From assembly GCA_026413225.1 (NCBI GenBank), contig CM048552.1, positions 54,451,001-54,515,000 of the forward strand: a DNA stretch of 64,000 nt, given 5' to 3'. The position numbers were made by a program, and so were the translations under genes. This document shows positions 1 to 64,000 of this stretch, one piece after another. Position 1 is the first letter of the stretch, and every line of letters starts with the position of its first letter. This DNA comes from Otis tarda. Lineage: Eukaryota; Chordata; Aves; Otidiformes; Otididae. Under the pieces are notes generated by a model. That model was not told the DNA's origin. It made no database searches and worked only from the letters and a program-made list of their open reading frames with translations.

Positions 1-701
1 AATAAAATTAATTTATTCTAGCCAAAATTTCCACATTTAATAGTATTTCAAGGTACAGTTAAATCTGAATTGTATTTCAAAGCAAGAAGGAAATATACTG
101 GACAAGATTTTGTTTTTCACCTGTTGCAGAAATAGTCTGGCAAAGATAACCAGTATTATAAACTGTGCCTCTCTGTACCTTTTTATTAAGGCATTTCATA
201 AAGAGTGGTCGTTTGAAAATTTTTCAAAGATACCTGTGGATTATAGCTATTAAAACATTTGTCAGTACTTGATGTGTAGGAAACTGAGTACCAGAATGGA
301 TGACAGCTGTACGGTTTTAAAATGTAATTTGCAATGTAAGATACATATTTTGGAATGTTTCTTCTTCAGTAGAGCCTGAAACCCGGAAAAGATTTTTAGA
401 AAAAGAGATTGTGTGTGGTAGTGGTGTTTAGCAACGGAAGGTGAGCAAGGAGGGAAGTAAAAGACACATTATGCTTTCCGGTTTTCAGTCTTCTGTTATA
501 GTGTATTTTTCTAGGTTTACTTGCAGTCAAATCAGTTAGAGCATGTGTAATGCCATGGTTAGCAAAGAAGGACCTGATGCATTTTAATTGGTTAATGAGG
601 TATGGAATTGACATGTCATATAATTTGAAGAATCCAGTTAATGCCACCTGCTTTTTCTTATGTAAAATCCAAAATACTATGTATTACTCAGCACTTCACA
701 G
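1..701 (+). other. Non-coding flank, probably ATF7IP intron
   Basis: AT-rich sequence with no recognisable exon. The short frames here have no coding character. I assign it to an ATF7IP intron because the ATF7IP 5' part must lie to the left of the window. Confidence 0.5.
692..701 (+). promoter_or_regulatory. Candidate splice acceptor of the Crypton exon
   Basis: The sequence ends in ttcacag just inside the open frame. Using it gives a phase-0 exon start (CTC TCA GAA). The first visible downstream ATF7IP exon at 15476 also starts in phase 0, so an upstream ATF7IP exon could splice to either. Two other AGs are possible: one ending at 691 (phase 2) and one ending at 708 (phase 1). The pyrimidine tract is weak. 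This is inference. Confidence 0.4.
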
Positions 702-2231
702 CTCTCAGAACATAAAGTAGTTCGCTATGTGCCGTATACCTGTGGCATATTTGATGGTACAACTTTGATCAATTGTTTCGAAAAGCAGTTGAAACAGGAA
801 GAGACTTCATCAGAAAATAAAGAAGCGGTAGAAGCAGCACAGATGAATTTTAACTTCCCCAAGGATGTCCTCTTTGGCTTGGAGGAAGAGGAAGAGGATG
901 CTAAGAGCATCAAAAACACCCACAAGCAGACTGGCTGGGCAGCTAACCTATTAAAACAATGGCTGACTAAAAATGGCAAGGATCCTAGCTTTGAATTGGT
1001 CCCAGTAAGCGAACTCAATGATATCTTAAGAGAGTTTTATTACACAATAAGGAATCATGATGGAAATACCTACAGTGTGGCAAGCTACAAGTCAATGCGT
1101 GCTGGCTTAAACCGGCATCTCAAAATGCCACCTTATAATCGTCAGATTTGCTTAATGAAGGACAAAGAGTTTGCTAGTGCAAACATGGTATTTGTGAGCG
1201 TGTTGAAGATGCTGCGCATGCAGGGAAAGGATGAGACTCACCACCATCCTCCTATAGCTGCCGAGGACTTGCGTAAGATTAAACAATCTGGTGTGCTGGG
1301 TTTGCACAGTCCACTGGCACTCGTCAACAAGGTGTGGTTTGATTTGCAGTTGCATTTTGCCAAACGAGGGAGGGAAATTTTAAGAGATCTTGCTCCGGAT
1401 GCTTTTGTTGTTGAGAAGGACAAGAACGGGCGTCGATATGCTATGTTTAGGTATCCTGGCAAAGGAAAAAATGGAGAAGATCCTCATAAAATGGGTAAAA
1501 TGTATGATATACCAGGGGACCCGAACTGTCCTGTTTTTTCCTTGGAGCTTTATTTGTCCAAGCTGCCTCCGGAGCCCCCTGCCTTTTACCTACATCCTTT
1601 AAAGCTAACGTCAGAGCAAATGCAAGAACAGCCTGTCTGGTACAAAAGAGAACCAATGGGGGTGAACTACTTAGGTACCATGATGCCCAGGATAAGTGTG
1701 GCAGCCAGGCTCTCTCAGCGATATACCAATCATTCTCTCCGAACTACCACCATCCAGCTACTGTGTGAAGCAGGACTGGGGCCTAGAGAAATAATGGCCG
1801 TGACAGGCCATCGCTCTGAGTCTGCTATTAGGCACTACTGGGGAGCTGCGGAAGTTCGCTACAGGGCTTGGTCAGATATAATGGAGAATAATGCCCCCAA
1901 TTACCTATATAGCAAGATCCCAAATGAAGCGATAAAAGAATCACTGTCTGGTGCCTCCAGCTCTTCTATAAACCGTGTTGTTCTAGAACAAAGCAAAATT
2001 TTATTCCCTAAGAAATCTGTGTTGCCACCCAGCACTAATTCAGTTACTTTAGTCCCTGAGGGACACCCAGCTCTGAATTCCAAAAGCCCTGTCCTATCGA
2101 ACCATGGTTCTTCCAAGGTGTTTCTCCCCAAGAACATGGCCGGTGGGAGCCTAACTGCTGGTCCGCTTCAAGGCTGTTGTAACAAACCTGTCTTTATAAA
2201 GCGTGTGATAAAACAAGAACCAATGACTTGA
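702..2231 (+). CDS. Crypton-derived tyrosine recombinase (DUF3504-like), probable 3'-terminal coding exon
   Basis: An uninterrupted frame of about 500 codons, open from 666 to the TGA at 2229-2231. Counting from the GTG codon at 729, residues about 68-200 look like the helical core-binding part of a Crypton/DUF3504 recombinase. Residues about 200-375 are the catalytic domain. Visible catalytic residues are R213 (in AKRGREIL, codon 1365), H335 and R338 (in NHSLRTT, codons 1731 and 1740), H361 (TGHRS, codon 1809) and nucleophile Y370 (IRHYWG, codon 1836). The Ser-rich tail ends in a VIKQEP motif, a SUMOylation-type consensus. An acidic stretch (LEEEEED) lies near residue 51. No in-frame ATG exists before 843 (M39), yet the codons upstream read like protein. 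I therefore place the exon start after a candidate acceptor (cacttcacag, ending at 701), which gives phase 0. Crypton recombinases cut and rejoin DNA through a tyrosine; known domesticated relatives are KCTD1, KIAA1958, the ZMYM2/3/4 group and QRICH1. It could be an ATF7IP alternative last exon, a separate gene, or a surviving mobile copy. Confidence 0.85.
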   Translation, partial: LSEHKVVRYVPYTCGIFDGTTLINCFEKQLKQEETSSENKEAVEAAQMNFNFPKDVLFGLEEEEEDAKSIKNTHKQTGWAANLLKQWLTKNGKDPSFELVPVSELNDILREFYYTIRNHDGNTYSVASYKSMRAGLNRHLKMPPYNRQICLMKDKEFASANMVFVSVLKMLRMQGKDETHHHPPIAAEDLRKIKQSGVLGLHSPLALVNKVWFDLQLHFAKRGREILRDLAPDAFVVEKDKNGRRYAMFRYPGKGKNGEDPHKMGKMYDIPGDPNCPVFSLELYLSKLPPEPPAFYLHPLKLTSEQMQEQPVWYKREPMGVNYLGTMMPRISVAARLSQRYTNHSLRTTTIQLLCEAGLGPREIMAVTGHRSESAIRHYWGAAEVRYRAWSDIMENNAPNYLYSKIPNEAIKESLSGASSSSINRVVLEQSKILFPKKSVLPPSTNSVTLVPEGHPALNSKSPVLSNHGSSKVFLPKNMAGGSLTAGPLQGCCNKPVFIKRVIKQEPMT

Positions 2232-2607
2232 TGCTTCTGTAATGGAACTGGTTTCAAATGAATTGCTAAAATGGAAAAATTGTCAGATTTGTTTTTTCCC
2301 TTGGTCTACTAAGAAAATTTCTTATGGTCTAGGTCAGCAAGAAGTATCCTGTTCGCACTCGTGAAGTGAGCTATGGAACAGAAACTTAAACAGAGCAGGG
2401 CTTGGAGTTTGTATGACTTTCTTTGGCAGCTGGGACTTTTTTAAGTGACTGAGCAGAGCTATTTTTAAAAAAAATGAAAGGGAAATATTGATTTCCACTT
2501 AGCTGAAGAGCTATGCTTTCTTCACTAAGTGCATGGCTCTTATATTTTGTGAAGAGTGTATTTATTATACCATTTTGTGCCTGCTGGCACTAATGTAGCA
2601 TCTTACA

Positions 2608-2613
2608 AATAAA
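2608..2613 (+). terminator. Poly(A) signal AATAAA after the Crypton frame
   Basis: A canonical AATAAA lies about 377 bases after the TGA stop. This is a suitable distance for a short 3' UTR and supports the frame being the last exon of a transcript. Such hexamers are frequent in AT-rich DNA, so alone it proves little. Confidence 0.5.
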
Positions 2614-4960
2614 ATACTTGATTACTGAAGAGCACAGAGAAAGTAGAAGCTGAATGAAATAGACACAGGTATACTACAAATACATACATATACATGAAAA
2701 CACCTGGAATTGCTTGACCACTGTCACCCACTCTGTTCAAATTGTTATTGGACCTACCAGAGGACTGTGCCTTTTTTTTTTTTTTTCCTTCTTTTTAAAC
2801 ATTCTTCTAAATTTATTTTCTCTGTGAGTTACAGATTTGTATTGCAGGTCTTTCGTTTTCCTGTTTAATATTTCTGACTAAGATTTCAGTCATTCTGTTC
2901 TCCGAAGGCACTGTTTGATACAAATGATATTAAAATTGGCATCTCTTCAGTTGTGCATTAAATGGGGAAAACATTCTCAAAAGAGTTGAGAACAGGGTTG
3001 TTGCTTAAATGGCAAGTAATGAGAGTTGAAGTGTTGTCTCTGTATGTGCTTATCTTTTGAGAGATTTTTTGTCTTTCCTCTCACCTGCCCTGTGTATTTC
3101 ACATTGTCTTTGCAGTATAGTCTTTGTCAGTAAGGTAAAATTCATAGGAAGCACATTCTGTTCTTCCCCACCAAACCCTATCCAAATATTAATTTTGGTT
3201 TTAACTTCTGTAGCTTAGTTCACTATAATAGACTGACTATGTCTTTACATTTTTCCATAGGAGATTTATACAGGTTAGAAATTCTCAGGATAGTGGATGT
3301 GAATTTTGTCAGAGAAATTAAATTGTAGTTTAAAAGGCTCTTGAGTGAAGAAGAACTACAAATTAGGAGGGCTAGTCACGGTTCATTTTTAATGAATCAC
3401 ACTTGAGAACCTAGCTCATGGTTTGTCTCTGCTATTCTATGCCATGATTTTCATCAGAGATTCTGGCAATGAAGAGATCTTCCTGTAAATAAAAATGGAA
3501 AACTGGTCATCACATCACAAATTATAGTAGATCTACTTTGGAAGAAGAAACAGTGTAGCATTTAAAAGTATTTTCCATTATATTAAGTGAATGAAATAAG
3601 AATGATTTTGTCCTTTTGAAATGCATGTGTATATGTGTGTACACACACGCTCACAAACGCCCCGTTTGTCGCACTAAGAACTTCACTGGAAGTGTTTATG
3701 TTGCTCAGCAGTGGACAAAATAGAGAAAAATCCACTCTGAAATAACAAATTGACCATTATAAACTCTTAATTCTGTGAAGAGCTTCCTTGCTGGGAATGG
3801 CTTTCAGTTATTGAATGAGATTTATGACTTTATTGTAGTCTGAACAGAGGACTTGATGCCTGAACTTTGGAGTTTTTATCTTGGCTGATAATGTTTTCCT
3901 TTGTGGCCTTGGGTAGGTTATTCATACTTCCTGCATCAATATTCCAAAGTGTAAGACCAGGGTAGAGTGTTCCATTTTCTGATGGATTATGTTAAAGATT
4001 AAAAGATTTTGAAAGTCCTATATTCATACTACATACTGTGTTTACAGTCACTTTTATTTGTTCTTGTTATAATGATTGAGCTGGTTGATTAGATATAATT
4101 GTAAATATAAAAATTATTTCTGCACAATCCTACCCTTCCTTAGTCGCAGCATTAACTTACAACATCAATGACTAGAGGAAGGAAATCATGGATTCAGGAT
4201 TATCGTTTTGTCAAGCCTAGAGTAAATCGAATGCAAATGGCGAAGAAAGTAATGCTTTCTAATGGTTAGAAAGAAGAAAAATTGAAAAACAAAGGGCAAA
4301 CAATTCTCAAAATGCAGGAGAACTGTGCAGTAACTTATTTTAGAGTAACATAGACTTCCAAATTTTAGGGATCCATAGAATTCATAATTCAGCGTGAATT
4401 GCAAATTTAATTTCTTCTTTGAAAAGATTTACTCTAAACTTTCACCAAGATGGGTATGGGGTTTTTTGTTCCCTGCCCCCCCAAAATATTCCTGTCTTTG
4501 TCTCAGGCAGTTGCTCGTTCCAGCATACTGACTTTGAACATTTATCCTGCAGAAACAAGAAAAGTCTGTTGCCAGGAGATTATTCTTTTTTGTTCCCCCT
4601 TGCTGCATACTGTGGTCATACTGACCACACGCCCTGCTCTGATCCTTACTGCATCTGGGTAACTTGCTGTAACGCCATATTGCTGATTGTTTCATTCCTT
4701 AACACAAATCTAGTTGGTAATTTAAATTGAAAAGGGGACTGTTTTGACCAATCTGGGCACAACTCTGATTCTTTTTAATTATCGTTTGACTTCTAACTTA
4801 ACTTACATTCTGTTGGTTCATAATTGGGTATTTTTGGCTTCTCATTTGTTTAATTCTGTTGGCACCAACAATACAGTGTCCTCTTTACTACCTTCAGTTT
4901 GAACCTGATACTTCAAAGCTACTGACTGCAGTATTACTAGCTTTTTATTTTTCTGTGCAT

Positions 4961-4996
4961 ACTGGTTTCAGCTGGGATCGGGGTTAAACCACAACA
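4961..4996 (+). mobile_element. Relic of an avian LTR reduced to its two ends
   Basis: The left part (ctggtttcagctgggat) matches the start of the bird LTR type also seen at 48504. The right part (ggggttaaaccacaaca) matches its end. The roughly 550 internal bases are absent. This is read as an old solo LTR with a large internal deletion, and chance similarity is possible because each piece is short. Confidence 0.45.
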
Positions 4997-7900
4997 GTAT
5001 GGGATAATTTTTTTTTGACAATGAGAAAAACCATTCCTGGTTTGGGCTGGAAGTATTATTGCTTCACAGGAGCTGGAATCGGTGTTCACTAAGCTAATAT
5101 TTGAATTAATTCTAATTAATAGAATATATTTGTAACCTTCCAGAACTGAAAAAGCTTTCTCCTGTTTCCTCTCCCACCCAAAGTGTTAAATCAGTCTTTC
5201 CTACATGTATTTCCTTTCTAGAAAAGCTGAAGTAGGCAAACAGAAGTGTTTTGCTGCTTTTGTAAAGTCAGCTTTGGCTATATGTACAGTAATATGGGGA
5301 GCAGGGGATATTTTTTATTTTTTTTATTTATTTTTTTTTCCTAACTGAGATAAGTCAATTCTGGTCATTGCACACAGGTTATGCTGTGTGAACATCATTA
5401 ATTCTGTCAAAATTGACATTAATTGGACTCCTCGGTGGCAGTATCAGCAGAGAACATCAAACGGCAGGATAACTAAGGTGGTTTGGGTTTTTTTCTTTCC
5501 ATTCTAAGTGAAGCATGTTGGTAAACCAGCAGGTTAAGTACAGTTTGTTTGTCTAAACTTTAAATTTAGACTTTGACTGTAAACTTAATACAAAATGGTT
5601 AATCATCATTTAAAATTCACTTTAGAAATCTGAATATAACAAAAATACTCTGAAAGAAATTTATCATCTGTCATTCTTGAATTTTCTAATTAGATCTTTT
5701 CCTAAAATAAGACTATTTCATTACAGTTGCAAAAAAAAAAAAAGAAAAACAGCACTTAGCCTTAACCAAGTCAACTAAACTATTTTTTTTTTTAATTACT
5801 GCAATGTCACTGATTAAATTCCATTCCCCTTGATGGAGATGACTCTGAAAACAGTTAGGAATGACTGGAACCTTATATAATACATCCATATATTTAGTTT
5901 GGCATCTCATTTTCATAGTGAAGCTTTGTTACTGGTGCTGTGAATCTAGAACTTGTTTTCTCTGCTTTTTCCTGATAAGTTTGGAAATCTCTGCTGTTAC
6001 TTCAAGGAGTATCCTAATTACTTTTTATGAAGTTGGCACAGTACCTTAGAGGATTTTTTTTAATTTATTCTTTTATTCCTATTTATGTAATTCATCCTCA
6101 CTGTAACTGAGAAGGGAAATGCACCTTCACTGTGCACCCTGAAGAGCTCCATTGTGCACAATGTCAAATACCTGAAGGCATTGGAAGGATGCTTTGCAGT
6201 AGAACATGTTCTTGGCTTTGTTGTGTTTTTAGTCTGCCGCATCTCTTTTTGGTTATCTTGAACTATACAGCTTCTCAATAGTTGCGTACTGTTCAGGTCA
6301 GTATAGACAAAGTTTTCAGTAAGCAGCCTGGACATATGATTTTGTTGTATGACTGCCTCTCCTTTTTCAGCATTCCTCCACTTCTTGCTCCAAAAGGAAT
6401 GGCCACAGGGATGTGGGAGGGGGGCATCTTACTATGTTTGTATTAGTCTCTCAACTTCAACTTTTTCCTGCGTACACAGAAACGTAAGGGTTGCTATTCA
6501 GTCCCAGTCATTTTACCAATGGCTGTTCCAGTGCTTCAGATCCTAGAGTTGCATTTCTGAAGATGTAACAAGCACTTTTAATGTATTAGGCTAAGTATTA
6601 TTGTTACAGAGGCAAAGATGTTTTTAATTATATAACAAATCTTTAGAATGGTTTTTAAGTATTTTATTATGAATCTCCATTATAGATACAGGATTTATAT
6701 ATATAATATATATAAATATAGCTATGGTATACTGAGGGAATCTATGAAAGTAGCTTTTGTTATGTTGTGACACAAAATAGCAGTGAACAAATTTGAATGG
6801 GGTTGGCATGATATCAATCTGTTCAAGAATGATTACTTTACATTTATTAAAACTCCAGGTCAGGTGGATAGTCTCTTCTTCCCTGTTCCCCACTCCAGGT
6901 GCACCTTATCTTATGAAGTAAATCTTTTTTTGGTCTAAATTTCACCTGTGGCTTTTCACCTTTCCAGATAATATTAGGTTTTTCTAAAAAAAAAAAAATA
7001 AAAAAAATTCACCAGTGTCCTATCCATTTCCCATTGTTTCTGACATGCCTTGATTTGTTTGGTTGAACTACAGTTTAATTTAAGCTATTTTGCTGACTAT
7101 TGGAATTTCTTCTGGTGAAATGTTAATAAAGAATATTTATAACTCCTAGCCCTTTACTTTGCAATGTGTAACAAACTTTGTGAATGTCTGTTGGGAAACA
7201 ATGTGAGCAAAGTGGATATGTCAGCTTACAATTTATAAGCAACTATTAATTCTATGTTGTTGAAGCGTTATTGATGAATATGTTTCCTTGCATTTCATGG
7301 TTTTATCACTGAAAATAAACACACATAATTATATATGTAAAATGAGATACTTGATTTTTGTCTCTGACCCTCGGGTTGTGTTTGTGCTGTTTAAAATGTA
7401 ACTAGCTCTCATCTGTGAGGTGGAACCCTTAGCTGACACTAATTAGAAATCTAAATTATGAAGATATTAGAGGACAGTTTAAAAGTCATACAAGAATGGA
7501 TTCATTTGAATTTTTTCCTTACAACAACCACACAATTCAGCTACCTGATGTCCTGTTGGGAATTTTTCAGATGATTTTGTAAAATTCATTTTGTGAAGTG
7601 ATTTGTCTTTCCCTGCAACCATAGCTGTGTTACTTAAACCATCCTCAGTTACTGAGAGCAGCTTTCAATAAGCAAATATACTCGTGTTTTGTAGGCTCCA
7701 GTTTGACATTTTGGGCCAAAAAATTGAGAGGAGTACTAAAACAATCTTAATTGATTATGTCATTACACCAGACATGGATAACAGCTTTTAAAAGCTATAC
7801 TAAGCTAATCTGAAAAGTACTATAAATAAAATATACTTACTGATTAATAAGATGATCTTCCATCATCCAAGATGACCATCCCGCATAATAGTCTTGGGAA

Positions 7901-10900
7901 ACTGTCAGTGGACTTTGGGGAAACAAGGTTGATGTTTCACCTTAAAAAGAGTTAAGAACCAGTAAAGAGGCATGTGTGTGCATGCATGTTATGTGTTTAT
8001 TATATACCCTTTTAACTCTCTGATTAAGGAAAAACAAAATCACAGCAGTAGAAAAATACTTTAAGCATCGTGTCAAGTGTTCCTATATGGCTTTTAGTTG
8101 GAATTATGGTTGCTAGTGCCTAAAACCAGCGTTTCTGGCAACTGGTCTCTGAGATGGCCTTCTCAATTTATGATTCCCATTAGTAAGGGTGGCAGAGCCA
8201 ACATGTACTCTTTGCACCAAAGAAGTGAGAGGGTATATAATACAGAGGGGTTACTAAGACTGGTTGTTCATTTTCTCCATGCTTGCATTGTTCTTGTTCT
8301 GTAGGAAGTGTTGCACAGTACCGATTAAGGGTAAGGGGAACACAGCAATGTTGTAAATGCAGTAAGTAAAATGTCTGTTAATAGTGTTTGAGTATTATAC
8401 AAGTGTGCAACCCCACACTATCAAAACATCTATGATTCTATGTATTACAGCCCTGTGAAATTTTGTTTGCGCAAACTGTGATCTCGGTAACCTGCTGACT
8501 TTATTGCATTTTCACTTTCATTTTTATCTTGGTAAGAGATGACACATACATTTGGTATCTGGTCAAATAAATTTTCTTGACAGCTTTGCAAGGCTGGAAT
8601 AATTACTTCCATTTTGTAGGAGTTACTGCATTGGAAAAAATAGCTCTTAAGGAATAAGTCTGACACTGAAGCAGTTAGTGACTGAAATATGCTCAAAAAT
8701 ATATTTAAAAAATTTTCACAGCTGCTTAGACTGCTTGAAATCTGTAGTTTTGTATATGGATGACTAAAGCAGTAATATGGGCCTTACAATTATGCATACA
8801 AACACAGTATCGGCACCCTCCCCACACACACCATGTTCCCAAAACATATTTTTAACATTGCTCCCCATAATTTAAGATTGATTTTGCTATTATATAACGC
8901 CTTGGTGCGTCTTGTATGATTGTGGTGGTGTGATGCTTCATGGAGTGTCTGTTTTGCAACCCCCAGAATTTTTTCTGTTTTGTTACTGTGGAAACTTTCT
9001 AATAAAATTGTCTGCACTGTGTCAGCGTGCCACACATAATCTTCAGAATTTTGATCTCTACTACTCTGAAATTAATTTTTATTTTGCACTTTATATTTTT
9101 TGTGATCGTTGCAGTTTTTTTCCCTTCTTTTTTCACTTTTACACTTGAAAGGAACTGAAATATTCCTTTATGAAAAGCAGGTGGCATTATAATGCTTTGT
9201 TATTGCTATGTGATGAACTGAACCGTGGCGTTATATAACACCAAAACCTTTTTTTTAATATCATATATATCATAGAGAACTGCATATTCAGAACTTTCTT
9301 CAAAATACCAACATTTGCCTTTTTGTTTTTCATGTGATACAACACATGTGCATGTTGGTATGTGTATGTTTGCCGTTTTATAAAATGATGTAACAGGTAA
9401 CATTTTCTGTTCAGTTTAAGTTTTAGAGATTTATTTCCCAATTTTCTTCAGTAGTTTGACATTGACATATATATATATGCTGTGATATTCTAATGCCTTC
9501 TTTTCATGTTAAATTTCATAATTGCCATTGTGGTGGAAGATACCTCCTTTTCTCAACATTGTATCTACTATATGTGCTTTGGCCTTTAAATTCAGTCTCC
9601 TTCCTTGTATTTGTTTTCTTCAAGGAACTGGAATAACTTTTTTCTTCCCTGCTTCTCCTCGCCCCCCTTTTTTTTTTTTTTTTTTCTTTTCAAAGTTGTG
9701 AATTATGAATCAACCTAATTTGCAACAGTGCTGATCTGAAAAAGTTGCTGGATAGGAAAGCTAAGGCAATATTCTTTCTCCTGCTACAGTGTTTTTTACA
9801 ACCATATGAAATAGTCTCAGAATGGAAGATGGAGCGTGGCACTTGAGATAGTAGGCTGTCTCAATGTTTCTGCTTTTCCAGAGGTGGATGAGGAAACTGC
9901 TTCAGAATCACTTCAACACTAGAGACAGCCCTGCATTTTATTGCGAGGCTGAGGCCTTTCTGATTTCCCCTTACTAATTTACTGTTGACTAGTGTGTAGG
10001 TTTATTTTTAGATATTGCAGTCAATGGGATGTAATTACAGTCTTCCAAAAGAAGAAAGAATGTTCTTAATCATAAAACATTTACATTGCTTTTATTGCAA
10101 ATCTTAATTCTGACTTCAGATTCAGGTGACCCTGTTTGCTGTCTTTATACCTTTTTAACAAGTTCCAGGATTTTTATTCCTTCTAAGGACTCTTTGTATT
10201 TCTTTTTAAAATTTCTATAATATACGTATGGCACTGGTTCTAGAAAGTCACTGTATAGGTTTTTTCTTTCTCGAGGAAAACTGTATTATTGCTGTTTTTT
10301 CCTAGCACTTCTCCCCATAGGTACGTCTTTTTTTGTCAGTACATCTATTTCTCAGTACTTTCTTTAATTGTTAAAAAGACTTTTGTGGTCTTGATAGGAA
10401 GAAGCCAATGCTGTTATAGTATCTGCAGTGGAAAGCATGAAATTCTGAGTATAGGTGACTTACAATCCTTTGTAGAAATCCCTGAATTGAGGTGTAATTA
10501 CTGTAATGTGAATAGACAAAGTCTGTTTCTAGTAGTTTTCATGGTAAAAGAAACCTGAAAATGTTACTCAAAAGAATCAGTACTGTAGATTGCTTCTCAT
10601 GAAAAGTTTTGCAGCTAGTATAATACTTAGAAATATTTTTAATAATTTAAGTGAGGAAAATATACAAATCTGAGTAGTTGCATTCATTTTATACATACTT
10701 TTCATTATTTTATCTTCCATATGCACTATAAAACAGTTTATGCTTAACTAAGTGAGTGATGTTTAGACAAGGTTATGACTTAACCTCTGTTTCAGGGCTT
10801 ACCAGGTTTCATGCAGATATTTGAAAGGGATGAGGATTTACTCTTTTGGGTTTGCCCCTCTTCTAGGGTCTTTCAGCTGCTGCTTTCACAAGTTATGTGC

Positions 10901-13900
10901 TAGGCATTAAAATACTTTTCTTTCACGCTTGCGTGGGGCATTTGGCATGCAAACAGAGCCCAGGGATATTCATATGTTAGTAAATGCGGTAGGTGCGGAC
11001 ATGGCTTTACAAACTGAAGAAGCTGGGTCAGAGGGCCTGCAATTTGACAAGATTTTCTTTAAAGAAAACACTTCCCAAAACAGATCAAGATTGTAAAAGT
11101 GAAGGGCCTTGGGTGGTTGTTTTAGGAAAAACTCACAACACTGAATGAGGATAGTGAAGCAGCATTACAATACATTTGTGCTGCCCTTCAGTATTTGGGG
11201 TGGTGCGTGTTTGGCTGCTGCTTGGCTTGTAATTCTCTTTTCCTCTGCTGCCTTTTTTTTCCTCCTCCAGCTTCCTTTTTTTCACCTTTGTTTTGCTCTT
11301 AATCGTACTTTGCAGTCCTCTTCCCCGACTTCACCTAGAGTTTTTGCCTTCCAACTCAGAGGTGCGTGCGTCTTCTTGGGCTGGATCTACATTAGTCTTA
11401 AGTATGAAATGTTCCATTACAAGACATATCGTTTTTATGCAAAACATCTTAATTGCAGATGGAACTTCATCATCCAGATGGTGAATAAAGATGTGGCTAT
11501 ATTAAAATTAGGAATTCAGGAAAATTAGAAGTCTTATATTTTTATTGCTTTATTTTATTTTTTTTTCATGTTTATCTTTAAAACCGTGACATTTTAGAGC
11601 ATGATTTGGATTTAATTTTTCGTTTCATTTTTAATTTAATTTTTTTTGTTACGTTCTTTTTTGTTAAGTTAAAAGTGTGACACTGCTGGCTGCTGTGTGA
11701 AGGCAGACAAAGATTTAAACTAAGGCAATTCAGAAACAATTGCGGTTAACTGGATGTTCAGTTTGTGATGTTACTACTTCCAGGTTGTACAAAGTTACCT
11801 CATCAGCAATGGATAAAAAAGGTCCAAAATGGCAGTGTGAATCACTGTATTTTGGAGGATTTCCACTTACTTGGAGTTTAAAGGCATATTATACATTAAC
11901 GTAGGTGAGCTGTTAAGAAGGATGGAAAGGGGAGTTTGACACTTTGCATTTATTTTAAATCTCCGCGTAAACTTTTTTCTGTTTGATTACTAGAAATTAC
12001 CCAGATGCTGTTGTAAATAACCAGATTTAAGTGCCACTTCTGGTCTGTTTGGAGACTGGTGCTCTGGTTCTGACAAGATGAAATGGTGGTTTGGGGGATT
12101 GTGATTTTGTTTGTTTTGGGTTTTTTTGTAACTGTGTTCTTTAAATAGATAGAGATCACTTCATATTACTGTGGTTATTTTGTTTCTATTCTGACTTACT
12201 TGATACTCTAAGGTGACTCAAACTTCTGTTAATCAGACTTGCTAGGCAATATGTGAACTAAAACACCAGGCGTATGTTTTGGGTTCTCATTAAATGGTTT
12301 TAATTATTTCACTGGTGTGACTGTACTGATGAAAAGGTGTTACAATTGCGTCATCTTGCTCTTCTGCAGAGGTCAGCTGAAGCAGGTTCAGGTTCTTGGC
12401 TTCCTGTGTTTAGAGAAAGCTGAAAACTGACAGCAGACCAGAACGCCTTGACTTTGCTTTTCTGTGTTAGTGGTTTCTGCCCAAACATTTGCTGAAATCT
12501 AATATTAGGTTCTGAAAGATTTGCTTTCTTATTTCAGTTTTTGACATAAATGTGAAAGTTGTTCATATATGACTGAAAGTCCAGTATCAGGCTTCCCTTT
12601 GCCTTTGTCGGGGCTGCAAGCCTTCTTAAGCTGGTTTCTGATTTTGGTCAGAGCAGCTTGTCTGAATCTCCTCTTCTGATGTGTGACATGGCAGTCTCCT
12701 CCTCAGAATCTAATTCCCTTCTGCTTACAGAAGCAATAGCAGTTGTTTCTCTCTAGCCTTTCCTCAAATATAGCTCTGTTGTAAACTGGAGTTTCCACAA
12801 GTCCTTGTAGCAACAACAATTTCCCTGAGAGAATTTCTGAGTAAAATAGTCATGATACTCAAAAGAGGTGTTTTTATTCTCTTGATTAGTTGGGCACAGG
12901 ATTTTCTGAAAACCATTTATTACTTGTTTTTGGCAGGGATTATTTCAAATGGTTCCATTTGTAGGTCTTAATCATTTGGGTGGTAAGTGGCAACACTCCT
13001 ACATCTTACCCTCTGTAGGAAACACAATGTACAGCATTTTCAGTGTTTCAGGTTTCCTCTAAATTTTCCTGTATCCCTAAATTTAATTCAAGGGAGATGC
13101 GTGGTCGGTGAACTGGGAGAATCTAGTTAGAGGGGCTGGGGAGTCAGGACTTCATGGTGTGCTGTGTGTGGAGTACAGCATCTTCTTGGAGTAGCTGGAG
13201 TGTGTGCTATGGAACTAGGACTGAAGGGTGTACCACAGAGCACCACTAAAAACACTGCTTTGCAGATCTGCAACTTCTAGTGTGGTCGTGGAAAGAACCA
13301 AACTACTTATGGATAGCTCCTGATCAGGAGATTGCTACCAGGGTGGTTTAGTAGAAAACCTTGAATAGGGTGGCTAGCTACAAGAAGATCTTTCCTCCTG
13401 AGAAGTGCATGTATGAGACCTTGTCAGCTGATTGGATTTAACAATTAATAGTTACCTGTTTAACTAACTCAAGATTTTGGCCGTCCAGACATGCCAAACT
13501 AAAAAATGTTGACTTGGCAAATTTAAAGAACTTTTTTGACTGACACAGTTAAGTAGGGCTTCAAAACAGTTAGCTCTCATACAGAGTATTTTTCTAAGGA
13601 TTTACATTTCATTGTGGAGGAAGAATTGAAAGGAAATTACTTCAGACTAATGTATTTTATAGTGGGGAGAAATGAATAGCTTACTGTTAGTTTTTTATTT
13701 CTCCAGTTCCTTATAAATCTCCCCCTCTGGTTTTCAGTCTGCTTTCTCCTGGCAGACTGCGCCATATTTCGAAATACACATAATTTACTTGGAAGACTAT
13801 CAAGTTGGAATTGAGTTCCTCTTTACTTTATGCTAATCAAGTAATCATTGATTATTTGAATGTGCCTTTTATCTTAAGCTTCAACTGGGTAAATTAGCTC

Positions 13901-15475
13901 ATCATAGTAAGAAAATTGAAGCTGGGAAGTTTTTGAAATAGAATCACCCAACAGAAGAATTCCATGGTTAATAAATCTGAAAGATGTTTCTCTATGTAGA
14001 GCAGAGAATCACTATAGCAGTCTATTCTATTGCCTGTGAACATAAGTAGTTAGATATTTCTTACTCAAATTGTGTATCATGTAGGTTATTAGCAGAATTT
14101 CATCAGTGGCAGCATGAGAATTTAAGGCAAGAAGAATAAGTAATAATGTATAATTAAGAGATCAGTCATGTCAGGCACTTCAAATTCACTGACCGATAAT
14201 TTGGAGACAGCTTTTGTTTGCATTTATTAATCATATGATACCTCTTTTTCCTCTCCTCAAAGCCTTGCTTGTGCAAAAATTGCCTTTAGGACCTCCTTAA
14301 AGGCTTAGTTTACCCAAGTGAAAGGCCATAGAGCAGATAATCTCAATACTTGGGCTTTTTTCATCTGTGCCCATCAGACTGCACAGAAAAATCTCTAATC
14401 TTTGTAGGATTTATCATATTGGCATTTGTACAAGCCATGTGGAGCTGATAACTCTTACACTTTTTTCCATTGTTAATTGTTTGATAGTTATTTTGCTTTC
14501 CTAACCCTTTGTCTGTCCTAAGGAACTTCATTTACTCTAATCCATAAATCGGTAGCAGTTCAGTCCAGCAATAAATTATCATCTCTTCTACAAAACTGAA
14601 AAAAACCCTAATTTTTGCAGCAAGTTTAGGGAACTAGAAATTGACTTAATTCATGTATTTAAAAACACAGAAATGTATAGGACCTCCCCCAGTATTTTTT
14701 CTGTCACCTGGAGGAAAACATTGGTAGTCCCTCCAGTCTGAACAGCCAAGGGACAGAAGGTAAATCTTGTTTGATGGTCCTACAGGTTTTTTTATAATGT
14801 TTAGCCTTCACAAGAGCTTTAAAGATCCCTTCATCCTCTCTAAAGAGATGGTTACAAATGGCTTCATATGTAGAATAGCAGAATGCTAAAATTTGTTATA
14901 ATGGATAAAAATACAGTAATTAAATTACTTTTAAAGCTGGGTACAGTTGGAACTTTTGATGACATGTTTTATAAGCATTGCGGGTTCCAGTGTAGCTTAC
15001 CCTTTTTCTTATTGTGAAGTCAATTTCTTTATAGGCACATAGGCCAAGCTGTCTCAGGACAATTAATATATTGTCCTCGTGACTGCTCTGTCAAAGGGTT
15101 ATATTACTGTAAAGGAAAGCACAGATTACAACCGAATTAAAATATTGAGTCATAATTGAAAGATATTCTTTAACACCAAATTGTTATTTATTTACCTTTA
15201 AAATAACAATATGCTACTGGTCATCAGGGTTTTTTTACTCCTTACAAAGCTAAAAATACTTCAATATTTGATACAGCGATACAGTCATTTGGTTACGACC
15301 TGTTTTTCAAGTCCTGGGAAATTTGTCTGAAATTTCCTCCGCCTGCTCATTTCATCAGTTCCTCTGTAATAAGTGCATCAATTCTGAGATCTCTCCTCAA
15401 TGTTCAGTTCTTATCCCTTTTCCGCCTGTGCTCCCTGGATTTGCTTTTGCAAAATGAAGGAGTTTTGTCTTTCAG

Positions 15476-15554
15476 AGCGGGAAGGTCACAGGAAGCAATG
15501 CAGGAGGTGTCATTGATCTTACACTGGATGAAGAGGATGATGGCTCTTCTCAAG
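15476..15554 (+). CDS. ATF7IP: ATF7IP exon carrying the SUMO-interacting motif
   Basis: The acceptor is ttgtctttcag and the donor CAAG|gtaggt. The exon is 79 bases, starts in phase 0 and ends with one extra base. It encodes [19 protein letters not shown] followed by EDDGSSQ. The hydrophobic VIDLTL followed by acids is a textbook SUMO-interacting motif; in the known protein this binds SUMO-modified partners such as MBD1. Confidence 0.95.
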
Positions 15555-18500
15555 GTAGGTGAAAAAGATTTTGCTAGCTGCAGGGGTAATTGAGCTTAGA
15601 CATATTATTTCATGCCTTCATTCTTTTCTGCTTAGTGTATTTTATTTATTCCTTGGCGTTTCAGTTAAACAGGACTGTTACTAAAGAATTCTGATAGACA
15701 TTAAATAAAAGGAATTCTACTTACTGTAAAACGGTCTTTAAGATTTTTACCTTTCCCTTAATTTAAGCATTGCTGCTGTCTATGCTTAAATCTGTTAGGC
15801 TTGTGGAGTAATTTGAGAGGTTTGAATTCTTTATTTTATTTTGGAAAGTTCTTCTAGGTGTATTTCATTTTTGCTGTTTACTGATTAAAGACCTTTTATT
15901 CTACAGTTCGCATTCAGACATTGGATTATTTACAGCTTCTAATCTTTTGTTTAACTAAAAAACCTTGTATGAAAGAGTTTAGATACCAAATGCAGATCTG
16001 TGCTTTGGGACTATATGCCAAGATTAGAGTAAATTTAGTTGTGCTCTTACATAATTTGGCAGTGTGGATGCACTTCATCTTTTAAAAGAATACAGTTTTT
16101 ATAATTCTTGCATAACTGCAGGCAAGTCTAATTACAATTAGCATTGGATTAGTGAAAAATTACAGTATTTCAGAGAAGTAATAAGAGTCTGTACTTAAGA
16201 CTATGTATTGCACTGTCATCTCAACTGAAACATTCGTATTTCTACAATTAGAGATAACATTTTAATTCTACATGGTCTCTAAATGCATGTCCCTGCACTG
16301 CATTCTGAAGTCCAGCCACCAAGAAGTTTGATTCTCCTAGACAACCTCAGTAACCATCCCTTTAGCTAGTCTGTTCAAGTGCTACACGTACATTCTTAAT
16401 ATTTTGACTTGCTCTGTATTTGTGTTTTACAAATGTAGACATTCATACTGGGATGTGGTAGCATTTATTTCAGTGAGGGAGAAATGTAATGTCACCACCA
16501 AAAGGAGTTCATGTGGTACACACGTGTTAGAGAAGCATTATGCAATCAGATAGCTGACAGTCTGGTTCTTTTGTCAGCAGAGTGTATATGGCAGACACTA
16601 AACTGAGCATGAGCCAACAGTGGGTTCTCATGTACATTTAAGTTAGTGTTCTCCTCACATTGACACTAGTGAAGCCACACCTGAAATAGTGTCCTGTTCT
16701 GGCTGCTTCTTCCTTGAGTTGAGAAGAGTTGTGGTAGCACTGGAGACAGCCCAATAGATCTTGCCAGGATGGTGGGGGCCTAGGGTGCATGACCTATGAG
16801 AAGAGATCAACAGACCATGGCATGTTTGGCAAGGAGAGACAGTGTCTCTCTGTTTACATGAGAGACAATGTAAGAGCAGCCTACAACTCCTTGGAGGATA
16901 GTTACAAAGATGAATGGAGCACAGCTCTTCTCAGCAGTGCCAGATGATATATCAAGGGGCAGTGGCCGTGAACCACAAGTTCAGGAGGTTCAGGTTGAGG
17001 TTGAGGAGAAAAGAAATCACAGTAGGAAGGTAGTGCAGCACAGACACATGGCAGAAAATCTGCTCTCAAATGTTCTCAAGATACAGTTGGGCAAAACCGT
17101 AACTCATTTGATTTAGTGTTGGTGACAGTCCAGCTTCAACAAAAAGTTGGACTACACAGCCACTGGAGGTCCTTTCCAGCGAGGATTTTGATGATTCTGT
17201 GAATTGCTTAGCTGAGTGTCAGAATAGTGTAGGGAATTAAGTTTTTACCTCTGTCATATCTTCTGAGGGTTAATTATCAAAAAGATGGTTGCACTTGGAC
17301 TGTGGAACTCTGTGAGGTAAGGCTAAGCTACTCAGTCCGATTTATTCTGTAGAAGACACCAACAGATCTAAATGGAGTTACGGTATGTTTTAAAGTAGCA
17401 TGTCATAGTTATTGTAATATATTTCAGCTAATCTTTTCCTATCAGAAGTAACATTTTTCAGAGAGTTTTTCCTCCTTGATTTCATAAAGTGTGTCTTCAC
17501 CTCACAGTTACTGTAGAAGATCAACACCATGGTTCCATGTGCAACTATAAGAATGCTTCTCTGAGTAGAAATGGTAGCAGCCGCAGCAGAGTCGTAGCTG
17601 CATTACAGTATAGTAACTTAATTATTTCTTGGTTTCTTTTTTGGGACTTAAGCCAGTATCTTGCAATTTTCTCCTAAGATTTTCTCCTAAGATTTGAGAT
17701 TCTTTCCCCTTAATTGTCAGGGTTTATGAAATAGTCCTTTCATTAGGGGGAGGGTTAGTGGGATACTTTCAGGCTGGGTTAGCTCCTGTGTGTGTCTTCG
17801 CTGCAAAGCAGAAGCCAGACTCTCACTGATAGTCTGCAGCCTTGCATAAACATTAGTTAATGTTTAGAGTTTGTATGAGGAGTCAGTATTTTTCATATAA
17901 GATGTAGAAATGTATGGACTAAAACCCTAATAAAAGCTTGAGTATCACCATGCGCTTAAAACACATCTCCAGGATTTTGAGCAAGTTTCTTGGGAAATAA
18001 TTCACGTGTTCTGATAACATTCAGGTTAAAAATTTGAAGAGTGCATTTCTGAGAGCTTTTCCATAATCCTATGCATGTATATACCTGTAGCCAAGTATTT
18101 TTCTACAATGCACTTTATTTACAGCAAATGTGGAGCAAGTTTTATTTTGTTCTAGATTTATTAGTACACAACCTCAGGATAGAAAGTACTTCCAGTATTG
18201 TGTTGTTTGCTGCAATATACTGGAGTATCAGTTCAGTAATAATTCAAATAGAAGGGCAACACTTGCAAAAACTCAGATCCTGATTATTTTCTTTAAAGCG
18301 TTCTAACCCACATACTAAATAAACTTAATTCTATTAAGGTTCTATTATATTCTATTAATTCTATTAGGTATTTAAATATATGTTAATATCTGGAGAGATA
18401 TTCCAACAACTGGAATCTCCACAGGGCTCTTGATTTGCCAGGGACAAATAAACTTGCTTCTGTGTGAGATTAAAAACAAAAGCAAAACCGAAAAAAGCCC

Positions 18501-21500
18501 TCACGTTTGTCCAGACTGTCATTTTCACTTGAACTACATTTTTACAGCACTGGTGTGTCTGGGTTTGTACCAGTTTGATCATGAGCACAGCTTCTCTAGG
18601 TCATGACTGAGAATGCACTCATATCACTTAAATTATCCAGTGGCAGCTGAAATGTGCATCAGTTTGTAAATATTCAAAGTAAACAGGTGTATGCATCTCT
18701 GTTGGAGTCTCTTCAGAGTCAAATAATTTGTTGAACACTGGGAAATCTCTCATACTCGTGGAAAATAAAAGAAGCTTGAACTAATTAACCTGTTAATTGA
18801 TGAAAGAGCAGGAAACATCTCACCTTTTGTTTTCAAAATGAGCATCACTTTACTACTCCTTTTACAGACTTGGAAAAAAGAAAGAAAATAAGATTATAAT
18901 ATTATCAAATGGCTTCAGTAAAGTAGTTCAGCTGTTCAGTCTCCAGAAGGACAATATGGTCTGCAGTGTATATTGTATTTTATTTCTGAGGTCTTGAATT
19001 GTATTTAATTTATCACATAGCAGTTTGTGAAGGCTACTGCTACTTCAGGCTATTAGCTGATGTTAAAGACAGCTCAGTGAGACCATCAAAGTAGTCTCCA
19101 GCTGCTAAAAAACCCAACATTTTGAGCTACACTGCAATTAACCCTATTCTTAACGGTTTGAAATCTAGTTAGTATACTTAATTGACAGTTTCTAAATGTG
19201 TTCTTCAATATGTTGTTGATATGTTTTCTCAAGAATGAAATACATATTAACATATTTTTTATTTTTATATTGTGCACTCTTTTACTAAATTAATGGTTGC
19301 TGCATGTACAATATTATTAGGGCAAATCTTTTTTAAATTAGTGCCCTTAAAACCTGCTCTTTTTTTCTTATGTGTTTTAGTTTTTGGTGGTGCCTCTCTG
19401 CCCACTGCTACTCTAAACTGGCTGAAATATCGAGGCAAAATCTTCATAATTCTTCTTTATTCAACTTGTGCATGGGCCTGGTAATATACAGACTTGCACA
19501 CAAATGAGTATTTTATGTTGTCACAAGTAAACTAAAGCAGGAAAAAAATTGCTGTAGTAAACTACAGATACAGACACTATTTTCTCCTTCTCACAGGTCA
19601 GTAAGTCATGTTGAGGAGGTTATCAGTGTGAGAAAACAAATTATCTTTTTAAAGTTTTCTATAAACAATAAAGCAATTCCCCCTTTTTAAGAAATTATGA
19701 AAATTCAAAATAGCAACAAACAAGGCTGACTAAGGAACAAAGGAAAGAGTCAGCAAATAACAAAAGGATGGAAGCGTCGAAGGTAGACAAGATTTATTTA
19801 GGGAGCTCTATCACTTTTTTGAAAGAAATTGAGTACAGCAGTGTTTAGGCCTTTTTAAGGTTTTAGGCTTTTTTTTTTTTTTTAATAGAAACTTTTCAAG
19901 ACTTTGGCATAGTGTTCCATTAAATTTAGGCTTCCAAATTGTGCCGAAATACGCAGACTTTGTGATGAGAGAGTGAAACATTATGGAGTATGGGGTGGGG
20001 AAAATTGAGATGGTGAAAATTAGGGAAATTGAATAGTTTTGTTTGCAGAATGAAAAGATCAAAGAAATGTCATGCTAGGAAATAGTCTTTGCTAATCTGT
20101 GAATGACAGAGTAGGGGAGGAGATTTAAAAACTCTGTGATGTTCTAGTTTCTGCTTACTGTTGTCTATAACTTTATTTTGTTTTAAAGCAGATGGCAAGA
20201 AGCAGAACCAGACACCTGTTACAGGACTGAGCATATCCACCCAGCCCTTGGCTCGACCCTTGCAGCCTTTGCAGCCAAACCCTGTGCAGCAGACAGCAGG
20301 TGTGCCAACAAGTGGACCTTCCCAGACCACCATACATGTATTACCTACAGGTACCTTCATTTTACATCAGTATGTGAATGCAACAACTGCTTTTTTTTCT
20401 TGTGTGTTCTACATTGTGCTGATCTTTTCAGGTGAACATTCTGAATGTCTGAGTCACTTTTTAGTCTTCCGTTCTAGTCAGTTTCCCTTTTTTTTTTTGT
20501 TTGTTTTAAACTGATTAAGTGAAAGGGAAAGATAGTCCAGTTGGTGTGGAAAGAATTCAGAATCAAATTAATTCCATGGAGAGGAAGAAGTTCTGCTAAG
20601 GATGGTCATGGAAATTACTAGATATACTGTTCGTAAAAGTGAAGGAGAAGAAAGATGTAGCAGTTCCATTATTTAAGTAATGGGGAAAAATAGCAACATT
20701 ACTCCTAGCTCTGTCCACCTGCACGTGGCAATTAATCCTTTTGGCAGAGTGAATGGCAAGGCTGGCATTGAAGTTCCATCCCTAGTTAAATGGTATTTTG
20801 TCTGTAGTGTGATTTTATTTTTCTTTCTTTCTAAAGAAAATAGATCCTCTTTTTTTTTTCCTTTATTTTACTCTTATTCTGCAGATTATTTTTGAAGATT
20901 GGTTGGAATTATGACTGATCTATTCTACTGACTCTTTTGTGGTGGGTTTTATATTCTACACAGCTGTGCTTCCATTCAGGACCTTTTTCTTTTCCTTTTT
21001 GGGGGAAGGTATTATGTTCATCTTTTCTGTTTGGAATGTATATATGTAAGCATCATTATTTCAGCTGAAAATTACGGTTTGTTTAGACTATATTCTTTTT
21101 TCTTGTAATATCAAAAGCAGAATTTCACAGAGACAGTTTTTGTTTTGCACGGCTCAGATGAGTCAGTTTTCCAAAGGAACAGGCATATCAGCTTAATGTC
21201 ATGAAATTCGAGTCTAGATTGTGATCTCTCTCTCTTTTTCCAGCTCCGACAACAGTGAATGTAACTCATCGGCCAGCAACTCAACCTGCTGCAAAACTTC
21301 CTATAACAAGAGCCCTTGCTAACCATCACGTGGTCTATACCACTCTTCCTGCACCACCAGCTCAGAATCCCGTGAGAGGAGCTGTCATGCCAAGCCCAGG
21401 TTTAAGGCCGGTCACCCCGCAGGCTGGAGGTAAGAGATGCTTTTTTCCGTGCACTTTTTAGCATGACACAGCTTCATATAATCTTCCTGATGGATGTGGC

Positions 21501-24500
21501 ATTTGGGTTTTTTGTTTTAGATTTGTTCCTTGGTGTTTGTTCCGCTCCCCCCCGCCGTTTTGGTTTTTTTTTGTGTGTTTTTTTTTTTTTTTTTTGCAAT
21601 ACTACTCCTAATTATAGAGATTAGGGTTTTTTCCAGCGTACAGAATTGAGAAAAATCTCAGGCTAGTAAGAAATCATTCCCCCTGCAGCTATGTGAATGA
21701 GGAAAAACTGGATTTAAGTAATCTCAAGCACTGACTGTCAATTAAGCATCTCTGGATGACGTGCCAAATACTTTACAAGGTAGCAGAAGGTAATGTGACG
21801 ATTACCACTGTTTTGTAGAGAGATAGTTAGAGACCATTTTGTTATTACGGAGTAAGATTAACACATGTAAGTATTTAGTAGATTGTGTTCGGTTTCCTAT
21901 CTAAAAGTTACATTAATATCAGGCATCTTAATGTAATTCTTGAACTTGTTGACATCTTCAGTCAAGGAAACTCAAACATGCATCAATTTCTGATACATTT
22001 GGTGAGAAACTTAATTTGTCCAGGCGTAGAGAAAATAAGACAATTTGCTGGGCACAAGACGTCAGAGATTGTTAATCTTGACTTTGCAGACGTAGCTAGT
22101 ATCTTCCCATAGCAGTAAATTCATTTGCAGTAAACTCATTTTCTGAAATGAGTAGTAGGTGTCAAAAATAACCTTAAAGTTAAATGATAGCCTGTATTTT
22201 CTTACTAAGTGGTGCATCTTAACTTCCTTTCTTTAGCTCCCCACAATTTCTACACTACGGTTATTTTAACACATTGTGTTAAACATAAATTTCCCTATTC
22301 CAGTGCACTGCCTATGAGCCTACTTTTGTGACATCCAGGTAATGATTTCTTAGACACCATCTGTATGAGCCAGACTCGAAACACGGCATGCTTGAGCTGT
22401 GTAAGACTGTTCCTATTTAGGTTTGTGCAGAAATAATTGATTCATTGTTCTGAAACAGTAGTTTTTGGAAAGGAGAATATCTATGTATTTTTGTAACAAT
22501 TTAATTCTAATTATGTCTTATGACTGGATTCAGCTGCATTGCCATAGGCTGTGAAACATCAGCTGTGCTAGCTAAACAGAAATTGATCAGACAGTTCTTG
22601 AGCTATTTCTATGAAATGTCAGGGTGTGAGGAGATTGCTGTTTTTTTCAGAGTACTTCTTTGTATTTCTTAAACTTCTTACACTCTTGTGCCATATGCGT
22701 TAGAGTTCAGATTCTTCTGACCAGCAGTATCTTTTGAGGGGCACGTATGCATCTTGCAGTCCTGCTGGCAAAAGGGAAGGTAACTTCAGCCCACATTTAG
22801 TTTTCTTCATCATTACCCTTAGCTACAAGTTAGATGTGTGTGATCTACCTGTTGTTTTGGAAGGTGTTTTGAGCACTTAACTGTACATTCACTTATGCTA
22901 ATTATTTTTAATAGTATTTTCTTCTTTTGTACCAAAATATAAAAGGCATGTTTTTGTCAGAAGCTGCCACTTCTTAGAGCAGTAATTATGACTAAAGGCG
23001 TATCACTGGTATTAATATCTACAGAGTGCCTTTTAGTGTTAAACATCCAAGGTAATTAATGTGGTGTTGAAGAATGTAAAAGATAATACACTGGTTTAAG
23101 ACCTTTTCTAGGAGAACTGAATGAGGTGGGGAATTCATATATTTTTTGGGCAAGGTCATCCAACGACAGATCGCTGTGTAATATGCTTCTGGTCTGATGG
23201 CCCAGTGATACAGTGAATACTTATCCTTCAGTTGTCTGCTTACAAATTAACATAAATCAAGGCAAGTTTCCACCAAAATGATTAAGATTCAGCTTGACTA
23301 GACCCTGAACAATCTGATGTAAGAGCATTCTTTCAAGAGAAGGTTGGGCCACATCATCTCCAGAGGTCACTTCAAACCTGGACTTTTCTCTGATTCTGTT
23401 AGAGGCAGTTCTGTTACTCTGCTTGAAAAGTACGTCTGTGTATTATTCAGTACTGTTGTCTGACAAGCCAAGTAAGACGTAAGACGACAGTTCCTCCGTA
23501 GCATAGTGTATTCCCTGTACCTGAGGGTGAAGAAACCAGCTGGTTAGCCTGAATAGAGAAAAGACCAGTTTAGTTAGAATACAGATTATTTCAAGGCTTC
23601 ATATTTGCATACTGGGTAGCGAGGTTTCACATATTGTTAAAAAAAAAAAAGCAGTTATGTTTCTTGATCCCTTTTAGCTGTCGTGAGTTTTCATCTTTTA
23701 GTCCATTCACCAGTTTTCACCGTCTTTGTACAGCTTTCAGAAACGCTGCTATTGATGTGTATTCATGTTATCATTTTAACAGTTTTTAGTGTCAGTAGTA
23801 GATGCTTCAGAAGTAAGATCTCTGCACTTTCTCTGAAAGATTAACTGTGAGAACTCATCCGAAGTATTTTGCAAATTGTAGTTTTGTACTTCTGCTTCAA
23901 CCAAGTGGCATGCCTACCTAGAAATAACACTAAGTTTATATCTTATATCTTATTAAGGCATTTCTCTCCATCTTTCTTCAGCTTATTGTAATTTCCTGAG
24001 GTAGAATCACCGTCATGCTAAAATAGCGTATCTGATTGGATTCTCACAGGTGAGAAATAGCCAGTTCAGGTGACTGTTTATCCTACAGGAGTTTGCACAG
24101 CTTCATTATTTTCTTAAACAGATGCGCCAGTAGGAAGAAGATATGAAGCACCTACCTGGAGTTCAGCAGTTTATTATAAAAGCATTAAGATTTAGCACTC
24201 TGAGCTCCCTGCCTCAGACTCAAAGATTACGTAGACTTCTGACACTCATCGCCTATGATCATAGCTTGATGACTGTTTATATAGAGAAGAAATTGCCATT
24301 CCACAAGTGTGGAACCAGAGGGTGGTAGAGATTGCCCCAAATCTTGTATGTCTAGACAGATATTGAGGAACACCCTAGGCTACCCATAACAATGAGAAAA
24401 AGCTTTGAGCTCACAGAACATACATGTTGCAACAGTAAATAGACAAAATCTTTAATTAAGAGAGTGAGATGTAGTATGAAATTAATGAAGACTTGGTAGT

Positions 24501-26964
24501 TTGGAAGAGTTCTGGATATTACCTGTAAGGTTATAAAATTACCTAGTTTATTCCAGCCAGTCAGTTTGCTGTGGGAATGAATGAAAGGGTAACACCTGCG
24601 CGTAACATCCGTTGTGGTGTCCATTCTGTGAGGGAGGACAAGCTTCTTGGACAGTGACTTACCTTTTTTGGTTTTGGTGCCATCCACAGCACAACCTTCT
24701 GGCATTTGAATACTGAGTGAATATCATTCTGGTGCAGCATTTCCCGTGCTTCCCCTCCCCACTAATTTCTTTCATGCTACAAATTTTTAAAACATCGTTC
24801 TGCTCCCTCTGCAGACATGAGTACTTGCTCTCTTTCACTTTTACAGCTTCATGGGATGGGAAGTGGTTTTGTTCTTATGCAGTACTTCATCAGTCTGATG
24901 GCGGTTTGAGGAGAGCGTGTCAGTTTGAAACTTTGTGTCATCCAGCTGAACCAAGGAGTTGTTCTTCCAGTGTTCTGTTGAGCCAATTGAGTATTGAATA
25001 CTCAAAGCATTCACTGTGCTTCTCATAGGTATGACAGTACGAATGCCTCAAACAACTGCCTATGTTGTGAACAACGGACTGACTCTTGGATCTGGAGCAC
25101 CTCAGCTTACAGTGCATCATCGACCACCACAAGTGCATGCTGTGAGTAGCCACCTTGAAATTACTTAATGCGATTTGCAGGCTCGTCTCTGCCTCAATGT
25201 CTTTCAGATTGCTTCTTAGTGTGAAATGCCTTGTAGACACTTTGCAGCCAGTTCACATGCATGGCGCCACCTTCTTACTTACAGCAACTTGTGCCAAGAA
25301 TGGTAAAAGCTCTGCAGTCTGTTAGCTTACCCCAGAGCTGTCCAGATTGCTAGTAGTACGTACTGAAAAACAGCACAGGAATTATCTGCAGGTGACTTGC
25401 AGAGTCAAGAGTACAGACAAACTGCCACTAAAAAGTTTAGTCATGGTTTGGCTATGAATTGGATGAGCAGTTTCTCAGTACAGCTTTTTGCAAAACTGAG
25501 GTAGAAGAAGGTACACACGAGATCCTCAAGGTTGACAACTCACAAATTTCAGAGGGTTTTATCACTGTTGGGAGTGGTTACTTCTGCATCTCCTCAAACC
25601 CCTTTTCATAAGTATTTGAGAATTTACTCTGACTCATTTCATATGGTTTTGTTGTTGAGACTGAACCAAATGTATTGCCTGCATACTTACTCACTGTTGG
25701 GCAGTCAAATAGCTTGTGATGTCCTGAAATGGTAAGTGTGTTACCAACAAAGTGGCTCACCATTCTTTCAGTCTAGACACCAGTCAACTTCATGCACTCT
25801 CCAGTGGTAAATAAGGAGAACAAATCAAGCCAATATCACACAGAACACTTACGGTGACAAAAACTACCCCAGATTCCAACATGAAAGGCTTGAAGAACAA
25901 CAAAATTTCATACTCATTGTAACTGCATTCCTGAAGTCATCTTAACTAACAGAAATGAGAGACCTAGGACTGTTTCTGTGGTATTGAAAAAAAAAAATCA
26001 GTGGAAAGCCACATTTGTGCCCTCATTTCAAAATTTTCTGGAAACTGAGACAGTTTTTGTTGTCAACTTAAGGTGATACAATCTATGTGATACCATTACC
26101 CATTCTTCCTTTTGTGACTGAAAACCCGCCTCTTAAAAAGATGAGTTGTCGGCTTAATCCATTGCCTGGGGTGTTTTGGATAGTGTGGGAACAGCAGCTC
26201 AGATGTAGATTAGCTCCAAGTCATTGTGAACCTGCCTGCTAAGTCTTGGTAAAGGGCGCAGTGTTCAGTCCATCCCCTCGTGGATGGGAAGCAAAGAGGA
26301 TATAAGGAAATAACTGTGGCAACGATCATCTGTACAGCTAGAGATTTATATGTGAGCAGTAAGAACTTGGTCCCACCCCTTCTCAACCTTTGCTGCTACT
26401 CTCTTGCCTCTGCACACAGGACTTAGAGTTGTGATGGCTGGGTGATTGCAGCCTCATTTGCTTCCGTTTGCCTGGAGAATGATGAATTGAAGCCTCTTTC
26501 CACTGCTGTAGACTCTGACCTTTCCTTATTGCTCTTGTGTTTCTTAGGAGCCACCACGCCCTGTACATCCTGCCCCACTCCCAGAGGCACCACAGCCACC
26601 ACGTTTGCCCCCTGAAGCTGCCAACACTTCTCTGCCTCAAAAGCCACAGCTGAAACTGGCACGGGTACAGAGCCAGAATGGTATTGTGTTGTCATGGAGC
26701 GTCATGGAAGTGGACCGGAGCTGCGCTGCTGTGGACAGTTACCATCTCTACGCCTACCATGAGGACCCGAGTGCCACTATGCCGTCCCAGTGGAAGAAGA
26801 TTGGGGAAGTGAAGGCCCTCCCGTTACCTATGGCGTGCACTCTTACACAGTTTGTGTCTGGCAGCAAATACTACTTTGCGGTCCGTGCTAAGGACATTTA
26901 TGGACGTTTTGGACCCTTCTGTGACCCCCAGTCCACAGATGTGATCTCTTCCCAGAGCAGTTAA
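15476..26964 (+). CDS. ATF7IP: ATF7IP (MCAF1), 3' half in five coding exons
   Basis: Activating transcription factor 7-interacting protein is a nuclear cofactor that stabilises SETDB1 and helps deposit H3K9me3 for silencing of genes and transposons, including with the HUSH complex. The visible exons (15476-15554, 20192-20350, 21244-21429, 25029-25141, 26548-26964) join in frame with GT-AG boundaries and encode 317 residues plus one split codon before the TAA at 26962-26964. In order they give the SUMO-interacting motif [11 protein letters not shown], a Pro/Thr/Gln-rich linker, and a C-terminal fibronectin type III domain known to bind MBD1 and SP1. The N-terminal region and SETDB1-binding coiled coil lie outside or upstream. 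Identity rests on recognising the near-mammalian sequence of the last exon ([39 protein letters not shown]). The neighbour PLBD1 is convergent, as expected for this locus. Confidence 0.96.
15555..20188 (+). other. ATF7IP intron with a degenerate CR1
   Basis: Contains one old CR1 fragment (about 16655-17202), a 14-base tandem duplication near 17668-17695 and a TTCTATTA-rich patch near 18325-18370. I see no other exon. Confidence 0.85.
16655..17202 (+). mobile_element. Degenerate CR1 LINE 3' fragment
   Basis: The order of blocks follows the CR1 3' region seen better preserved at 58383-59923: 'cacctgaaatagtgtcctgt', then 'gagaagagatc', 'gcctacaactcctt', and finally 'ggaggtcctttccagc' with 'gatgattctgtga'. 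Many substitutions and indels make it an old copy. Short frames inside it are not genes. Confidence 0.75.
20189..20350 (+). CDS. ATF7IP: ATF7IP linker exon with a tandem (NAGNAG) acceptor
   Basis: Encodes a Gln/Pro/Thr-rich linker ([19 protein letters not shown] and onward to HVLPT). The acceptor reads aaagcag, so splicing can use the AG ending at 20188 or at 20191. Both keep the frame and differ by one residue (Ala-Asp versus Asp at the junction). The donor is CTACAG|gtacct. Part of the frame continues into the intron but has no coding character there. Confidence 0.92.
21244..21429 (+). CDS. ATF7IP: ATF7IP linker exon
   Basis: The acceptor is ctttttccag and the donor CTGGAG|gtaaga. The exon is 186 bases, phase 1 to phase 1. 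It encodes a Pro/Ala/Thr-rich disordered segment ([18 protein letters not shown] through [11 protein letters not shown]), typical of the low-complexity stretch between the SUMO-interacting motif and the C-terminal domain. Confidence 0.94.
23265..23400 (+). mobile_element. Degenerate CR1 3' tail
   Basis: Matches the CR1 end in order: 'agcttgactagaccctgaac', then 'ggttgggccacatcatctcc', then 'gaggtcacttcaaacctgga' and 'tctgattctgtt'. Strongly diverged. Confidence 0.65.
25029..25141 (+). CDS. ATF7IP: ATF7IP linker exon before the FN3 exon
   Basis: The acceptor is cttctcatag and the donor CATGCT|gtgagt. The exon is 113 bases and enters in phase 1, leaving in phase 0. It encodes [20 protein letters not shown] followed by [17 protein letters not shown]. 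It joins in frame to the terminal exon. Confidence 0.94.
25142..26547 (+). other. Last ATF7IP intron
   Basis: 1.4 kb with no repeat that I recognise and no supported reading frame. The antisense frames at 26383-26695 overlap the FN3 exon and are its shadow. Confidence 0.85.
26548..26964 (+). CDS. ATF7IP: ATF7IP terminal coding exon with fibronectin type III domain
   Basis: The acceptor is gtgtttcttag. It has 138 codons plus TAA. The first 30 residues are a Pro-rich linker ([19 protein letters not shown]). The remainder folds as fibronectin type [19 protein letters not shown] strand region, YHLYAYHE, and the final [19 protein letters not shown]. In known ATF7IP this domain contacts MBD1 and transcription machinery. 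There is no sign of disruption. Confidence 0.97.
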
Positions 26965-27124
26965 ACTAGAGATCTTTGGAGGCTTTAAACCTGTCCTGCT
27001 ACCAAGAATTACCCCAGTTTTGGGGAGTTTATCCCATGCATGAAATTCACTTTTAAATCCACTCTCTGCAGGATTATTTTAGACAGTTGTGTGATACACT
27101 ACATGCATTCAGAACCAAAAGAAA

Positions 27125-27130
27125 AATAAA
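27125..27130 (+). terminator. Proximal ATF7IP poly(A) signal
   Basis: AATAAA about 160 bases after the ATF7IP stop. A second copy follows at 27292-27297. Confidence 0.5.
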
Positions 27131-30100
27131 GTCTCACCTGCAGCAAGAGAGCTTGTTTTTTCTGAATAGCTCAAGTCATGGGCCATTTGAAAATTTCATT
27201 TTCTCTTCCATGACAGCTGTTCCACCTAGATACCTACCTACCCGAGGGCACCCTGGATGCCTGGGATTCTGCTTCAGAGTGGGAACAAAATAATAAATTA
27301 CAGTTTGTCTGAAGCCAAGTATACAGATCTGTAATACCTATCGAGGCACTAACATGAGGGCAAGAACAGATTTGCCTTTTGCCCCCCACCACTCTGTGAG
27401 CAGGCTGTGATATGAAGGGTGATTCAAGAACTTTTGTACTGGAAGATTGAGTGGTCTGGTCTTCATTTACAAACTGTAATGAGCCCTCTGAGGGGAGGGA
27501 AGGGAACTCGAGTCTGGCCAGGGAACCAGTATGTGTGTAAATTTGGAGGTGGTGGGTGGGGGGAAGAAAAAAAAATAATAATCACTCCACTACCTCCTAC
27601 CTCTCCTCTACTTTCACCATCCTCCCCAACTCACACTGGGAGCATTCCCAGGTCAGATCTGAAACTGGATTGTAGAGACTGCATTCACACCTTTCTAGCT
27701 CAGATAATTTCTCTGCCCCTCCTCTCATACATCCTCCCCTATTTTTTTAGATTTATTTTGTGCCTTAAAGAATAATTTCAGAAATAAATGTAGCCAGATA
27801 CCTTGTGGTGTTCTTTTATTTGCTTGGAGTTATTTTTCCCTTTACCCTTCCAGCCTTTCGTTACTGCTTCTCGTTTCCCTGGCCTGCAGTAGTTATTATT
27901 TCTGTAAAGACCAGGAAGTGTAATATCTGCTGATGCTGGATTCATTTTTATCTGCAGTATCATTCAATCTTCACTGTAATTCTTGGGTAGTTTTTTTTGT
28001 CCTGTCAAGAATATTAAGAGTATACAGACAGTATTTTCCACCAGAGCCTTTCTCTGTTCTTTTGGGAAAGCTGTATGCTGCAGTTCAGCCAAAGAAGAAA
28101 CCTCTGTGGAGTGGCACCATGAAAGCTTCTAGCTGTTTGCACTCAGTTTGGATATTCAATTAGTACAAAAAGATAAGAAGTCGGCTTCCCAGTCCTCTTC
28201 TCTATCTCAGTCACCTGCCTGCCTCTGCAGAAAAGTAACACACCCAAAGCAGTTTAGGAAGAATTTGAGACACTGACCCAAAGCCTGTGAGCAATTGCAA
28301 ATGTTAATAGATGCTTTCATGATGCTTCTGAGCTGAGAAAAGAAATTGGTGCATCTGCCCCCTGTCACTGACATGTTAAACTTGCTTTTTGCAGAACCAA
28401 ATTGTAATGCACCTGGACAAGAAAGTATATGTCAGGTTTTTATTTTGGCACTTCTCAGAAGAAGGACAGCAGTCTCATTCCTGCCCAGCAGAACCAAACA
28501 GTGGATTTAGAAGGGAAAGAGTTTTTTGGGTTGTTTTCAATCCACTTCACCATGTAGCAAAGCTGTACATGTCTTAATTTCAAGGCTCTGTTTCTTAAAA
28601 CTAACACTTCTAAATGTAAAGCCAGGCTGAAAAGGGGCAGGAAAAATTAAATCCCAGAACATGGCTGGTGAAATACGCTATGAGATTATGAATTCTTCAG
28701 TTGTGTTCCCTTTGAGAGCTGTTGTCAGTGAAAGAAACTGCACTGTAGACTTCTGTCTATACTATTTTACTGCACTCTTTCATGTAGCTGGGATTGTCAC
28801 TTCCGTCAGGTGAGTAACGAATATTTTCTATATGGAAACTTGCATTTAAAGTACAGCAGTTTTATTGATTTGGGCAAGCAAAAATTCTGTCTAAATCCAC
28901 GTATCTCGAGAGAAGGTTCACACTGAATCTCATATATGACCGATGTGTAAACTTTCTGTTGAGTAACAGTTGTCCCTGTATTACTGGTGCCAATAATCAA
29001 TAATGCCTTGAATTTTTATATGTTTCGTGAAATGTTTTGTCTGCCTATTTCAAGGAATAATTACTTCATAATGCATTTAGTCTGCGTATGGAAAGTTGGG
29101 TCCTTATCAAGCCAGTTCTGTAGTAGAGGTTAGAGCAGTTCATTCCAGTTGATGGCTGTCACATCCTCCTTGGGTAATTTTTTTTGTCTTTGAGGTGGTA
29201 CCAAAGGGCCCTTGGCCATATCACTACAATGAGGTTTTATAGTTTGAAAGTTAAAATAAACATTAGAATACAACCTAGAAACTTACGCTGCTTATTTAAT
29301 TGTGATTCCAGCCCAAACTATACATGAGCTTTTCTGTAGGTTACGATTGTTCTTAGCTTTGTCTTGCTTGGGATAGGCGGGGTGTGAGAGACCTGTGTTG
29401 GAATTGTTTTCTTTCCTCCAATGGAGGTGTTGTTAGGGATGGTCTGGTATTGTGTTTGGAGGTTTTGTGGGCTGCATCTTCAGAGAAAGAAGACTCATCT
29501 TTATTTACTAAAGAAAGATGTAGTTCTCAACTGAACTGATTGTAAACACTGGCTTCTGGCTTAATAGATCCATTTCTGCTCTGTATGGCAGAGTGCAGTT
29601 GATCTTTTTGTGAACAGATTAAATAAGTCAGCTACCATTTGACCAAAGCCATTGCTGTGGGGTGAAAGCTGACTTCTCTTGTTTCATCCCAGCAGAGCTG
29701 TTAAAGGTCCAGTTGCAGGATCTCCAGCTGCAATTGCAGGATCTCAAGCAAGTAGAGGTGGCAAAGATTCTGATAAAGCATGACTTGAATTCCAAATGCC
29801 TAGCTCAGTCTGGAGACCTTAAAGGTAGCTTAAATCCTTAAATCACTGACACACAAGGAGAGAACCATACCATTTCCATGAAATCATTTTCACGGTGGAG
29901 CAGATCTCTACAGTTCACCCCTTACGCTGACAAACAGGAGTATTGCTTACCTCTTTAATTTGTGGCACTTTCCCTGCCTTGTGAGGTGGCTAGTTATTTT
30001 ATTATCCTTTATGTCCCAGAAACAATAAAACTATTGAGAAACTAAATTTCTGCTAGCAACAAACACTCAGAAATCATTTATTTCATTTAATGGACTTTAT

Positions 30101-31593
30101 TTGAAAGTAATACCAAAATATCTGGGAACATTCAGTGCAGGTCTGTTAACACTGTGCTTCTAGACTGGACTCTTCATAAAAGCGTTAGTTGCTGGAGGCT
30201 TCAATAATCCACTTTTTAAACAAGCTAAAAATCTCTGTATGACTTCTAAGTGGAAGGGTTGGTTTTAGTTTCTTCTCTGCACTTCATGCAAGTTTTTCCA
30301 TCTTATTTTCAGTAGCCTGGTGTAAAGTTGTTCCCAGCGTAGCGTTTTCCTGTTGCTACTGGTAAACGACATTTCAGCAGTACCGCCTTGGATCTCATGT
30401 TTTAGCAAACACAGCACCGATTCTACATCTGTGTTTCCCATCCTCGTTTGCTTCCCCATTTGTTTTAGGTTTGGTTTGTTTTCTCTCCGTGATACAAAGG
30501 CATCTGGATGTCCAGGTTGAAAGTAATTTGAGTTCAGTTTCCAGTTGGAGAGGAGCCCTGCTGTGAAGTGCTGATGGCAAAATGCCATTTCTCTCTGCTG
30601 TATTCCTCCCAGGTACAGCTTCACTGGCCTCCTTTTATTTCAGTGTATGTCTAAAAAAGCTTTATTGGACTCAAATAACTAAACCCTAGAAAGGGGGCAA
30701 ACTGTAGGTTTGCATCTGTACTGCATTTGCAGTAGCAGCTTCAGAAAATGTGAGGGCGCAGAGGCAGGTTCCCCTCAGCCTATTTCCATGCCGTGACCAG
30801 TCTCCCTAGGAGTAGCAGATGGTCTCAGACTTTGCTCCTTCAAATTATTTGTGCTCCCATTGGCCGTGTTGGATCACTGAGCACGAGGCACCGAGATGCT
30901 CACCCATGCCAAGGTTTTTAGCACAAGGCTGGAAATGCCTGTGGTGTCTTCCCTGTAAAAAGAAGGGGTCCTACCCTGCTTCCTTTCGAAAACAACGGCA
31001 AAACCCCTCGTGCCTTCAGTGGGAGCACGATTGGGCCCAGTAGGATCTGAGCACCATTTTGTATTGTAACAAAAACAGTCACTTCAGCCCTTCCTTTATG
31101 CTCTTTGTCTTAAATGTCCAGTAAATCAGAATCTGTATTTTATGTAGGCACAGGTCAGATCTGTTCCTGCTCCCCAGACAGCCATTCCCCAGTATTAGAG
31201 CATTGCATACACTGTACAAAAATCAAGCTGTGATTCTGCCTTCCTATAAACTCTTGAGTATTTTCGTTTAGTCAAAAATATCTATCCATATTTTTAAAAT
31301 AGAAGCTTGCTATATTAAATATATATTTTTTTAATTTGTTGGTTTGGGTAGGGGTGGGCATTGTATGAAAACACTGGAGGGAGAGGAATTCAAATGACAC
31401 TGAGCCAGCCCTGCCACTAAAATCTATGTTCTCTTCCAAACACCTTCTGAGACGAGAAAGGAAAAAAAATAAGTATAGCTAAGAGAAAGCAAATGAATGA
31501 ATTTTCCTTTTCACCCCTTTTTCTAAGTACCTATTAAAATACATCTTTGTTTCTCATTGTCATTACGCAGGCTGAGCATTCTTTTTTTCTCTT

Positions 31594-31641
31594 TTATATA
31601 TATATATATATACACACATACATACATATATATATATATTT
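31594..31641. repeat. TA/CA microsatellite
   Basis: Runs of TA, then CACA and CATA units, then TA again, within the probable ATF7IP 3' UTR. It is likely to vary in length between individuals. Confidence 0.9.
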
Positions 31642-31976
31642 GAAGTGCTGTCTTAATTTAATGGGGTCTAGCTGTAAATAAGATAACTGGGTAGTAGCTG
31701 TTTGGGGAGTCCTGTTCAGCTTTAGTAATTTATTGGCTGTTGGGAGTCAAACGTGCAAAATCCTTTGTTAGGAAACTCAGAATCTGATTTCTTGGCTTGT
31801 TTTGCAGCTGGACTTGTAAATACGAGAAAAAAAAAAAAAGTAGGACTCATTTAATGTCCAGTTTAAACTGGGCAGTTGCAAACTCTCCCCATTTTTGTAT
31901 GTACTGTAGATTAGAGTGTGTGTCTGTGTTAACTGTAGTGGGGTTTTGTCTGACAAGCCTGAAATTTATACTTTGA

Positions 31977-31982
31977 AATAAA
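31977..31982 (+). terminator. Distal ATF7IP poly(A) signal candidate
   Basis: AATAAA at the end of an AT-rich tract, followed by a T/GT-rich stretch (gggtttttaacattttgagt) of the kind seen downstream of cleavage sites. Confidence 0.45.
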
Positions 31983-32010
31983 CTACTGGGTTTTTAACAT
32001 TTTGAGTCAT

Positions 32011-35000
32011 CTGTGCTTAGTTGAAGACATCTCAGGAGACAACTCTTTCAAGAACAGCCCAGTGTGTGCTCTTCCTCTTCAGACGTGTTGCTGCCTTCCC
32101 CCAGTAACATGGAGCAGCGATGGTTGGTCTCTAGGTCATTCCGAGAAAGTCAACTGCATGATGCTGCTCTCCCAGAAGCAAAAAAAAAACCAAGAGCAAT
32201 GCTGTAACTTCTGGAAAGTCACCTTCCAGGCACTTCTCAAAGCAGAGGGGCTGTGTATCTTGGAGAGGCAGAATTGAGTAACTTGAACCCCAAAGCTGCC
32301 CCAGAGGAGGGGGACAGGAATAGAAAGTAGATGCCTGGTGCTACTTTCCTCTCCCTAGAAGTTTGACCCGACCTTCAGAGGCCGGGTTTGACCTCTGAAA
32401 AAAATGGTCATTCCTTTAGCAAGAGGCTTTGTCTGAAGTACAGACCGGTTTTTCACAACAGCCTTAAGCATTAGAGCCTTGAGCCCAACTGGCTGTGCTT
32501 CTCAAGCCAGGGAGACAAGCTGTTGTGCACAGAGCTAATCACATCAGTCAAGGGTAATGAAATCTGGGGTAATAAAAAGGGTGGTTTAGTGCAGGAATCA
32601 AGAAAGTCTTGCCCCCCCCCCCCGTTGCTTTTCAGGGGTGGAAGCCCGAAGCCCGCTGTAATAATTAGATTCCTGCCACTTCCTACAACTTGGTTCAAGT
32701 CACTGTCCAAAAGATGATGGACTCCTGTGAAGTGATGCCTGAACACCATCACAGTTTCTCAACCTGCATATTTAGAAAAAGTGTATGTACTGCACAGTTT
32801 AGACTATTAGTTTTATCACAAAATAGAGTGTAACCGCACAGCTGAAGCACTGTGCTAAGCGCAGTGTACAGCAAAGTGAACACCCAGAGCACTCAGGCTC
32901 TTTTGCTGCAGGGTAGCTTTGCCATACAAAGTGGGGCACGGCTGGAAAGAAGTGCTACAGCTTCAGAGTAGAAAAGTAAATACAGCAAAGTGCACAACTG
33001 TAGACTGCTGCTGCTTCTACTGTGTAACATCAGAAAACTTTTTAAAAAAGGTAAATAATCTGCCCCAGCACCAGGAGTCTGACAAATAAAGCTGGTAACT
33101 CCCTGGCGCGTGCTGTGCGGTTTTACCCAGACAGGACCCAGTGGTGTAAACATTTACTCCTAGAAAAGGGCGCTCTGTTTTACCCACAGCTCTGGGTCTG
33201 AGCACAAAGCAGCTCCTCCCTGAGGGCAGGAGGCTCACGGTGGGAGAAGGGCCCAGCTCCCACTGCCACAGCTGCTGCCTGCCTCCAGTCCCTGCGGGGG
33301 GAGCATCCAGCTGTGCCCGGCACCAAGAACACTGTCCAGCACAGTAATCGGTTGCCAATTTCCTCATCCCTGGGGACCAACTTTTAAGCAATACTTTTCC
33401 ATTAGTATTTTTATATAAGATGGGGTGAAACGGCAGTAAATAGAACCTGCTGTGTTGCCTAGGAGTGGCAGTCAAGTGGCACCTTAATGCCTGTTACAGC
33501 CTGTCCAGTTCAATTCAGGCTGTGGCAGTGGCTCTGTAGCTGCCAGTCTCCAGCACAAGAGTTTAAAATGTCCCTAAAGGCAGTGATCAGCAGCAAACAC
33601 CCGAGGGCTACATTAAAAAAAAAAAAAAAAAGTGCTTGGTTCATATTTGGTGCTTGCTTAGCCAAAAAAAAAAGCATCAAGATTGTTGCCCTGTAAAGCT
33701 GGAGCTGCAATCAAAGCTCAAAAAACTGACAAACCAGGCAGAGGGTGAGCCACCCTTGATGACGAGCCAGCAGGAACAACAGCCAGGCCTGCACAGGCTC
33801 CAAGCAAACAACGCAAGGTGAGTGACACAGGGACAGGTAGTTTCCTCGCACTTATAGCTGCCGGGGCCCAACACTGAGGTAGGGCTGTTTGGTGGAGCGC
33901 TTCTGTTCAGGCTCAGCAGGACATCACAAGTCCCAGGTGCCCCACTGCTCTTCAGTCAGCACAGCTGGAAAAGGCCAGGGAGGAGCGGCTGGGGGTTGCA
34001 AAACATTACACAGAGATGGTCTTCCATGGCAAGGATGAGCCACACAGGGGCACGGGCTCACACAGGGGCTGAGGTGCCTGCAGACCCAGCTGTGGGCAAG
34101 CAAGACACCTTCACTGACAGAGAACCTCGGGACAGGACTAAAGGGAGGGCGTGCTGTGTTCAAAACTCTGGGACTAGGAATGCCTCCTCCCTACCACTCT
34201 GCCAGAAAGCACCTGTGCAGCACTGCCATCGCTTTCTGCTCCCAGGAGCCACCAAGCAAACATCACTCTCCTCCTCCTCTAGCACAGGCACAGCTGGGAC
34301 TGGCACATGCACCAGTACCTACACTTAGGCTGTGGGTGTCCGGGTACAACACCTGAGTAATTTGCTAAGAGCTGTATTGCAAAGAAAAAGCAGCTCTGTG
34401 GCAAGTACATCAGCAGTCAGCCATTTTACACAGAGCTCTCCTACCCCTGCACGTGGCAGAGATGCTCTCTTCAGCCTCTCACACTTACCTCCTCCTGCTC
34501 CAGCAAATCGGTCACTTCAGTCCCTGCATGGATTTTGCATCCTCAGTAAAAGCTTTGCTGTAACTTCTGGTGTCCTTGGCAGAAAACAGCACTACTGTGA
34601 AAGCCAAATATTTAGGGTGGAACCTCACCCATGCTGCAGTAACTCACTCCCTTCATCATACGAGTGAACTCCAGGGCCTTGATCAAAACCTCGCACTGCT
34701 CATTCTGCACCTTCCTATTACAGGGCAGTGCTGTGCAGTGTTTAGCTTGGACCATCGGGGCCATGAGGAAAGAGCTGTTTGTTTTGTTTTATTTAATTAC
34801 ATGTATAACATCCAGCACAAAACAGCCCAGTGACTCCTCGGTGTAAACACAAGTGACCAGGAGTAACAGGTACAGCCGTGGCCCTTACAGCCGTCTCACT
34901 GTCACGTTCCACAGCTGAGGGAACAGGCAAAGAGGTCACTGAACAACTGCACGGGCTGACCAGCAAGAGAGCCTTTGCACAGACACACACAGTTCTTAGC

Positions 35001-35613
35001 TGCAACCTAGGGCAGAGGGGAGAGCGTGAAATGTGTTTCCAAAATCACCAGGCACATCCCCTCCCTACCTTTCACAGCCTGAGCACTGTAATGCTGCTTT
35101 GGTGAGATAAAGGAAATGTTGCAGACACCACTGAAAAGCTTTGGAGACAAGAGGCAGACTGATCTGCCACGGAGAACACAGCTTTGACTCTCTCCGCTAG
35201 CACCATTCCTGGGTGAGAAGCAATGAGCAGCGCCTTCAAGATGCGCTACAAAGACAAAAGGCAGACCTGAAGCCAGCGCTAAGATAAGGCTACCGTGGCC
35301 CAAAGCAGCCACCTGGCTTGGCCCAGCCCTGGAGGCAGGTCCCACCGTTGCTACTAAAAGATAGATCACTCTCACTGATCAGGTGTCAGCTCACTCCTGC
35401 TGTGGGAACAGCTGTGATGATGGCTCAGATCACCGGAAAGCAGTGCCAGGCCTGCTTCCCATCAATCCTAGTCAGAGGAAGGACCACCCAAATAGCTCAG
35501 AAGAATGGAACAGGCATTGGGCTGCACTGAGGCGGTCAATGGCGGTACAAATTGCCTAGGACAGGGAACAGGCAGGACAGGGTAAGGCACAGGGACGTGG
35601 ACATCCAAGTCAA
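32011..35613. other. Intergenic DNA between convergent ATF7IP and PLBD1
   Basis: This stretch is more GC-rich than the ATF7IP introns and so has many open frames by chance on both strands. None resembles a known protein or has exon boundaries. A C run lies near 32612-32622 and A runs at 33614-33630 and 33664-33673. Confidence 0.65.
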
Positions 35614-35619
35614 TTTATT
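35614..35619 (-). terminator. PLBD1 poly(A) signal
   Basis: AATAAA on the - strand (tttatt on +) only about 65 bases after the stop, giving a very short 3' UTR. I see no other strong candidate close by. Confidence 0.65.
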
Positions 35620-35683
35620 ACACATAGGAATGAAAACCACCATTAAAAAAAAAAAAATCCATTTGGGAATATTGATACTGGTT

Positions 35684-35851
35684 TTACAGGATCGGCCGCA
35701 TGGTGACGAAATGGAAGTTGTATGATTCTGGCAGGCCCTGGTGTCGCGTGTGGTTAAACCGTCGCCAGGTGAAAACAGGGAGACCGCCCTGTACTGGGGG
35801 GCCATTGATTGCAGTGGCTGTGAACGCTGAAGCCAGGCGGAAATCTGACAC
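35684..35851 (-). CDS. PLBD1: PLBD1 terminal coding exon
   Basis: The acceptor is cttttttccag. It has 55 codons plus TAA (35686-35684): [34 protein letters not shown], then [12 protein letters not shown]. The protein ends four or five residues earlier than I recall for mammals. Another AG at 35846-35845 would break the frame, so the upstream one is used. Confidence 0.95.
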   Translation of the reverse strand: MSDFRLASAFTATAINGPPVQGGLPVFTWRRFNHTRHQGLPESYNFHFVTMRPIL

Positions 35852-38800
35852 CTGGAAAAAAGGACAAGAGTTTCAGGATAAAAAGGGTTGCGTGGTGTTT
35901 GAGAGGCACCCATCCCACAGAGCAGGAACAGCTCCGGGAGATTTGATAACAATAAAGTAAAGAAAGCGAGCAAGGGGAAGCGCACACTGAGCAGGCAGCC
36001 TTCCTCCCCTGCACAGAGGCACCTTGAGCCACAGAACAGCCAGCGCTGACGGGCAGCAGCCAAGCACCAGCCCAGGCTGCCCTTGCGCTACCCAGGGCGA
36101 CAGAGGCAGCACATCTGCCCTCAGGACAACCCTCCCTGGCTCGGGGTACCTCCAAAAGAGCTGGAGCTGCAGCAGGCAGCCTAGATGGCCTGACCGAAGC
36201 TCTGCTTTGTGTTAAGCACTTGGGCTGTCCCCTTGGGCACCGACAGGGTAATTTCAGAAAGGGCAAAGCTAGCACAGAGTTAATGCTGCTGCCCAGACCC
36301 TGCCCTGTCCCTTCATTATCTCCCAAGGGGTCCCCAGCCTGCTCCATCTTCCCAAACTCAGAGACACTTTACCTTTACATTACCTTTAGTATTTACAACA
36401 GGCCAGCATTAGCTTCACTGCCAGGTTTTGCTTCTGCTCTGGGCTATTTCTCTCAATGACTCTCTTCAGTCCCCTGTCCATCCCCAGCCCAGCCAGTTCC
36501 CCTTGCCTCACTGTGCTGACAAAGGCATCACAACCAGCGTGCACTTCCCTTACCAGACACCTCTACACAGCAGTTTTTCTGGATTCATCTTGTAATAACC
36601 AGCTTCGAGAGCTCCTACTGGCCACTACAGCAGGCAGCTGGTCTGGGCCTGTGCAAGCTGAGTGGACACACAGCACTGGTAACGCCAAAACAGCCTCCGC
36701 AGGGCCCATCCCGGCAGCCAGACTCACAATCCAGAAAGGCAGCAGGCTGCTCCCCACGGGATAAAGCACCATACGACCTCCCAGCACACCAAGCCTGGGC
36801 AGCCGCTTACTCAGGTATTGCCCCTCATGGTGAAAATGCCATACAAGCCACCTAGAAAAACTGCTGCTTTCTACAGGACAGTGGGTCTCAGGATTTTCCC
36901 ACATGGCCCCAGCAAACCAAGTGATCTTTACCAAACTTTGCTAAAAGCAGTTTCACAGAGAGGTGGAGCCCTGGAGCAAGGTGAGTCACTAGAGAGCCAG
37001 GCTTTTGTAAAGGCAAAGCCAAAGTAAGGCTGACAACACATTCCTGTGGGCTCTGGAGACCACCCACACAGTCCCTGTGGAGGCTGAAGCTGTGCAACAG
37101 GCACCTTCCCCAAGTGATGTGAAGACTCATTTCAGCCTTCTCTTAGGTTCCTCCCACAAGGCTTTGGGATTTAACCCCTAAACACCACGAGTTCCCATAG
37201 ACATAATTATTTTGCACACTTTCCTCTGTATCCTCTGCCCTCTGTCGCTGTGCCAGGGACAGGAGATAGGATACTGCACAGAATTACCATCTCAGGATCT
37301 GCCCAAGCATTGGAACAGAACGAAAAGAGGGAACAGACAGGACTGGCCATGCCTGCACCAGTGCAGGAAAACCTGCTACAGGTCTGACAGGAGCAGAAAA
37401 ATGCTGCAGCAAACATTCAGCAGATACTGAAACTGAAGTAACTTACCTTGGAGTCATAGCAGCCTGCAGGCACTGGAAAAGAAGGATTCAGGTCTTCCCG
37501 GCAGCAAATGGTGTTGCAAGGATTGCGTTCAGCATAAGGATCACGCTGGTAGTCTGGGCAGAAGTGTGATGGAGAAGGGAGGAAAGAAGAAAAGAAAACA
37601 ATTTAGTCCCCTCACAAAAAGCTGATGCAAAATGCCCAAGCCACTAAAAGCTGGGTAAGCGTGCCGGCAGAAACACAGATCTATCACATCGGAGCTCAAG
37701 ATAGGATATTAAGTAGACAGGCTCCTAATTTGAGTCCATACAGCTACTTCTGCTGCCAACAAACATCTGCAACTCCACATGACGAGAGTTTGCAGGAACT
37801 TTGTCAGGAGACAAGGAAAGGGTCGGGGAAGGCAATGAAAAGCGCAGGAGTGAAAGCCTTTGTTTTCCTGTGCTGGACTAAAATAAGTGCCAAAGAGTAA
37901 AGCCTTTCAACACCCATTGTAGTAGCAAGCTCGGAGGGGAAAGCGAACAAGCCTCAACATCTCTGAGCATGCTGCTACTCACAGCCCAAGCAGCAGGGAT
38001 ACCCCACCCTGGGAGAGGCCTCCCAAACCCCAAGGCTGGTAATCAGTGTGCTCCCTGTAATTGCAAATAAAAATACAGCATCTAAAGCCATCTGTACTTA
38101 GAGATGGGCTCAGCCAGAAGTTAATTATGCTGGGTTTAATTCCACTAAGGAGAACCCTCTCAGGGAAAAGCAGAGCAGAGCACCTACCAAGGATAATTTG
38201 CCTGAACAGGGGAAAAAAGACTGGAAGTTTTCCACTAACTTCTCTGGTCTGATCTGACCTAATTCTTGCTTTGGATTTAAGGCTTTCAAGATTGACAGGT
38301 TGTAGATGTGTTAGCTAACAGCAGTCCACAGAGTCTCTTGGAGTGTCAGAAGCTCTCTAGAAAGGTCAAACACCTAAAACAAGAACCCTTTTGGGCTTGA
38401 AGGAACCCAGTTTTGTTTCTGTTAAGAGTAATTTTAGCCTGGTTTCCTACCTCAGCAGTAACCTCATGTTATCCTTTTGCTTTGTGTGTACTCCGTACCC
38501 AGAGTAATATAACTCTGACCAGTACGTGAGGCTGCAGCTTCCCACTATCATCCAAGAAATAAAAGTAACACGGTACATAAACACGAGTCTTACTGTTGTA
38601 TCTCATGATGTACTTCATGCTTTCCAGGTTGGTCACTTTGCCCTGGTCTCGACGGAAGATTTTTGCTCTTGGAGCAAGCTCATAAGAGAAATCCATGCCA
38701 TATTTCTCAACGTATGCCGCGTATCCACTGAGATTGTAAATCTTTTTATGGAAAGGGATATTGTATGAAGGCCAGTAACCTGCCAGAAACAAAACTCAAT

Positions 38801-41800
38801 CTGTTCATCACTTAGAAAAGCTGAATGCTCTTGCTTATATCAAAAAAGAAAATTAAACCATTTTCTGCATTGGCTTAACAGCATGTCGAGGAATAACACG
38901 TCAAACTGGTCTGAACACAAGAAAATAAGGCAATAGTCACGGGCATGACCAGGGTTGACTCCCAGCGTAACACCACTGGAGACTGTACCCAGGCAACCCG
39001 CCCCCAGACTTCCACCCTGAGGACTCATCCTGCAAAACAGCCGAGATCAGACCTGCAGGAGTCTGAGGTGAGCAAGCAGAGCAACCACAGCCCTCCCACA
39101 GCGGTTTCCCTGCTCAACCTCAGAGGAGCGTAAGATCACTTAAGTCCACCAAACTTCCCAGTCACTCCCTTTTTCCCCGGGCTTCCCATCTCACCCAGGC
39201 AGAGTAACACATTGTGCTGAGATGTCAGGGATGGAAGGACGGACACACACGCAGACCACAGAGCTCACAGGGGTGAACGGGAGGCAGGTTAGCAACGCAG
39301 AGGTGCAGTGGTGGCTGGAAAGTGGTGGTTGCTCTCAGTGCTAAGGACAGATGGGAGGACAGCTGCACGGTTGCCAGTATCTGCCTTTGAGGGTTAAGTG
39401 ATTGATGAGGAGAGCAGAGCCCTGCCCTAACTCTTCCAAGAGCAAGTGTGAACTCTGCAGTTTTGTTAACTCTGAAGAGCAGGGTTACCAGCCAGAACTC
39501 CAGAGAGTTTTAGGTAGGCAACATACAACTGCCTGAAACAAGACTAGTCTAGGAAACAGAAAAGCTGTAAAGAACCAGAAGACCATCCAAACCAGGATCT
39601 GGGTACAGCAAGTCCTGGAAGAAATAAAAATTGATAACTATAGCACAATTTTTAATTTATTTTTTTTTTTCACAAGACAGGCACCAAGAAGTGTTTAGGC
39701 AGAGAGTATATATCATGAGCTAGTCCCAAGAGCAGCACACTTGCAATTTCTCTCCAAAGCACTGGCCTTCCAGTTATCAGCAGGGAATGCTGCTTCTCCA
39801 ATCACACACACCAGGATTTGGCTTAGAGATTTACCACCTAGACACTGGTAAATGCAGCACTCCATGTACTAACATCAGCAATACTGAGAGACGGAGCCAT
39901 CAGAAGAGATGGTGGAAGAGACTGAGATCCCAGGTTCTGATCTAATGTGATGCTTTTGTTGCTGAAATGGATGCATGACTCGCTCATCATCAGGAAATGT
40001 GAACGGCAGCCACTGCTATGTCCTATCCCTATACTGGAGACAGTATTGCTCTCTCCCACCTCCTCTAAAGGATTCCTGAGGTTTCATTGTCAACACACAG
40101 AAAGCACCTTGACATCTTTGCCTGGAAAAGGCAACATAAGAGATGCCTGGCTTTAGAACTCACCCGCAGTGGCCTACGAAACAAGCTGACAGAAGCCCTT
40201 AAAATCAAAAAAACTTTCAATTTTCAAACTCTTATAAGAAAATGCTTCCTTCTTCCTCAGATACAAGGCTTACTACAGCAACACTTGCCTTAGTTCACCT
40301 GAGAACTCAATTCTCATTCTCTGTTGTTTCTAGGTTTATGCTTGAAAGAAACTTAAAAAGCCAATGCTGGTACAAACTCACTCTGACCAGCTGCAAGGCA
40401 ATTAAGGAATGTGCCAGGGAGGGCTACTCTACAAACACTTGAAGCCAGCACTGCTCTTGAGAAAGGCAAACTTCCTCCACCTGGGCTGCTCCGAGCACCA
40501 GGGAACAGAGCAGGGGGCTCAGTCGGATTTGTCTTACGTCCTGTGTGGAGGAGTCTAAATCTGCTGCTTACAGGAGCAGTGCTGGCTGACAGCAGCTGAG
40601 GTCTCTAACGCAATACTTCTGCAGTGCTGTCCTTCTAACGTTTAAGCAACCAGAGACTGACTGTGGTGTTATCCAAAACACACAGGGTGCACTTAGATAC
40701 CTGGGAAAAGCCATACTGTAAGTGTAAAGTAATATGTAACTTCTAACACATGCTGCCACCTTCCAGAGCAGAGCAGCCACAGATCTCCAGGAGGGAATAA
40801 GTAGTCACTGTCTGCCCAAGTTCAGGGGTTGGGCTCACTCTTACAGAGAATCCCACGCAGCAGCGCTCTCAAGTCACTGCTAAAAAGGAACTCGGGGAAC
40901 CCCCTAAGCCTGACCTCTCTGCACAGGTGCAGTGGTGCTGCGAAATGGCTGCGTTGCTTCAAGTGCCAGAGCTAGAGAGGTCTCCATTAGCTTTTTTTTT
41001 TGTCTGCGCCACAATCCACAACACAGAGAAGCCTGACACATTTCGTCATCTGAAGTACACACAAAGGTGGGAAGATAAGGTGCAATAGCCTACGTTCATA
41101 TCTTCAACAGACAAAGGAGCCAGAGAAGCACAAACAAGAGACATGGGATTTTTCCAAATTATCAATAAGAAACATCTCATAAAGCCATGTTGACATTGTG
41201 GCAATGCCTAAAGTAAGACAGAAGTTTCCAAGGAGCCAGACACAAGGAAAAATTCCAAAGGGAAACAACTCCAGGTACTAACATAAATGCATTTCCAATC
41301 ATTTTGATGATGAACAGCAATGAATCAATTTGCCTCCTGAGCATGTGATTAGAAGAGGTAGCACAAAGCACCACACATACTTTAATTTAATACTTTAATT
41401 TAATTTAATTCCACTTAAATTTGTGGAATGAGCTCAGTCTTTTGGATGCTGACATAAAGTGTCTAGAGAACACTTGTAAATGAAACCTGACAGTGGATGT
41501 TTTGCTTCACCTATATTTTTGTTTGCTTGCTTTCCAGCAACTTGTTGCTAGTCTTGCTGGGGGATTAAGGAATCTTTTAAACAGCAAATATTTCCCACAT
41601 AACAGAGCTCCAGAAGAGTTCAGGAGCTGAATCTACCAGGGAACTTCTCTCATATTTAAAAACTCATCTCCTTGTAGGGTGACCCACTCACCAAACACTT
41701 CAGATAGTCACAGTATCACAGTTATTTAGTGCTGCTTCAAATAGAAGCATGGGTCTCGAAGACAGGCAAAGTAATATCAGGGGAAAAAAAAGGAAAGAAA

Positions 41801-44800
41801 AAAGGTAAAGACTATTTTTGCCTCCCCTGTTTTAAGAAACACAGATGTTCACCACATTTCTGCCCCAGCATATAGGAGAAATGAATACATTATAGACCTA
41901 GCAACAGAGGGATGCTCAGACAAAGCATTCTAACTTGAAACTCAGCACTAGTGTCCAACAAACTCTCCCCAAGTGCAAACAAAGCACAATTCTCCATCAG
42001 CTGTCAAAGAGATGGCTTTCCTAAGCCAGTAACTACTATAGGAGCTATTACCTTTCCGGAGAACATTTGTTTGATCAGAATACTCCACAAGGGTTGGGAT
42101 CTGCTCAATAATGTACAGTGCACCGTCATCAAGGCTCTTCTGCAGCTTGACCTTCTTCAGGTCCAGCACCATGTACTGATTGTTGTAGGTCCCTAGGTAT
42201 GGGAGCAAAGAGAGAGTTACACGTCCTGCCTGGGGAAGGAGAAGGGCACAAGGGGAAGAGGGAACATGTCCTTTTTTCTAGGATTCATAGGAAAGTGTAT
42301 TTACCAGAGTTGCACTTTGAGAAGGTTTCTGCCCAAGTTTTGCCACCATCTGCCATCATGTTAGCAATGCGGACCCTCTGCCAAGCGAACAAGGATTCAG
42401 GCACCACTTGCTTACTGAGGGTTTGGTTGAAGACACTGTTGGTAGTCTGCAACATTATCAAGCCGCTGCCTAGTATGTAAAAGTCATCCAGGGACACCAA
42501 AAAGCCTTAAACAGCAATAATACAGAGTTTGTTACCTTTGTGAACCTTTGATATATTCACAGAACAAAACAGAGAAACAAGTCAAGAGGATATGAATGAG
42601 CAAACGTGTGTGTGTGTTTGAAGTCAAACTGCACAAATATTAAAGATCAGGTGGTGACTTCTGCAAGTCCTTTAAGCCCATCTGTCAGCACAGTTTCTCA
42701 CTTGTCATGCTTTCGACAAAACTTAATTCTTTGTCTAAAGCATTTGCTTCATGTTTGCTTCCCAAGCTTGGCAGTTTCTCCTTCATATCTCAAGCTACGT
42801 CTTATGTTGAGGATCACATACTGTAAATGCCCAGAGAGTGTTTGTTTCTAACAAAGAAATTCCTTTTAAAAATACAACAAAAGAAAACTAAAACAAAAGT
42901 ACAAACTCCACAAAGGTTTTCATCAACCAGTTTCAGTTTTAGATTTTTATTCTGTAAGGACAATAGGTATTCCTTTAAATTAATCCCTTCTGGACTAAAT
43001 CAAGCGCCAAGCAGAAAAACCTTCCTTCTAGTTTAATCTTTTCCAGTTTAACTGTTCTTAAAAGCATCTCCAAGAAATGGGCACCTCTGAAATTACAAAT
43101 CACATCCTGTATATGAGAGAAAGTTTTACCTACTCCTCTTTTTGATATGTTGTCATTGGGGTTTTTTTTTCATGGCAAATTCAACACAACAATGAATCTC
43201 TGGGCAGGATTCCCTTCCAGGTTACATGTCAACAGAAGTACTAGGTCCAGTTGCAGATCCCACGCCAGGAGATGGCACACAGAGCTGCAAAGGTCAGCCA
43301 TAATGCCAGGGACAGCATGGTGACTACTTACAAAGCAGAAATAACTTGACTTTGAGATTCCCCAGCAGATACAGGGCTGCCAGGTTGGAGAAGAAAGGTT
43401 GTTAACTGAGCTCCTGATGGGGAAGTCATCCAGAATCTGGTCTCCTGCTAATGAGTTTTTAACAATAATACTCTTTAAAGAGTACAAAATGATAAAATGC
43501 TGCGCAACAGCATAATAGTTGGATTCCACTATGAAATCTTCTACAGCAAGCTTTATTAATGCACTCTGCAAACAAACTAAGGTCAGCAACCTATGACAGC
43601 CAGAAAGACAACTCAGCTTTGCCTCCTATTCCTGGGCTTTCATCAAAAGGCAGACCACCTTGAAGCAAAAGTAATGTTTAAGGGATTTAAAGAAATCTTG
43701 TTTCAGCAAGATTTCTTTAAAGTCTCAAGTTCTCAAATCAGAATAGATCCAGGAAAACACACTTTGTGGTCACCCGTTCTCTAAAAATATGCCAGTATAG
43801 AACAGGCAGAGCACCCTGGCAGCTTGTGGCTCCTACTATTTTACTACTGGAGACAGAAAAACAGCGTCAATAAATTATGTACACCAACAGCAGAGTTCTC
43901 TCTCAAATGAGTAAGGACAAGAAGAGAAACACTCTAAACCTGGCTCTGCCAGCCTATTTTATACAAAGACATGGGACACTCCAGCGATAAGCTGTTGTGT
44001 AACGAGTCAAGTGCTCGCCCAAACAGAGACCAGAAATGAAATTGTTACACAACTGATTTGAATTGAACGCCAATTCCCATGTGGGTGCCAATGTCAAGTG
44101 TCCCACTTCAAAATAAACCAAATAGTTTTTTCTTCTTTTTCAATCAACAGCTGACATAAAACATAAAAACTCAACTCAAAGCAATTGTCAACACAAGGGA
44201 TGATGCTGAATTAATTGCAGTTTGAACACTGTAATTCAAACGAATTGCAAAACTCAGCTAAGCTGAAAACAAGGGGATTTCCTTCTGGGCCTTAGTATTT
44301 ACTGAGTTCTGTCCTGGATTGTTTCATAATACAATGTGTCCTCCATGATACACCTAATTATTCTGAAACAACATATACCATTTTGACTTAAGGTATAGGC
44401 AGCCCTGAAACAAAGGGAAGCAAAACACATGCAACAGGTTTACCCAGGGCAAAGACACCTACAAAAATAAAATCTGGGTGATGCCTAGAGATATCAGCAA
44501 GTATTTTATGTCCTCTTGTGTCATTCTTGTCTTTTTAAGTATGTATAAGAATCTGTTATAATTGAAAATGCCTTTTATGTCAATTGTTACCTCACTCTAC
44601 AGTTTACTTCGTTTTTTTCTGTAAACTCATCTCCCATTTTTTATCAACAACTCAAGTGATTTCCCCCTCCACCAATGAACCTGACTGTTCCTACACAGAA
44701 ACCAGCAAAAGCACTTCTGAGTGCATCTTCTGGGTCTGAGACATTTAGATTTAGTTTCCAGTCATCACTGGAAAACTGAAGTTTCCAGGGTCTGGAGTTT

Positions 44801-47800
44801 CATTCATCACGACAATATTAATCAGCTAAGCAAAGTAAAATATTTTTTTAAATCCGAGCCACAGTGCCCTCCAGAGAGCACACCAAAGAGTATGTGGGGG
44901 GGCAACACATTCCTGACAGCTATTGTTCCTAAAGAGGTAGGCTGCTGCTTTCTGAATCAGACAGCATCTGCTTTTTGGGCATTTTAAAAGGTCTTTGTGT
45001 TCATTCAAGTACAGAAAGGGTCAGTATTACAGGCTGGAAGTCAGAGACATGAGGTCTAGCCACCACCTCACAAGGATGAGAGCAGCTCCTGACTGAGATG
45101 CTCAATGCTGTGGCCTATAAACACACTTGACAACGGGAAAGGAGACGTCTTCTCTGGATTAGCTTTCTTAATCCCCTATCAGCAGCTGCTTCTCACACCA
45201 AGACTGAACTCCCGCCAGCTGCCTTCCTTTCACTCGCAGACTTCTCCTAAGCACTAAGAAACAGCACATCCCACACTATAGCTCTGGCCTCTCATCTCCC
45301 AAGTGCATCACACGCTTTCCTCTACTTCCCTCCAGGTTTTAGACAGATGTTGGAGAGAGCAGAGAAGCAAGAAATGGTCCAAATACCTCATGAGCAAGCT
45401 GGTCCCTTGAATACAACGGCTACCACCCTTTCTGTATTTTGTTCCTCCTAGCTCTTGCTGAGGCTGTGGGGAAGGATAATGCTGCACTTTCTGATCCTGC
45501 ACCAACACCAGATTACCTCAAAGCGAGGAATACGTTATTTCTCTTTCCTGCCTCAGCAGCACACATATAGCCATCCATCAAGACAACTTGCGCCGTCTTG
45601 TTCCCCTGTCTCAGCAAGCAAGATCCTGACAGCAGACCAGAGAACCAAAGGTGGCAATAAAGTTTTTCTCAACTGTTTTGGTTAAATAGCTAAAAATCAG
45701 AGCACTTAGCAGGACTGCGTCTCAGCCCAGAGAAAGCAGGTCACTAGCCAAACCAGAGTGCTTGGGTTCAAATGGTAGATTCCCTTTCTTAAATAGCGTT
45801 CAAAACTAACTCTTCAAGAAGAGGTCCATCCAAATGAATGGAAATCCTGGGAGCTACAACTTCCCTGCTGTCCAAGGAAAACTGCAAATTTCATCAGGTA
45901 ATTGGGCTCACTTTTTTGAATGCCTCAACGAGGCAGTGTAGAGCAGCGACTGCATAGAAGCCTTGGGGGGGGTGGCTTTACCTTTGATCTTTTACTAGAT
46001 ACGTCCTGCAAAACACAGTGCCTATCTAGTCTTTGTCATCACATTTCTTACCCCCTCAAATAAGCATAGCTTCACCCAACATTTGTTAGCAACTGTGATG
46101 TGTCTGTACAATTTGGGTTCTTTCTGCTGTCAACAGAAGAGAAAGCTAAGACTATGAGCAGAGTTCAAGTGAGGATTAGGATTAGCGTGGAAGCGAGCAG
46201 CAAGTGGCTAAATCATTCTGCAAAAGCAGAGATTACTACTACTGTTCATTTCCACTTGGCTGCACCTCTGCAGCGCTACTGTTGCTCTGAAAGGGACAAA
46301 GCAGCTAAGAGAGGACTTGCCGCAACAGTGATGGTTGAGCACACTGGCAGGAATGTGGGGAACTGCTGGGAAAGCAGGGAGAGACTCTGCAATTCCTGCC
46401 TGTCCTCCTACCTGCTCAGTCACAGCAGAAGCAAGCAAGCGTGAGGCCCTCTAGCTGTATCATAAAGCACACGCCGACATGCATCATGGTTACGCAACAG
46501 TCTTAGAACCTTTGAGTCACAACAAATACTAATTTTTGCAGTGTAGTAGCCTGCCTTTTGAAATAAATAAACAATATGTAAAACTTTACTCTGTGACCTC
46601 AGGAGAAACTGGGGAGTTGGCACATTCCTTCTCAGATGGCAAACAACTCCTTGAAGTTTTCTGACACAGCTTTTGGACAGCAGAAGAGTTTTACTTCATA
46701 TCCAATCTACTGGATGACAGAAATCTTTTAACTACTCTGGTGTCACTGAAGGCCTGAAAGGACACTTGTCTTTTAATGTTCCTTGTTTCCTCCAAAAGTC
46801 AATACTTCTACGTACATTAGGATCGTGTTACTACTCAGGGGAGCTTACTTGGTTTTGGTCTTTCTTACTGGTTCTTTGTGTCTATCAGGACAAGGGGGAA
46901 CTTGCATGCAGCGAGAAGTCAGCCATCAAGTTGTCCCTGCTCCTTGCAGAGGTGTTGGACTAGATGACCTTTAGAGGTCCCTTCCAACACAAACTGTGTA
47001 TGATTCTAAATTGAGCCACAGCCAGGACCTGCAGATTCTGTGGTCAGCTGCCCTGAAAATACAAGGCTTCATCTCATCACAATGTGGAGCACAGGAATTT
47101 GGCAGTTCTCTCCTTCCTGTGTGATCATTACCAGGCCAGTGCTTTAGAGCTTGCTCATCCCCTGGAAAACTGCAAGTTTGTGAACTACACCCAGAGCTAA
47201 TGCAATTTGCTGTAGTCAATGGATCATGCTTGTCTAGCGCTTATGATAGTGCCCTGTAATTAGGTGGCCAGGGAGTACACTTTGCATACCACGGGTCTCT
47301 CAAACTTCACTGCAGCCATGGCAACCATGTTTTGCAACAGTTCTCACTGAATTTTGTTGGTAGAAGTACACTTCATCACATCACTGTGTCACAGTCTACC
47401 CGGCACAAGAAGCTTTAAAATAAGCCATCTCTGCAGACCTAAACAGTCTCCGGGAAGCACGCTGGGATTTTACACACTAGCAAACAGACCCTGACCACTT
47501 CAGTGTAGTAGTAGCTGATTTTCAGGTATCCTCCCATACAGCAAGCTTTACCAGTCTCATCAAAAGAGAAGACTTGTATTTTGCTTCATATGAAGAACCC
47601 ATAAAAGGAACAACCCAGAGACAGTAGCATTGACACCCACCAGAGATAGAATAAGAAATGCTCTGCATTGCTGATCCTGATCCCCAGTTTTGAATCTGCA
47701 GCACAATGAGCATGCAATAGTTGCTAAACAGAGCTACATTCTCCTGAAGGACAGTACCATCTTCAACACTATTTCTCCTGGGAGATACAAAATCCAGAGT

Positions 47801-50800
47801 AGCCTTCTGTACATTCAGGTGAACAGAGCTCAGACAGAAACCTTGGCTTTCTAATCAGGTTACACAGGCTTGGCAAAATTGCTTGCAACAAGCAAGTGAA
47901 ATTCTTCCAAGGGAATCAGAGAGAACCCAAGCTCTTGAAAGGCTGTATACTTAACAGGCATTCATCAGAATACCTCTACTTCTTCCTCAAAGCAAAAAAA
48001 AATCTCAGTTGGCAAAGTGTTGCATTCCTGAGGGTCTGGACCCCACAGAAAAAGACTTCCTTCCAACATGACATGAATGCAACTGCTTTTCCAAACAGTT
48101 TCCCAGTCACAGACTCAGGAGTCCCTGTCATGAAGGACTCTTCCCTTGTAATAAGGCAAAGCGCAGTAATTCAACAAAGCGCGTTTTGAAATCATCAGCT
48201 AACAAAATTTCACCAGAATGAGATAGTCTCCTACAGCACATACTTAACTTTTAAAAGTTTATGAAGATTGAGTGCTTGCGTATTTTTGAATTTGAAATTC
48301 CACTTTTAAAACTTACGCAATACTACCTCACTCTTAGAGTCTTAGATTTGCTTTGGTTTTTCATGTTCACCCTTCTTGGTGCTCCTCTACGTATTTTACC
48401 ACTGAAACATAAACTGCTAGCAATTTCTAACATTCTTCAAGGAAACGTGACAATATTATATGCTGCCTAATCTTGTCAAGGGAGACTTTAAATATTCTGG
48501 TTGTGTTCTCGTTTTGGCTGAGATGGAATTAATTTTCTTCCCAGTAACTGCTGTGTTTTGGATTTGGTATGCGAAGAATGTTGATAATACACTGATGTTA
48601 TTAGTTGTTGCTAAGAGATCAAGGACTTTTCTCAGCTTCCCAGGTTTTGCTATTGTGTAAGTGCAAGAAGCTGGGAGCGGTATAGCCAGTACAGTTGACC
48701 CAAACTGGCCAAAGGAAGTATTCCATAGCATAAACATCATGCTCCGTATATAAGGGGGGGGTCAGTCGGTGGGCAACTCTCTCTCTGTCTCCTCCTCTCC
48801 CTCTCAGGATCATTCAGAGATCGAGCTTGGGACAAGCTCTATCGGTCATCAGGTTGTAAGAAATTGTGCACTGTTTGTTTTGTATATTCTAGTTATTGTT
48901 ATTATTATCATATTACACATATATATATAGTAGTAGTATTATAATCGCTTCCTTTGCTGTCCTAGTAAACTGTCTTTACCTCAACCCACAAGTGAATCTT
49001 CCTTTCTTCCTCATTCTCTCTTCCATCCCCATGGAGAGTGGGAGGATAAACAAGCAGCTGTGTGGTGCTTGGTTGCAAACTGGGGTTAAACCTGACAGCC
49101 TGCTACGTTAGTAACACATGAAAAAAAGCACAGAAAAATACTCCCCTCTGCAACAGCTTATAGAGAAGCTGCAAGAGGGAAATAGGGGGGTGGGAGAGGG
49201 GAGGAACGACACAAAAAAAACACCAAAACCAAAAACAAACAAACAAAAAAAACCCCACCACAACTGAAGGTTTGCTAACCCAACACCAAAGAAGGCAATA
49301 CAATTTCAAATGCCTAGTGTTTGATACTCTCTAATAATCCTATTACAGCACGAGTCATGCCACACTCGTGAACAGATGTGTTCAAAACTGTTCTTACCAA
49401 ACATGGAAATGCTATAGGCAAGGTGAGAAGTTCAACAGTTGAGATGACTGCAAACTACACGAGCAGAATTCAAAGCAGCATGTTTGTGCCAGAGGTAGAA
49501 TATTTAACTAGTGCTATTCAGAGCAGTGAAGGCGATTAATCAACAACAAAAGATGACGACAACAACATCATGTTCAAGCCAGAAAATTGAAGATGACATT
49601 TTGTCCTCTCAGTGGCTACAAGTTTTAAGGTACATTGAAGCCACTGCTTGGTGAGGTATCATCCTTTCTATAAGCAAGACATCTGCAATACAGTAAGATG
49701 GTCCATGCCATCTTGGATATCTACATTGGTTTGGTTTTCTTGACTTTACCTGGGTAACTGCTGAATGAGACACGGCTGGTGCTAGTGTATGGATCAACTA
49801 TATTGAAGTTCCAATGCTTATATATTCTCAGTGTGGCCGCATATGTAAACCAGCTGGAATGAGCAAAATATATATTCTCGTATCCAGGTAGAACCTGGGA
49901 AACAGAAACAAAGATTAATAATTTCAGACCCTACTATACTCTGCTCTACTGTTTTGTACTTGATAGAAACTGGGAGAACAACTTGTTTTAAGTAGTTTGA
50001 TTAATTGCATTGTTCAAGAAGGAGCAGATTCTTGTGCTTTTAACTGTGCACTTAACAATGAATTTCTGAAACCTCTGCAAATGATTCTTGCTTGTGAGTT
50101 GTTTTCAAATAATTAGTTGTTATTTTTCAAAATGAAACAGCTTAGAGTTTTTTGGGACACCTGCATCACATTTCCGCTGGAATACTTGTATTTACACATT
50201 TACACATTCAGATCAGCTCTCTGCAAACATATCCAACATGAACTTAGAACATGTTGTTTCTGTGAAAATGCCTCTGGGTGACTTTAAAGTACAGAAGCAA
50301 ATGCAAGTAAATTCATTTTGAAAAGGTAAATATATTTATTGACAGCACATCTTTTCAAAGTACTTCCCTAGTTCTAAGATTGATTGTTAGCTCAGAAACC
50401 TCTTGTTGTAGGCAAATGCTTGAATGAATGGCTCTCAATTTAAGGTGAACATTGCTGCTCTGGGATACATGGAGTCTCCACATGCTAAGGAGATCCTTGA
50501 TAATTTTAATCACGGAATTTAATTGCCACCATGATGTACCAGACACTTATCTTAAAGGTGTTTTTTCTGTCATTACTCCCAAAAGCAGTGCCAGAGTATA
50601 ACTGTTAACACTTAGAAAGCATCAGTCACTTGCACCCATTTGTTCTTGCGCTAGCAGTGTCCTTTAGTTTAAGTAATCCTCTTCCCTTCCTCCCTGCTTA
50701 TTTGCCCAATATATTTTTAGACACTCATAATACCATCTTTCACACTTCACTTGGCTAGGTGAAACAAGTTACTCTCTTCCAGTCTCCTCTCCATGGTAGT

Positions 50801-53800
50801 TCCCCATTCCCTAGTAATTCTAGTAGCTTTTCATTGTCAATCTCTGTGGTTTTGGTTAGGTTTTTTCCCTACCCTTGAACACAAGTGAGCAAAACTGGAC
50901 CCAGAATCGTATAGAGGCACAAATGACACCTACATAGAAGCACCTTGATTGACAGGAGTCTCTTTATGCACATGCAACACAAACAGTGAAGACTCCAGAA
51001 ATGCAGACTCACGGCACTGCAAATCAACATAGTCACTAGAGATGAAGTTCTTGGTGCTCACCTTGATGAGTGCAGAGCAGTGACCCATATCCCACTGATA
51101 TTTCCCAGGGCTTCCTGGCTCCCCGCTGCACTGCCCACTTCGTGCAGAATACTCATATAATGCAGGAATGAGGTCCAGCAGGTCTCCAACTGCATTCAGA
51201 AACTGGACATCAAAGACGCTCAGTGGCTGAGGAAAGGGAGACAAGAGACCACAAAAAGCGCTTTCAGACAGAGAAGCATCAAGACAGTCTCAGTTGTCAG
51301 AATTTTTCTTTTACTCTCAAAGTAAGCTCTTATGTGGGTCTATGAAACACCTGCACATAAGGCCCGGATGCTCAAACTCAGTGTGACATTAGGCACCTAG
51401 GTATCTTGAAGGGTCTGGCCCTTGTAGTGGCACTACCAGTTTCTGAGGAAAAAAAAGGAGATGCTAGCAGTAACTTATGAAACTTCTGTGTGCCTCTGCA
51501 AACAGCATACCAATCAGTCTGCTGTTACTGTTACACTGGGGTAATAGCAAGATTTAATTTTTTTTTATTTATCTAGATGCTTTTGGAGAGCCTTATATTA
51601 ACAAAAGCTCTTGGGAGTTTTCAGATTTTTATAAAGACTGTAATTTAAGATATCCCCTGGGCTCAGGAGGAAGAAATAAATGAGGGAAGCAAGATATGTG
51701 AACAATACTAATCAAGTATGGAACTAGCTGAAGAAAGGAAGTCAGTTACAAGGCACTCTGCTATGTGCTTTCAAAAACTCCTTATGGTATAGCCAGGGTT
51801 AACTACACAGCTCATTGAGCAACATGCTCTTCAGAACCGTCTCTTAATTTGCCTCTTCAAAAATAAAAGCTTAACAGTGGTCTAACCTCAACCTTGAAAC
51901 ACCATTTTCTAAATCTTTCCTGGTTCTTGCTTGCACCATGCCTTTAGTCAAGGCAAGGCTTAAAGAAAAAGTCAGAACACACATCACTGTAAGGTTATGA
52001 ACAGTAATTTTAGAATGGGACATAACCACATAGCAAAGAAACACATTGCTTGCAATATAAATCACTGTTATTAAACCATACAGCTGACCTCTCTACAAAC
52101 CCCAATAAATGAAAGACAAGGACATGGGAAAAATAAACAATGCTAAATCCATTTTCTTTTTATTCAGAAGGCTGAATTCTATGTTGTCCATCTGCTGCTT
52201 TGGCAGAGAGAATAACCAACAGGAAAACCAAAAATAGTGTAAACTTCAGTCCTTATATCCCAGGGGAAGGAATTAAACCTTCCCACAAGGCTTACCAAGA
52301 CAAGTGAGAGAAATAAGCTAGCCTCACAACTAAAATAATGCATTGCAGAAGGCCCTAACAGCAGCTATAGTTGGAAGAAAAAATCCAAAGCAAACTTTCA
52401 TGTATGTTACATTGCTTTAGCTCATCATGTTTTTGCTATAAGGACGCAAACAGGGAGCAGCAAAGGCCACATCAACAGATGTATCTTTGGATAGTTTTAA
52501 GCAATTTCGAGGTATGAATCATTTACAGAAAAGTCCCAACAATTGCTATCTCATTGGAATCCATACGGAGAGACTTGTCACTGTTTCAGCACAATTTTTC
52601 CCCATCCAGCTGCGCTTAAAGGTCTGTAAACGCACTACACAATGACGAGAAGCCGTTTTCCAGTGTCCAATTTACACAGGCACTACTGTAAAGTACCACC
52701 AGGAGGGGAGCGAACAGGATTGCATGTGAAAATGCTCAGCCAGCCCTGAGACATTTTAATTGCATTTGCCATCTATTTGCTACCACTCTATATGCTCCTC
52801 CATAAAACTTGCCTTCATTGCAACATCTACAGCTAGCTACGCTGATACTGCTGCAGCATCACTTGGAACTCCCTGTATATTTTTAGTGTCTCACACTTCT
52901 GTGCTATCTTACAGTCATCTCAAGTCAAAAATACAGTAACTATTAGTAAGTCCCCTCAAGCTAAAACAAAGGTGCCAAGCAAGGAAGCTATCAGAGCTAT
53001 ACACACAGAAAGGCAACCAGAGAGCAGGAGGAAAGACCTACCCAAACAAACCAGCAAAAGTTATGTAAATTCCTAGGGCTCTACTGGGGGAGATTAGGCT
53101 GCCAGCTCCCAAAGCCAGCCAAAATATTAGAGAAGTAAAAAGAGGAACTAGGTTGTTAAGTACCCACGAGGGTTCTGTTTTCGTTCCCCTTTTGAGGGGC
53201 AAGTTTTGTTCCCATTTCTTTGCAAGAACTCATTGCTCTGCTTGGATAACCCTGGTTTTGTGTTTAAGATTGCCTGATGCTCAGCAACATCACACAAGCA
53301 CAGTGCACAGAGCTTCTACAGAGTCTCAGTAAAACAGTGCATTCAAACAGAAGACTTGGGTGTCTGCAATGCAGGCCAAATCTGGGAATTTCAGGAATAG
53401 CCTGAGGCATCTGCCACAAAGTTAAGAGCTCCAGTTCAAGAATTATTACAGTTGATTTCCAGGATATATGGAGAAGTCTTCTCTATGAGGAGTTAATCAG
53501 GGTCCACTCACAAGAATTAGGAAAAAAAAAAGTGTGCATCATAACAAGTGCATAATATAGGGCATATTACAGTCTTTTGTAATCACCTTCTCTCATCTCA
53601 CAGAGCAGTGTCAGGAAAACTCCGTGCACACATGGTTTACATCCTGAAGAACGAATGAATGAGCTAAATTGACAAGCAGAGAGGTGGTATAGCCACGACA
53701 AGAGAAAGTCCTTTTGCTAAAACATGTGGCTCCTCCTCTAGGGTACCATCCTGAATAGCCAAAAAAAAAAAAAAAAAAAAATCAGTTTGAGTTACATTAG

Positions 53801-56800
53801 CTGCAAGGAGAAATAAGCTTAGAAAGGATAGCAGATAGGAGAGAATCAACCTTAAAGGCTTGTCTACGTGGGATGTTAAAATAGACAAGTTATTCTGTAA
53901 CAATTGTTTTCCAGCAACTTCTCCATGCGTGAGCATTCTCAATACAAAATAAGGAAGTACAAATAGAGAACTGTCCTAGAATCATTGTACTACTTGTTCA
54001 AGAGTCATTTCCCTGTGTAGACAAGCCCAAGATTAATCACAGCGTTGGTAGAGCATTAGGCAGATGAAAAGGCTTAATGTTCTTTGAGTGCCCCTCCTTC
54101 AGAAATTGTCTTGACAAAAGGGTTGGGTTTGTTTACTGGATATAAAATGTTGATAAACCAGATGGAATAGTGTCACACTTTACCAAGAAAATGTATTCAG
54201 ATTTTGACATCATTCTCAAATGATACTGGTAAATATCAAACTCAAAATACAGAAGTTTACAATATAGAATCATAGAATGGCTTGGGTTCAAAGGAACCTT
54301 TAAAGGTCATCTAGTCCAACCCCCCTGCAAGGAGCAGGGACATCTTCAACTACACATTGCCTTCATGCAGGTCTTAACGGAAGCACCTACCTAAAACAGC
54401 CCTGCAGGAAAGCAGACTTCATGCGATTAAAAAAATTTAGAACAGTACCCTGCAAAACATTTGCTTCATACATATAGGAATAAGAAATACGTACTAGTAC
54501 TACTATCAAACAGTTCAGAGCCCAAAACAAGTTTTCTTTCTGTAGTAAGGTTCAGTTACTTGTGGCCGACACAATGGTTCTACAACATTCAAATGAAGTA
54601 GACCTGAAGTTTAGGGGAGAAAAGAAAAATGGAACATTTCAGAGTGACCTGCGTGCACATAACCCAACTCTCATTTAAGCACTAGCTGGATTTGGCATAG
54701 CTTCAAACTACCATGCATTGTATAGGACAACAGAAACTCACATCTTTTCACTCGTCTTCCTCAAATAAGTGCACACCAACTAGTCCACCAAATGTAAAAC
54801 TCCAACTGCTAGCAAGTTTGAAAAGGAACATGTAGTGCTGATAGGAAACCCTGACACATGAAGTGTGTAAACTTAAAAGCAGATTAGCTATTGGTATGGT
54901 TCGTTTCCATCTCTTGAAAAGTGAGCAATTTTGTTCAACTTTGCCCAGTGCTCAGTGTTGAAATCCACAGACTTCATAAGCACAGTTTCTTTTCTCCATC
55001 TTTTGACCTATCCTTGTTAACCAACCAACTTCTTACTGTTCAGGAGAGCACTTTGTCCACGTACAAGCATTCACTGGGGGGAGTGGGAGTGGAAGGAAAT
55101 GCAAGAGCTTTGAAAGCCATCTCCTCCTCTTTTTTGCTTCTTCATGTCTCTGATCTTTTGGGATTGAAAAGTAAGACTTCTCAGCCTTTCTTCTGTAGTG
55201 TTTAGCCTTCTTTTAAGCTTAGGACATCAGGGGAAATTGCCTTCTGAACATAAAGAGTAATTACAGAGTGATCAGTTGTATTTAGGAGTATGCATAGTTT
55301 TTCCCAATAGCAGTTAGAACATGTGGCAACAAAATACAACCTGTCACATGCTGGGTTTGGTTCAGTTTTGATTTTGTGGGTTTTGGAGTTTTCAGATTTT
55401 TTTTTTTTTTTTTTGCTTGCCTGATGGGGGTTGGGAGAGGATAAAAAGCGGAAAAAAAAATCACCACACAACCAATACATAAGATATTCTCAATATTTCT
55501 AATGTTCATTACTACCATGAATTGCAAACTACTGCACCGCTGTAGATCAAAAGATAAACTTATTCTCAATTATAATAATCCTAAAATAATATGCATATTA
55601 AAAGGATTTTTTTTTTTAAATGAAATAAAAGTAGTCTCTACCAAAGGAAAAAGAGAAGAAGAGACTCTCAAAGCACTATGGAAAACATGGAATCAGAATG
55701 AGATTTGCTTTTAAAAATATGCAGATTTGTTGTGGAGGCTTTCTTTAGCTATTTTTTTAAGGTGAGAAATAAGTAATGGAAATAGTAAATACTTGTTACT
55801 GCAGTTGTTGCCCAAAGAAAGATCAAAACATCATTGGATTAATTGAACCAAAGTATAATACTTGGAAATGAGGGGAAAAAAAATAATCACCTATTAGGTG
55901 AATTTATTGGCTAAACATTCTACTTGCAACAAATAAAAGAACCTTTTTAACATTCTTATAACAGGTACTGCAAAAGCAAAGTTGAAAAGAGTCTCTTTGG
56001 AGGGCAAGGAATAAGGAAGATACTGTTGGTCTTGTCGGGGGTTTTTTGTTTAGTTTTTATAAGTGCCAACTCTTTATAGAAGCTGCATTGATTCTCAGAT
56101 AAGTGGATGTGACAAAGGTAGAACACTAATCAGTATCATTGCATCTGCACCTGTTTTTATTGTCTGCGTAAGCTTGGAGCAACAGTCTTCAAGCTCGGTT
56201 TCCTGAAGTGGATCCTAACAGCAGTAAATATGTACACAAATAGCAATGTTGTAGCCTAACCTCCCAGATGTAGCGTCGTATCCAAAGTGAACTGCATGTA
56301 CTTCGGCAGAGCTGTCAGGTATCATTTTGATGCCAAGGAAAACCAAACATCTAGGTGCAAAAGCAGCTGTCCAAACTATACTCAAAGGTAAGAGACTGAT
56401 GTTAACTTACTGGTTCTGGGAAACAGAGGAAACTGCAGCACCATCTCAAGTCAGACATACACAGACAGGGAACATTTTTGCTTTGAATAAAAAGATATAG
56501 ATCTCAACATAGGTGATAATGCCCAAAGTAGAATTGTGAATGGCATAGGAAAGAGTCAACATAAATCTCACCAACTGCTCCAGGCATGTTTGGAAAAAGA
56601 AATAAATATATCCACTGCATATAATTCAAGAATAGAGGACACAACTATGAACCACATATGACTGAACTTTCACTAAATGCACCATTTTTATATAGGCATG
56701 CTGATGAGATCTCTGAAAAGAGGATAAAAATGACTCAGTCATTTCAGAGGTCAGTGCTTTTTAGTATCAAATACAGTTAAATAAGTAAGTATCAGGGAAT

Positions 56801-59800
56801 GCTCATTACAGGTAGGACATGCCTATTATAGAATCATAGAATGATTCATATAAAGAATATATCATATAAATGAATCATATAAAGAAATAGCTCAGATACA
56901 AACTAGCACTTTCTCCTCCCTGCATCTGAACCTCAAGGATTCTCAAGCAGCCAAAAAAAACTGATGAGCTTTACAGGGCTCTTTAGATACAGGTTTATGA
57001 AAGGAATTAATGAGTTCTCTTCCTAGAAAGTCAAGGTTTCTTAGTATCTTCCTTATAACTCAGGCCCATCAGGACAGATCTTCCCATTTTATTGTGAACA
57101 GTTTTGTCTCCGAATTTGAGCCGATTCCCCATTCGTGAAAGCCCCAGAGGAAGTTCTACACAAGAAAGAGATGTGCATTTTACTAAAACTCAACTGTTCA
57201 TTATTTAGCACTCCCAACTTCTCTAAATTCTTGATATGGTGAAACCAAGACAATACGGGGTCAACTACAATTACTCAAGTCCTCCAACTCACATTGAGAA
57301 ACCTATGAGATATTAGACTTAAGGACAGCATTGCAATTACGATAGCTCTACTAGAGTTAAAGAAGCTCTGCTATTACATGCGAGCTGATGATCCAGAACA
57401 CAATTCTAATTGAATTTAAAAAACAAACAAAAAAAACCCCACAAGTGAAAAAAAAAAACCCCAACACCACAACAAACTCAACCCTACCCTATTTGGCCTG
57501 CCACAGCACTGACCATGTATTTTGTAATTGGAAACTTAGAAAAAGAGACGACATTTAGCAACATAAAAACATACTCCAAAATAGGGATGCTTTTAAGATT
57601 TGAAATTTGATGCTTGGAAATAAGAATGAAAGCTTTAATAAACTCCCTATGTACTGATTCATGCTGTTGCAGCTACTCTTTATATGTAGACGGTCATTTG
57701 CTCAATAACAATTGTAAAGTAATGACAGCAAGCACTTTAAAAGTGTCCGTCCTTCCAACATTCACACATGGATACAAAAGTCACCCCCAGTCTCATCAGC
57801 ACATGCGTGCCCAGGGCTCCAAGTCCTGTGCAAAGGATGTGTGGTGGCATGACCCGAGTGCTCAGTCACATTATCTACACTGAACAGCCACACAAGTTTT
57901 TTAATGTTTTGACATTTTAGAATGGCATGCAGAATGAGTGCTTGCCACTAACTGTCCTTTTTTTTAAAAAAAAAAAAATATCAGTTTCCCTTTTCCCATC
58001 TTTGTCCTCTGACAGCCCATCCCCAGCTACTGAAAAAGAGACGCAGTAATCTTACTGTTCGTTTCTGTAGTTTAGCCCACTCGAGGGCTCCCATGTACAG
58101 CCCATCCAACTGTGCAATAATATAGCCAGCATGCCTCCAAAAGGGGTCATCCTTATTATTTCTGATTTGTTGTCTTGTCCATTGATCTTGTTTCCTGCAG
58201 AGGAACAAACAGGTTGGGGTTTTCTTGTTTCTATTTTAGAGTATAACTGACAATGCAGGGAAGGGACAAATGTATTATGGCCCAGATGATCCAACTTTCC
58301 TAGTGTTTTGAGGTAGATATGCCTTGGAAATACTTTATACATAAGTGTTACATCCTCTGGGTGTGAACATTCAGATCCAGGTTCAAGACTGTCTAAGGAA
58401 CCTGAAGGAGCACAAGTCCATGGGACCTGATGAGATGCACCCACGGGTCCTGAGGGAACTGGCGGATAAAGTTGCTAAGCCATTATCCATCATAGCTGAG
58501 AAGCTGTGGCAGTCCAGGGAAGTTTCCACTGACTGCAGTAACATAACCCCCATTTTTAAAAAGGGAAACAAGGAAGACCCAGGGAAACACAGGCCAGTCA
58601 GTTACTTGGCAAAATCATGGAGTAGATCTTCCTGGAGACTATGTGAAGGCAGATGGAAAATAAGGAGGTGATCAGTGACAGCCAACACGACTTCACCAAA
58701 GGCAAATTGTACCTGACCAATTTGGTGGCCTTTTATGATAGGGTTACAGCACCAGCAGATAAGGGAAGAGCAACTGACATCATCTACCTGGACTTGTGCA
58801 AAGCATTTGACAGTGTCCTGCACAACATCCTTGTCTCTAAACTGGAGAGACATGGATTTGATGGATGGTCCACTCAGTGGATAAGGAACTGGTTGGCTGG
58901 TTGCACTCAGAGTTGCGGTCAATGGCTTGATGTCCAAGTGGAGACCAGTGACAAATGATGTTCCTCAGGGGTTGCTACTGGGACTAGTCCTGTTTAATAT
59001 CTTTGTCAGTGACACGGATGGTGGGATTGAGTGCACCCTCAGCAAGGCTGCCAAACAACACCAAGCTGTGTGGTGCAGTCAACACACTGGAGGGGAGGGA
59101 TGCTATCCAGAGGGATCTTGACAGGCTGGAGAGGTGGGCCTGTGCAAGCCTCATGAAGTTCAACCAGGCCAAGTGCAAGGTCCTGCACATGGGTTGTGGC
59201 AATCCCAAGCACAAATCCAGGCTGGGTGGAGAATGGATTAAGAGCAGCCCTGAGGAGAAGGACTTGGGGCCACTAGTGGATGAGAAGCTCAACACGAGTC
59301 AGCAATGTACACTTGCAGCCCAGAAAGGCAATGACATACTGGGCTGCATCAAAAGAAGCGTGGCCAGCAGCTTGAGGGAGGTGATTCTGCCCCTCTACTC
59401 TCCTCTCGTGAGACCCCACCTGGAGTACTGGGTCCAGCTCTGGAGCCCCCAACATAAGAAGGACATGGACCAGTTGGAGTGAGTCCAGAGGAGGGCCACA
59501 AAATGATCAGAGGGCTGGAGCATCTCTTCTATGAAGACATGCTAAGAGAGTTGGGGTGGTTCAGCCTGAGGAAGAGTAGGCTCCAGGGAGACTTCCAGTG
59601 GCCTTCCAGTACATAAAGGGGAAAGATGGAGAGAAACTTTTTAGCAGGGCCTGTTGTGATAGGACAAGGGGTAATGGTTTTAAAATAGAAGTAGGTAGAT
59701 TTAGACTTGATATAAGGAAAAAAAAAAAATTACAGTGAGAGTGATGGAACACTGTAACAGGCTGCCCAGAGAAGTGGTAGATGCCCCATCCCTGGACACA

Positions 59801-61695
59801 TTCAAGACCAGGTTGGACGGGGCTCTGAGCAACCTCCTCTAGTTGAAGATGTTGGAGTTGGACTAGATGAGGTCTCTTCCCTTTAAAGGTCCCTTCCAAC
59901 CCAAACTATTCTATGATTCTATGAACATACCCTACAGTAGTGTGCCTCTACCAGACTTTAGTATCATAGAAAGAGCTGGACTCCACCTCTATGGGGGACT
60001 CAATTACATCAGATCTAGCATTCCCTCAAAGTCAGTAAAGGGAAACAAGCATTTGATAGGTCATATGAACCCTTCCCCTAGGTACAAATGCAATGAAAGC
60101 TTTCTGCTGGTGGTGCTCAAACACTGCCTAAGAACCACTGCTATCCTCCACTGAGAAAAAGGTGGGAGGCCAAACACAACCATCTCACGTGCCAAATCCA
60201 ATCAAGAGGTTACTAGCCAAATAACTGGGGTCTAGAGCATGAGGTAACACAAGCTGAACAGACCCTAGGACAAGAGCAGCCAACATTGTAAGGATCTCCC
60301 AGAGTTCCCTCCTTTGCTGTGTGCAAAGAGCCACAGAAGAACCACAGATGTTAAAGTCAGGACCAGACTCTGGCTTCTTCCATCCTCTTGTACCTATCCA
60401 TCTAGCATTACATACAGAAGCAAAAAAGAGGGAAGGAACCTGATAAAGAAGAAACTCTTCCAGCAGTATATGGGTGATAAAACCAGCCAGATTTAGCTGT
60501 CTGGAAGTAACAAGATGCAAGAACTATGTCAGAGGAAACAGGGATACGGTCAGAGCATTCAGAGCTAAAGACTTTAAGGACAATGCAGCAGAGCCAATAT
60601 TGCAAAACTGCTATGAAGTAAAGCAGCAATGCAGGAGTCCAGAATACAGGCAACAAAAAATGCCCCCTCCATCCAACAACATATCTTGGAGGATACAGTT
60701 GCTATGCTGAGTCATTCTGGGGGGGAAAAAAAAAAAAAAAAAAAAAACACACCCATACAAATTGATATAACACCTATACAACTTGATATGATAGCTATCC
60801 CATTTTACTCACAAGGACGACAGCAATGATGAAGAATGATAGCAAGGGACTGCTAAGGTTTTTTTTCTCTTTTTGGATAAGCTAAAACTTTTAAAATATG
60901 CACCAAGAACAGAATCAGTCAGATATCTAACCCCTTGTGGAAACCACAAGACAAGGGAAAGATGGGAAAAATAGTCCCCAGAAATGACCAAAGTTTCACA
61001 GAAGTATTTGTAATGGTAGAAAACATAAGTCTAAGGAGATTTAAATAATTGGTAATCACTGTTGAGTTTCCTAGTACCTGGCTTGGTTCTTTCTCCCACT
61101 TGTAGTTTCCACCAGTGTACCTTCATTATTTGAGCAGAATTACTTTTGATTTATATAGCTGAAGAGAAAAGGGAATCAGGACTTTTGCGATTAGAACAGT
61201 GGTAGGATAAAAAAATGCTAAGCTCACAGAGGAAGGAAAAGATACACAATGCTAAAAAGATTAAGATGCCAGGAAGCCACACTGTTTAGTGTAGCTGAAC
61301 ACCCATATTCAAAATATCAGGTTTTTAGAAAAAGATTTTGACTAGAATGACCTTCATAATTCATTGGCATTATCCACATCCCTTTATAGCAATGGTTTTA
61401 AACATTTCTTTGAAAGAATCAGAATTAGGGAAGGGCATACGCCTTTCATGTATATTTAGAATTTTTTTCGTACTAATGGCATTCAATGAGAGGGAAAGGA
61501 AGCATGTATTTTCTTTAGCCCATAAGGAAGAGAATAAAAAACTCTCCAAAATTCTGTCATCCTCCAACCCCAAGTCTTTAATAATTTCTTTTCTAAGAAC
61601 TAAATACATACGCCATAAAATTCTGAACTCCACTTCGAATGGCGGGATTCTTAATTAACTGTGGGTACATGTTTGCAGCATGGTCATACATGTGC
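35684..61695 (-). CDS. PLBD1: PLBD1, phospholipase B domain containing 1, nine 3' coding exons
   Basis: Nine exons on the - strand (61695-61612, 58194-58056, 51226-51062, 49894-49750, 42505-42305, 42192-42052, 38779-38594, 37553-37447, 35851-35684) join in frame with GT-AG boundaries to about 445 codons. The mammalian protein is about 550 residues, so roughly 110 N-terminal residues with the signal peptide lie beyond the right edge. PLBD1 is a secreted or lysosomal glycoprotein of the phospholipase B-like family, an N-terminal-nucleophile hydrolase that matures by self-cleavage and removes acyl chains from phospholipids. The nucleophile Cys is in [11 protein letters not shown] (codon at 51079-51077). 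N-glycosylation sequons are visible as NQT, NLS and NHT. The C-terminus matches the family ([33 protein letters not shown]). The gene converges on ATF7IP. Confidence 0.96.
37447..37553 (-). CDS. PLBD1: PLBD1 exon
   Basis: The acceptor is cttctgcccag and the donor TCCAAG|gtaagt. It encodes [19 protein letters not shown] then [16 protein letters not shown]. The Cys-rich DPC-N-ICCR-DL motif is typical of the family and supplies a disulfide. Confidence 0.95.
38594..38779 (-). CDS. PLBD1: PLBD1 exon
   Basis: The acceptor is tctggcag and the donor TACAACA|gtaaga. It encodes [20 protein letters not shown] then [18 protein letters not shown] and MKYIMRYN. The block [14 protein letters not shown] is strongly conserved. 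NLS is a sequon. Confidence 0.96.
42052..42192 (-). CDS. PLBD1: PLBD1 exon
   Basis: The acceptor is cccatacctag and the donor CGGAAAG|gtaata. It encodes [19 protein letters not shown] then [20 protein letters not shown]. The YNNQ(Y/W)M(V/I)(L/V)D motif is diagnostic of the phospholipase B-like family. Only 112 bases of intron separate it from the preceding exon. Confidence 0.96.
42305..42505 (-). CDS. PLBD1: PLBD1 exon
   Basis: The acceptor is gtttaag and the donor AACTCTG|gtaaat. It encodes [20 protein letters not shown] then [19 protein letters not shown] and [23 protein letters not shown] and LQTTN are family motifs. NQT is an N-glycosylation sequon. Confidence 0.95.
43686..43721. repeat. 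Perfect 15-bp inverted repeat (hairpin)
   Basis: Arms tttaaagaaatcttg and caagatttctttaaa are exact reverse complements, separated by the six bases tttcag. It lies in a PLBD1 intron, and RNA of either strand could fold into this stem-loop. Confidence 0.9.
46895..47009 (+). mobile_element. CR1 LINE 3' tail
   Basis: Clear CR1 end: 'gtccctgctccttgcagagg', 'ttggactagatgacctttag', 'aggtcccttccaacacaaac', then 'tatgattcta'. It is inserted antisense to PLBD1. Confidence 0.9.
48504..49097 (+). mobile_element. Solo LTR of an avian endogenous retrovirus
   Basis: About 594 bases running from TGttctcgttttggctgaga to ggggttaaacctgaCA, with the TG...CA ends of retroviral LTRs. The body matches a repeat type I know from many bird genomes ('gttgataatacactgatgtt', 'gacccaaactggccaaagg'). 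A TATA box (tatataa) lies at 48747-48753, followed by a pyrimidine-rich leader. No second LTR or internal genes are nearby, so it is a solo LTR left by recombination. I could not identify a clear target-site duplication. It is antisense to PLBD1. Confidence 0.85.
49750..49894 (-). CDS. PLBD1: PLBD1 exon
   Basis: The acceptor is gtttcccag and the donor TACCCAG|gtaaag. It encodes [20 protein letters not shown] then [17 protein letters not shown] and SRVSFSSYP. The LPG...HSSW..Y block is conserved in phospholipase B-like proteins and follows directly on the nucleophile segment. Confidence 0.95.
51062..51226 (-). CDS. PLBD1: PLBD1 exon with the catalytic nucleophile Cys
   Basis: The acceptor is ctttcctcag and the donor ATCAAG|gtgagc. 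It has 55 codons, phase 0 to 0: [19 protein letters not shown], a variable loop, then [11 protein letters not shown]. In the family, cleavage before this Cys frees it as the N-terminal nucleophile. The Gly/Ser-rich loop before it ([16 protein letters not shown]) is where the maturation linker lies. Confidence 0.95.
54264..54350 (-). mobile_element. CR1 LINE 3' tail, reverse orientation
   Basis: Begins with atagaatcatagaatgg and continues 'cctttaaaggtcatctagtc' and 'ccctgcaaggagcagggaca', the complement of the CR1 end. It is in the same sense as PLBD1. Confidence 0.9.
56827..56885 (-). repeat. Minimal CR1 terminus followed by a small tandem repeat
   Basis: The motif tatagaatcatagaatgatt is the CR1 terminal repeat, with nothing else of CR1 attached. 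It is followed by three imperfect copies of an element like 'atgattcatataaaga'. This may be expansion of the CR1 end. Confidence 0.55.
58056..58194 (-). CDS. PLBD1: PLBD1 exon
   Basis: The acceptor is ctctgcag and the donor CGAACA|gtaaga. It encodes [20 protein letters not shown] then [19 protein letters not shown], a hallmark of the family's N-terminal chain. A CR1 insertion begins about 190 bases upstream of it in the preceding intron. Confidence 0.95.
58383..59923 (+). mobile_element. 5'-truncated CR1 LINE with broken reverse transcriptase
   Basis: About 1.5 kb, antisense to PLBD1. Pieces of the ORF2 reverse transcriptase are readable in shifting frames: '[15 protein letters not shown]', '[20 protein letters not shown]', '[19 protein letters not shown]', then '[13 protein letters not shown]', '[12 protein letters not shown]' and '[18 protein letters not shown]'. 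The catalytic YxDD-type block is disrupted by a frameshift near 58950-59050. The 3' end is intact, with 'ttggactagatgaggtctct' and attctatgattctatg. It is not a functional gene. Confidence 0.93.
60726..60746. repeat. Long A run
   Basis: About 21 consecutive A, preceded by a G run. Not attached to a recognisable retrotransposon, so it is a plain homopolymer. Confidence 0.85.
61612..61695 (-). CDS. PLBD1: PLBD1 exon, most 5' seen
   Basis: The acceptor is ctttcag and the donor ATGGC|gtatgt. The exon is 84 bases, entering and leaving in phase 2. It encodes [19 protein letters not shown] then RSGVQNFMA. Earlier exons must lie to the right of the window. Confidence 0.92.
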
Positions 61696-64000
61696 CTGAA
61701 AGAACAAGAGTAGTAGAAGTTATTTTTTTGTGTCTTCCCTTCCTTTTGCTTACCAACTCATTGATCAACAAGCATTGATAAACAAACACAGTCCACAAAG
61801 TAAGCTTTTCCTAATCACAAGAATTACTTCAATGCATGACAAACAGTCAAATGAATTGCTGAAATTTAACTTAAACGACCTTGGTAATACCTGCTTTAAC
61901 TGCTATACAATGGAAAAATAAGCAAGAATGAGACTAAACTACTTCATAGCAAAACTCACATTGAGGAAAATTTGTAGAACAGAAACACCTTGAAAGTGTT
62001 AGCACATGAATTTAAAGCATAACAGAAATAGTTTACTATTTGGGACCAAAAAAACACAGAGGTGAAGAGAATATAATTTGCTGATTCAGTTGAAAGAGAT
62101 AATTTCAGCCTGATATCTAGCATATTTTACTCACCATTAACCATGTTCCTTCATTTCTGATTAAGCTAAATATCTCTATTTTAAAGTGTACATAATTTGA
62201 TCCTATGTGTTGCCACAGAAACTCCCACTCATGCCAGCCCTAAACGGATTCAGCTTTATGGAGATCGAAATTATTGTGGTTTTTTTCTTTTTTTTTTAAT
62301 TTGGTTAGCCGTTTCATCCCAATTAAATAATAGGGAAAAAAAGTTGTAAAGGGTTTTTTTTTGTTGGTTGGGGCTTTTTTGTTTGTTTTGTTGAAGTCCT
62401 TTACATTTCAAGATAAAAATCAACTGCCAAAAATTGCTCAGGAGCCTGGAAGTTAAAATCACCCTTCCTCTTTCAGTGAAATGTAATCATCAGATTCAAG
62501 CCAAAATAGAACTTCCACATTTCTTAATTTGTTGAAATCGGCAGAAAATTATTTCGCTGAGGTCTGGAATTGATAGAACTACATCAGTCACCAGTAAAAC
62601 TAGCTCCTATCAAGTGCTGAGAGAAAGAAAATAGAACTAAGAAACATATACCAGCCTCAAGGAAAGCACATACCAGCAGGACAAATTCCCTATATTAAAA
62701 CTCATAAGGGCAACTTAAGTAATGGTTTTAAAGCAGAGGGAGGTAAATTCAGACTAGATTTAAGGGAAAAAAATTTCACAATGAGCGTGGTGAAACACTG
62801 GAACAGGTTGCCCAGAGAGGTGGTGGATGCCCCATCCCTGGAAACACTCAAGGCCAGGTTGGATGGGGTTCTGAGCAACCTGATCTGGTTGGAGATGTCC
62901 CTGCTCCTTGCAGGGGGGTTGGACTAGATGACCTTTAAAGGTCCCTTCCAACCCAAACTATTCCATGATTCTGTAACTTCCTCTGGGAAGGATGCAGACA
63001 GGAGCTCTTCCCAGTTTCCCACAGGGCATAGTTAGAGAATACAGTCAGAGATGATTGAATGGTTTGTTGATTATTCAGAGAATCCTGTATCAACCTTCTC
63101 CACTCTCTTTCTGTGCCTTGCCCCATTCCCAGCTGTTTAAGTACTTGATTGCATTACCTTGCTGCTCCTTATCTCAGCTCTGGTACCATTCTGACTACCA
63201 AATCTAATTGTCTGCGTACATTCAGGCAAAACACTAGCCCAGCAAAAAAAAAAAAATGTAACTTTTTTTTTTTCCTGGCAATTTGCAGTTTGAATTAGGT
63301 TGTTATGTAGATAGATAAGCAAGAGAGCTGGTGCAAGAAGGCAGCTCTCTACTGTGTTAGTAGATGAAGTGATGCATGAAAGGGCCGGATCAGTAGCAGG
63401 GTAGACACAAGTTGAGGGGATTTGATCTGTGGAGGGAGGTGCTGGGGCAAGAGAGGAGCATTCAGCAGCTTTGCACCATTACCCCTTTCATGAAACTGCA
63501 GATACAGTATTAATTTTAGTTCTAGAGTTTCTTGTCTCCAATGCAACACAAGACTACATGCCATAATCATAACCTGCTTCTTGAAAAGGACAAGAAAGTT
63601 GAAGAGACAGATCAATATTCTCCAACTCTGCAGTCATAGAAAATTTGGGAAATAAAAATCCCAAGTAATTTTAGGAAGGAATTCATATATTTTCCATACA
63701 ACAAGTCAGAGGTCTCATGGCACTAGAGGAGAGGAGCAAATAGCACAAGAAAGTCCATCTGGCAGATGGCCTTTTAGGCATGAGAACCAGATGAGGAGGA
63801 TAAAAACAGCCAGGCTACTATCCTAATCACTGCGTAGGCCAGGAGAGATGACCAGGCTGCTTCCAGGCTCAACCATCAGCTCTACTCTCTCCATTTTGCA
63901 CTCAAAAGTTATGCAACACAAGACAGATTTTACACTAGTAGTATCTTTAAGCTGTGATGACTGATGTAGAGAGACTAGGTTAGTTCAAAATCAGGGGAAT
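61696..64000 (-). other. PLBD1 intron at the right edge
   Basis: No further PLBD1 exon is recognisable; the upstream exons must be beyond the window. Holds one CR1 tail (62720-62976) and T or A runs near 62281-62298 and 63245-63273. Confidence 0.75.
62720..62976 (+). mobile_element. CR1 LINE 3' end
   Basis: Well-preserved CR1 3' segment: 'aggttgcccagagaggtggt', 'gatgccccatccctggaaac', 'aggccaggttggatggggtt', 'ttggactagatgacctttaa' and the terminal ccatgattctgt. It is less diverged than the 16655 and 23265 copies, so it is probably younger. Confidence 0.93.

Follow-up and report, generated by a model that had tools for sequence, protein, structure and literature searches.

The window analysed here, a 64,000 nt stretch of the Otis tarda genome, carries on its + strand a frame that the ORF scan found open from stop to stop between positions 666 and 2231 (521 codons). 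Counted from position 702, immediately after an AG dinucleotide at 700-701, the frame has 509 codons followed by TGA. The runner-up stop-to-stop frame of the window encodes 204 aa, and simulated 64-kb sequences (40, first-order Markov) had no frame longer than 189 codons. The intact frame of about 500 codons at 702..2231 reported by the first-pass annotation was thus recovered by the scan and is far longer than those of the Markov controls. It encodes a Crypton-type tyrosine recombinase (YR) with the following features:

702..2231, + strand: YR exon, predicted alternative terminal exon of ATF7IP (509 codons + TGA), phase-0 acceptor AG at 700-701
786..789, + strand: tandem alternative acceptors AAGCAG (783-788) leading to exon starts 786 (QLKQE) or 789 (LKQE), from the sequence and database models
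888..1301, + strand: N-terminal core-binding part, YR residues 63-200 (AlphaFold model, Cre match)
1302..1886, + strand: catalytic domain, DUF3504/Phage_integrase, YR residues 201-395 (Pfam, AlphaFold model, Cre match)
1365..1367, + strand: putative catalytic Arg I, R222 in KRGRE, within an R-x-x-E motif that we take to be as in Cre (loop mean pLDDT 67)
1731..1742, + strand: putative catalytic His-x-x-Arg, H344 and R347 in NHSLR (aligned to XerA and S. aureus integrase)
1809..1811, + strand: His of TGH, H370, second His/Trp position (aligned to XerA and S. aureus integrase)
1836..1838, + strand: putative nucleophilic Tyr, Y379 in RHYW (aligned to XerA and S. aureus integrase)
2208..2219, + strand: C-terminal I-K-Q-E, also found in sharks, which fits the SUMO-acceptor consensus
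2608..2613, + strand: AATAAA hexamer 377 nt past the stop, candidate poly(A) signal

The candidate poly(A) signal is not above chance, A(A/T)TAAA occurring 1.25 times per kb on the + strand. The frame matches the Pfam family DUF3504 above the cut-off (E 3e-15) and Phage_integrase below it (E 5e-5), and protein searches returned relatives in fish, newt and molluscs, which places it by homology among the Crypton YR/DUF3504 proteins. Its earlier assignment as a Crypton-type recombinase is borne out by the DUF3504 match together with the R-H-R-Y tetrad and the predicted Cre fold (see below). YR had no match in phage records or in NCBIfam, and no second copy of it was found within the 64-kb window. 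The window gave nothing in Rfam at the gathering score, and Pfam had no match for three other long frames tested (out of six others of at least 150 aa). A 164-codon frame at 58988-59482 (+), which has no Pfam match, presumably resembles the end of an avian CR1 reverse transcriptase.

Five exons of ATF7IP, placed with an ATF7IP FN3 probe and then with the ATF7IP proteins of snake, lizard, stingray and parrot, lie downstream on the same strand as YR, and their presence agrees with the initial placement of the frame in the ATF7IP locus:

15476..15554, + strand: ATF7IP exon with VIDLTLDEE, which we take to be a SUMO-interacting motif (SIM); phase 0 at its start; missing from most YR isoforms
20192..20350, + strand: ATF7IP exon, right edge approximate
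21244..21428, + strand: ATF7IP exon, right edge approximate
25028..25142, + strand: ATF7IP exon, both edges approximate
26548..26964, + strand: last coding ATF7IP exon with the FN3 domain (PF16794, confirmed by Pfam) and a TAA stop

At E 1e-3 the window gave no match to any ATF7IP exon preceding the SIM exon. This, and the junction shared by the database models described below, positions YR in the intron just before the SIM exon. Both the YR exon and the SIM exon start in phase 0.

The protein searches scored the approximately 8000 candidates sharing most words, the second one being tuned to proteins as long as a fusion. Close relatives of YR were found by the first search in manakin, sea turtle, coelacanth, chimaera and other contigs. 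The chimaera protein P0008 has 230 initial residues that are 63% identical to ray ATF7IP, followed by YR. In the second search ATF7IP and YR were matched together in 109 of the best 120 of 142 matches. These fusion models come from many birds, sea turtles, a softshell turtle, the frog Ascaphus, two sharks and a ray, as well as from the teleost Cololabis, whose model differs. An ATF7IP part is found on all of the listed matches above 60% identity except P0001-P0007, P0009 and P0010, whose neighbourhoods were unseen. The closest species-assigned protein among the matches listed is that of Macqueen's bustard, Chlamydotis macqueenii (99%), and no squamate or mammal is named among the listed YR matches.

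The ATF7IP part stops at one common point in 108 of the 109 models (107 recognised by pattern and P0092 by eye), exactly where canonical ATF7IP continues into the SIM exon. The residues preceding this junction are AEGTTQ in most birds, TESTAQ in turtles, AESTTQ in the frog and PPSGNQ in sharks. The acceptor at 702 is used by 27 of these 108 models (26 by pattern, P0092 by eye) while 81 use the inner tandem acceptor, with 39 and 42 at its two starts (786/789), 28 or 29 residues further in. All models are predicted, and pairs from the same species that differ by one codon would be hard to explain without underlying reads. The SIM and FN3 are both absent in 106/109 models. The exceptions are P0189 (see below) and the models P0169 (Willisornis) and P0183 (Amazona collaria), which are spliced from within the YR exon to the SIM exon and thus carry YR internally and keep FN3. 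Note that the ATF7IP of Mobula birostris (P0053) has a helix-turn-helix stretch (PF13518), presumably of Tc1-like look, between the YR junction point and the SIM.

A 46-row tree unites the 21 sequences labelled ATF7IP-YR with the sturgeon sequence P0014 (long branch) in one starred clade (100/100), within which cartilaginous fishes (94/83) stand opposite bony vertebrates (100/100, starred). Four of the labelled rows (P0004, P0006, P0009 and P0010) bear no ATF7IP part that was seen. Teleost and newt Cryptons fall outside this clade. The same junction in 108/109 models and the single clade agree with the presence of an orthologue at one place across species, as domestication had been suggested to entail. 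The Cololabis saira model P0189 looks like a second such fusion but was set aside: the tetrad is missing from its YR, which lies after the SIM and falls among the Cryptons of teleosts in the tree. It may represent a separate Crypton uptake by ATF7IP or a model artefact. Some newt and teleost protein models that contain KRAB, SCAN or zinc-finger domains or are named MORC3 (P0012, P0184, P0192, P0193) also carry a Crypton YR, possibly further captures or artefacts of modelling.

The AlphaFold model of YR, built from 51 rows, has a mean pLDDT of 71 with 220 of the 509 residues at 90 or above; an earlier model, built from 11 close relatives and with a mean pLDDT of 37, was not used. The weak spots of its core are the R222 block (mean 67), residues 251-260 (68) and the Y379 block (78), while residues 1-62 and the tail are disordered. 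The predicted model matches Cre and has a tyrosine recombinase fold. YR is only about 11% identical to Cre, from which it differs by the extra disordered tail and by having no known target site. The first Foldseek match by E-value was QRICH1 (9hjt).

All four active-site letters, R-H-R-Y, were found in 62 of the 67 bird representatives, and none of the 11 complete species-assigned non-bird rows lacks any of them. The bird set comprises the window and 66 species, one row each, taken from the second search without extra isoforms and the partial P0182 and P0183, and without P0001-P0004, P0006 and P0007 of the first search; its rows stand for 90% clusters. The non-bird rows (P0005, P0163, P0165-P0168, P0171, P0179-P0181 and P0008) come from 10 species, Caretta being represented twice. 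P0006, P0009 and the partial sturgeon P0014 also carry the four letters, while the Latimeria model P0010 stops short of the Tyr and is outside the count. In pigeon and P0004 the Tyr is replaced by Cys in an open frame. Galliforms, hoazin and mousebird have damaged YR ends: the galliform frames (P0172-P0177) are truncated after HSLR with a new end common to them, and that of hoazin (P0178) is truncated with a different end. The C-terminus ends in K-Q-E in 104 of 115 orthologue rows, isoforms being counted apart, and in K-K-E in one. Ten rows do not fit the SUMO-acceptor consensus: P0169, P0170, P0004, and the truncated ends of six galliform rows and one hoazin row.

Bird rows in which the Tyr or the end is missing (pigeon, hoazin, chicken, quail and grouse) stand 5, 10, 13, 13 and 13 residues of the 263 in the core from the bird consensus, which was built from the same 67 rows, against a median of 2/263 for the other 62 (Mann-Whitney p 2e-4, a value that counts related galliforms as independent and is given no weight here). 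Mousebird and takahe, which carry all four letters but have respectively a damaged end and a small deletion beside the Tyr, stand 19/263 and 11/263 from it. This greater divergence fits a relaxation of constraint after damage near the active site. Chicken, quail and grouse, with their common truncation, differ pairwise at just 2-4/263 positions, and the rest of the galliform frame was apparently preserved once more when the Tyr had gone.

The proteins of birds (window, penguin or duck) are 79-81% identical to those of two sharks and a ray in the catalytic part and 72-74% in the N-terminal core, whereas the first 73 YR residues (37-47%) and the tail (25-44%) are much less conserved. The ATF7IP part of the same fusion models (penguin and duck versus sharks and ray) shows 42-44% identity. 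Between the window and duck, the YR exon has three differences in 322 core residues and 30 in 114 tail residues. A neutral simulation with 0.2 changes per site yielded 66% protein identity and about nine stops, and the frame remained open in none of 300 runs. The comparison of bird-shark identity with this simulation supports purifying selection on the YR exon at the protein level, as was proposed at the outset from the survival of the frame.

The ATF7IP Crypton locus is already known, and its description as a new domestication did not stand: it was published in 2011 and 2022 (PMC3212892, PMC9004415; the portions available to us are cited throughout). Kojima and Jurka (2011) described this intronic Crypton of ATF7IP: zebra finch has an intact copy, chicken and turkey share the position of a frameshift, and human, horse, kangaroo and platypus retain relics. 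They proposed that the sequence is under strong selection, that it is fused to ATF7IP and that in some birds it may be catalytically active, and the accessible sections of their paper report that no mRNA or EST was found (PMC3212892). Frith (2022) dated the insertion to the gnathostome ancestor, suggested exaptation and reported intact frames in alligator and chimaera (PMC9004415). The catalytic residues are marked in published alignment (PMC3212892; PMC9004415). The available text of PMC10380595 and PMC10579616 does not discuss the insertion, and a literature search, with most subscription journals outside its reach, recognised no further treatment of it. Relative to the consulted portions of PMC3212892 and PMC9004415, the present work adds the phase-0 junction, the models in dozens of birds, turtles, frog, sharks and ray, the loss of SIM and FN3, the Cre-fold model, the active-site tally and the near-fixed truncated galliform frame. 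The initial interpretation therefore holds for the Crypton YR, the ATF7IP locus and protein-level purifying selection, but not for novelty.

KCTD1, KIAA1958, ZMYM2/3/4 and QRICH1 likewise carry a Crypton-derived YR domain in vertebrate proteins. ATF7IP-YR keeps the tetrad, unlike these genes; the six other human Crypton-derived genes have lost the Tyr and the second Arg, and several DUF3504 genes without the active site are transcriptional regulators (PMC3212892, sections available). Another difference from the other DUF3504 genes is that ATF7IP would use YR as an alternative exon and produces a protein without YR as well. A CSB-PiggyBac fusion reportedly uses an alternative terminal exon as well. 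That fusion also joins a host chromatin gene to a transposase, but of the DDE type and in another gene (PMC2268245, in the part available).

The frame, its position and phase, the junction in predicted models, the protein-level constraint, the predicted fold and the active-site letters were established here. We consider it likely that a Crypton entered an intron of ATF7IP in a jawed-vertebrate ancestor and was then domesticated as an alternative last exon, giving a SETDB1-binding YR isoform. The exon before the SIM exon would be spliced into 702 (or 786/789), and the isoform, if made, would keep the N-terminal part of ATF7IP with its SETDB1-binding region, lose SIM and FN3, and gain a Cre-fold tyrosine recombinase. 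SETDB1 binding would be retained; the model P0076 carries this region (ATF7IP_BD in Pfam). A coiled coil and a 1:2 complex are described for SETDB1 and ATF7IP (PMC12167477, available sections), so a single complex could contain both a canonical and a YR copy. The ATF7IP FN3 binds MBD1, ZMYM2 and MGA (PMC7706265, available sections), and direct binding of YR to DNA or DNA junctions would replace recruitment via SUMO or these partners. The likeliest role of YR would be to direct SETDB1-ATF7IP to DNA, strand exchange being possible. Counting against domestication are the exclusively predicted nature of the isoforms, the damaged ends in galliforms, hoazin and mousebird, the splicing of P0169 and P0183, and the use of 702 by just 27/108 models. 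As judged from sequence comparison, the YR frame is real and deeply conserved and probably serves as a functional alternative exon, known from predicted isoforms.

That YR is a non-catalytic DNA- or chromatin-binding domain, with active-site letters kept for contact with the DNA backbone, is an even prospect. The truncated yet conserved galliform frames, the Tyr to Cys change in open frames of pigeon and P0004, and the transcriptional regulators among DUF3504 genes without an active site (PMC3212892, in part) argue for it. Binding alone leaves unexplained, however, the retention of the Tyr in most other lineages, from cartilaginous fishes onward. Selection for catalysis, YR being a working site-specific recombinase (or a topoisomerase or junction resolvase) in most carriers, is a more tentative proposal. 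It is favoured by the tetrad tally, set against its loss in the six other human genes (PMC3212892, in part), and by the departure of Tyr-less birds from the consensus. Mousebird and takahe are nevertheless equally diverged though counted as intact, YR has no known substrate site and model confidence in the R222 loop is moderate. Galliforms without the Tyr still hold the frame, and their few pairwise differences make catalysis unlikely as the whole function, at least in that group. A reading of YR as an unselected relic, with a frame open by chance or a sequence conserved as regulatory DNA alone, agrees with the loss or decay in mammals (PMC3212892, in part) and several bird lineages but is very improbable given the neutral simulation set against the observed bird-shark identity. 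A live or recently active Crypton, favoured by the intact frame and active site, is likewise very improbable: from sharks to birds the intron and the phase stay the same, the sequences form one clade and the window has a single copy. Live transposon, chance frame and unselected fossil were accordingly rejected on the shared junction, the single clade and the simulation.

The mere relics in mammals (PMC3212892, in part) and the lack of any named squamate among the listed matches indicate that YR is dispensable in large groups. It is conceivable, if rather doubtful, that the alternative ATF7IP end is from sharks to birds a catalytically competent YR, the sole such known vertebrate Crypton-derived gene, linking heterochromatin formation with strand exchange or junction resolving, and that galliforms dropped the chemistry and kept the domain. 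With an intact active site and a catalytic part about 80% identical between sharks and birds, inside a transposon-silencing gene, enzymatic use of a domesticated YR in vertebrates becomes testable, the lineages without the tyrosine being natural controls. A second testable question is whether a captured recombinase may steer SETDB1 to DNA.
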